DNA of 39,161 bases, taken from the NCBI RefSeq assembly GCF_024697385.1, contig NZ_JAILFV010000123.1, positions 1 to 39,161 on the forward strand. Reading direction: 5' to 3'. Below, one piece after another: positions 1 to 39,161 of the stretch. The first letter of the stretch is position 1. Each line of letters begins with the position of its first letter. Under the pieces are notes generated by a model that saw only the letters and a list, made by a program, of their open reading frames with translations, ran no database searches and was not told the origin of the DNA. This DNA is from Anaerovibrio sp. (GTDB lineage: Bacteria; Bacillota; Negativicutes; Selenomonadales; Selenomonadaceae). The position numbers and the translations under genes were made by a program.

Positions 1-131
1 GCCATTGTTCAAATTTTTCTTCTTTAGAAGAAAAATCTTCCAATTAGCGTTTCAACGAGCTGGGAGATATGCTCGCCAGCTGTTGTAGTTTGTTTTCCCC
101 CACCTAAAGAGGAAGGGGACATCTTAAAGCT
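1..131. repeat. Terminal direct repeat, copy 1 (dispersed structured repeat)
   Basis: These 131 bases are identical to 39031-39161, and a diverged copy lies at 21666-21810. Three potential hairpins can be drawn: TTTTTCTTCT/AGAAGAAAAA near 15-37, CGAGC/GCTCG near 56-75, and a C-rich/G-rich pair near 97-119. No reading frame is apparent. The core genes in between argue that this is a chromosomal repeat at which the assembly ended, not the overlap of a circular element. Confidence 0.85.
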
Positions 132-229
132 CGTTATAACGAATAAGAACCGCTCCCCACTGCCAGCATTTCAGCTAAGTTGAAGCTATCCCCCCTGTAA
201 GCAATGGCAGCCAACTATATACACTGCAC

Positions 230-264
230 AAAAAAAGGTCTCACGGCATAAACCGTGAAACCTT
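230..264 (-). terminator. Intrinsic terminator after tRNA-Arg
   Basis: On the minus strand AAGGTTTCACGG pairs with CCGTGAGACCTT around a TTTATG loop and is followed by a run of T. It begins about ten bases past the tRNA CCA end, so it closes a single-gene tRNA transcript. Confidence 0.85.
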
Positions 265-274
265 GATTGATCTC

Positions 275-349
275 TGGTGCGCTCGGCGGGAGTCGAACCC
301 ACGCTTTCAGCTCCGGAGGCTAACGTCCTATCCACTGGACTACGAGCGC
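275..349 (-). tRNA. tRNA-Arg (anticodon CCG)
   Basis: The minus strand folds as a full cloverleaf. The acceptor stem GCGCTCG pairs with CGAGCGC, the D-stem GTCC with GGAC, and the anticodon stem TTAGC with GCTGA around the loop CTCCGGA, giving anticodon CCG (reads CGG, arginine). The T-arm contains GGTTCGACTCC. The discriminator is A and the CCA end is encoded in the DNA. It has its own promoter and terminator. Confidence 0.96.
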
Positions 350-385
350 TTAATTTCCATGGGAAGATAATTTTCCACGAGGGTT

Positions 386-414
386 ATTATACCATTCCAT
401 AATAAAATCCGCAA
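386..414 (-). promoter_or_regulatory. Sigma-A promoter of tRNA-Arg
   Basis: On the minus strand the -35 is TTGCGG, the spacer 17 bases and the -10 TATAAT, preceded by TGG (extended -10). It ends about 37 bases before the mature tRNA. Confidence 0.8.
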
Positions 415-428
415 GAAAAAGAGCTTTA

Positions 429-1271
429 TTATCGAACAAAACGGGACTTCAATATCATGGTAACAAAAAATATCAAAGCCGCTATTACGACGATGGTAGC
501 CCCTGCAGCCATATTATACCGATAAGCCAGAATAAGGCCGGATATCCCTGCAAGCATTGCACTGCCTACAGAAAACAAATGATACTGCTTAACACTGTTT
601 GATATATTTCTGGCAGCTGCTGCCGGAAGGACCAATAATGAATTGATGATTAACAGTCCTACCCACTGGATGCTTATTGCCACAACGACCGCCACCATTA
701 CGGCAAAAATACTTTCCGTAATGATTACATTGCCGCCACGGCTCTTGGCAAAGGGCGAATTCAGGCTCAGAATCAGAAGCTTATTAAACATAAGTCCCCA
801 TACCACCACTACTGATACCAGTACAATCAAAAGTGCAGCTATATCATCAGGCGTGATGCTTAAGATATCGCCTATAAGATAACCGGAAAATTTATTAAAG
901 CCCCCACCATATGACATGATCATCAGGCCAATAGCTATGCCGGTAGAGGAAAAAACTCCAATAACGGTATCCGTGGATGCTGAAGTATAGTTTTTAATAA
1001 GTGTAATAACCAATGCAAAAAACACCGAAAAAAGCACCAAGGACTCCACCGGGGAGAAAAATCCCACAATAGCACCTATGGCCAGGCCGGTAAAAGCCCC
1101 ATGCCCCAATGAATCGGAAAAAAAGGCCATGCGGTTGGAGACCACCATGGTACTTAATAACCCAAACAGTGGAGTAATCAATAAAACTGCCAGAAAAGCA
1201 TTTTTCATAAAATCAAACTGAAGCCAATCCACCGGCAAGATCACATCAAGAAGGCCATAAATATAATCCAT
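429..1271 (-). CDS. Metal ABC transporter permease (ZnuB/MntB-like, ABC-3 family)
   Basis: A 280-residue, very hydrophobic protein with about eight membrane segments, matching the ABC-3 permease family that imports zinc or manganese through the inner membrane. Typical family stretches are the SDSLGHGAFTGLAIG segment near residue 52 and WVGLLIINSLLVLPAAAARN near residue 203. Its ATG shares one base with the stop codon of the ATPase gene (TAATG), so translation of the two is probably coupled. No gene for a periplasmic metal-binding protein lies nearby. The metal cannot be told from sequence. The next transcribed feature is the tRNA with its own promoter; I see no clear terminator between them. 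Confidence 0.88.
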   Translation of the reverse strand: MDYIYGLLDVILPVDWLQFDFMKNAFLAVLLITPLFGLLSTMVVSNRMAFFSDSLGHGAFTGLAIGAIVGFFSPVESLVLFSVFFALVITLIKNYTSASTDTVIGVFSSTGIAIGLMIMSYGGGFNKFSGYLIGDILSITPDDIAALLIVLVSVVVVWGLMFNKLLILSLNSPFAKSRGGNVIITESIFAVMVAVVVAISIQWVGLLIINSLLVLPAAAARNISNSVKQYHLFSVGSAMLAGISGLILAYRYNMAAGATIVVIAALIFFVTMILKSRFVR

Positions 1272-2137
1272 TATTTTTCACCCTCCTTACCGGAGCATGC
1301 CGGACAATTACACTTAGCATTGCTTTTCTTGTGTTCAACCCATACAAACCCGGTTGAACCATAATTAACCCCATTATTTGTCAGCATTCCAAATATCTTT
1401 CTGGTACGTTTGTCAGAAAAGACCTCCTGCGGTGTACCGGTGCATATGACTCCCTTGTCCATCAAAACCACCCTATCCGCATGGCGGGCAACCATATCCA
1501 GGTCATGTGAAACCAGTATTATCGCCATATCCTCACTATTCTGCAAATCCTCCAGGATATTATAGAATATTTCCAAACCATTTTTGTCTACACCTGATAC
1601 AGGTTCATCCAAAAGCAGTATATCAGGCATAGGATTCAAGGCCAGTGCCAACAGCACCCTTTGCAGTTCCCCGCCGGACAGGGCACCCAGCCTGCGGTCT
1701 ATCAGGCTTTCAGCCTTCACCCGTTTCAGGGTATCAATGACCTGCTGCCTTACATTGGAAGGAAAGAGCCACACGGGCCGGTTGGACAAGCAGGCTGAAA
1801 ACAAATCCAATACAGTAACAGGAGCACTCACATCAAATTTAAGGAATTGCGGAACATATCCTATCACAGGCTTTCCTGTATGCTGCCCCTTGGCATCAAC
1901 ATATTTGAGGGTACCGGTATGCTTCACTTCACCTATGATAGCCCTCAACAAAGTGCTTTTTCCTGCACCATTTGGTCCGATAATTGCCATCAGCTCACCG
2001 CAGTGGAGATGAAGGTTCACATCTTCAAAAATGGTCATGGACCTGGTTTTAACAGTAAAATGTTCAATTTTTGTGCAGCACAATTTAGTACAGTCATTAC
2101 CTTCATTGCTGCTATGCCTGAATAATCGCCTTAACAT
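1271..2137 (-). CDS. Metal ABC transporter ATP-binding protein (ZnuC/MntA-like)
   Basis: A 288-residue ABC ATPase. The Walker A GPNGAGKS is at residues 54-61, the signature LSGGE at 153-157 and the Walker B ILLLDEP at 173-179, so all key motifs are intact. Sequence and linkage to the ABC-3 permease point to zinc or manganese import. The protein is longer than the usual 230-250 residues at both ends: the first 25 residues hold three cysteines and the C-terminal tail ends with CNCPAC, a possible metal-binding cluster. It starts ten bases after the stop of the ABC-2 permease, with AAGGT as a modest ribosome site, so two different ABC systems appear to share one transcript. Confidence 0.87.
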   Translation of the reverse strand: MLRRLFRHSSNEGNDCTKLCCTKIEHFTVKTRSMTIFEDVNLHLHCGELMAIIGPNGAGKSTLLRAIIGEVKHTGTLKYVDAKGQHTGKPVIGYVPQFLKFDVSAPVTVLDLFSACLSNRPVWLFPSNVRQQVIDTLKRVKAESLIDRRLGALSGGELQRVLLALALNPMPDILLLDEPVSGVDKNGLEIFYNILEDLQNSEDMAIILVSHDLDMVARHADRVVLMDKGVICTGTPQEVFSDKRTRKIFGMLTNNGVNYGSTGFVWVEHKKSNAKCNCPACSGKEGEK

Positions 2138-2147
2138 CTTGTACCTT

Positions 2148-2885
2148 CTATTTCAACTGATTATTATATGCTTTTCTGCCTAATATGAACCCTATTATAG
2201 CATAAAGGAGCAGCACTGCAACAGATTCCCAGGCAACAGGGCTCTGAACAGCTATGCCACGCAGCAGGTAACTGGTATGGGTAAGAGGAAGCAGCTCCAC
2301 AATTATCCTGATAAAATCCGGTAATGCTGAGGTTGTAAAAAATGTACCACACAAAAATGACATGGGAAGTAAGATATATGTATTTACCTGTGACAGTTCC
2401 TCATAGCTGTCCATGGACAGAGCTGCAAAAAAACCCACCTCGGCAAAGATGATGCAGTTCAGTATTAAAACTCCGATATATGTCACAGTGATATTCATCC
2501 TGGCACCAAAGGCGAAGGCCAACAGCAGTATAATTCCCGAGGAAATCAGGCCCCTGAGGACAGCAGCCATAATCTTGCCGATGATAAAGGCTACCGGGCG
2601 CATTGGGGCAATTATATACTCACCTATGCTTTTATGATATATCCTTTCAGTGCAAAGGGGAGTCAGGCTGTTATAGCTTATATTCATGGAATTCAACGCC
2701 ATAATGCCCGGCACCAGAAAATCAATATAGGAACCGGAGCCAATCTGAATATTCCGCCCAAGTCCCCAGCCAAAGGCAACCAGGTATAACATTGGTGCCA
2801 CCATACGGCTCAATATAAATTTGGGCAGTCTTCGCTTAAGAACTATCCAGTCACGCCAAAATACAGTAACTATATCTGAAACCAT
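2148..2885 (-). CDS. ABC-2 type exporter permease
   Basis: A 245-residue membrane protein with about six hydrophobic segments, of the ABC-2 transporter family (NodJ/DrrB-like). These export drugs, polysaccharides or lipids with a partner ATPase. The ATG at 2885 shares its A with the ATPase stop codon (TGATG), and GGAGGGG lies just upstream, which is why I prefer it to the GTG one codon earlier. The substrate is unknown. It sits between its own ATPase and the metal-type ABC pair. Confidence 0.87.
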   Translation of the reverse strand: MVSDIVTVFWRDWIVLKRRLPKFILSRMVAPMLYLVAFGWGLGRNIQIGSGSYIDFLVPGIMALNSMNISYNSLTPLCTERIYHKSIGEYIIAPMRPVAFIIGKIMAAVLRGLISSGIILLLAFAFGARMNITVTYIGVLILNCIIFAEVGFFAALSMDSYEELSQVNTYILLPMSFLCGTFFTTSALPDFIRIIVELLPLTHTSYLLRGIAVQSPVAWESVAVLLLYAIIGFILGRKAYNNQLK

Positions 2886-3751
2886 CACATCCCCTCCTCC
2901 CTGTCAGTGAGTTCAATAAAGGCATCCTCAAGATTGGACCGCCGTATGTGTGCTGAATGCTCCAGCTCTCCTGCAAAAACAGCCGCTTCCTTACGAGTAT
3001 CAAAAAATCTGTACTGTCTCCCCTCAGGAGAATCCCATTCAACAGCTATTTTCCCCATACGCTGACAAAAAGCCTCAGGAGTATCCAGAGCTATGAGCCT
3101 GCCCTCATTGACAATAGCTACCCTGTCACACAGAGCCTCTGCCTCTTCAATGTAATGAGTGGTTAATATAACCGTGGTACCATTAGCAGCCAAGCTCCTG
3201 ATCAAATCCCAGATTTTTCTGCGCACCTGGGGATCCAGAGCCACCGTCGGCTCATCCATAAATAAAATGCTTGGATTATGGATCAGGGCCCTAGCTATCA
3301 GCAAGCGTCGCTTCATGCCTCCCGACAGTGTCCGGGGCATAAGATTGACAGTATTGGATAATTCAACAAAATCCAGCATATCCGCTATCCGTTGTTTGCG
3401 CTGGTTTTTCGGCATGTGATGCAGACGGGCATGAAGCTCCATATTTTCCCCTACAGTCAGATCATTATCAAAGTTTATATTTTGAGGAACAACTCCTATC
3501 ATTTCCTTGATGGCGAGGGCATCCGCCTCAGAGGTCCTGCCTGCATACAAGATTTTACCTGATGTTGGTTGCATTTCCATGGTCATCATACGGATGGTGG
3601 TTGTTTTCCCTGCCCCATTAGGTCCCAGCAGACCGAAAATTTCTCCCTTGGATACCTGCAAGGATAGATTATCAACTGCTTTTTTGATTATATACTTTTT
3701 ATCCCTGTTTTTTACCCTAAACTCTTTAACCAGACCTTCAATTGTAATCAT
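2885..3751 (-). CDS. ABC-2 exporter ATP-binding protein (DrrA/CcmA-like)
   Basis: A 288-residue ABC ATPase with Walker A GPNGAGKT at 43-50, the Q-loop in VVPQ near 90, signature LSGGM at 142-146 and Walker B ILFMDEP at 162-168. This pattern and the C-terminal domain after residue 215 fit the daunorubicin-resistance (DrrA) type. It powers the permease encoded immediately downstream. It is the first gene of a four-gene run (ABC-2 pair, then metal ABC pair). The ribosome site AAGGAG lies seven bases before the ATG. Confidence 0.88.
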   Translation of the reverse strand: MITIEGLVKEFRVKNRDKKYIIKKAVDNLSLQVSKGEIFGLLGPNGAGKTTTIRMMTMEMQPTSGKILYAGRTSEADALAIKEMIGVVPQNINFDNDLTVGENMELHARLHHMPKNQRKQRIADMLDFVELSNTVNLMPRTLSGGMKRRLLIARALIHNPSILFMDEPTVALDPQVRRKIWDLIRSLAANGTTVILTTHYIEEAEALCDRVAIVNEGRLIALDTPEAFCQRMGKIAVEWDSPEGRQYRFFDTRKEAAVFAGELEHSAHIRRSNLEDAFIELTDREEGM

Positions 3752-3816
3752 TGCCTACTCCTTATGACACAATCAATTACAGTATATTCACCGTAAATGA
3801 ATGTCTGTTAAATCCC

Positions 3817-3873
3817 GCGTTTAATAATATACTCCCCCGCCTGCCAGGTGGAGGAGCATATTATTAAATAACG
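3817..3873. repeat. Long imperfect inverted repeat after tonB
   Basis: Arms TTAATAATAT (3821-3830) and ATATTATTAA (3858-3867) enclose a GC-rich core, CTCCCCCGCCT against AGGTGGAGGAG, with few mismatches. It lies between the tonB stop and the ABC-2 ATPase gene. It may stop tonB transcription, but there is no run of T after it, so a small repeat element is equally possible. Confidence 0.6.
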
Positions 3874-3877
3874 CAGC

Positions 3878-4687
3878 TTACCTTAATTTGAAAGTTATTT
3901 TTACTCTTTTCCTAAAGGAAACAGCCTCGCCATGTTCATTATAGGCCGTTGTATATCTGTACCCCCAGGCAGCATCAAGGGCAGCCTGGTCCATTTCACC
4001 ATATCCTGAAGAGCTGATGACTTCTGCACTCTCCACGCCACCGGAAGTACCTACTGTAATCCGCACAATAACCTTACCATGTATATTCTTCTTTCTCAAG
4101 CTTTCCGGATATACAGGCTCAGGTGCTGAAATCAGCTCTGGAGCAATAGCAGGTCGTATTCCGTTGCCATTACCATCGCCAGAGCCATTCCCCGATCCGT
4201 TACCGTTACCATTACCATCGCCACTGCCATTTCCGGTACCATTTCCATTATTTCCGACACCATCTCCGGAACCAGTGCCGGCAAAAATACCAGGCCCCAG
4301 ACCATTCCCGGTGGCACCCACAGCAAACACCGGATTGACAGCCACCGGAGCATTATGCTCCTTTTTGAATTCTTCTTGTTTTTCCGGCTCTTTAGTAAAC
4401 TTTTCCTCAATTTCAGGAAGCTTTTCAGTTTGCTTTTTCTTGATAACAACATCATCAATAGAAGGCGGAGCTGGTGGCGGTGGAGCCGCTGACGCTGACG
4501 ATCCGGCGCCTGAAGCACCTGCAGACTTCCCTGCATCCGCATCATACAGGGTAACATCCACCGGCTTATCCTCCTTCGTGGCTGCTATTGCAAACAGCCC
4601 GGTAAAGGACACCAGAATAAACAACACCACATGTATACCCAAGGAAATGCACCAGGCCCTATATTCACGCTTCTTATCCGGTATCAT
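3878..4687 (-). CDS. tonB: TonB energy-transducing protein with Gly/Asn-rich linker
   Basis: A 269-residue protein that transmits proton-motive force from ExbB/ExbD to outer-membrane receptors. It has a cytoplasmic start, one membrane anchor at about 14-36, a short proline run (69-75), a charged helix-like stretch (80-112), then a low-complexity linker of Gly, Asn, Ser and Asp at about 124-176, and the TonB C-terminal domain from about 186 (PVYPESLRKKNIHGKV...). Most TonB proteins span the periplasm with a Pro-Lys/Pro-Glu linker, so the flexible Gly/Asn linker is unusual. The ATG follows the exbD stop by one base. No TonB-dependent receptor is in the window. Confidence 0.92.
   Translation of the reverse strand: MIPDKKREYRAWCISLGIHVVLFILVSFTGLFAIAATKEDKPVDVTLYDADAGKSAGASGAGSSASAAPPPPAPPSIDDVVIKKKQTEKLPEIEEKFTKEPEKQEEFKKEHNAPVAVNPVFAVGATGNGLGPGIFAGTGSGDGVGNNGNGTGNGSGDGNGNGNGSGNGSGDGNGNGIRPAIAPELISAPEPVYPESLRKKNIHGKVIVRITVGTSGGVESAEVISSSGYGEMDQAALDAAWGYRYTTAYNEHGEAVSFRKRVKITFKLR
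4160..4318 (-). repeat. Short degenerate tandem repeats encoding the TonB linker
   Basis: The minus strand repeats units close to GGTAAC/GGAAAT/GGCGAT that encode Gly-Asn, Gly-Ser and Gly-Asp pairs. Such repeats can change length by slippage in steps that keep the frame, so linker length may vary between strains. Confidence 0.75.
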
Positions 4688-4688
4688 A

Positions 4689-5099
4689 TCAATTTCCCCC
4701 AGAATCGGCAGCCAAACCGAATTTAGTAATTCCAGCAGCCTTAAATTTATCCAAAAGGCCGATTACCATACCATAATCCAAATTCTGATCTGCCCTGACT
4801 ACAATTGCAAACCGTGGATTTTTCGCATTTTCAGCCTTGGCATTGGCCAAAAGCTCCTTTTCACTTATCAGCTTATCCTCAAGCCACAAAGACCCGTCTC
4901 CCTTCATGGTAACCAGGTATGTAACACTCATCTGAGTCTCTGCGCTCTGGGCCTTCGGCATATTAACAGGAACGGTTTTTATATTTACCATATATAAAGT
5001 GCTTAGCATGAAAAAAACCAGCAAAAAAAACATGATATCAATCATAGGAATAATCATTACTTCCGGCTTATCAAAACCGTGACGATCCTTTATGCGCAT
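4689..5099 (-). CDS. exbD: ExbD biopolymer transport protein
   Basis: A 136-residue inner-membrane protein of the ExbD/TolR family. It has a short cytoplasmic N-terminus, one membrane helix at about 15-37 containing Asp21 in the conserved PMIDIMFFLLVFF stretch (the residue used for proton conduction in this family), and a periplasmic domain. It lies between exbB and tonB with gaps of two bases and one base, so the three are one operon. ExbD and TolR are hard to separate by sequence; tonB next door favours ExbD. Confidence 0.92.
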   Translation of the reverse strand: MRIKDRHGFDKPEVMIIPMIDIMFFLLVFFMLSTLYMVNIKTVPVNMPKAQSAETQMSVTYLVTMKGDGSLWLEDKLISEKELLANAKAENAKNPRFAIVVRADQNLDYGMVIGLLDKFKAAGITKFGLAADSGGN

Positions 5100-5101
5100 T
5101 A

Positions 5102-5719
5102 TTATTCACGCTCCTCTGCCATTCCCTCAGCCAAGGAGAAACACTGCTCCATATCAGAAACTATACTGTCAATACGCTGGGTAAAATAAGCGTGCACTGC
5201 CAAGGCAATTATAGCAGTGCACAGGCCCATTGCCGTAGCAATCAAGGCCTCCCCAACACCACCGGTAATGGCCATGGCCTGCCCGGACTCCAGGTTAAAT
5301 ATACTGAAGGCAGAAATCATGCCGCTTATCGTTCCCAATAGCCCCAAAAGAGGTGCCATGGTAACAATGACATTTAAATAATACAGGCGTTTGCGGAAAC
5401 GGGTAAGAGCTATTCCTGACTGTACCTCAAAAAAGGTAGTCAGGGAAACGGACTCGTCACCGGAAAAGGACATGCCCTTAGCCAGCAAAGATGGCAATGC
5501 GCCCTTTGTTTTCCCTGCAAAATCAGCAGCCTCTCCGGTTTCTCCGTTACTCATAAGCTCGGCGAAACGAATGGCAAAATTTCTTCCGGCATCTGCAGTC
5601 CCAAAATACATCCAACGCTCTATGGCAATGGATACAACAAACACCGAACATAAAAGCAGCACATACATTACAGGGCCACCCTTTTGAAAAAAATCAATAC
5701 CTGACATTATTGTTTCCAT
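5102..5719 (-). CDS. exbB: ExbB (MotA/TolQ/ExbB proton channel family)
   Basis: A 205-residue protein with three membrane segments (about 17-37, 115-137 and 155-180), typical of the ExbB/TolQ proton channel. The family pattern APLLGLLGTISGMISAF is present and the C-terminal helices carry GGVGEALIATAMGL. I place the start at 5719 (METIMSG) because AAGGAGG lies seven bases upstream; an in-frame ATG at 5749 would put that site inside the gene. First gene of exbB-exbD-tonB. Confidence 0.92.
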   Translation of the reverse strand: METIMSGIDFFQKGGPVMYVLLLCSVFVVSIAIERWMYFGTADAGRNFAIRFAELMSNGETGEAADFAGKTKGALPSLLAKGMSFSGDESVSLTTFFEVQSGIALTRFRKRLYYLNVIVTMAPLLGLLGTISGMISAFSIFNLESGQAMAITGGVGEALIATAMGLCTAIIALAVHAYFTQRIDSIVSDMEQCFSLAEGMAEERE

Positions 5720-5781
5720 AATTTTCCTCCTTAAAATAACCGTTGACAATTTTATGACTTAACCTTTTTTATTTCTTACAT

Positions 5782-5811
5782 AAAAAGCCCTTCTGTAAAC
5801 ACAGAAAGGCT
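5782..5811 (-). terminator. Intrinsic terminator downstream of the GntP-family gene and small frame
   Basis: On the minus strand GCCTTTCTGT pairs with ACAGAAGGGC around a GTTT loop, followed by TTTTTA. It lies about 23 bases past the stop of the 57-residue frame, so it probably ends the permease transcript just before the exbB leader. Confidence 0.82.
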
Positions 5812-5833
5812 AAAATTTGCAATAACACCGTCA

Positions 5834-6007
5834 TCACAAAAAGCGCTGTCCCCGAATGCCGTTTTTTTTCAGAATAAAGTCTGGGTCAAAAAGATGACCG
5901 GGCTTCATATCTGAATCAAAGCTATTATCGGACCATTCACTATAATCCTCATTGTTTTTACAGATATGCTTCTGTGACAGCAAAGCAACATCACCAATTG
6001 CTGTCAC
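5834..6007 (-). CDS. Possible 57-residue hypothetical protein
   Basis: An open frame starting with GTG and ending with two TGA stops (TGATGA), placed between the permease gene and a strong terminator. Its C-terminal half (from DMKPGHLFDPDF to GIRGQRFL) has the amino-acid mix of a real protein. I see no good ribosome site before the GTG, and no ATG in frame upstream of the stop, so it may be a gene remnant or chance. I do not recognise it. Confidence 0.3.
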   Translation of the reverse strand: MTAIGDVALLSQKHICKNNEDYSEWSDNSFDSDMKPGHLFDPDFILKKNGIRGQRFL

Positions 6008-6051
6008 AAATTTAATTAGTACCGATAATCAGTATATTGTATAAAATCCTC

Positions 6052-7467
6052 TTATGCAATACCTGTAACCATATAGAAAATAACACACAGAAATGGCACC
6101 AAAAACTTCATTCCCATCAAAACAGCTATATCAGCATATGAATCCTTATGACTAAGTCCGCATATTGCCAACAGGGTGACCAATGCACCGCAATGTGGCA
6201 CAGGATCTATACCTATAGAGGAAATTGCAACGATACGATGCAGCACCTCCAAAGGAATCCCTGCAGCTATTGCCATCTGAGCCCATTGCTCACCCAGCAT
6301 TGACAAGGCAATAGTAAGACCACCTGAAGCTGACCCCGTAAAGCCACACATTACATTAGTGGTAAGAACTGCTGAGAAAAGAGGGCCCCCTCCAAAATCC
6401 AAGTTGAGGAGCAATTCCTTGACCACAGCAAATCCACCAAGGCTGACAACAACACACCCAAAAGCATAGCCTGAAGCAACATTCAGTACGGCACTGCAGG
6501 AAGATATGGCTGAGCCATTAATGGTTGGCAGCATGCCATCCTGCAAGCGCAAATGGCGTCTGGCAATAACAGCAGCAACTATACTGCTGAGAATAAGTGA
6601 AATACTGATGGACCAGCCTGCCGAAATCTTTGCTACCGACTGGGCCAGCAAGGAAATATGCAAATTGCCGAAAGAATCCAAGGAATTCTGATCCCAATGA
6701 AAACCCCAATCCCAACCAAAAGGATTTGATAATATTACATTCAAGACTATAACCATCACCAATGGAATACAGGAGATTTTCCAATCCGGTGCCGGCAGTT
6801 TATGGCGCCTTTGACCGAATTCTATATGACGGCCATAGCCCTCCCCCTGTGATTTCAGCCTATTGGCCCTAAAGGAGATCCAACCCCAGCCCATAACCAA
6901 AAATATCAGGGAAGCGAAAATACCGATACCGATACCAGACCAGGTCGAAGTCCCAAAATATGAGGAAGGAATAATATTCTGGATCTGTGGTGTGCCAGGA
7001 AGTGCAACCATTGCGAAGGAAAAGATACCCATCCACAGTGCCGCCGGCAGGAGCCTTTTCGGAATATCTGCCTTTTTAAACACCACAGCGCCAAAAGGAT
7101 ACATGACAAAGGCCACGACAAATACACTTAGACCACCATAGGTCAACGCACCACAACCCAAAAGTACGGCCAGAACAGCGCGTTTTTCACCTAAAATATC
7201 AATAATCTTCCCTGCAACCGAGGCTGCCATCCCGCCTTTTTCCATGAGACGGGCAAATATAGCACCAAATAAAAATATTGGGTAATAATTTTTGATATAC
7301 TCAGCTGCCTTAGTCATATAGAGCTCACTGAAAACAGGCAAAACCGCATATTCACTTCCCAAAGCAGCAACGACAGCAAACAATGGAGCTACCAAAATAA
7401 TTGATGCACCACGATATGCCATAAACATAAGACCAACCAGCGCAACAAATATTATTGCTGTGTCCAT
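6052..7467 (-). CDS. GntP-family permease (gluconate/organic acid:H+ symporter-like)
   Basis: A 471-residue membrane protein with about twelve hydrophobic helices. Residues such as RLMEKGGMA near 75 and the C-terminal DPVPHCGALVTLLAICG match the GntP family, which imports gluconate, hydroxybutyrate or related acids with protons. The substrate cannot be assigned. Start 7467 (MDTAII) is chosen because GGGGGAG lies eight bases upstream; an ATG at 7491 is in frame but would contain that site. It is monocistronic apart from the small downstream frame, with its own promoter about 60 bases upstream. Confidence 0.82.
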   Translation of the reverse strand: MDTAIIFVALVGLMFMAYRGASIILVAPLFAVVAALGSEYAVLPVFSELYMTKAAEYIKNYYPIFLFGAIFARLMEKGGMAASVAGKIIDILGEKRAVLAVLLGCGALTYGGLSVFVVAFVMYPFGAVVFKKADIPKRLLPAALWMGIFSFAMVALPGTPQIQNIIPSSYFGTSTWSGIGIGIFASLIFLVMGWGWISFRANRLKSQGEGYGRHIEFGQRRHKLPAPDWKISCIPLVMVIVLNVILSNPFGWDWGFHWDQNSLDSFGNLHISLLAQSVAKISAGWSISISLILSSIVAAVIARRHLRLQDGMLPTINGSAISSCSAVLNVASGYAFGCVVVSLGGFAVVKELLLNLDFGGGPLFSAVLTTNVMCGFTGSASGGLTIALSMLGEQWAQMAIAAGIPLEVLHRIVAISSIGIDPVPHCGALVTLLAICGLSHKDSYADIAVLMGMKFLVPFLCVIFYMVTGIA

Positions 7468-7525
7468 TAGATAATCTCCCCCTATTTCCATAAATGCAAA
7501 ATATTCCCAAACATAAGCAACTTCT

Positions 7526-7556
7526 ATATTAAATCAATCCAGAAAACAAATGTCAA
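7526..7556 (-). promoter_or_regulatory. Probable sigma-A promoter of the GntP-family gene
   Basis: On the minus strand the -35 is a consensus TTGACA (7551-7556). A -10 of TTTAAT (17-base spacer) or TAATAT (19) follows. Confidence 0.6.
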
Positions 7557-7621
7557 GGCAAAAATTGGCAGTAGGTAACAATAATAATAAATTCTATGAT
7601 TTTGTTATTATTTTATATAAT

Positions 7622-7638
7622 TATAACTTAAAGTTATA
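7622..7638. promoter_or_regulatory. 17-bp palindrome upstream of the GntP-family promoter
   Basis: TATAACTT-A-AAGTTATA is a perfect dyad with 8-bp arms, centred about 75 bp upstream of the -35. It could be a regulator binding site. The region is very AT-rich, so chance symmetry is possible. Confidence 0.4.
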
Positions 7639-7847
7639 GAAGTATTCATCTAACTATTCCCACAAAGTTGAACCTGCCTCTACCTCATCGGACTGACTCC
7701 CTTGGCAAACATTGTACATATCCTTTATGTTTGGGACTTCAAACCACCATCTATCAGGATAAAAATTGACTGAAATGTATTTTGACAATTCCGGTATAAT
7801 ACCATTGTATCAACAGCTTACCGAAACTTCGCATTCAATAGCAACAG
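7639..7847. other. Intergenic stretch with no recognised gene
   Basis: Between the palindrome and the last terminator of the B12-riboswitch transcript I see no convincing reading frame. A TTGACA and a TATAAT occur on the plus strand near 7780-7796 but only seven bases apart, so they do not form a promoter. Confidence 0.5.
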
Positions 7848-7895
7848 GAAAAAATAAAGCTAGCTTTCGAACAGCTCCACCTGTCGAAAGCTAGC
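7848..7895 (-). terminator. Strong intrinsic terminator (third in series)
   Basis: On the minus strand a perfect 12-bp stem, GCTAGCTTTCGA with TCGAAAGCTAGC, is followed by TTTATTTTTT. It is the last of three terminator-like hairpins below the cobalamin riboswitch. Confidence 0.8.
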
Positions 7896-7962
7896 GTTGC
7901 ACGAAGCAACAAAAGAATGAAATGTATGAGCAATGTTTTTCCTGCAGCGCTGAAACCGCAAG

Positions 7963-8006
7963 AAAAAACCTTTCGTCGAACATAGACTCCGCTAAGTGAC
8001 GAAAGG
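7963..8006 (-). terminator. Intrinsic terminator (second in series)
   Basis: On the minus strand CCTTTCGTC pairs with GACGAAAGG and is followed by TTTTTTC. It begins four bases after the stop of the 16-codon frame below the B12 riboswitch. Confidence 0.82.
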
Positions 8007-8010
8007 ATAT

Positions 8011-8061
8011 TTACACGATATAAGCAAATATGTATGCACCTATGACAGTAATACCTGTCAT
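8011..8061 (-). CDS. 16-codon mini-ORF under cobalamin riboswitch control (uncertain)
   Basis: The frame MTGITVIGAYIFAYIV starts right after the T-run of the riboswitch terminator. An AGGA in the terminator's 3' arm lies eight bases before the ATG, so the terminator hairpin would also hide its ribosome site. The peptide is hydrophobic, like a very short membrane peptide. It fits exactly between two terminators. It may equally be untranslated RNA. No homologue is known to me. Confidence 0.3.
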   Translation of the reverse strand: MTGITVIGAYIFAYIV

Positions 8062-8092
8062 AAAAAAAATCCTGACAACCCAGCCAGGATTC
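8062..8092 (-). terminator. Riboswitch expression-platform terminator
   Basis: On the minus strand AATCCTG pairs with CAGGATT across a ten-base loop, followed by eight T. It lies about 60 bases below the cobalamin aptamer, the usual place for a B12-responsive transcription terminator. Confidence 0.85.
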
Positions 8093-8151
8093 AGCACACA
8101 AAAGAATGCCAAAATCCCCTTCCCCATCACTCGCAGGTCAAACGGTGATTG

Positions 8152-8323
8152 TTAAACAGGCAGTTCTCCTGACTCCAGATCATTGCTGCACCACGCCTTC
8201 CCAGATAAAATCCAGTGACATATTGTGATGCGCTCCCTAATACAGTGGCGGGACCGTGCTGGCATTTAACCAGCTTATCTTGTTAGGCCATACTAATATA
8301 AGTAATAGGCACCTGTTCCAATC
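8152..8323 (-). promoter_or_regulatory. Cobalamin (B12) riboswitch aptamer
   Basis: The minus strand carries the conserved cobalamin aptamer blocks in order: ACAGGTGCC, then GCCAGCACGGTCCCGCCACTGT, GGGAAGGCG, and the closing GAGTCAGGAGAACTGCCTG. This RNA senses adenosyl- or methylcobalamin and normally turns off uptake or synthesis genes. A consensus promoter lies just upstream and a terminator downstream. Unusually, no recognisable gene follows for about 600 bases; the next one is the GntP-family permease with its own promoter, beyond two more terminators. Confidence 0.95.
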
Positions 8324-8359
8324 AATATGAAATTCTGAAGCTAATGCTTCACAAGTGAC

Positions 8360-8388
8360 ATAATATCACTTTACTTATACCATGTCAA
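8360..8388 (-). promoter_or_regulatory. Sigma-A promoter of the cobalamin riboswitch transcript
   Basis: On the minus strand the -35 is a perfect TTGACA, the spacer 17 bases and the -10 TATTAT. Expected start near 8353, about 30 bases before the aptamer. Confidence 0.85.
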
Positions 8389-8531
8389 CAGATTACAGCA
8401 CAGTTGTTGTTTTTTTCTTTTTTAGCAAAATTACATTCAGTTTTTCGGCTACAAGGCTGCCTTTCCCTATGCATCAAAAGACCTGCCTATATAACCTGTA
8501 GCTTTGTCGCATAAGGCGTTGTTATCCTTCA

Positions 8532-9683
8532 TCACAATCTATCTATTTTCAACCGTAGCTGCCAACCGGGAAATTCATTCAACACATCACTTTTGATCAT
8601 TTCACTGAGTCGTTCATCAGAGAACCCGCAGTTGTAGGGTACACTGATATCAAAGCAAAGATATCCTGATGCTGTTATATGAAAGTCATGATAAGTAATA
8701 AGCGGATCTATGGCACCCAGTATATGATGCAGCTTATTCTTGATTTCATTCTGGATAGGATTATTTTCCACTACAGGATCTACATGTACAGTAATGGACA
8801 CATTGCATTCATCACTTATCTCATGCTCCAGCTTGTCCACCACACTGTGTGCATCCAACAGGCTCATGGTCGCAGGGACCTCTGCATGCATGGAAACAAA
8901 AATGCGTCCCGGACCGTAATTATGTACCATTACATCGTGAATTCCAATAATTGTTTTTTCATCCAGAACCTTACGGGTTATCTTTCTGACAAACTCAGGG
9001 TCAGGCGGCTCTCCCAGCAAGGGCTGCAAGGTATCCCGTGCAGCGCCCCATCCACTGTGAATAATAAATAATGCCACAACTATACCAGCCATTGCATCAA
9101 AATCCATTCCAATAAACAAATTAACCAGGAGACAGATTATTACAACAAAGGTTGCCACACAATCACTTAAGCTGTCTGTAGCTGCAGCCAATATTGCCGG
9201 TGAATCTATTTTCTTGCCCAGCCTACGGTTAAAAAAACCCAAAAGCATCTGGACCAGCAGGGACAATGATAAAATCAGGGCAATATCCACTGTAGCCTCA
9301 ATCGGTACAGGATTTATGAGCTTATCAATGGATGACCGCATTAGTTCAACACCGATAATTAAAATTGCTGCAGCAATAATAAAGCCTGCAATATATTCTA
9401 TGCGGCCATGCCCAAAGGGATGCTCCCGATCAGCCGGTCTGGCTGCCAGCTTATACCCTAATATAGTGATTACAGATGCTCCTGCATCGGCAAGATTGTG
9501 TATGGCATCACCTATGATAGCTATCGAACCGCTTAAATAGCCTATAAGCATTTTTACACCGCAAAGAAGTACATTGATAACTATGCCTGCACCGCCGCTT
9601 AAATATCCATAGCTGGTACGCACTTTAGGATCATTTACCTCTTCACTGTTTTTTATAAACAATTTAATAATTCTATCAAACAT
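8532..9683 (-). CDS. Cation diffusion facilitator (CDF) metal exporter
   Basis: A 383-residue CDF-family protein that exports divalent metals (zinc, iron, manganese or similar) by proton exchange. Six membrane segments lie in residues 30-215. The first metal site is in DAIHNLADAG (Asp59, His62, Asp66) and the second in ATDSLSDC near 167. A cytoplasmic dimerisation domain follows, and about 90 further C-terminal residues (from about 295) make it longer than the usual 300. The metal cannot be named from sequence. Its ATG lies inside the end of the GH84 gene (8-base overlap), so translation is coupled. Last gene of the birA-to-CDF run. Confidence 0.9.
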   Translation of the reverse strand: MFDRIIKLFIKNSEEVNDPKVRTSYGYLSGGAGIVINVLLCGVKMLIGYLSGSIAIIGDAIHNLADAGASVITILGYKLAARPADREHPFGHGRIEYIAGFIIAAAILIIGVELMRSSIDKLINPVPIEATVDIALILSLSLLVQMLLGFFNRRLGKKIDSPAILAAATDSLSDCVATFVVIICLLVNLFIGMDFDAMAGIVVALFIIHSGWGAARDTLQPLLGEPPDPEFVRKITRKVLDEKTIIGIHDVMVHNYGPGRIFVSMHAEVPATMSLLDAHSVVDKLEHEISDECNVSITVHVDPVVENNPIQNEIKNKLHHILGAIDPLITYHDFHITASGYLCFDISVPYNCGFSDERLSEMIKSDVLNEFPGWQLRLKIDRL

Positions 9684-11133
9684 CTTTGTTTATATCTCCC
9701 ATATGCTTCAAATACCATTCATCAAAATCCCTGAGGAATTTTCCTGTAGCCTCCTCGGATATTTTGACAGAGGCTTCATCAGCCTCAATTTGCGTTTTAA
9801 GGTCCTTAAAGCATCTATACATCGGATCCTTCTCAGCCGAAGTTTTCTTCTCCTTTAACAGCAGTAAAGCATATCTTTCTGCCTCAGTCATTTTCTGTAA
9901 CTGCACCAGCTGCAGCCGGCATTCATCCAAGTTCTTCCGGGGCAAGTCACCCATCAGGGTATGTATGGCATTGTCACGGATACGGTTTTCAGCCAACAGC
10001 TTGTCCAGCAAGGCCCTTTTTACAAAATTATCCTGCCCCGACATTATTTCCCAGAGCTTTTTATATAACAGTCTCAACTCAGGAGCATCCTGTCTGCCAA
10101 TATGCGCCCAGCTGTTTTCCATCCTTTGGGAGTGCACGGCAAACAGTTCCATTTCTTCAGACAAAGGCCCATACTGCTCCTTGATGGCCTTGTGCCACGC
10201 CTTGTCCTCATCATAATCGGCGGGATTCAAAGCATAATCTGCACCTGTGGCAATTGCAATTTGGGACAGCTTAGGTTTTTCCATGGGATTGATAAAGAAG
10301 GCTGCTATATCATTGGAATTGATGGACCTATCCATATCTGAAACCGGGCCTAAGGCCAGCTTTTCCTTCAGATAATCCGAAACCGGATAATTCCACCATA
10401 TTCCCAAGGGCTTACCATACAGCTTATTTGTAGTTTCAATGGTTTTTCTGGTCAAACCATCAGGGCATACTTCCTCCCCTGTATAAAGGACCATAATATC
10501 CTTATCAATACCCTTGGCCAGTTCTGCAGTATAGTCGGATGCTTTGCCCTCCGGTGCCATCTGGCGCAGATAATATTCTGTAGGCACCAAAATCAGTGGC
10601 TTGCAGTCTCCCTTGGCATGGACAAATTCCTTGTTGATCCAATTGACAAACGCCGCCTGCCCCTTGGCATCTGCAGTAGGAATATCATCAAAAAACAGTG
10701 CAAACCGGCGGATGCCTATCCTGTACATGGCTTCCATCTTATCAAGCATGGTCACACGGTCAGCCTGCTGCATAGGGCCGGTAAATGCTATATCATTACC
10801 GGGTGAAACTGCAAAAATAAATTCTATATGTAATTCGGCCGCTTTACCCACGAGCTCTGCAATCTCCCCATATTTTTCAGCCGGATATGGTTGGCGCCAG
10901 TATTTACGGTGATACTCATCATCCTTAGGAGCATATATATACGCATTCATCCCCTTTGATGCCATAAAGGCCAGCATATCCAAACGGTCCTGATGTGTCC
11001 ATGGAGTGCCATAAAAGCCTTCCACCACCCCACGCAATTTTATAGGTGCAGCCTTATCCGCATGAGCATTAAGGGGAATCTGTGAGCATGACAAAAATAA
11101 TGTCAGTACAATCAATATCCATTTTATTCGCAT
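9676..11133 (-). CDS. Secreted GH84-family beta-N-acetylglucosaminidase-like protein
   Basis: A 485-residue protein with an N-terminal signal peptide (hydrophobic 4-16; AHA at 23-25 suits signal peptidase I). The core matches glycoside hydrolase family 84 (bacterial O-GlcNAcase/hyaluronidase): GVVEGFYGTPW at 35-45, YAPKDDEYHR at 68-77, and the catalytic Asp pair in FALFFDDIP (Asp149, Asp150) for substrate-assisted removal of N-acetylglucosamine. A helical region of about 170 residues follows. There are no carbohydrate-binding modules, unlike large clostridial toxins of this family. The ribosome site GGGGGAG lies six bases before the ATG. It may act on periplasmic or host glycans; the substrate is an inference. 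Confidence 0.86.
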   Translation of the reverse strand: MRIKWILIVLTLFLSCSQIPLNAHADKAAPIKLRGVVEGFYGTPWTHQDRLDMLAFMASKGMNAYIYAPKDDEYHRKYWRQPYPAEKYGEIAELVGKAAELHIEFIFAVSPGNDIAFTGPMQQADRVTMLDKMEAMYRIGIRRFALFFDDIPTADAKGQAAFVNWINKEFVHAKGDCKPLILVPTEYYLRQMAPEGKASDYTAELAKGIDKDIMVLYTGEEVCPDGLTRKTIETTNKLYGKPLGIWWNYPVSDYLKEKLALGPVSDMDRSINSNDIAAFFINPMEKPKLSQIAIATGADYALNPADYDEDKAWHKAIKEQYGPLSEEMELFAVHSQRMENSWAHIGRQDAPELRLLYKKLWEIMSGQDNFVKRALLDKLLAENRIRDNAIHTLMGDLPRKNLDECRLQLVQLQKMTEAERYALLLLKEKKTSAEKDPMYRCFKDLKTQIEADEASVKISEEATGKFLRDFDEWYLKHMGDINKDV

Positions 11134-11172
11134 GAGCTTCTCCCCCTGTTTTTACCACATGAATAACCGCAA

Positions 11173-12576
11173 TCAGATTTCCTGTAAGAAGGCCTTGTAG
11201 CCTTTCAGCGTTTCATAAACATCCACCTTGCTGACAGCCTCCCAAGGAGCGTGCATGCTGAGCACAGCTACACCACTGTCAATAACATTCATACCGTACA
11301 GTGCCATGATATATGCTATGGTTCCGCCTCCACCAAGGTCTACGCGTCCCAATTCAGCGGTTTGGAAAGTCACATCATGCTTCTTCATGATACCTCTTAT
11401 CCGACCAAGGTACTCGGCACTGGCATCATTAGACCCGGATTTTCCCCCACGGCCTGTAAATTTATTAAAGACCATACCTTTACCGGGATAAGCCACATTA
11501 TTTTTATCAAATGCAGAGGCATACAGAGAATCATATGCCGAGCTAACATCTGATGATAACATCCAGGAATTGGCCAAACAACGGCGCAGTGAAATCCCAT
11601 CATACCCTCCAAGGGCATGAAGCAATTCAGCCACAGTGTTTTCAAAGAAGCGGGACTGCATACTTGTAGCACCCACTGAACCGATTTCCTCCTTATCCAC
11701 CAAAAGACAGCAGGCTGTGCGCTTTACTTTCTTGGTTTCAAGCATAGCCACCAGGGAAGTGTATGCACAAACCCTGTCATCATGACCATAAGCCAATACC
11801 ATGCTCCTGTCCAGTCCCAAATCCCTTGCCCTGCCTGCAGGAACCATGGTAAGCTCGGCAGATATAAAATCATCCTCTTCAAGACCGTATTTATCCTTGA
11901 GCAGCTTTAAAATACCTGACTTTACGGCATTTTTATCCTCACCCTCCAGAGGATAGCTGCCTATCAAAATATCAAGCTTTTCACCGGTAACAACCTTGCT
12001 TGCCTTTTTCTCCATTTGTTCCTGTGACAGATGTATCAAAAGATCGGTAACACAGAATACCGGATCATTATCATCCTCGCCGATGACGATTTCCTGGACA
12101 GTACCATCCAGCTTGGCAACCACGCCGTGAAGAGCCAATGGCAGGGTTACCCACTGATACTTCTTGATGCCCCCATAATAATGGGTATCAAAATAGGCCA
12201 GTCCACCCTCTTCATACAATGGATGCTGCTTTAGGTCCAAACGGCAGGTATCAATATGGGCACCTAATATTGCCATACCATCTTCCAGAGAATCTGTCCC
12301 GATGTTAAACATGGCAATGGCCTTGCCCATACACGCGGCATAAACCTTATCCCCAACTGACAGCGGTTTACCGCTCCTGATTACAGTCTCCAAATTTTTA
12401 TAGCCGGCTTTTTCAGCCAGCTTTACGGCTTCAGCCACACTTTCCCGTTCAGTTTTACACTTGCTGAGAAAATCCTTGTAGCCTTCATTAATCTTATGGA
12501 GAGTTTTTTTCTCAGCAGCACTATATTTATTCCATGCAGCAACCTGCTTTTCTTCCTTTTTCCTTGCCTTAACCAT
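11173..12576 (-). CDS. M18-family aminopeptidase
   Basis: A 467-residue cytosolic metallo-aminopeptidase of family M18, which removes N-terminal residues using two bound metal ions. Visible metal motifs are GAHIDTCRLDL (His107, Asp109), DKEEIGSVGAT, and GHDDRVCAYTSL; the C-terminal SMHAPWE supplies the final ligand. Length agrees with the family (420-470). Start 12576 (MVKARKK) follows AGGAGG by seven bases; an upstream in-frame start at 12597 lacks one. The dusB stop is 32 bases upstream. Confidence 0.92.
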   Translation of the reverse strand: MVKARKKEEKQVAAWNKYSAAEKKTLHKINEGYKDFLSKCKTERESVAEAVKLAEKAGYKNLETVIRSGKPLSVGDKVYAACMGKAIAMFNIGTDSLEDGMAILGAHIDTCRLDLKQHPLYEEGGLAYFDTHYYGGIKKYQWVTLPLALHGVVAKLDGTVQEIVIGEDDNDPVFCVTDLLIHLSQEQMEKKASKVVTGEKLDILIGSYPLEGEDKNAVKSGILKLLKDKYGLEEDDFISAELTMVPAGRARDLGLDRSMVLAYGHDDRVCAYTSLVAMLETKKVKRTACCLLVDKEEIGSVGATSMQSRFFENTVAELLHALGGYDGISLRRCLANSWMLSSDVSSAYDSLYASAFDKNNVAYPGKGMVFNKFTGRGGKSGSNDASAEYLGRIRGIMKKHDVTFQTAELGRVDLGGGGTIAYIMALYGMNVIDSGVAVLSMHAPWEAVSKVDVYETLKGYKAFLQEI

Positions 12577-12608
12577 AATAAACCTCCTGTTTGACACTTA
12601 TCAGATTA

Positions 12609-13565
12609 CTATTTCATCTTATTCAATATGTTAATAAAATCCTCTCTGGTTTCAGCCTTGTTAAACAGCACCCGCAGCTCAGCATTTCCCTTTATGCCAC
12701 GGGTATACCAGGTAGCATGTTTTCGCATTTCCCTGGGCCCTATGTAATCCCCCTTGAACCGGAGCAGCATATCCAGATGGCGTAAAATAACTGTTTTTCG
12801 TTCTTCCATGGTAGGGGCAGGAAGTCTTTCCCCTGTTTTCAGATAATGGGTAAGCTGACGAAAAATCCAGGGATTTCCCTGAGCAGCACGCCCTACCATC
12901 ACTGCCTCACAACCGGTTACTTCACGGATTTTTATCAAATCATCCACATTCCTGATATCCCCATTGGCAATTACAGGAATTCGCAGCTGCTTTCTGACAT
13001 CACCTATTATTGACCAATTGGCCCGACCACTGTAAAACTGTTCCCTGGTACGCCCATGAACCGCTACTGCCTGAACCCCTGCTTCCTCAGCCAACCTGGC
13101 CATTTCCAGCACATTAATATGTGCATCATCCCATCCAATGCGCATCTTTACTGTGACCGGAAGGCTTACAGCCCCTACCAGGGCTTTGAGCACCTTAAAA
13201 GCCCCTTCCGGATTGCGCAGCAAGGCTGAGCCCTCATGGTTTTTGACTACCTTTGGTGCCGGACATCCCATATTAAAGTCTATAATGTCAGCACATTTCA
13301 GTTCCTCAATATATGCTGCCGCCCGGGCCACACTGTCCGGCTCTGCCCCAAACAACTGCATGGCAATAGGTCTTTCATTTTCCTCACTGGAAAGCATTCT
13401 CAGAGTATGCTCATTTCGATAATTAATCCCCTTATCGCTGACCATTTCAGAATAAACCAGCGGGCATCCCATCTCCCGGGCCAAAATACGATATGGCGTA
13501 TCAGTCACACCTGCCATAGGAGCTAAAAACACCGGCACCGGGAAATCAAATTTTCCTATTTTCAT
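12609..13565 (-). CDS. dusB: tRNA-dihydrouridine synthase (DusB/NifR3 family)
   Basis: A 318-residue FMN enzyme that reduces uridine to dihydrouridine in the tRNA D-loop with NADPH. The N-terminal barrel shows LAPMAGVTDTPYR at 14-26 and the catalytic cysteine in NMGCPAPKV (Cys101), followed by the phosphate-binding ANGDI and GRAAQGNPWIF stretches and a small helical C-terminal domain. Length is standard. It begins directly after the coaX stop codon, with AAAGGA upstream, so the two are co-translated. Confidence 0.95.
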   Translation of the reverse strand: MKIGKFDFPVPVFLAPMAGVTDTPYRILAREMGCPLVYSEMVSDKGINYRNEHTLRMLSSEENERPIAMQLFGAEPDSVARAAAYIEELKCADIIDFNMGCPAPKVVKNHEGSALLRNPEGAFKVLKALVGAVSLPVTVKMRIGWDDAHINVLEMARLAEEAGVQAVAVHGRTREQFYSGRANWSIIGDVRKQLRIPVIANGDIRNVDDLIKIREVTGCEAVMVGRAAQGNPWIFRQLTHYLKTGERLPAPTMEERKTVILRHLDMLLRFKGDYIGPREMRKHATWYTRGIKGNAELRVLFNKAETREDFINILNKMK

Positions 13566-14330
13566 TTATTGATTCCTTTCATACAGGACACGGAGTCCTG
13601 TCAGGGTAAGGAAATGATCTATCGCATCTATAGTCTTTGATTCCCTGGCTATCATCTTGGCGTATCCGCCTGTAGCAATGACCTTCATTGGCTTACCATA
13701 CTCCAGCTTTATACGGCGTACGATTTCATCGATCTGGCCAACAAAACCAAAAATAATACCGGCCTGCATGCCACTGATGGTGTTCCGGCAGATTATATTT
13801 TTAGGCGTAACCAGCTCAATTCTTGGCAGCTTTGCCGCCTTTTGGAACAGCCCTTCTGCTGATGTTCCCAGTCCTGTGGAAATAACACCACCAAGGAAAT
13901 CACCATTTTCATCAACCACATCAAAGGTAGTAGCAGTTCCTATATCGATGACTATCAGCGGACCCCCATATTGCTCATAGGCACCAACTACATTTACTAT
14001 TCTGTCGGCACCTATATCCCTTGGATTTTCATATTTAAGACGAATGCCTGTCTTGATACCGGGGCCCACAATAATAGGCTTTAAATGGAAATACCGCTCA
14101 CACATTTTTTCCATTGGAACCACCAACGGTGGCACAACGGACGATATTATAACCGCCTGTATTTCACTCATCTTTATTCCATGGTATAAAAACATATTAT
14201 TTATTTCCATACCATATTCATCACTGGTTTTGTGTCGTTCCGTGGATACACGCCAATGTCTGTAAAGTTTCTTTCCATCATATGTCCCCAGAACGACATT
14301 ACTGTTGCCAATATCGATAACTAAAAGCAT
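13566..14330 (-). CDS. coaX: Type III pantothenate kinase
   Basis: A 254-residue enzyme that phosphorylates pantothenate in the first step of coenzyme A synthesis. It belongs to the ASKHA fold: phosphate loop DIGNSNVVLG at 5-14, the family motif GADRI near 103 and DIGTATTFD near 125. The start at 14330 (MLLVIDIGNSN) is set by GGAGG four bases upstream and by family length; in-frame codons further upstream would overlap birA. It follows birA by about 17 bases. Confidence 0.95.
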   Translation of the reverse strand: MLLVIDIGNSNVVLGTYDGKKLYRHWRVSTERHKTSDEYGMEINNMFLYHGIKMSEIQAVIISSVVPPLVVPMEKMCERYFHLKPIIVGPGIKTGIRLKYENPRDIGADRIVNVVGAYEQYGGPLIVIDIGTATTFDVVDENGDFLGGVISTGLGTSAEGLFQKAAKLPRIELVTPKNIICRNTISGMQAGIIFGFVGQIDEIVRRIKLEYGKPMKVIATGGYAKMIARESKTIDAIDHFLTLTGLRVLYERNQ

Positions 14331-14346
14331 AAATCCTCCATATTCA

Positions 14347-15309
14347 TCACTTTGTACGAATGGAAACATCTCCGGCATATACCTTGCAGGTTTCTCTGCC
14401 TGTATCAACCATCAGGCCACCGTCTTCAGCAATGTCCACTGCCCGACCGGTGAATGTCTCATTAATACCGATTACCTTAACATCCTGTCCCAGGGTTACC
14501 GATAAGTCCCGCCAGCTTTTCAGGACAGAACCAAACCCCTGTTTTTTCACACTGATATATAAAGTCTCCAAGTGCTGCAGTACAGCACGGAAAAAGGAAA
14601 TTCTGTCAAATTTCCCCAAAAACATGGACATGGACCCTGCCTTGTCCTTTATATCCTCCGGGAAAGACTCCGGGGCAATGACTGCATTGATTCCTATGCC
14701 AATGATGACATAATTGATACGATCAATTTCCGCACTCATTTCTGTTAAGATACCTGTCAGCTTTTTCCCCTGGTACAGGATATCATTAGGCCATTTTATT
14801 CCTGCATCGAGCCCGAAATCCCTCATAGCCTCAGTGACAGCTACCGCTGCCATAAGAGTACATTTTGGTGCTTCCTGGGGCAAAAAATCAGGCCTGAGGA
14901 TCACAGAAAACCAAATCCCACCCTGAGGACAGAAAAAGCTCCTGTCCAAACGGCCCCTGCCTGTATTCTGGCTCTCACTTACAATAACAGTACCATCAGC
15001 CGCTCCTTGCCGGGCAAAGACCTTGGCCTCAGCATTTGTTGAGCCTATATCATCAAAATGCTCCATTTGACAGCCGATAACTTTATTATCCAGTCCACGG
15101 CACACCAGCTCAGGCAGTAGACGATCCGGTGATCCCAACAGTTTATAGCCATTTCGTGGCAGACTTTCTATCTCATAGCCCTGATTTTTCAGTTCCTTGA
15201 TGTGCTTCCATACAGCAGTCCGTGATACATTGAGCTTAAGAGCTATCTCCTCACCTGACAGATAGTGGTCCGCAGAGGCCCTTAAAAGCTCCAAAATCGC
15301 CATCCGCAT
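14347..15309 (-). CDS. birA: Biotin-protein ligase and biotin operon repressor
   Basis: A 320-residue bifunctional BirA. The N-terminal winged helix (about 1-65, with LSGEEIALKLNVSRTAVWKHI) binds DNA. The catalytic domain has GRGRLDRSF for biotinyl-AMP binding and KWPNDILYQGKKLTGILTE, and the small C-terminal SH3-like domain closes the protein. It attaches biotin to carboxylases and probably represses biotin genes. The start at 15309 is chosen from AGAGGAG ten bases upstream. A second ATG two codons later is also possible. It is the first gene after the ftsH terminator; I see no convincing promoter of its own. Confidence 0.94.
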   Translation of the reverse strand: MRMAILELLRASADHYLSGEEIALKLNVSRTAVWKHIKELKNQGYEIESLPRNGYKLLGSPDRLLPELVCRGLDNKVIGCQMEHFDDIGSTNAEAKVFARQGAADGTVIVSESQNTGRGRLDRSFFCPQGGIWFSVILRPDFLPQEAPKCTLMAAVAVTEAMRDFGLDAGIKWPNDILYQGKKLTGILTEMSAEIDRINYVIIGIGINAVIAPESFPEDIKDKAGSMSMFLGKFDRISFFRAVLQHLETLYISVKKQGFGSVLKSWRDLSVTLGQDVKVIGINETFTGRAVDIAEDGGLMVDTGRETCKVYAGDVSIRTK

Positions 15310-15368
15310 AATTGTTATGCTCCTCTTATTAAAGTCAATATTACCCGTTAACATCAGCTAAAACCACC

Positions 15369-15410
15369 AAAAGGGGCTGCTGCATCAAAATATTGCATGC
15401 TTCAGCCCCT
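15369..15410 (-). terminator. Terminator-like hairpin after ftsH
   Basis: On the minus strand GGGGCTG pairs with CAGCCCC, with an inner GCAT/ATGC helix, followed by TTTTGGTGGTTTT. It starts seven bases after the ftsH stop. The T-tract is imperfect, so partial read-through into birA is plausible. Confidence 0.7.
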
Positions 15411-15416
15411 ATGGTG

Positions 15417-17414
15417 TTATTTATCAGTTGTACTATTCAGTTTTGGCTCCGGTTCAGAATAAGGTACCTCAACCTCAGTGTCATTTTCCGCAACTGAGCC
15501 TTCGCCTTCAAGAGCTTCACCCTCTGCAGGCTCAACTGGTATCAGCTTTGGCTCATCGTCATCATCCTGGGGAGGCTCACCCTTTTTCTCAGGCTCCTCC
15601 TTCTCAGTGACATTGCCAAACCCAACCAATTCCTTCAGTTCAGCAGCCTCCAAGGTTTCCTTTTCTATCAGAGCTTCGGCAATCAAGTGCAGCTTCTCAA
15701 TATTTTCATTCAGCAGTCTACGGCATTCCTCATAGGCTTCTTCAATATAATTGCGCACTTCCTTGTCTATTTCACTGGCAACTTCTTCAGAATAGTTTCT
15801 CTGATTATTGAAATCACGCCCCAAAAATACCTGATGGTCCTTGCCGGATCCATATGCTACCGGTCCCAATACATTACTCATACCATACTGAGTAATCATG
15901 TTTCTCACCAGCTGGGACGCCCTTTGTATATCATTCTGGGCACCAGTGCTGATCTCGTGCAGCACTACCTCCTCAGCCACACGACCTGCCAGCAAGGTTT
16001 TCAACTGATCCAACAGCTCACTTCTAGTGGCATAAGACCTATCCTCCTTAGGAAGCATAAGCGTATAGCCACCTGCTCTTCCCCTTGGAATAATAGTAAC
16101 CTTGTGCACCGGATCAGCATTTGGCAACAGCATCCCTATCAGGGTATGTCCACCTTCATGATAAGCAGTAAGGCGCTTCTCCTTATCGCTCATCACCTTT
16201 GATTTTCTCTCCGGCCCGGCCATAACCCGCTCAATGGATTCTTCCATTTCCAGCATGGCTATGGTTTTCTTATTACGCCGTGCTGACAAAAGCGCAGCTT
16301 CATTGACCAGATTACTCAGATCTGCTCCGGTAAAGCCCGGTGTACGACGCGCCAACACATTCAGGTCAACGTCCTTATCAACAGGCTTATTCTTGGTATG
16401 AACCTTTAAAATCGCCTCACGGCCCTTAACATCAGGCTTATCAACAACAATCTGACGGTCAAAGCGGCCTGGGCGCAACAATGCAGGATCAAGAATGTCC
16501 GGACGGTTCGTAGCAGCAATGATGATAATTCCCTCATTGGCAGCAAAGCCATCCATCTCTACCAGCATCTGATTAAGAGTCTGTTCACGCTCGTCATGGC
16601 CACCACCAAGACCGGCACCACGCTGACGCCCTACAGCATCAATTTCATCGATAAAAACAATACAAGGAGCATTTTTCTTGGCCTGCTCAAACAAGTCACG
16701 AACTCTGGATGCACCGACACCCACAAACATTTCAACAAAATCGGAGCCACTGATGGAGAAGAACGGAACTCCTGCTTCACCGGCTACCGCCTTGGCCAAT
16801 AAGGTTTTACCTGTACCCGGAGGGCCAAAAAGTAAAACGCCCTTAGGGATCTTGGCTCCCAACTGATTAAACTTGGCTGGCTGCTTCAGGAATTCAACTA
16901 CCTCTTCCAGCTCCTGCTTGGCTTCATCAGCACCGGCAACATCATCAAAGCACACCTTGACCTTATCGCCGCCACTCATTTTAGCACGACTCTTGCCAAA
17001 GGACATGACCTTTCCGCCACCGCCCTGACTCTGCTGCATAATAAAGAACCAGACTCCAACCAACAACAAAATTGGCAATACAGATGAAAGCAAGGTTGAC
17101 CACCATGGTGGTTCAGGCGGATTCTCTGCCTTGATGTCAACATTTTTGGACTGGAGCAGCTTCATTATCTCTCCATCCTGCCCCGGATAAGTTGGCAAAA
17201 CAGTCACAAAATCCGTACCATCCGTCAATGTACCCTTTACATTATTTTCAACAATAGTGACCTTAGATACTTTTCCATCATTGACCTCCTGCACAAAGGA
17301 AGAATAATTCATCTCCATGCGGTTAGGAGTCTTATTGGAAAAATAATCTATCAATGTAATCGCAATAAGAATAATAAGCAGGTAAAAACCCACATTTCTA
17401 ATAAACTTGACCAA
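15417..17414 (-). CDS. ftsH: ATP-dependent zinc metalloprotease FtsH
   Basis: A 665-residue membrane AAA protease that degrades damaged or short-lived membrane and cytosolic proteins. It has two membrane segments (about 5-23 and 105-126) around a periplasmic loop, then the AAA domain with Walker A GPPGTGKT (197-204), Walker B VFIDEID (253-259) and SRH region RPGRFDRQ, and the zinc site HEGGH (419-423) where most FtsH have HEAGH. The tail is rich in Glu, Pro and Asp. A TTG start at 17414 is preferred because GGGAGG lies seven bases upstream. It follows hpt as in Bacillus. Confidence 0.95.
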
Positions 17415-17486
17415 TATACAACCTCCCAAACGGTGATAAAGAACTTAACACCAGTCAGCATCATATAAATGTCTTCACAGGAGATA

Positions 17487-17515
17487 ATTATATCATTATA
17501 ATGATTTTCTTACAA
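17487..17515 (-). promoter_or_regulatory. Probable sigma-A promoter of ftsH
   Basis: On the minus strand the -35 is TTGTAA, the spacer 17 bases and the -10 TATAAT. It lies between hpt and ftsH, about 70 bases before the ftsH start. Confidence 0.65.
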
Positions 17516-17528
17516 ATCCTGAAAAGAA

Positions 17529-18065
17529 TCACATATAAATTTCTCTCTTCAACACACCGATTACCGGTAAATTCCTGTATTTTTCGGCATAATCAAGGCC
17601 ATATCCCACCAGGAACTCATCGGGAACATCAAAACCGCAATAATCAATTTTCACAGGCACCTGCCGGCGTGACTCCTTACTCAACAATGCACACAGTCTG
17701 ATACTGGCCGGTTCCCTCTTCCAAAGGATTTCCATCAGATGCTTCATGGTGATTCCGGAATCAATGATATCCTCGACCAAAATGACATGCTTTCCCTTGA
17801 TATCATTTTCCAGGTCCTTTTTGATATTGACACTGCCACTTGATTCAGTACCATCACCGTAGCTGGATGCAATAATAAAATCTATTCCCAATGGCAAATT
17901 TACTTGTCTGATAAGATCTGAAAAAAACACCACGGCCCCTTTCATGATTCCTACCATCAACACATCCTTGCCCTTATAATCTTTGGATATTTCCTGCCCA
18001 AGTTCAGAAACCCTTTTGGCCAGGGCCTTTTCGTCGAACATTACACTTTCCAAATCATTTAACAT
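17529..18065 (-). CDS. hpt: Hypoxanthine phosphoribosyltransferase
   Basis: A 178-residue purine-salvage enzyme that joins hypoxanthine or guanine to PRPP. The PRPP-binding motif VILVEDIIDSGIT is near residue 93-105, and LMVGIMKGAVVFFSDL near 37 is typical of the family. The start at 18065 (MLNDLES) follows AAGGAG by about ten bases and begins one base after the tilS stop, so the ribosome site lies within the end of tilS. tilS-hpt-ftsH is a conserved Firmicutes order. Confidence 0.95.
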   Translation of the reverse strand: MLNDLESVMFDEKALAKRVSELGQEISKDYKGKDVLMVGIMKGAVVFFSDLIRQVNLPLGIDFIIASSYGDGTESSGSVNIKKDLENDIKGKHVILVEDIIDSGITMKHLMEILWKREPASIRLCALLSKESRRQVPVKIDYCGFDVPDEFLVGYGLDYAEKYRNLPVIGVLKREIYM

Positions 18066-18066
18066 T

Positions 18067-19488
18067 TTACTCTTCTCCTTTTTGTATGTATGAAAGTATA
18101 AGATACCTCCCAGTATCTGCACCTGCCATGGCTGCCGCAGTCTGCCTTATGCCGGCCACCCATATTATCTCATTGGTTATACTGCTGACAACAACAGGTA
18201 TATTATTTCTCTTTTCCACATCAACCTTGGAGTCTATAAGCAAATCCTTCAATTTTTTATGCCCTGCAGGAAGCAGCAGTCTGTCACCTTTCCTTCTGTA
18301 CCTGACTAACACGGTATCACCACTTTTGGCAGCATCAAAATATACCATATTTTTAGAAAAAGGTTTTCTTATCTCCAAATCAGCAGTTATTTCAGAACAG
18401 AGCATACTTCCATCCTCAAGAATAAGCCTGCCTCCCGGCTCAAGAACCAGGTCCCGGTCCTTAAATGCCATATTACCATCTGTTTCTGAAAAAACCCTGT
18501 CCATTTTTGATAAAGTCAATATTCCATAACGCATCCCGGCCTGGCAGCCTTGAGGAAGCATGAGGTGCTTACCGGTGTGATTTTTCTCAACCAGCTCCCT
18601 GATCTGTTCTACATGAGGAAAACTCAACTGGACCTGCAATGAACCGCCCATTTGCTGCAGCAAGCGCCGTTGTATGGACAGAGGCTGCAATAAAAAATCA
18701 TCTGCCTTACAGGAAATAGCCCCCCTGGCATCAGCAACACATATTTTATCAAAAGCAGTCCTGCAAATGCTGTCTAAAAGGTTCTCATCCGCAGAGACTA
18801 TCCTGGCCAGCTGACAAAGCTGGTCCGTTATATTTATATTATACTCCTGCTTCAAATAAGGCAACAATTCGAGCCTTATACGATTACGGGTACAATCAGC
18901 CACTTCATTGGTGGCATCAAGCCTTGGGGCCAACCCCTGAGCCTTGCAATAATCCACCAGTTCACACTTGGTAAAGGCCAGCAATGGACGAATAATATTA
19001 TCCCGTTTAGGTAAAATCCCCGTTAATCCATTAAGTCCTGTCCCCCGAAGAATATGCATCAGAACAGTTTCAGCCTGATCATCACTGTGATGGGCAGTGG
19101 CAATAACAGCACAGCCCTTTTCCCTGGCAATGCGGTGCAAAAAACCATATCGCATCCGCCTGCTGCAGGTCTCCAACGATTCACCTGTCTGCCTGCATAT
19201 CAGAGGAATATCTCCTGACTCAAGGAAAAAATCAATTTTTTCCCTTTGGCAGTACTGTTGCACAAAATTGGCATCATCTACAGAAGCCTGGCCACGAATT
19301 CCATGTTCATAATGTGCCGCCATAACTTCTATGGACAACTCACCTGACAGTCCATGAAGCAAATCCAACAGTGCCAGTGAATCAGGTCCCCCGGAACAGG
19401 CTACCAGTACTGTATCCCCGGCTTTTGCAAGAGCATTATGCTGCCAATATTTTATTAGGCGTTTTTCAATTTCCATAAATTCACCCAT
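18067..19488 (-). CDS. tilS: tRNA(Ile)-lysidine synthase
   Basis: A 473-residue enzyme that converts C34 of the CAU-anticodon tRNA-Ile to lysidine, letting it read AUA. The N-type ATP pyrophosphatase loop VACSGGPDSLALLD is at 29-42, followed by GHD-type helices (ATAHHSDDQAETVLM) and the C-terminal TilS domain with YRRKGDRLLLPAGHKKLKDLLID. Start at 19488 or 19476: GGTGA lies four bases before the second ATG, which may be the true start. A conserved TATGAT motif sits only a few bases before the first ATG, so the leader is very short. Confidence 0.94.
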   Translation of the reverse strand: MGEFMEIEKRLIKYWQHNALAKAGDTVLVACSGGPDSLALLDLLHGLSGELSIEVMAAHYEHGIRGQASVDDANFVQQYCQREKIDFFLESGDIPLICRQTGESLETCSRRMRYGFLHRIAREKGCAVIATAHHSDDQAETVLMHILRGTGLNGLTGILPKRDNIIRPLLAFTKCELVDYCKAQGLAPRLDATNEVADCTRNRIRLELLPYLKQEYNINITDQLCQLARIVSADENLLDSICRTAFDKICVADARGAISCKADDFLLQPLSIQRRLLQQMGGSLQVQLSFPHVEQIRELVEKNHTGKHLMLPQGCQAGMRYGILTLSKMDRVFSETDGNMAFKDRDLVLEPGGRLILEDGSMLCSEITADLEIRKPFSKNMVYFDAAKSGDTVLVRYRRKGDRLLLPAGHKKLKDLLIDSKVDVEKRNNIPVVVSSITNEIIWVAGIRQTAAAMAGADTGRYLILSYIQKGEE

Positions 19489-19493
19489 ATATC

Positions 19494-19525
19494 ATAACGC
19501 CATTGTTAAAATTTACCTTTTCAAA
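19494..19525 (-). repeat. Promoter-proximal short repeat, tilS copy
   Basis: The minus strand reads AAATTTTAACAATGGCGTTATGATA, with a weak hairpin (ACCCTTTGAAAAGGT) just before it. It closely matches the copies at 20513, 21666 and 39025. Here it lies immediately before the tilS start and may serve as its promoter. Confidence 0.6.
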
Positions 19526-19553
19526 GGGTGGTATACACCCGGTAACATCAGAT

Positions 19554-19579
19554 AAAAAAAGCACCCTGAAAAGGTGCCT
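19554..19579 (-). terminator. Intrinsic terminator after the S1-domain gene
   Basis: On the minus strand GGCACC pairs with GGGTGC around TTTTCA, followed by seven T. It starts eight bases past the stop codon. Confidence 0.88.
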
Positions 19580-19586
19580 TTACGGT

Positions 19587-20087
19587 TTATCTTCTGCGCC
19601 CGCCACCACGGCCACCGCGCTTGGAATCTGTCTTGCGGCTCAAATCCGTGAGTCGTTCATCACTGTCCTTCAAAAACTTGGACAGCTTATCCTCAAAGGA
19701 GGCATTCATGTTATTGCCCCGACTCCCGGCATTTCTCCTGAAGTCATTGGAATAATTGCTGCCGCCATCATTTCTCTGTGAACGGAAATCAGCATTTCTC
19801 TTCTCAAAGCGGGGTTTGTCAAAAGTTCTTTGATCCTTTTCCTCAGGCTTTTTCTCTTGGGCCTTCTTTATCGAAAGACCAATCTTTCCCTTTTCATCAA
19901 CTGAAAGTACTTTGACCTTAACCTTGTCCTGTTCCTTCAGAAACTCCTTTACATCACTGACATAAACATCAGCAACCTCTGATATATGCACGAGGCCAAC
20001 CTTCCCCTCCGGAAGATTAACAAAGGCACCAAAATTTGTTATGCCGGAAACAACACCCTCAACTATACTACCGACTTCAATGGACAA
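19587..20087 (-). CDS. S1-domain RNA-binding protein (YabR-like)
   Basis: A 166-residue protein with one S1 RNA-binding domain at about 3-72 (VGSIVEGVVSGITNFGAFVNLPEGKVGLVHISEV) and a disordered basic tail rich in Arg, Gly, Asn and Ser (RGNNMN..., ending RGGRGGGRRR). The family has been linked to RNA handling and translation; its exact role is unknown. It starts with TTG after AAGGAGG. It has its own consensus promoter and terminator. Position between ftsB and tilS matches Bacillus yabR. Confidence 0.9.
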   Translation of the reverse strand: MSIEVGSIVEGVVSGITNFGAFVNLPEGKVGLVHISEVADVYVSDVKEFLKEQDKVKVKVLSVDEKGKIGLSIKKAQEKKPEEKDQRTFDKPRFEKRNADFRSQRNDGGSNYSNDFRRNAGSRGNNMNASFEDKLSKFLKDSDERLTDLSRKTDSKRGGRGGGRRR

Positions 20088-20122
20088 AATACTTCCTCCT
20101 TAGATAATACACTAATAAAGGT

Positions 20123-20152
20123 ATTATACTATTGTAAAACAAAATGTGTCAA
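20123..20152 (-). promoter_or_regulatory. Sigma-A promoter of the S1-domain gene
   Basis: On the minus strand a perfect TTGACA, an 18-base spacer and a perfect TATAAT, about 36 bases before the start codon. Confidence 0.88.
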
Positions 20153-20173
20153 GAAAAGGCCCTGGCAATAAAG

Positions 20174-20479
20174 TCACTTTTTTGAATAAACATAAGGAAT
20201 TTCTCCCTGTTTTGTCATACCCAATTCTTCCCTGGCCAGTTTTTCGATATATTCCGGATCTGACAGCTGTTCTTTTTCCTCCAACAGCTGCTGATTCTCT
20301 TCCTGGGCAGCCTTAAGTCTTTCCTCAGCACGGATTCGGTCCTGATTCAGTTCCTTAAAGGTCAGGGCCTGTTCCCCCAGTTTGACTGCTGCCAGCAGAA
20401 ACATAATGATCATTATAATGGCGAACCAATTAAACTGGCGCCTTTGAGGCTTATCTGTTTTAGATCTCGACGCACCCAT
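20174..20479 (-). CDS. Septum formation initiator (FtsB/DivIC family)
   Basis: A 101-residue bitopic membrane protein of the cell-division complex. It has a basic cytoplasmic N-terminus, one membrane helix at about 16-35, a coiled coil at about 38-75 rich in Leu, Glu and Gln, and the family ending DPEYIEKLAREELGMTKQGEIPYVY. It would join FtsL and DivIB/FtsQ at the septum. The start at 20479 (MGASRS) follows AAGGAG by seven bases. Neighbouring the S1 and tilS genes supports DivIC/FtsB. Confidence 0.92.
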   Translation of the reverse strand: MGASRSKTDKPQRRQFNWFAIIMIIMFLLAAVKLGEQALTFKELNQDRIRAEERLKAAQEENQQLLEEKEQLSDPEYIEKLAREELGMTKQGEIPYVYSKK

Positions 20480-20512
20480 CAGCGCACTCCTTTCCATATA
20501 ACAATCATATAT

Positions 20513-20545
20513 TATAACGCTATTATTAAAATTTTGCCACAAGCA
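20513..20545 (-). repeat. Promoter-proximal short repeat, ftsB copy
   Basis: The minus strand reads AAATTTTAATAATAGCGTTATAATATATG, preceded by a hairpin of AATTTTGC with GCAAAATT. TGGCAA lies 17 bases before TATAAT. The motif sits about 33 bases before the ftsB start. Confidence 0.65.
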
Positions 20546-20599
20546 AAATTATTTAATCAGCTTCTGCATATGATTCTATTAAAATCCATCTTGCCTAAA

Positions 20600-21628
20600 T
20601 TACGATTCACTCCATTGATAATAATCAGTGGAAGCAATTCGGCGATAAATTGATGAGCATTCATCACAGGCAAATCTGGCAACTGTATCACGCATATCTG
20701 CGACACCATCTACGATACGCACTGCTTCCGGCTCCAGATAACGCATGTTGGCTCCGCACCGTGGACATGCACATTTGCCATTTGCATCCAGCTTAAGCTG
20801 CATAGGGGCCAAATCACCAGTACCTACTATTTTCTTTTTCTCCGGAGTCATATACAGGTCGTCCAGGTCAAAGACCTCATAGAGCCCTGAATTTAATAGT
20901 TCACGGTAAAAAGTCTCACATCGGCGACATATGTATCTGGCCTTGACATTTTCATAATCCACCTTGCCATTGACAACACGAACCTGTCCACCATCGGAAA
21001 ATTCCAATTCGCCATTGCATACCGGACATTTGTAGCGCCCTGAACTGTTTTTGCTCAAAGCCACTACCGGGCTGACATCCTTGTTTATGATGTTATCCGC
21101 CACGCTTTGCCTAGGCTGCTCCTGCTCCAGCTGGAATACCTCATACATCCCGGAATTAAGCAATTCACGGTAAAATATCCCACAGTCATCACAAATATAC
21201 CGGGCCTTGACACTTTCATAATCCACCTTGCCATTAACCACCTGAATAGCACTGCCATCAGAATAACGAAGTGGTTTACCACAACGAGGACACACATAGG
21301 CCCCTGAGCTGTCTTTTGATAATGTACAGACAGGATCTTCCTTTGAGGGCTCAGGCTTTTGATTGACTGGGCCTGCCAGCGCCTCCGCCTCCTTTTTAAG
21401 CTCATCATCCAGCTCAAATACATCATAATAGCCGGAATGAAGCATTTCACGATAAAACTTTTTACAGTGAAAGCAAACATACCGTGGTTTAATATTTTCA
21501 TAATCAACGCGCCCGTTGACAACCCTGACCTGGCCACCATCTTTATATACCAAGGACCCGTTGCATTCCGGACACAATAAGGCTCCATCAACACCACTAG
21601 CTAATTTGGTAACTGACAATTTAATCAC
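20600..21628 (-). CDS. Hypothetical protein with four tandem zinc-ribbon repeats
   Basis: A 342-residue soluble protein made of four related repeats of about 60 residues joined by variable linkers. Each has CPxC, then 29 residues, then CxxC: Cys19/22/52/55, 113/116/146/149, 201/204/234/237 and 288/291/321/324. Between the Cys pairs repeats 1-3 share QVVNGKVDYEN-KARYIC and FYRELLNSG-YEVF; repeat 4 is more diverged. The spacing is exactly preserved, so each repeat probably binds one zinc ion. There is no catalytic motif, signal or membrane segment. It starts with GTG. I do not recognise a named family; nucleic-acid or protein binding is an inference. Confidence 0.85.
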   Translation of the reverse strand: MIKLSVTKLASGVDGALLCPECNGSLVYKDGGQVRVVNGRVDYENIKPRYVCFHCKKFYREMLHSGYYDVFELDDELKKEAEALAGPVNQKPEPSKEDPVCTLSKDSSGAYVCPRCGKPLRYSDGSAIQVVNGKVDYESVKARYICDDCGIFYRELLNSGMYEVFQLEQEQPRQSVADNIINKDVSPVVALSKNSSGRYKCPVCNGELEFSDGGQVRVVNGKVDYENVKARYICRRCETFYRELLNSGLYEVFDLDDLYMTPEKKKIVGTGDLAPMQLKLDANGKCACPRCGANMRYLEPEAVRIVDGVADMRDTVARFACDECSSIYRRIASTDYYQWSES

Positions 21629-21665
21629 CAGACACTTTCCATAGCAATATAAAAAAGATAATTAT

Positions 21666-21810
21666 ATTATAACGCCATCGTTCAAATTTTTCTTCCCCAG
21701 AAAAAAAATATTCATATCAGCGTTTTACCCAAGGGCACTAGCTTTGCGTCGCACGAGCTGGGAGATATGCTCACCAACCGGTATTCGCATCCCCCACCTC
21801 AAGATGAGGG
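21666..21810. repeat. Dispersed structured repeat, internal diverged copy
   Basis: Shares with the terminal copies TATAACGCCATCGTTCAAAT, a hairpin (TTTTTCT/AGAAAAA), the stretch ACGAGCTGGGAGATATGCTC and a C-rich/G-rich hairpin (CCTC/GAGG in place of CCT/AGG). About 26 extra bases are present in the middle. Stems are kept although their bases differ. It lies just upstream of the four-zinc-ribbon gene, whose start is about 40 bases from the TATAAT of the motif. Confidence 0.8.
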
Positions 21811-21919
21811 AAAATCCAAAACTAAAAATCAACCTTCTACCTTTTTACGCAGCAATCAGTTTGCCTCTCTCCAGGAAAAAACTGTTTCAATATGAAGCAT
21901 AAATACATCGCGTCTTTAA

Positions 21920-23041
21920 TTATTCCACATCACATTCCATATATCCTGCTATGGCATAAGCTGCATCTGAAGATTTATTTTCTATGGTTTTGGAACGCAT
22001 AGCCTTTAATGTTTCCGGCTCATTCAGCAATCCACCCACAATTTTTGAAAGGCTGTCCCCTGAATGGAGCCATACAGCCATACCACCTTCAGACATATAC
22101 CTTGCGTTGTCCGTTTCAGGCCCAGGAATAGGTTCGTGAAGTACCATCGGCAGTCCTACAGACATTGCCTCAGTCAAAGTTAAAGCTCCCGGCTTGGTAA
22201 TAAGCAAATCAGCAGCAGCCATCATCAACGGCACCTTGTCAGTATATCCCACTACAGTTATCTCATGGTGAGACTGCAGTGCGAAAGTCTCCACCCTTTT
22301 TTTCAGATCATTGTTTTTTCCAGTTATAATCAGCAGCTGGAGTATCCTGTCAATTTTTTCCAATTCCCCCATAGCCACATCCATTCCACCAAGTCCAAGT
22401 CCTCCACCCATCATCATTACCACGGGTATATCTGACTTCAGTCCAAGTTCCTTTCTGGATTCAGCCCTGTCATGAGGTCTTATAAATTCCACATCGACAG
22501 GTATTCCGGTGACATGGATAATATCCTCCCTTATCCCGGCCTCAATCAGCTGATCCTTCATGGAATCAATAGCTACAAAATATTTATCCATATGATGACA
22601 CACCCACATCTGATGAACCGAATAATCCGTGATAACCGCACAGGACACAAATTTCTTTCGCCGTCTTTCAGATAAATGAGATATGGCATCTGCCGGAAAG
22701 GGATGGGTACAAACAATAATATCCGGTTTGTATTTATTTATCAAGCCTTTCATGGAATACACGATAACTGATGCCATAAGCCATTTGATCAGTCCACCCT
22801 TTTTCCTCCCGGCAGTGAACTGATACATAAATTCATAGAGGTTGGGAACAAAATGCAGCATGTTCAGATAACAGCTTTTCATAAAAGCATTCACCAGAGA
22901 TGTTTTCATGGACATGAAATCGACGATGTTGATTTCAGCGTCCCTGCACTGTCTCCGAATTCCATTTGCAACAGCAGCGGCAGCTTTTTCGTGTCCCGAC
23001 CCCACTGATGCCGTTACAATAAGATATCTTACCTGCTTCAT
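21920..23041 (-). CDS. GT28-type glycosyltransferase (MGDG synthase/MurG-like)
   Basis: A 373-residue glycosyltransferase of the MGDG-synthase type. The N-terminal domain has TASVGSGHEKAAAAVANGI at 8-26 and a conserved region near 100-180 (CTHPFPADAISHL); the C-terminal GT28 domain has MMMGGGLGLGG and GYTDKVPLMMAAADLLITKPGALTLTEAMSVGLPMV, the sugar-nucleotide site. Relatives transfer glucose or galactose to diacylglycerol; the acceptor here is inferred to be a lipid. Start 23041 follows GGGAGGTG by six bases. It follows the dehydrogenase gene by about 65 bases. Confidence 0.88.
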   Translation of the reverse strand: MKQVRYLIVTASVGSGHEKAAAAVANGIRRQCRDAEINIVDFMSMKTSLVNAFMKSCYLNMLHFVPNLYEFMYQFTAGRKKGGLIKWLMASVIVYSMKGLINKYKPDIIVCTHPFPADAISHLSERRRKKFVSCAVITDYSVHQMWVCHHMDKYFVAIDSMKDQLIEAGIREDIIHVTGIPVDVEFIRPHDRAESRKELGLKSDIPVVMMMGGGLGLGGMDVAMGELEKIDRILQLLIITGKNNDLKKRVETFALQSHHEITVVGYTDKVPLMMAAADLLITKPGALTLTEAMSVGLPMVLHEPIPGPETDNARYMSEGGMAVWLHSGDSLSKIVGGLLNEPETLKAMRSKTIENKSSDAAYAIAGYMECDVE

Positions 23042-23107
23042 TCCCGTCACCTCCCTCAACACAATATCAGCGTGTAAATTTTATCACACCAAAAGTGAAG
23101 TATCAAC

Positions 23108-23863
23108 TCATGAAGTAAGGCCGCCATCCACACTCCAGACTGCACCATTGACAAAGGCAGCAGAATCCGAGCATAAAAATTCAACCACGGCAGCTATTTC
23201 ATCAGCAGCAGCTATACGCCCCATGGGATATACCGAGCACATTTCCTTTATTGCAAGCTCCTTGTCCGGATATTGGTCCAACTGCCTGTCAGTGAGTGGC
23301 GTCATAACATCCCCGGGACATATACTGTTAATCCGTACGTTCCACGGTGCAAGCTCCAGGGCCATGGCCCTGGAAAATAAATTGACGGCCCCCTTCGAGG
23401 CACAGTAGGCACTGCACAGGAGATTGCCGTGCACTCCGGCATCTGATGATATATTGACAATACTTCCGCTTCCCTGTTTTTTCATAAACAACACAGCCTG
23501 CTGGGTCATAAAATATGTTCCCTTTAAATTGATATCAATAATCCTGGCAAAGTCATCCTCTGACATATCATCAAGGGATTTTTCCAGGTATACCCCAGCT
23601 GAATTAACCAGATAATCTATTGTGCCGCACAGCTCCACTGTGCTTTGCACAGCCCTCCTGCAATCCTCCAGTCTGGACACATCCCCTTGGACATAATAAC
23701 AGTTTCTGCTCCCTGACAATGCCATAACCTGCTGCGTTGCAGCCTCACCCCTAGCCTTATCCCTACCAAGGAGCACCACATGATCATTTCTGCGGGAAAA
23801 CCTTACAGCAGCAGCCAACCCTATCCCAGAAGTACCTCCGGTTATTAAAACACCTTTTTTCAT
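23108..23863 (-). CDS. Short-chain dehydrogenase/reductase (SDR)
   Basis: A 251-residue classical SDR with a Rossmann fold. The cofactor loop is TGGTSGIG (8-15), NSAG is at 87-90, and the catalytic Ser140, Tyr153 and Lys157 (YCASK) are present. RFSRRNDHVVLLGRDK after the loop suggests NADP(H). Substrate unknown. The C-terminus FVNGAVWSVDGGLTS is typical of the family. AGAGGAT lies just before the ATG. It is followed by the glycosyltransferase gene, but no joint function is evident. Confidence 0.92.
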   Translation of the reverse strand: MKKGVLITGGTSGIGLAAAVRFSRRNDHVVLLGRDKARGEAATQQVMALSGSRNCYYVQGDVSRLEDCRRAVQSTVELCGTIDYLVNSAGVYLEKSLDDMSEDDFARIIDINLKGTYFMTQQAVLFMKKQGSGSIVNISSDAGVHGNLLCSAYCASKGAVNLFSRAMALELAPWNVRINSICPGDVMTPLTDRQLDQYPDKELAIKEMCSVYPMGRIAAADEIAAVVEFLCSDSAAFVNGAVWSVDGGLTS

Positions 23864-23884
23864 AGTTTATCCTCTAAACACAGT

Positions 23885-23908
23885 AAAAGGGACTGCAATG
23901 CCAGCCCC
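23885..23908 (-). promoter_or_regulatory. Terminator-like hairpin in the leader of the SDR gene
   Basis: On the minus strand GGGGCTG pairs with CAGTCCC (one G-T pair) around GCATTG and is followed by TTTT. It stands about 20 bases before the SDR start. It could attenuate the gene or end an upstream RNA. Low certainty. Confidence 0.35.
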
Positions 23909-23988
23909 CTGCAGAATATTTACTCCCAAAGCGAAACAGTGTTCATTCAATAGCATTTCCAGTCTGATTTCCACTAGTTTATTACTAC

Positions 23989-24021
23989 AAAAAGGCTGTC
24001 ACTGAATATCAGCGACAGCCA
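23989..24021 (-). terminator. Intrinsic terminator after hup
   Basis: On the minus strand GGCTGTCGCTGA faces TCAGTGACAGCC, followed by TTTTTG. It begins about 20 bases after the HU stop. Confidence 0.88.
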
Positions 24022-24041
24022 AATTGAATAAAATCAATTAC

Positions 24042-24347
24042 TTATTTTTTCTTGCCTTTTTTACCCTTTTTAGCAGAGTTAACTGCTTCCTTTAAAGCCT
24101 TACCAGCCTTGAATGCAGGGTTCTTGGAAGCTGCGATCTTAATTTCATCACCAGTCTGAGGGTTACGTCCTACACGAGCCTTACGAGCCTTAACTTCAAA
24201 AGTACCAAAACCAATCATCTGTACCTTTTCACCAGCTACCAGAGCTTCCTGAACACTTGCAAAAAGACCGTTTACTGCCTTCTCGGCATCTTTCTTGGTC
24301 AAACCAGCCTTTTCAGCAACCTTTGCAACCAACTGAGACTTATTCAT
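24042..24347 (-). CDS. hup: DNA-binding protein HU
   Basis: A 101-residue HU-family protein that bends DNA and compacts the nucleoid as a dimer. The family signature [24 protein letters not shown] is complete, with the DNA-intercalating RNPQTG arm. The usual 90 residues are followed by a short lysine tail ([11 protein letters not shown]), which should add DNA affinity. ATG at 24347 follows GAGGAGG. It has its own promoter and terminator. Codon choice appears strongly biased, fitting high expression. Confidence 0.96.
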
Positions 24348-24426
24348 CTTCAAAATCCTCCTCTTAATTAGGTATTCTTTTGGAAAATCCGCATAACTAC
24401 TGCTTCTTAACCACTTAATTGGTTAC

Positions 24427-24455
24427 AATATACCATAAACACTAGCTTTTTGCAA
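24427..24455 (-). promoter_or_regulatory. Sigma-A promoter of hup
   Basis: On the minus strand the -35 is TTGCAA, the spacer 17 bases and the -10 TATATT, with TGG before it as an extended -10. It leaves a leader of roughly 70 bases. Confidence 0.78.
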
Positions 24456-24489
24456 AGAAACTACAAAAAAAAATTAAATTTTTTGAATA

Positions 24490-25932
24490 TTATAACTTTT
24501 TAGCTTTGTTCCAAAAGTTGTCCAATTCCTCCAAAGACCATTCAGTCCAGTCTTTACCTGCACTTTTAACCTGTTCTTCAACAAATCCGAATCTTGCCTT
24601 AAATTTTCTGTTACATTCCAATAAGGCAAGCTCTGAATCAACCTGCAAAAATCTTGCCAAATTAACTGCTGTAAATAATACATCTCCCAATTCCTCCTGA
24701 ATATGCCCCGCATCCCCCTCACGCTGAGCTTCCTTCAGTTCATCTATTTCCTCCTTAAATTTGGTCCAGACATCATCAATCTTCTCCCAGTCAAAACCAA
24801 CCTTTGCAGCTTTATGCTGAAGCTTCTGGGCGCCCATAAGAGCAGGAATCCCCGACGGAACTCCATCCAAAACGGATTTACGCTCCTTTTTCTCCTGTTT
24901 TTTTATGGCTTCCCAGGTCAGTATGGCCTCCCCTGCGTCTGCAGCCTGCACATCACCAAAAATATGCGGATGGCGGCGTATCAGCTTCTCAGTAGCCCCA
25001 TCCACAACATCCTGCATGGAAAAAGCCCCTGTTTCTTCAGCCATCCTTGCGTGAAACACAACCTGGAGCAACAGGTCCCCCAGTTCCTCACAGAGCAGAG
25101 TGTTGTCCCCAATATCAATAGCCTCCAACACCTCATAAGTTTCCTCCAGCAGATTTATCCTTATGCTCTCATGGGTCTGGGCGATATCCCAGGGGCATCC
25201 TCCCGGAGAACGAAGCTGGTGGATTATATCCTTAAGTGGTGTAATATCAAACTCTTTTTTTCTTAAAAAGGGGGAAATATAGATACTGGTTAGGTAATCT
25301 ATGTCGGGCTGCCGATCCAGCTCAAACAATTTAATTTCCCTTATGCTTTCATCCGGCATACCCAATTTATGCACATAAGTGACCGGGTACTCATCAGGAA
25401 ACACTTCCATCAGGCTCAGCTTGGTGTCGGAAGCAATCCGTTCATTGTATACCTGAGTTATAACAAGCCCTGTTGGCATATCTATCGGCAGCTTATCAAA
25501 ATCCTCAGCATCAATTATTGTCATTCCGTCTATAGGATCCAGCCCCAGCTTGCTATAAAGCAGCTCCACAAAGCTCATGCCAGGAATTATCTCAAGCTTG
25601 ATCCCGTTTTCCATACAGCTTTTGCGCAAAAGCACTACCGTTTTTTCTGCTACCATCGGGCTTCCGGGAACAGCATACACTATATCCTCCCCCTCTGCCC
25701 TCCTTACCAGGTCAGCAACAATAGCCTTGTATAATTCATCAAAACTGTCTGCTCCATCGTAGAAACTATCATAGGACTCAAAAACGACTCCCTTTTCCCG
25801 TATAAATGGAACTGTGGGATGCTTTGCTGTACGAAGCAGTAGGGTGCCTGCATTCTGCATCCGTTCCCAGCTATCCAGTGTAATAAGTCCAAAAGCTCCA
25901 GGACCAAGGCCTGTAACTGTTATACTTCCCAT
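24490..25932 (-). CDS. mazG: Bifunctional SAM-methylase-like / MazG nucleotide pyrophosphohydrolase (YabN-like)
   Basis: A 480-residue two-part protein as in Bacillus YabN (similar length). Residues 1-220 form a tetrapyrrole-methylase-like domain (TGLGPGAFGLITLDSW, YAVPGSPMVAEKT). Residues 235-480 carry two MazG domains: the first has LRSPGGCPWDIAQTHESI and EELGDLLLQVVFHARMAEE, the second EELGDVLFTAVNLARFL, with the Glu/Asp residues that bind magnesium. It probably hydrolyses faulty or excess NTPs. It starts 28 bases after mfd with GGAGG upstream, so they form an operon. Confidence 0.94.
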   Translation of the reverse strand: MGSITVTGLGPGAFGLITLDSWERMQNAGTLLLRTAKHPTVPFIREKGVVFESYDSFYDGADSFDELYKAIVADLVRRAEGEDIVYAVPGSPMVAEKTVVLLRKSCMENGIKLEIIPGMSFVELLYSKLGLDPIDGMTIIDAEDFDKLPIDMPTGLVITQVYNERIASDTKLSLMEVFPDEYPVTYVHKLGMPDESIREIKLFELDRQPDIDYLTSIYISPFLRKKEFDITPLKDIIHQLRSPGGCPWDIAQTHESIRINLLEETYEVLEAIDIGDNTLLCEELGDLLLQVVFHARMAEETGAFSMQDVVDGATEKLIRRHPHIFGDVQAADAGEAILTWEAIKKQEKKERKSVLDGVPSGIPALMGAQKLQHKAAKVGFDWEKIDDVWTKFKEEIDELKEAQREGDAGHIQEELGDVLFTAVNLARFLQVDSELALLECNRKFKARFGFVEEQVKSAGKDWTEWSLEELDNFWNKAKKL

Positions 25933-25960
25933 TCCTATTCCTCCATAAATTCTGTCTGTA

Positions 25961-28900
25961 TCATTTTCCCACCAGAATTTTCATAACATCCAGTACAAAA
26001 TCCTGAATCGTAGCTCTTGTTATGATACATAAATCTATTAGCATCGACTTACTATGCTTGTCAAACTTTACATGATCACCATATTGTTGGGATACAGCTA
26101 CCAAATTTTTGATATCACATTTAGGCTCACCATCAAACCCAAATTCCAGGAATTGTGTACCTTCCTTAATGTGCTTAATCCCCACTTCCCGGGCCAAATT
26201 TCTGATTCTGGCCACCGTCAGCAGGTTAAGCACCGGCTTTGGTGGATCCCCGAAGCGGTCCACCAGCTCATCCAAAAGCCGATCCAGGGTCTCATTATTT
26301 TTAATAGCGGCAATACGCTGATAAATCTCAATTTTGTGCATGGCATCGCCTACATAATCATTACTTATATATGCTTCTACCCTAAATTCAATCAGCGGAT
26401 CAGCCTGCCTGGTCACAGGCTTGCCTGTCTTTAATTCCTTTACCGCATCATCCAGCATACGGCAATACATTTCAAAGCCGACGCTGGCGATATGCCCGTG
26501 CTGCTGTGCCCCAAGCAGGTTACCTGCCCCTCTTATCTCCAAGTCACGCATGGCAATCTTAAAACCGGCACCAAGCTCAGCGAATTCCTTGATAGCCTGC
26601 AGTCTCTTTTCGGCCACCTCACTGAGTACCTTGTTTTGCTTATAAAGGAGATACGCATACGCCAGGTTTTTTGAACGCCCTACACGGCCCCGCATCTGAT
26701 ACAACTGTGCCAAACCGAATTTATCAGCATTATATACGATAATTGTATTGGCATTGGCTACATCAAGTCCATTTTCAATAATCGATGTGGCCAGAAGCAC
26801 ATCAAATTCATTTTCATAAAATTCAACCATCACCCGTTCCAGCTGTGCTTCCCGCATCTGTCCATGCCCCACACGGATTCTGGCCTCAGGAACCAGTTTT
26901 TCCAGGCGTGCCAACATGGAATAAATTGATTCCACCCGGTTATATACAAAATAAACCTGTCCACCCCGTTTTAATTCGCGTCGTATAGCACTCCTTATAA
27001 TACCATCATCCTCTTCCACCACATAGGTCTGCACCGGAAATCTTTCCCGAGGTGCTGTTTCCATAATACTCATGTCACGGGCACCGGACAAGGACATATG
27101 CAGGGTTCGTGGAATAGGCGTAGCACTCAGTGTCAGTACATCTATACCAGTGGAAAGGCGCTTTATTTTTTCCTTTTGGGCAACCCCAAAACGCTGCTCC
27201 TCATCCACAATCAGTAAGCCAAGATCCTTGAAAACAACTTTTTTGGAATTGAGTATAGCATGGGTGCCAATCAGGATATCTGCACGGCCATCCTCTACCC
27301 TGTCCAGTATTTCCCGTTGTTCCTTCTGACTTCTGAAACGATTTATTACCTCGACAGATGGCCCAAAATTATGGAATCGCTCCATAAATGTTTTATAATG
27401 CTGCTGGGCCAAAACGGTAGTTGGGACCAAAACTGCCACCTGCTTCCCATCCATAACAGCCTTGAAGGAAGCCCTGATAGCCACCTCGGTTTTTCCAAAA
27501 CCAATATCCCCACACACCAGCCTATCCATTGGCTGAGGGCGCTCCATATCCGCCTTGATTTCTGCAACAGCAGTCAGCTGATCCGGAGTCTCCTCGTAGG
27601 GAAATGCGTCCTCAAACTCCTGTTGCCAAACAGTATCCTTTGAAAATGCGTACCCCTCCGCCTGTCGACGCTGGGCATACAACTTAATCAGCTCCTGAGC
27701 AATATCCTTCACTGAGGAATGTACCTTGGCTTTCGTTTTTTTCCAGGCGGAGCCGCCAATTTTATGCAGCCTTGGTGCATCTCCATCCTTACCTATGTAC
27801 TTCTGGAGCATTCCCACCTGATCCGTTGGTACATACAGCTGATCTTCTCCACCATACTGTATAAAAAGATAATCTCTTTTGATACCGTCAATTTCCTTGG
27901 TAACAACACCACAGTATTTTCCAATACCATACTGCACATGCACAACATAATCTCCGGCGTTGATTTCACGGAAATGACTAATCCTCTCGTCCTTGCTGAC
28001 CCTGCTAAGCTTTTTCTTCTGGCGCCCAAAAATATCCTTCTCGGTGATTACCACCAAATTTGCCCGTGGTAACTCAAAGCCATTGAGTAAAGTGCCTTCA
28101 ATAATGGTCACTAATCCATTTTTCAGGTCGGTAAGCTCATCCCCGGATACAGCAGCCAAACGACGCCGGGCCAAGATTTCCTTTACTGACGAAATCTTGC
28201 TCCTGTCCCCAAGGGTGACAAGAACTCTTTTATCATCCTTCAGCCACTCCTCAATATCATTGGAAAACATATCAAACTGTTGCTGATATGAGGCTATACC
28301 CTGAACCGATATGCCAATCATATGATCAAGTGTCACACCATTAAAGCTGTGTAGCATCATGGCCAGATATATAACATTATATGGTTTTATTTTTTCTAAA
28401 AAATCATCCCAGGAAAAAATTCTCCGCTTTATATCCGGATTTTCCTTAACCAGCTTCAAAGCCTCTTCACGAATTTTCAGTGGAGCATCTGCAACGACAA
28501 CTGCTCCTTTCCCGAGAAATTCAGTGAACATCGATTTACGGTGTTTATCGTCAAATACATCAAAGGGCAATATCTCCGCCTTGTCAGCCTTGCCAACGGA
28601 TATTTGGGTATCAGCATTGAAGAAGCGGATGGAATCCACCTCATCATCAAAAAATTCTATTCTATACGGCTGATGGACATTGACCGGGTAAATATCAACA
28701 ATTCCCCCACGGATGCAGAATTCCCCCTGCATTTCCACTTGCTCTGTCCGCTCATAACCCATTTTTACAAGCTGTTCAATCAGATCATTTCGTTCAATGA
28801 TATCACCCAGTTGCAAATTAAGACTCAAGGCCTTGAACTGTCTCGGGGAAATACCTTTCTGGACAGCAGCCTGGACAGTGGAAAGGACAATCATAGGCTC

Positions 28901-29239
28901 ATTTTTTAGCAATCTGCCCAGAATTTCCATACGATGAGAATTTCTCTCGAGTCCTTTAGCTGCTGCATTAAAATCCACCATGTCCAGGACAGGAAGCTCT
29001 ACCACTGCAGCATTTGGCAGCAGCGAGGCCAAATCTTCCTTCCATCTCCCCAATTCTTCCTGATCATAGGTAATTATCACACTTGTCCCCGGATGACCTG
29101 CATAACATGCAGAAAAGACGGCATGCTTTTGAGTACCGGCCACACCATATACAAAAGCCTGTCCCTTGTTCCGATTATAACAGTCTTTCATTTCAGCAAC
29201 AGAAGCATCCTGCAGGACACCAGTCAACAAATTACGCAT
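25961..29239 (-). CDS. mfd: Transcription-repair coupling factor
   Basis: A 1092-residue translocase that removes RNA polymerase stalled at DNA damage and recruits UvrA. In order: UvrB-like N-terminal modules (about 1-330), the RNA-polymerase-interacting domain (AGDYVVHVQYGIGKYCGV, about 475-490), the helicase core with Walker A CGDIGFGKTEVA (most have GYGKT) and DEEQRFG, the second helicase lobe, and the C-terminal TRCF domain from about 980. Start 29239 (MRNLLTG) follows AGGGGG by about five bases; an upstream in-frame ATG lacks one. Full length for the family. Confidence 0.96.
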   Translation of the reverse strand: MRNLLTGVLQDASVAEMKDCYNRNKGQAFVYGVAGTQKHAVFSACYAGHPGTSVIITYDQEELGRWKEDLASLLPNAAVVELPVLDMVDFNAAAKGLERNSHRMEILGRLLKNEPMIVLSTVQAAVQKGISPRQFKALSLNLQLGDIIERNDLIEQLVKMGYERTEQVEMQGEFCIRGGIVDIYPVNVHQPYRIEFFDDEVDSIRFFNADTQISVGKADKAEILPFDVFDDKHRKSMFTEFLGKGAVVVADAPLKIREEALKLVKENPDIKRRIFSWDDFLEKIKPYNVIYLAMMLHSFNGVTLDHMIGISVQGIASYQQQFDMFSNDIEEWLKDDKRVLVTLGDRSKISSVKEILARRRLAAVSGDELTDLKNGLVTIIEGTLLNGFELPRANLVVITEKDIFGRQKKKLSRVSKDERISHFREINAGDYVVHVQYGIGKYCGVVTKEIDGIKRDYLFIQYGGEDQLYVPTDQVGMLQKYIGKDGDAPRLHKIGGSAWKKTKAKVHSSVKDIAQELIKLYAQRRQAEGYAFSKDTVWQQEFEDAFPYEETPDQLTAVAEIKADMERPQPMDRLVCGDIGFGKTEVAIRASFKAVMDGKQVAVLVPTTVLAQQHYKTFMERFHNFGPSVEVINRFRSQKEQREILDRVEDGRADILIGTHAILNSKKVVFKDLGLLIVDEEQRFGVAQKEKIKRLSTGIDVLTLSATPIPRTLHMSLSGARDMSIMETAPRERFPVQTYVVEEDDGIIRSAIRRELKRGGQVYFVYNRVESIYSMLARLEKLVPEARIRVGHGQMREAQLERVMVEFYENEFDVLLATSIIENGLDVANANTIIVYNADKFGLAQLYQMRGRVGRSKNLAYAYLLYKQNKVLSEVAEKRLQAIKEFAELGAGFKIAMRDLEIRGAGNLLGAQQHGHIASVGFEMYCRMLDDAVKELKTGKPVTRQADPLIEFRVEAYISNDYVGDAMHKIEIYQRIAAIKNNETLDRLLDELVDRFGDPPKPVLNLLTVARIRNLAREVGIKHIKEGTQFLEFGFDGEPKCDIKNLVAVSQQYGDHVKFDKHSKSMLIDLCIITRATIQDFVLDVMKILVGK

Positions 29240-29397
29240 AATACCCCCTACATCATCAACAAACAACCTCTGACCACAAGACCCAAAATGATAACTCCCA
29301 AACTACAGGAACAATGCCCTTAAGTCATATATACGGGCACTTTCTCTACGCCAAAATCCCCCAAAAAGGTGAAAAGGAGTGCAGAAACAGAGTCACG

Positions 29398-29422
29398 AAA
29401 AAAAGGGCTGTGTACCCAGCCC
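29398..29422 (-). terminator. Intrinsic terminator after the response-regulator gene
   Basis: On the minus strand GGGCTG pairs with CAGCCC around GGTACA, followed by seven T. It lies about 17 bases past the stop codon and separates the sensor operon from mfd. Confidence 0.88.
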
Positions 29423-29438
29423 AGTTTTCAGATAACAG

Positions 29439-30074
29439 TCAGCTTAAGAGATTATGCTTCAAAGCATAGTCCACCAGTTCTGATTTTTGAGTACATCCTA
29501 ACTTTTGCATCAGCCTGGTTTTATAGGTTGATACCGTTTTAATGGAAATATACAGCTTTTCAGCAATAACCGATAATGAATAGCCATGAACCAGCAGTGC
29601 CAATACCTCCCGTTCACGCTTAGACAGCTCCACCAGCTCCGGTGGCTCATTAATCAGACTGTCTATAAGCAGATAGGCATCCTTTGCCCCCAGATATCTG
29701 CCACCATCGGCCACAGTCCGTATTGCCTGAAACAGCTCTGAATCCAATGAATCCTTACATAAATATCCATCAGCCCCCTGCATCATTACCTCTTTTATAT
29801 ATTGCTGTTCACTATACATTGTCAATATCAGTACCTTCACCTGATAATTACGCAGTCGTATTTCCCTCAGGCATTCGATGCCGCCCATACCTGGCATGGA
29901 TAAATCCATCAACACCAAATCTATGTTACCACGGGCCAGCTTTTCCAACGCTTCCTTACCATCAGAAGCCTCATCTACAACCTGAAAATCATTTTGTGAA
30001 GAGAGCAGCATCTTCATTCCTGTGCGTAAAACCCGATGGTCATCAACCAACAGGATTCTTAAACCCTTGGCCAT
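29439..30074 (-). CDS. Response regulator, NarL/FixJ (LuxR-type) family
   Basis: A 211-residue two-component regulator. The receiver domain (5-120) has Asp11-Asp12, the phosphorylated Asp57 in LVLMDLSMPGMGG and Lys106; the C-terminal LuxR helix-turn-helix (about 145-208) contains LSKREREVLALLVHGYS and KTVSTYKTRLMQKL. Start 30074 has GGGGAGG nine bases upstream and overlaps the kinase gene by 32 bases. It most resembles UhpA/HptR-type activators. The inverted repeat near the antiporter promoter is a likely target (inference). Confidence 0.93.
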   Translation of the reverse strand: MAKGLRILLVDDHRVLRTGMKMLLSSQNDFQVVDEASDGKEALEKLARGNIDLVLMDLSMPGMGGIECLREIRLRNYQVKVLILTMYSEQQYIKEVMMQGADGYLCKDSLDSELFQAIRTVADGGRYLGAKDAYLLIDSLINEPPELVELSKREREVLALLVHGYSLSVIAEKLYISIKTVSTYKTRLMQKLGCTQKSELVDYALKHNLLS

Positions 30075-31506
30075 TTAAAAGTTCCTCCCCTTCTTCTAGC
30101 TCATATATTGGTAATTCAACAGTAATTGTAGTTCCTTTATTTATACCGGTAACGAGCTTAAAACTGCCGTCCAGGAGCTGGGCCCTTTCCTTCATGCTCA
30201 CCAGGCCTAAATGTCTGTTCAGACGGGCTTCCTCAGCCTCATCCTCACTAAAGCCCCTTCCATCGTCATATACAGTCAGCACCAGCATTACTCCGTCAGA
30301 TTCCAGATCTACCCTGATATTGGTTGGCGCAGCATGCTTAATACTATTTGCCACGGCTTCCTGTATTGTCCTGTAGCACATTAGGGCTATAGGCTTGGGC
30401 AAATCATTAAAATTCCCCTTATGGCAGAAATCTATTTTTATATCCGGATTAATTTTAACGAGTGGATCCAGATATTTCTCTATGGCGACAATCAGTCCCA
30501 AATCATCCAGCAGCGGTGGATGCAGATTTACTGCCAGCTGCCTTATCCCGCCCAGGGTAGCTGCTGTAAGCTGCCTAATCTCAAACAACATTTCTCTTTG
30601 TTCATCAGTATCCAACCGGTCATGTAAAATCCTCAGATAAGTGAGTATAGATGCCATTGATTGACTACTTTCATCGTGGAGCTCCCGTGATATACGGTGC
30701 TGTTCATCTTCACGGGCTTTAAACAGCTGATTTATCAGCCATATTCTATCCTGCTCCTTGAGCTTCAACTCCTCAAGAAGATGGTTATTTTCCTCAGTAT
30801 TTTTCTTAATCTGGGCACTCATGCGGTTAAAGGTTTCAGCCAGCTTTCCTACCTCATCACCGGCATAAACAGGTACAACTACACCATAATTACCCTTTTC
30901 CAGCTGATTGACACCATATGCCAATTTACTGATAGGCCGCAGGAAGTACCATGCATATCTGGATGCCATAAAGGATGCAAAAGCACACAGCAACAGCACT
31001 GCTATACCTGTTTCCATGCTTCGTTCCTGAAGGATATACATCATCTTTTTTTCTGACATGCCAACGCGGATATAGCCTATCATACCTTCATCCACCGGAA
31101 CCATTATTTCGCGGATGCGGCCTTCACTGCTGGCATACAATATAGAATCTATCCCCTTGGTGCCATCATATATCCGTTTAGGATTTAATCCCTCAGGCAG
31201 CATATTACCAAAGGTTGAAAACATGACCTCACCATTTGGGTATGTAACTATTATATACCTAACCTGTTCATTAGTATCCATTGTTCTGGATAATCTGTCC
31301 CAAAGGGAAAATTTATCATCAAACAATATATCATTACCCACTGTTACAGCCAAGGAGGATGCCAATTCCTGCCCGGAGCCGATAAGGCCGTCTTCCATAT
31401 ATTTGCTTATGGACATCAACAGCATGCAGCCCATAATCATTCCACAAAAAAAGATTGTGCCTACAATTAATACATTAAACTTAAAATAAATTCCTTTATT
31501 GCTCAT
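30043..31506 (-). CDS. Sensor histidine kinase (HisKA_3, NarX/UhpB/HptS-like)
   Basis: A 487-residue membrane kinase. Two membrane helices (about 9-31 and 164-188) frame a periplasmic domain, followed by HAMP (188-240), the HisKA_3 dimerisation helix with phospho-His277 in HRISRELHDESSQS, and the ATPase domain with NSIKHA and DDGRGFSEDE. The periplasmic part probably contacts the lipoprotein encoded just upstream, as known for HptA-HptS. The ATG lies seven bases after the lipoprotein gene. Confidence 0.92.
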   Translation of the reverse strand: MSNKGIYFKFNVLIVGTIFFCGMIMGCMLLMSISKYMEDGLIGSGQELASSLAVTVGNDILFDDKFSLWDRLSRTMDTNEQVRYIIVTYPNGEVMFSTFGNMLPEGLNPKRIYDGTKGIDSILYASSEGRIREIMVPVDEGMIGYIRVGMSEKKMMYILQERSMETGIAVLLLCAFASFMASRYAWYFLRPISKLAYGVNQLEKGNYGVVVPVYAGDEVGKLAETFNRMSAQIKKNTEENNHLLEELKLKEQDRIWLINQLFKAREDEQHRISRELHDESSQSMASILTYLRILHDRLDTDEQREMLFEIRQLTAATLGGIRQLAVNLHPPLLDDLGLIVAIEKYLDPLVKINPDIKIDFCHKGNFNDLPKPIALMCYRTIQEAVANSIKHAAPTNIRVDLESDGVMLVLTVYDDGRGFSEDEAEEARLNRHLGLVSMKERAQLLDGSFKLVTGINKGTTITVELPIYELEEGEELLNGQGFKNPVG

Positions 31507-31512
31507 AACACA

Positions 31513-32463
31513 TCAGTCTCCTGGCAATTTTGCCAGCCGGTTATATTTACTGCGTAATTCATCATAAGCATGAGGTATCTGTGGTACAAATTTGTCAATC
31601 ATGACCCGTGCCATAGCCACCTGCATATTAGGATCATTATTCATATTGATAAACAGTTCCCGCAGTCTCTCCTTCTCATCAGCCGGTAAATCACTGCGTA
31701 TAACCACCGGCCCTGTAGGAACCGGATCCATCGTCTCTATAACCCGTAATTTCTTTGCCAATTCAGGATTGTTCTTGAGACAATATTCATACACCTGTCC
31801 ATCGATTCCTGCTCCGTCAGCAAGATGATTGGCCACCGCCCACAGGGACTTGTCATGATTGTAGGTGTAATAACACCGCTGAAAGAACTTTTCAGCTATT
31901 GTATTATACTCCTCCAACAGCTTGTAATCTATTGCCAATCGTCCCGAATAGCTTATAGGATCAGTAAAGGCCATGACCTTGCCCCTAAGCTGGGAAAAAT
32001 CTGTTATATCACTGTCCGCAGGGACAATGAGCAGGGCCTGATAATACACCGTTCCATATGTCTGCGCCATGGTAAGAATATCAATGGACTGCATACCATG
32101 ATATGAGGCATAGGCCCCGGTGGAAATAAATGCTATATCGCATTCGCCCCCTGAAAGCATCATATTAAGTTCCTCATAGGTCTTTCGCTGAATAAGCACG
32201 GTGGGGCGGCCAGTTTTAGCTGAAACATAATCCACCACCTTCTGATAGTACTGTCGAGCCTCTCGCGGGGAAAGTACCGATGCAAAAGCTATCCGAAGCG
32301 GCTGCCCCTTCGCCGTTTGTTTCATATTGTCATCATTATTATCCATGGACTGGGCCTGCATATTGGAAAAATCAATATACCCTTGTGTTGATTCACAGCC
32401 TGTAAAAAGAAGACAAACACAGAGCAACAGCAATCCCAGTCGGAATATTTTCAGTGTCTTCAT
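31513..32463 (-). CDS. PhnD-type substrate-binding lipoprotein (HptA/PgtC-like sensor)
   Basis: A 316-residue periplasmic binding protein with a lipoprotein signal (LFTGC, Cys23 as lipid site). The mature part fits the PhnD/HptA fold: LRIAFASVLSPREARQYYQKVVDYVSAKTG, then DIAFISTGAYASYHG and MAFTDPISYSGRLA. No ABC permease or ATPase accompanies it; instead it opens an operon with a histidine kinase and a response regulator. In Staphylococcus the related HptA senses sugar phosphate for HptS. The same role here is an inference. Start 32463 follows GGTGAG closely; an ATG five codons upstream has no ribosome site. Confidence 0.88.
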   Translation of the reverse strand: MKTLKIFRLGLLLLCVCLLFTGCESTQGYIDFSNMQAQSMDNNDDNMKQTAKGQPLRIAFASVLSPREARQYYQKVVDYVSAKTGRPTVLIQRKTYEELNMMLSGGECDIAFISTGAYASYHGMQSIDILTMAQTYGTVYYQALLIVPADSDITDFSQLRGKVMAFTDPISYSGRLAIDYKLLEEYNTIAEKFFQRCYYTYNHDKSLWAVANHLADGAGIDGQVYEYCLKNNPELAKKLRVIETMDPVPTGPVVIRSDLPADEKERLRELFINMNNDPNMQVAMARVMIDKFVPQIPHAYDELRSKYNRLAKLPGD

Positions 32464-32495
32464 ACTCTCACCATTCAAAGGTATTTATCTTTTAT

Positions 32496-32523
32496 ATAAT
32501 ATCATAAAAAATAATTAATGCAA
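32496..32523 (-). promoter_or_regulatory. Probable promoter of the sensor lipoprotein operon
   Basis: On the minus strand TTGCAT, a 16-base spacer and TATTAT, about 30 bases before the start codon. Confidence 0.6.
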
Positions 32524-32544
32524 CTCAAGGCAGACATATGTCTA

Positions 32545-32578
32545 CCGGAATAAAGCATGTGTTATTCTTACATTCCGG
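32545..32578. promoter_or_regulatory. Candidate operator of the sensor operon
   Basis: On the minus strand ATGTAAGAATAA (32562-32573) matches 12 of 12 bases with the palindrome at 34422-34446. It is overlapped by a second dyad, CCGGAAT/ATTCCGG, with 20 bases between the arms. It lies about 40-55 bp upstream of the -35. Suggests control by the same response regulator. Confidence 0.55.
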
Positions 32579-32615
32579 AGTCAGTCCACCATGTTTTCAT
32601 TTGGTATTGCCAACA

Positions 32616-32650
32616 AGAAAAAGGTGCCCGGAAAACCGGACACCCTTTTT
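32616..32650 (-). terminator. Intrinsic terminator after the antiporter gene
   Basis: On the minus strand GGGTGTCCGG pairs with CCGGGCACC around TTTT, flanked by A and T runs on both sides, so it may work in both directions. It separates the antiporter gene from the sensor operon. Confidence 0.87.
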
Positions 32651-32671
32651 CATATAGAGGGAACGAATATA

Positions 32672-34060
32672 TCATTCATCATTCTTGGCCTTAGCATTCC
32701 ATACCAGTAATGGGAGTAATGTAGCTGCCAGAGCGGCACATACCCAGAAGGTAGGAGCACTGCCAAAGTCATAGGTATTTACAACCTTACCGGCCTCATT
32801 GAGAACCTTAGCACCGTTAGCATCCAACAATGGAGTAACAGTCATCAGTTTACCGGTTACATATTCCTGGGTACCTGCACCAACATAACTCAATGCACCA
32901 ATCATACCCATAGCAGCACCAGTAACACGCTTCGGAACAATATCAACAGCCATCAGACCACCCATGTAACATACAAGAGCACCCATGGTGAAGCCGTAGA
33001 AGGTCATACATAACAAGTCGGTATAGAAGGACTGTGGAGCCCAAACGAAACCAGCAATTGAACCAGTATAGAGAATACCATAAATCAAGGCAGGAATATT
33101 TCGCTTGGAATCGAAGAAACGGTCTGAAATCCAACCGCACATCATAGCACCGAAAATACCTGCAACCTGCATATAAGCCATAACGCCTGCTGCCCCCATC
33201 AGGTCATAGCCCTTAACGGTGGAGAGATAAACAGGACCCCAGGACTCAACTGCATAACGTGCAATGTAAACGCAGAGAGAAGCCAAGCCAAGAATCCAAA
33301 CAGCAGGATTCTTAACAACCTCGTTCCACTGCATGGAACCAACAGACTTAGTCTTAAGAGCATCAACCTCTTCCTGAGTCTTCTCACCATAATAAACTGC
33401 ACCGTTTGGCAAACCGTAAGTCTCAGGACGGTCGCTCATGCCCAGGTAAATAAAAATACTACCAACCAGGGAAACAACACCTGCCATGATAAAGCCCATA
33501 GACCAGCTGTAAGCTGTTACAACAGCTGCAATTGCAAAATATGCAAAGGCAGAACCAAGGTTATGGCTTGTGAACCAAACACCATAGAGGGTTGCAAACT
33601 GTTTCTTGGAGAACCACTGATTCAGAGAAACAATGGATGGGCCGGCACCATAGGACTGGAACCAACCATTAATACCCCAGAGAACGGCCAAAGGCACGAA
33701 GGAATTAACAAGACCCATTCCAACCATGGTAATTGAAGAAACAAACAGACCAAACGCAAAGAAGCGCTTGTTGTTCATCCGGTCGGACAGGAAGCTGTTG
33801 GTAAACTTACCAACACCGTAAGTTATGAAAAATACAGTACCAATAATACCAATCTGCTCTGGTGTAACCACACCGGAATTCAGCATAGGCTTTTTAATTA
33901 CAGAATATCCCTGACGGATAATGTAGTAAAAAGCATAACCGATTGTGATAGATGCAAATACCTTCCAGCGCATGCTGTTGAATCTTTTCTTGACATCTTC
34001 CGCACTTGCAGTTACAGGCAAGTCTTTACCGGTGCCAAAAATCTTCAAAAGAAAATCCAT
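32672..34060 (-). CDS. Organophosphate:phosphate antiporter (MFS, UhpT/PgtP/GlpT-like)
   Basis: A 462-residue major-facilitator protein with twelve predicted helices, of the OPA family that exchanges sugar phosphates, glycerol phosphate or phosphoglycerate for phosphate. Visible family parts are YAFYYIIRQGYSVIKKPML near 41-59 and GYGVGKFTNSFLSDRMN-like helix 2 (TYGVGKFTNSFLSDR). Start 34060 (MDFLLK) is used because AAGGAG abuts the upstream GTG too closely. It precedes a lipoprotein-kinase-regulator operon, the usual neighbours of such transporters. The exact substrate is not shown by sequence. Confidence 0.9.
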   Translation of the reverse strand: MDFLLKIFGTGKDLPVTASAEDVKKRFNSMRWKVFASITIGYAFYYIIRQGYSVIKKPMLNSGVVTPEQIGIIGTVFFITYGVGKFTNSFLSDRMNNKRFFAFGLFVSSITMVGMGLVNSFVPLAVLWGINGWFQSYGAGPSIVSLNQWFSKKQFATLYGVWFTSHNLGSAFAYFAIAAVVTAYSWSMGFIMAGVVSLVGSIFIYLGMSDRPETYGLPNGAVYYGEKTQEEVDALKTKSVGSMQWNEVVKNPAVWILGLASLCVYIARYAVESWGPVYLSTVKGYDLMGAAGVMAYMQVAGIFGAMMCGWISDRFFDSKRNIPALIYGILYTGSIAGFVWAPQSFYTDLLCMTFYGFTMGALVCYMGGLMAVDIVPKRVTGAAMGMIGALSYVGAGTQEYVTGKLMTVTPLLDANGAKVLNEAGKVVNTYDFGSAPTFWVCAALAATLLPLLVWNAKAKNDE

Positions 34061-34089
34061 ATTCCGTTTCACTCCTTAAATATGTTTGA

Positions 34090-34345
34090 TTGACATACTC
34101 CCCATGACTAAAGCCAGGGGTTCTGGGCTAATAACGAACCTTGCCTACTGACATAGCAGGTCTTACGAGTTCTCTCCGCAATGGACAATGTCCTGCCCAT
34201 GTGTCCACCTTCAATTGCTTACGCAAATTCGGTGGACGTGCCTTATATCCCCATAACTAAAGACAGGGAGGTACGGCACATGTGGTAAATACTACTATGT
34301 GGCTCCAGCCCCTTCTGTACCCCTCTAATACAGTCCAAACAGACC
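34090..34345 (-). mobile_element. Probable IS200/IS605-family right-end (tnpB 3') remnant
   Basis: On the minus strand this stretch ends with CCCCTGGCTTTAGTCATGGGG-AGTATGTCAA (broken here by a dash), the kind of hairpin and tail seen at right ends of IS605-type elements carrying tnpB. Upstream are a second similar hairpin near 34243-34262 and a strong helix GTCCACC/GGTGGAC with an inner AATTTGCG/CAATT part. A short frame before the end (...RTRKTCYVSRQGSLLAQNPWL) could be a tnpB tail, closed by TAG inside the hairpin. No transposase gene remains. The identification rests on remembered family features. Confidence 0.55.
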
Positions 34346-34358
34346 TTATACCACGACA

Positions 34359-34387
34359 TTTGTATCACTATTAATATTATTGCACAA
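34359..34387 (-). promoter_or_regulatory. Candidate promoter of the antiporter gene
   Basis: On the minus strand TTGTGC, a 17-base spacer and TACAAA. A TGGTATAAG (extended -10 type) lies just downstream as an alternative. Either would give a leader of nearly 300 bases containing the IS remnant. Confidence 0.45.
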
Positions 34388-34421
34388 GAAAATAATGAAA
34401 AAAAGAGGAATTTTTCTGATT

Positions 34422-34446
34422 TTATGTAAGAATAATTCTTACATAA
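34422..34446. promoter_or_regulatory. 25-bp perfect palindrome, candidate response-regulator operator
   Basis: TTATGTAAGAAT-A-ATTCTTACATAA is a perfect dyad with 12-bp arms. It lies about 35 bp upstream of the candidate -35 of the antiporter gene, a common place for an activator site. Half of it recurs upstream of the sensor operon. Confidence 0.65.
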
Positions 34447-34535
34447 CAGGAGAAAACAATTATTGTTTGTGTAAATTGACTGAAAATTATCATATATTAA
34501 GTCAATTAAGCACCTCTATTTTATCATAAAATGAG

Positions 34536-34565
34536 AAAAACAGGATAGCAGTGCAATCCTGTTTC
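34536..34565 (-). terminator. Intrinsic terminator after pyrG
   Basis: On the minus strand AACAGGAT pairs with ATCCTGTT around TGCACTGCT, followed by a T-rich run. It lies about 40 bases past the pyrG stop. Confidence 0.82.
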
Positions 34566-34602
34566 TCATCACACAAAGCCTCAAATCGGTATCAATAGCT
34601 GC

Positions 34603-36240
<1,638 letters not shown>

Positions 36241-36246
36241 CTATCA

Positions 36247-36621
36247 TTAATTGTTTTCCTGAATGCTCTCAAATTTATGAGTGTCGCTGGCCTTTTTCTT
36301 CTCATGGGCAGCACTCTCCCTGGAGGTAGTTCTGGCACCCCTGGAGCTTTTTTTCTCCATTGGATACCATTCTGTCAGACCCCATTTACCATCATTTCTG
36401 TAAGTAAATCTTCCATCCATATTAATCTGGGTATAAATTTCAGAAATTGCCTCAGGCAATGATTGTACCGGTTTCTTTTTTCTCTTGATAACCTCAAGGA
36501 TAAGATCCTTAAAATACATTGGCTCATATGAGGATGAATCAACTACATTTTCCAGATCAGCATTGTGCTCTGCCAAAATATATGCGGCTACCTCTACATC
36601 AGTACTATTCATATAATCCAC
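36247..36621 (-). CDS. rpoE: RNA polymerase delta-subunit-like protein (HARE-HTH) without acidic tail
   Basis: A 124-residue protein. Residues 5-85 form the HARE-HTH domain of the RNA polymerase delta subunit: STDVEVAAYILAEH, MYFKDLILEVIKRK, AISEIYTQINMDGRFTYRNDGKWGLTEWYP. Position directly before pyrG is the conserved one. In Bacillus-type delta a long, strongly acidic disordered tail follows; here the 37-residue tail is mixed with a net positive charge (KKSSRGARTTSR..., KKK). Its effect on RNA release may thus differ. GTG start with GGAGG eight bases upstream. Confidence 0.85.
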   Translation of the reverse strand: MDYMNSTDVEVAAYILAEHNADLENVVDSSSYEPMYFKDLILEVIKRKKKPVQSLPEAISEIYTQINMDGRFTYRNDGKWGLTEWYPMEKKSSRGARTTSRESAAHEKKKASDTHKFESIQENN

Positions 36622-36648
36622 AATAAACGCCTCCGATAAAAAAATTAT

Positions 36649-36683
36649 TTAACGCCAAAATCATCAAATTCCCCAAGGGGAAT
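36649..36683 (-). repeat. Promoter-proximal short repeat, rpoE copy (diverged)
   Basis: The minus strand has the hairpin ATTCCCC-TT-GGGGAAT followed by TTGATGATTTTGGCGTTAAATAA (split here: TTGATGATTTT, GGCGTTAAATAA). It resembles the other copies (hairpin, AATTTGA, TGGCGTTA) but lacks TATAAT. It lies about 30 bases before the rpoE start. Confidence 0.45.
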
Positions 36684-36766
36684 CAATATTTACTCATTTC
36701 CGGGTGGCAACATACCCTTGCCCAAAAGCTTTCAACAGAATATTGCTCCCTTTGCAGCTGCCAAGC

Positions 36767-38428
36767 TTACATTTTTTCCGGTGCTGATACCCCCAATATC
36801 CCCAAAGCATGACGAATCGTATGGGCCGTGACGGTCACCAAAGCCAAACGGGCCTCGGCCAGCTTGTCTTCAACCCCCAGTATACGACACTGATTATAAA
36901 AGCTATGGAACTTGCTTGCCAATTCATAAGCATAACGGGCAATACGCTGAGGTGCATATTCTGCAGCTGCACGCTCTATTTCCTCTTCATATTCCTGGAG
37001 CTTGTTGATAATATCTATTTCAGTTTCATCCACCAAAAGGGCAAGATCCACATCACCTGTTACCTGAAGACCTGTCTCCTGTGCCTGACGGAAAATACTA
37101 CATATACGGGCATGAGCATACTGGATATAATATACCGGGTTTTCATTGGTTTTTGACTTGGCCAAATCCAAATCAAAATCCAGCTGACTGTCCATGGATC
37201 TCATAATAAAGAAATAACGGGCAGCATCGGTACCGACCTCTTCTATGAGTTCAGCAAGGGTCACAGTCTGTCCGGTACGCTTGCTCAGCTTCACCATTTC
37301 TCCCCCGCGGAGCAGACGAACCATCTGAAGCAGGAGCACCTCCAGATTGTCAGCATCATAACCAAGAGCACTTATTGCCGCCTTAACACGACAAATATAT
37401 CCATGGTGATCAGCGCCCCAGATATTTATAATCTTGCCAAAGCCCCGTTCATACTTGTCCTTGTGGTAGGCAATATCCGCGGCTAAATATGTAGGAACAC
37501 CGTTATCCCTAATAACCACACGGTCTTTATCGTCACCGTATTCAGTTGATTTAAGCCAAAGGGCCCCGCCCTCCTCATAAATCTTACCATTTGACTTTAA
37601 CAGTTCAATGGCCTTGTTGACCTTATCAGGATGCAGTGTCCGTTCACTGTACCATACATCAAACTCACAGTTAAATGCGGCCAGGTCCTCCTTCAGGGCT
37701 TCCAGCTTTTCCTTCAAGGCCAGTTCCTTGAATATACCGAGGCGTTCCTCCTGGGACATATTTAAATACTTGTCATTGTCCTTCCTGATAATACGCCGGG
37801 CAGTATCTACGATATCAGCACCATGATAGCCATTTTCAGGAAAGGTTTCCTCTGTAGCCTGCCCCAAAAGTTCAAGATAACGATGATTAACCGATAAGGC
37901 CAGATTATCAATCTGGTTGCCGGCATCATTTATATAATACTCGCTGACAACAGGATATCCTGCTGCCCGCATCACATTCACCAAAGCACTGCCTGCAGCC
38001 GCGCCACGCCCATGTCCCACATGAAGTGGCCCTGTAGGATTTGCACTGACATATTCAACCTGAACCGGTTTCATATCCTTTTGTGGCAGCTGTCCAAATT
38101 CCTCGCCACGATTAAGAATATCCTTCAGCCCATCGTATAGCACATTAGATTTCAAAAAGAAATTTATAAAACCAGGTCCTGCTATTTCAGTATGTTCCAA
38201 CCAATCTGCATCAATACGCGCTGTCAGCTCCTCGGCAATTTTTCTTGGATTCATATGAAATGCCCTTGCTGACTGCATGGCAAAATTAGTAGCAAAATCT
38301 CCTAATTCCTTTTTGGGTGGGACTTCCAAAATAATATTTGGCAACTGTCCCTCCGAAAAAGCTCCATCCTTAATGGCAGTTTTTGCTGCTCCCTCGATAG
38401 CAGCTATAAGTTTCTCCTTGATATCCAA
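36767..38428 (-). CDS. argS: Arginyl-tRNA synthetase
   Basis: A 553-residue class I synthetase that charges tRNA-Arg. It shows the N-terminal Add-1 tRNA-binding domain, the HIGH-type motif in SANPTGPLHVGHGRGAAAGSA (about 129-149), the KMSK-type region as KLSKRTGQ, and the C-terminal DALR anticodon domain from about 435 (YAHARICSIFRQA). The start is TTG at 38428, nine bases after AGGAGG. It follows the DUF1934 gene by 35 bases, as ywiB-argS in Bacillus. The last ~145 bases before rpoE hold only small hairpins. Confidence 0.96.
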   Translation of the reverse strand: MDIKEKLIAAIEGAAKTAIKDGAFSEGQLPNIILEVPPKKELGDFATNFAMQSARAFHMNPRKIAEELTARIDADWLEHTEIAGPGFINFFLKSNVLYDGLKDILNRGEEFGQLPQKDMKPVQVEYVSANPTGPLHVGHGRGAAAGSALVNVMRAAGYPVVSEYYINDAGNQIDNLALSVNHRYLELLGQATEETFPENGYHGADIVDTARRIIRKDNDKYLNMSQEERLGIFKELALKEKLEALKEDLAAFNCEFDVWYSERTLHPDKVNKAIELLKSNGKIYEEGGALWLKSTEYGDDKDRVVIRDNGVPTYLAADIAYHKDKYERGFGKIINIWGADHHGYICRVKAAISALGYDADNLEVLLLQMVRLLRGGEMVKLSKRTGQTVTLAELIEEVGTDAARYFFIMRSMDSQLDFDLDLAKSKTNENPVYYIQYAHARICSIFRQAQETGLQVTGDVDLALLVDETEIDIINKLQEYEEEIERAAAEYAPQRIARYAYELASKFHSFYNQCRILGVEDKLAEARLALVTVTAHTIRHALGILGVSAPEKM

Positions 38429-38463
38429 AACAAATATCCTCCTACAATCAACGAAAAAATATA

Positions 38464-38886
38464 TTAAACCACTTTGCTAATCTCTATACGAAGCTCATAT
38501 TCCCCCACAAAAGTACCATCGACTCTCATATCATAATAAAGCTCCACATTGCCACTGGCGTAATCCATGCTGATATCCAGCTGTCTGGTGTAAATTTCCA
38601 GTTTCATGGAGCTATATGGGGTACGGTAGACCGCATAGGTGGTTTTACCCGCTTCAAAGTTCATATCCGTGTCAATTGGGCCATTGCGGAGAATACGAAA
38701 TTTACTGCCATCAATCTTGATAGTAGTACCAATTATATAATCCGTATCCATACTGCTGTCATCATATTTAATATAATGCTTGCCATTGCGCAGATAGTAC
38801 TTCCCTTCAGCCAAATGGGCAACCTTTTCACATTTACCCTCAGGATCTTTCTGGTATCCGGAGGTACATATCTTAACAATATCCAT
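38464..38886 (-). CDS. DUF1934 family protein (YwiB-like)
   Basis: A 140-residue protein predicted to be nearly all beta-strand, a calycin-like barrel, matching DUF1934. GKYYLRNGKHYIKYDD and the C-terminal GEYELRIEIS are typical. Function unknown. Next to argS as in Bacillus. The start at 38886 (MDIVKI) has AGGGGG about eleven bases upstream; longer in-frame starts to 38931 are less likely. Confidence 0.85.
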   Translation of the reverse strand: MDIVKICTSGYQKDPEGKCEKVAHLAEGKYYLRNGKHYIKYDDSSMDTDYIIGTTIKIDGSKFRILRNGPIDTDMNFEAGKTTYAVYRTPYSSMKLEIYTRQLDISMDYASGNVELYYDMRVDGTFVGEYELRIEISKVV

Positions 38887-38975
38887 ACTTCGTTTCAGCC
38901 CCCTGCACCAGCAAAAATACCAAAAAAACATACAGAACGCCCGTTCGCTTCCTGTATTTGCACAAAACTATACCT

Positions 38976-39004
38976 ATTATATCCTAAACCGACATGATTG
39001 CCAA
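38976..39004 (-). promoter_or_regulatory. Sigma-A promoter of the DUF1934-argS operon
   Basis: On the minus strand TTGGCA, a 17-base spacer and a perfect TATAAT. It lies about 90 bases before the DUF1934 start and just downstream of the terminal repeat. Confidence 0.85.
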
Positions 39005-39024
39005 CTTTTTTATTACAAGGCCAT

Positions 39025-39161
39025 TATAACGCCATTGTTCAAATTTTTCTTCTTTAGAAGAAAAATCTTCCAATTAGCGTTTCAACGAGCTGGGAGATAT
39101 GCTCGCCAGCTGTTGTAGTTTGTTTTCCCCCACCTAAAGAGGAAGGGGACATCTTAAAGCT
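39025..39161. repeat. Terminal direct repeat, copy 2
   Basis: Bases 39031-39161 equal 1-131 exactly. Six bases of the motif (ATTATA...) precede it here and match the internal copy at 21667. On the minus strand the repeat ends with the hairpin and AATTTGAACAATGGCGTTAT shared with the copies before tilS and ftsB. The repeat is cut by the window edge, so its full length is unknown. Confidence 0.85.

Follow-up and report, generated by a model that had tools for sequence, protein, structure and literature searches.

A cobalamin riboswitch without an adjoining gene in Anaerovibrio may control a base-pairing small RNA with a B12-sparing effect

Riboswitches usually act on their own mRNA. On the minus strand of the Anaerovibrio sp. 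DNA analysed here (39,161 nt, contig NZ_JAILFV010000123.1, referred to as the window) a cobalamin riboswitch is followed by no ordinary gene, which raises the question of what it controls. An earlier note, made from the letters of this stretch, had described a complete B12 aptamer with a promoter and its own terminator, then about 215 bases with two further strong terminators, and finally a gene with its own promoter. All of these elements were recovered (Table 1). RF00174 matched over its full length (model positions 1-189 of 189) and scored 93.5 bits (gathering score 31.5); the genome of the window holds six B12 riboswitches. Promoter P1 agrees with the consensus at 11 of 12 positions. When the window is aligned with 15 relatives, its TTGACA can be seen in 15 of the 16 sequences, the 16th being misaligned at that place. 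The expression platform, an intrinsic terminator (T1) of presumed usual polarity, lies directly downstream of the aptamer, and the about 215 conserved bases 3' of it carry two more predicted terminators (T2 and T3). The predicted fold of 7845-8062 amounts to -76.6 kcal/mol (z -6.8 against shuffles) and leaves hairpins A and B separated by unpaired bases around 7935-7913, among which lies a sequence that we call the seed. A search of 7480-8150 against Rfam gave no known RNA above threshold; eight weak matches (up to E 10), including RyhB and PyrR, all stayed below their gathering scores.

Table 1. Features of the riboswitch-small RNA unit and of the neighbouring gene, in the order of transcription (window coordinates).
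Feature	Position	Strand	Description and basis
Promoter P1 of the riboswitch-sRNA unit	8360-8388	-	TTGACA-17-TATTAT, TG before the second hexamer
Cobalamin riboswitch aptamer	8142-8331	-	RF00174; in 15/15 same-genus genomes
T1, riboswitch terminator	8067-8092	-	intrinsic, U run to about 8062
T2, second hairpin	7969-8006	-	followed by U run 7968-7963; fold and alignment
Hairpin A	7936-7967	-	directly upstream of the seed; fold and arm-swap test
Seed	7919-7935	-	CATTGCTCATACATTTC, predicted single-stranded, complementary to candidate target mRNAs; fold and searches
Hairpin B	7896-7910	-	3' of the seed; predicted fold
T3, final sRNA terminator	7847-7895	-	U-rich tail; fold (hairpin 7895-7859) and alignment
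P2, promoter-like site of the neighbouring transporter gene	7528-7556	-	TTGACA 7556-7551, 17 nt, TTTAAT 7533-7528
Neighbouring transporter gene	6052-7491	-	479 aa; weak CitMHS similarity, below cut-off; outside the sRNA

The element is present in all 15 further genomes of the genus, as seen in a search with 7800-8400. The 200 bases downstream of the riboswitch, whose lack of conservation would have spoken against a functional RNA, are conserved among these genomes, in a shorter form in two of them (G003 and G011), and in loci L037 and L039 a terminator of different build stands directly before the seed. The gap at 7500-7850 contains no gene in the alignments of same-genus sequences. The earlier note had allowed for a deleted target gene or a tiny peptide. 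An 88-aa open frame with a TTG start does span 7835-8101, but it has no Pfam match, and frame-breaking indels occur in 7 of the 16 aligned sequences (a 5-nt insertion in six, a 1-nt deletion in one). These fall inside the best-conserved stretch, so that any reading frame would shift, and a peptide is therefore rejected. As for a remnant of a lost B12 gene, the relatives share the gene-less arrangement and none of the same-genus genomes has a conserved gene in the gap. We regard both ideas as extremely improbable. A promoter of its own, an intrinsic terminator and no conserved reading frame are features expected of a trans-acting small RNA (sRNA).

In all 16 sequences of the genus the next conserved gene is that of the transporter; the gene upstream varies. 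The whole region could hence be read as an extended 5' leader belonging to the transporter gene, with stacked attenuators, its conserved stretches being cis antitermination elements, and the transporter also adjoins the sRNA at two of 13 loci from other genera (L048 and L060, of another genus). Against a leader speaks the promoter-like site P2 between T3 and the transporter, the downstream promoter of the earlier note, whose CTTGACA is kept in 16/16 aligned sequences, and 11 of the 13 loci from other genera lack a transporter homologue on the locus (two of those loci are short). We reject the leader reading because of this conserved second promoter and the different neighbours in other genera; it would also leave unexplained the near-invariant single-stranded seed and the complementary sites at cbi and mutase genes described below, and has in our view only a slim chance of being correct. 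Upstream of the transporter promoter, at 7615-7640, most aligned sequences contain a conserved ATAAC...GTTAT palindrome, perhaps a regulator site. In six Anaerovibrio loci (L030, L031, L032, L033, L040, L041) a second B12 aptamer lies about 2 kb downstream, between the transporter and a CbiK gene, the identity of the latter being confirmed by Pfam for one locus (L040). At three Schwartzia loci (L052, L071, L073) a CbiK-like gene follows 355-563 nt downstream of the seed; Pfam confirms CbiK for L052. In one group of the uncultured genus g13 (L299, L300, L303, L309, L312, L317) a tRNA gene on the opposite strand stands close behind the sRNA, and genus g7 (L196, L204, L205, L206) apparently has two seed-bearing RNA copies in tandem.

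The exact 17-mer CATTGCTCATACATTTC was found in 60 of 189 genomes of Selenomonadaceae, the family to which Anaerovibrio belongs, and in none of the 191 genomes from the rest of the class, with 0/380 for the reversed control; some of the matches are target sites (G108, G110, G121, G135, G136, each also with another copy). An exact motif search for the pattern CATTGCTCATACATTN{0,1}CATT among 84,980 species genomes yielded 33 loci. Twenty-eight of them are sRNA loci of Selenomonadaceae/Selenomonadales with a B12 aptamer upstream (by cmscan for 14, by alignment to the unit of the window for 14 Anaerovibrio loci), and one (L078) is a cbiK leader, i.e. a target, which by inspection matches L282. The remaining four (L058, L059, L065, L066) belong to other taxa and showed no B12 aptamer in cmscan; by our own reckoning this is about the number expected by chance. 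A further 20 g13 sRNA loci, seed variants included, all have RF00174 upstream (cmscan), giving an upstream B12 aptamer in 48/48 sRNA loci checked. The invariance of the seed is partly due to construction, as the first search used the exact string; in a search of g13 that allowed up to three mismatches, 50 of 66 genomes gave a match and the same 17 positions were nearly unchanged; the reversed control also produced a few matches.

From genus to genus the sequence of hairpin A varies, but its stem is preserved. Among 24 distinct sequences the hairpin's own arms paired with a mean of -11.45 kcal/mol versus -7.32 kcal/mol (sd 0.56) for permuted arms, and 0/10,000 permutations were as good. RNAalifold returned no consensus pairs for the 16 segments comprising hairpin A and the seed, because stem lengths differ among them. 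The conserved succession of promoter, aptamer, terminator, RNA and final terminator, together with a near-invariant stretch predicted to be single-stranded, thus favours the earlier proposal of a B12 riboswitch driving a regulatory RNA.

A strict complement pattern of the seed gave 43 matches in 37 of the 189 family genomes and 0 for the reversed control. These include the sRNAs, five g13 cbiK leaders, one methylmalonyl-CoA mutase start codon (G120) and seven sites upstream of cbiL or cbiF in five genomes. At these seven sites the predicted pairing with the genome's own sRNA ranges from -23.8 to -32.6 kcal/mol; the cbiL and cbiF sites belong to the A. slackiae group and are positioned upstream of the Shine-Dalgarno (SD) sequence. 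Other strict matches lie upstream of genes for an SLH-domain porin and sugar-binding-like proteins (L181, L198, L203), possible further targets, and two in g17 genomes have no start nearby. A looser pattern (G-U allowed, up to two mismatches) was applied to 16 Anaerovibrio genomes and returned the sRNA itself in 15 of them, plus 21 other matches; as the reversed pattern gave 11, many of the 21 are chance matches. Four of the 21 are located upstream of cbiL or cbiF in G001 and G014, with the gene families confirmed. At four Anaerovibrio loci (L095, L096, L099, L104) a G-U rich seed complement covers the start of a cysteine-rich gene (DUF1847-like by our reading), near the chance level of this looser search. 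When 20 cbi regions were scanned, leader sites ranked top and one window in a coding region also reached -23; shuffled seeds, run on 8 of the 20 regions with a coarser step, produced 0 or 1 windows each at ≤ -22. No B12 riboswitch was detected in eight cbi regions of four Anaerovibrio genomes, and the genomes of the window's own subclade have no strong site at cbiL or cbiF. Pairing with transcripts of B12 pathways, which the earlier note had proposed looking for, is thus predicted from complementary sites at cbi leaders and mutase starts.

A CbiK match is present in 62 of the 66 g13 genomes. Of 30 g13 cbiK loci examined, a site at ≤ -18 is present in 22, and the remaining eight reach nothing better than -12.2. 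With 20 more regions and three earlier loci added, a script counted the site in 40 of 52 leaders (53 loci were taken from the 62 genomes with a CbiK match, and one start was not found). It missed the sites of G088, G103 and G120, which are visible by eye (start mis-picked or not found), and 40/52 is therefore a lower count. Regarding co-occurrence in g13, 32 genomes have both sRNA and cbiK site, 3 the sRNA only, 8 the site only and 9 neither (Fisher p 0.0008), a table blurred by incomplete assemblies and kinship and with sRNA presence assigned by hand. None of ten site-bearing g13 cbiK loci scanned has a B12 riboswitch, against one (G104) of ten site-less loci. Set beside the six Anaerovibrio loci and G104, where cbiK has a riboswitch of its own, these ten g13 loci with an sRNA site and no riboswitch suggest that cis control has been swapped for trans control at this gene.

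The bases 3' of the seed also match the g13 cbiK leaders, and they do so species-specifically: sRNA CATTTCTTTGCTGAGGA goes with leader TCCTCAGCAAAGAAA, CATTTCAAG with CTTGAAATG, and CATTTCAATCG with CGATTGAAATG. From 44 cbiK leader loci, 42 with the motif and 26 of these also with the sRNA, we obtained 26 cognate pairs with a mean of -39.4, versus -33.3 (sd 0.93) for permuted pairs, and 0/10,000 permutations were as good. Close relatives share sequence types, and the fairer figure is therefore that from six types with one representative each, in which the true sRNA-leader pairing was the best of 720. Types A, B and C contribute most of the signal. For types E and F, pairing with the cognate leader is at best barely stronger than with other leaders, and B-type sRNAs pair with the D leader about as well as its cognate sRNA does. 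This co-variation result applies to cbiK of g13, and covers neither the mutase nor the genus of the window.

The site in the g13 cbiK leaders is likewise upstream of the SD, and on its 5' side is an arm predicted to be able to pair with the SD region. According to the fold model, the SD is as paired as before when the seed site alone is blocked. When the site and 16 upstream nt are blocked, a length chosen because the extended pairing covers roughly that stretch, the unpaired probability of the SD goes up in 9/9 leaders, from strong opening (0.20 to 0.95) down to a gain of 0.06 (G107, G102). At the place of hairpin B, 15 of 26 g13 sRNAs carry GCTG, mostly as GCTGAGGA, a complement of the cbiK leader's anti-SD; in the commonest g13 sRNA type GCTGAGGA matches the anti-SD TCCTCAGC. 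cbiK is thereby the only target for which activation is supported by predicted structure. The same blocking hardly changed SD accessibility in cbiL of G014. Activation of cbiF by SD opening was considered and rejected, as the accessibility of the SD in cbiF of G001 falls from 0.52 to 0.37.

The second group of sites concerns B12-dependent methylmalonyl-CoA mutase. Forty g13 mutA starts were fetched, of which two were not found and dropped; 37 of the 38 others pair with the seed across the start codon at ≤ -16 kcal/mol, and one at -13.0. Other g13 gene starts (n=89) have a mean of -7.4, with 0/89 at ≤ -14. Replacing the codons by random synonymous ones, with the upstream bases kept, gave a mean of -12.3 (sd 0.7) versus -19.5 observed, with 0/500 sets as good, in a comparison of related genes with a median per-gene fraction of 0.08; more than the mutA protein sequence is therefore conserved. 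The mutA match is of similar strength in 12 genomes without a found sRNA (mean -18.6) and in 26 with one (-19.9), and therefore does not track the sRNA.

In the window's genome two mutase genes, both with PF01642, have complementary starts: mcmA (548 aa, C78:12339) with TATGAGCAATG forms 11 Watson-Crick pairs with the seed, and mutA (C78:4383) with TGTATGAGTGA forms 11 pairs including G-U. Both stand near the top, at ranks 2 and 4, among 78 starts from seven stretches of this genome when a 22-nt seed is used, a length chosen after a 35-nt sRNA segment had given noisy target prediction in Anaerovibrio. When the sRNA segment is longer, mutA of the window drops to rank 11 of 78, the A. slackiae group is no outlier and the JC8 group ranks 1 or 2. 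Rank 1 of 78 is the start of a histidine-kinase-like gene (MSNKGIYFKF..., window 30043-31506, minus strand) at -18.2 kcal/mol. ATGAGCAATG is kept in all 14 mcmA loci examined (10 by script and 4 more), where the first protein residues are conserved too. Because the subclade has no strong cbiL or cbiF site, and in six relatives a riboswitch precedes cbiK itself, the targets of the window rest on the 11-bp matches at mutase starts, and mcmA and mutA are accordingly the less certain targets. The mutA gene is itself preceded by a B12 riboswitch and a terminator-like hairpin (L042 3956-4143, contig C78), an unexpected arrangement if this riboswitch is an ordinary off-switch. Contig C200 carries an aptamer with almost the same score.

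A start-codon site implies repression of the mutase, and the structure predictions point to activation of cbiK. One may instead suppose that the sRNA base-pairs with another outcome, repressing the cbi genes or causing decay of their mRNA, or that the mutase is no real target. The sign at the cbi leaders does depend on predicted structures, moderate for cbiK and failing for cbiF, and the g13 mutA match does not follow sRNA presence. On the other hand, repressing B12 synthesis at low B12 makes little sense, the commonest g13 sRNA type matches the cbiK anti-SD, and mutase starts are set apart from the starts of other genes; we therefore hold such an outcome to be unlikely.

The proposed logic resembles that of RyhB, whose sparing response represses users and favours acquisition of a scarce cofactor. 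The sensor differs, being the protein Fur for RyhB and a riboswitch on the same transcript for the Anaerovibrio sRNA. The RyhB covariance model (RF00057) scored 15 bits, below its gathering score of 55, which indicates no family relation.

ANTAR dual hairpins have A1/G4 hexaloops. Inspection of the window sequence revealed none, and the predicted loops UUCAGC, GUGGAG and UGGGUU do not fit. This bears on a further explanation, in which the RNA is a protein sponge that binds an RNA-binding regulator, as do the two precedents named in the earlier note. Rli55 of Listeria and EutX of Enterococcus have their own promoter, a B12 riboswitch with terminator and a short regulatory RNA, and the full form of Rli55, of about 450 nt, is made without B12 (PMC5821096, PMC8079631). 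They sequester EutV through ANTAR hairpins, whereas the conserved part of the Anaerovibrio RNA is a seed predicted to be single-stranded. The precedent thus holds for the layout of a B12 riboswitch with a stand-alone RNA and fails for the ANTAR-type loops, which the window's predicted hairpins lack. The shared layout would suit a sponge, as would a loop resembling GGUGGA that many members have in their last terminator; however, the best-conserved segment is predicted to be unpaired and is complementary to specific mRNAs, and the bases flanking it co-vary with cbiK in g13. A sponge as the explanation appears very unlikely to us; a sponge role could be an additional function beside base-pairing.

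AspocR of Listeria, the third precedent, is a non-coding RNA terminated by a B12 riboswitch, with the full RNA at low B12 and a suggested trans action on mRNA (PMC8079631). AspocR is a 1,400-nt antisense RNA to the neighbouring pocR, whereas the Anaerovibrio RNA has no gene opposite and its predicted targets are distant. No plus-strand frame of at least 60 aa lies over 7848-8142, and the RNA is therefore not a cis-antisense RNA, which sets this part of the earlier note aside. SreA of Listeria is a terminated SAM riboswitch that base-pairs in trans with the distant prfA mRNA (PMC8079631). There the terminated aptamer itself, made at abundant ligand, does the pairing; in Anaerovibrio the segment expected to pair is downstream of the terminator and would be made at scarce ligand. 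The sRNAs OmrA and OmrB act on E. coli btuB beside its cobalamin riboswitch (PMC11162775). There the sRNAs are molecules distinct from the riboswitch whose mRNA they target, whereas in Anaerovibrio sRNA and riboswitch would form one transcript. Among titles and abstract beginnings of the open-licence literature we found no B12 riboswitch with a base-pairing sRNA and cbi or mutase targets. A riboswitch-controlled regulatory RNA as such is already known; the mode of action proposed for this one would be new, and it probably governs a regulon.

Taken together, we consider it likely that the element, carried by rumen and gut bacteria, is a stand-alone, riboswitch-gated sRNA which acts in trans by base-pairing and has a B12-sparing effect. 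This reading draws on the conserved unit, the seed, the covariation of hairpin A, the complementary sites and the co-variation of sRNA and cbiK, all of which are properties of the compared sequences; from these we infer expression, the polarity of the riboswitch and repression or activation at each target. Transcription would begin at P1. With B12 bound, the aptamer would favour T1 and only a short leader would be made, going by the usual polarity of the class; at low B12, read-through of T1 would give an RNA of up to about 500 nt that ends at T3. Its exposed seed GCAUUGCUCAUACAUUUC (ACAUUGC... in the window), held between two hairpins, would pair with mRNAs from cobamide metabolism. Where this pairing covers the start codon of the B12-dependent mutase genes, translation would be blocked. 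At the cbiK leader of g13 it would probably open the inhibitory hairpin, with GCTGAGGA of the sRNA capturing the anti-SD TCCTCAGC. The net result would be a B12-sparing response at low B12, in which synthesis is favoured and the mutase lowered. For the broader claim that one riboswitch-gated sRNA governs a B12-sparing regulon throughout the family, with the mutase repressed, cobalamin synthesis activated (cbiK through an SD-mimic hairpin) and a swap between cis and trans control, we see the balance as close to even, leaning slightly in favour.

Of the B12 exceptions known so far, Rli55/EutX and AspocR, each is confined to a single local system. If a riboswitch does produce a base-pairing sRNA with several targets, a metabolite sensor would have become a regulator of wider reach, and no protein would be needed. 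It would then also be worth looking in other gene-less B12 riboswitches for a seed rather than for a missing gene. The culturable rumen species Anaerovibrio lipolyticus and A. slackiae offer a directly testable case, and the arrangement would suggest how bacteria that rely on the mutase balance their supply of B12 against demand.
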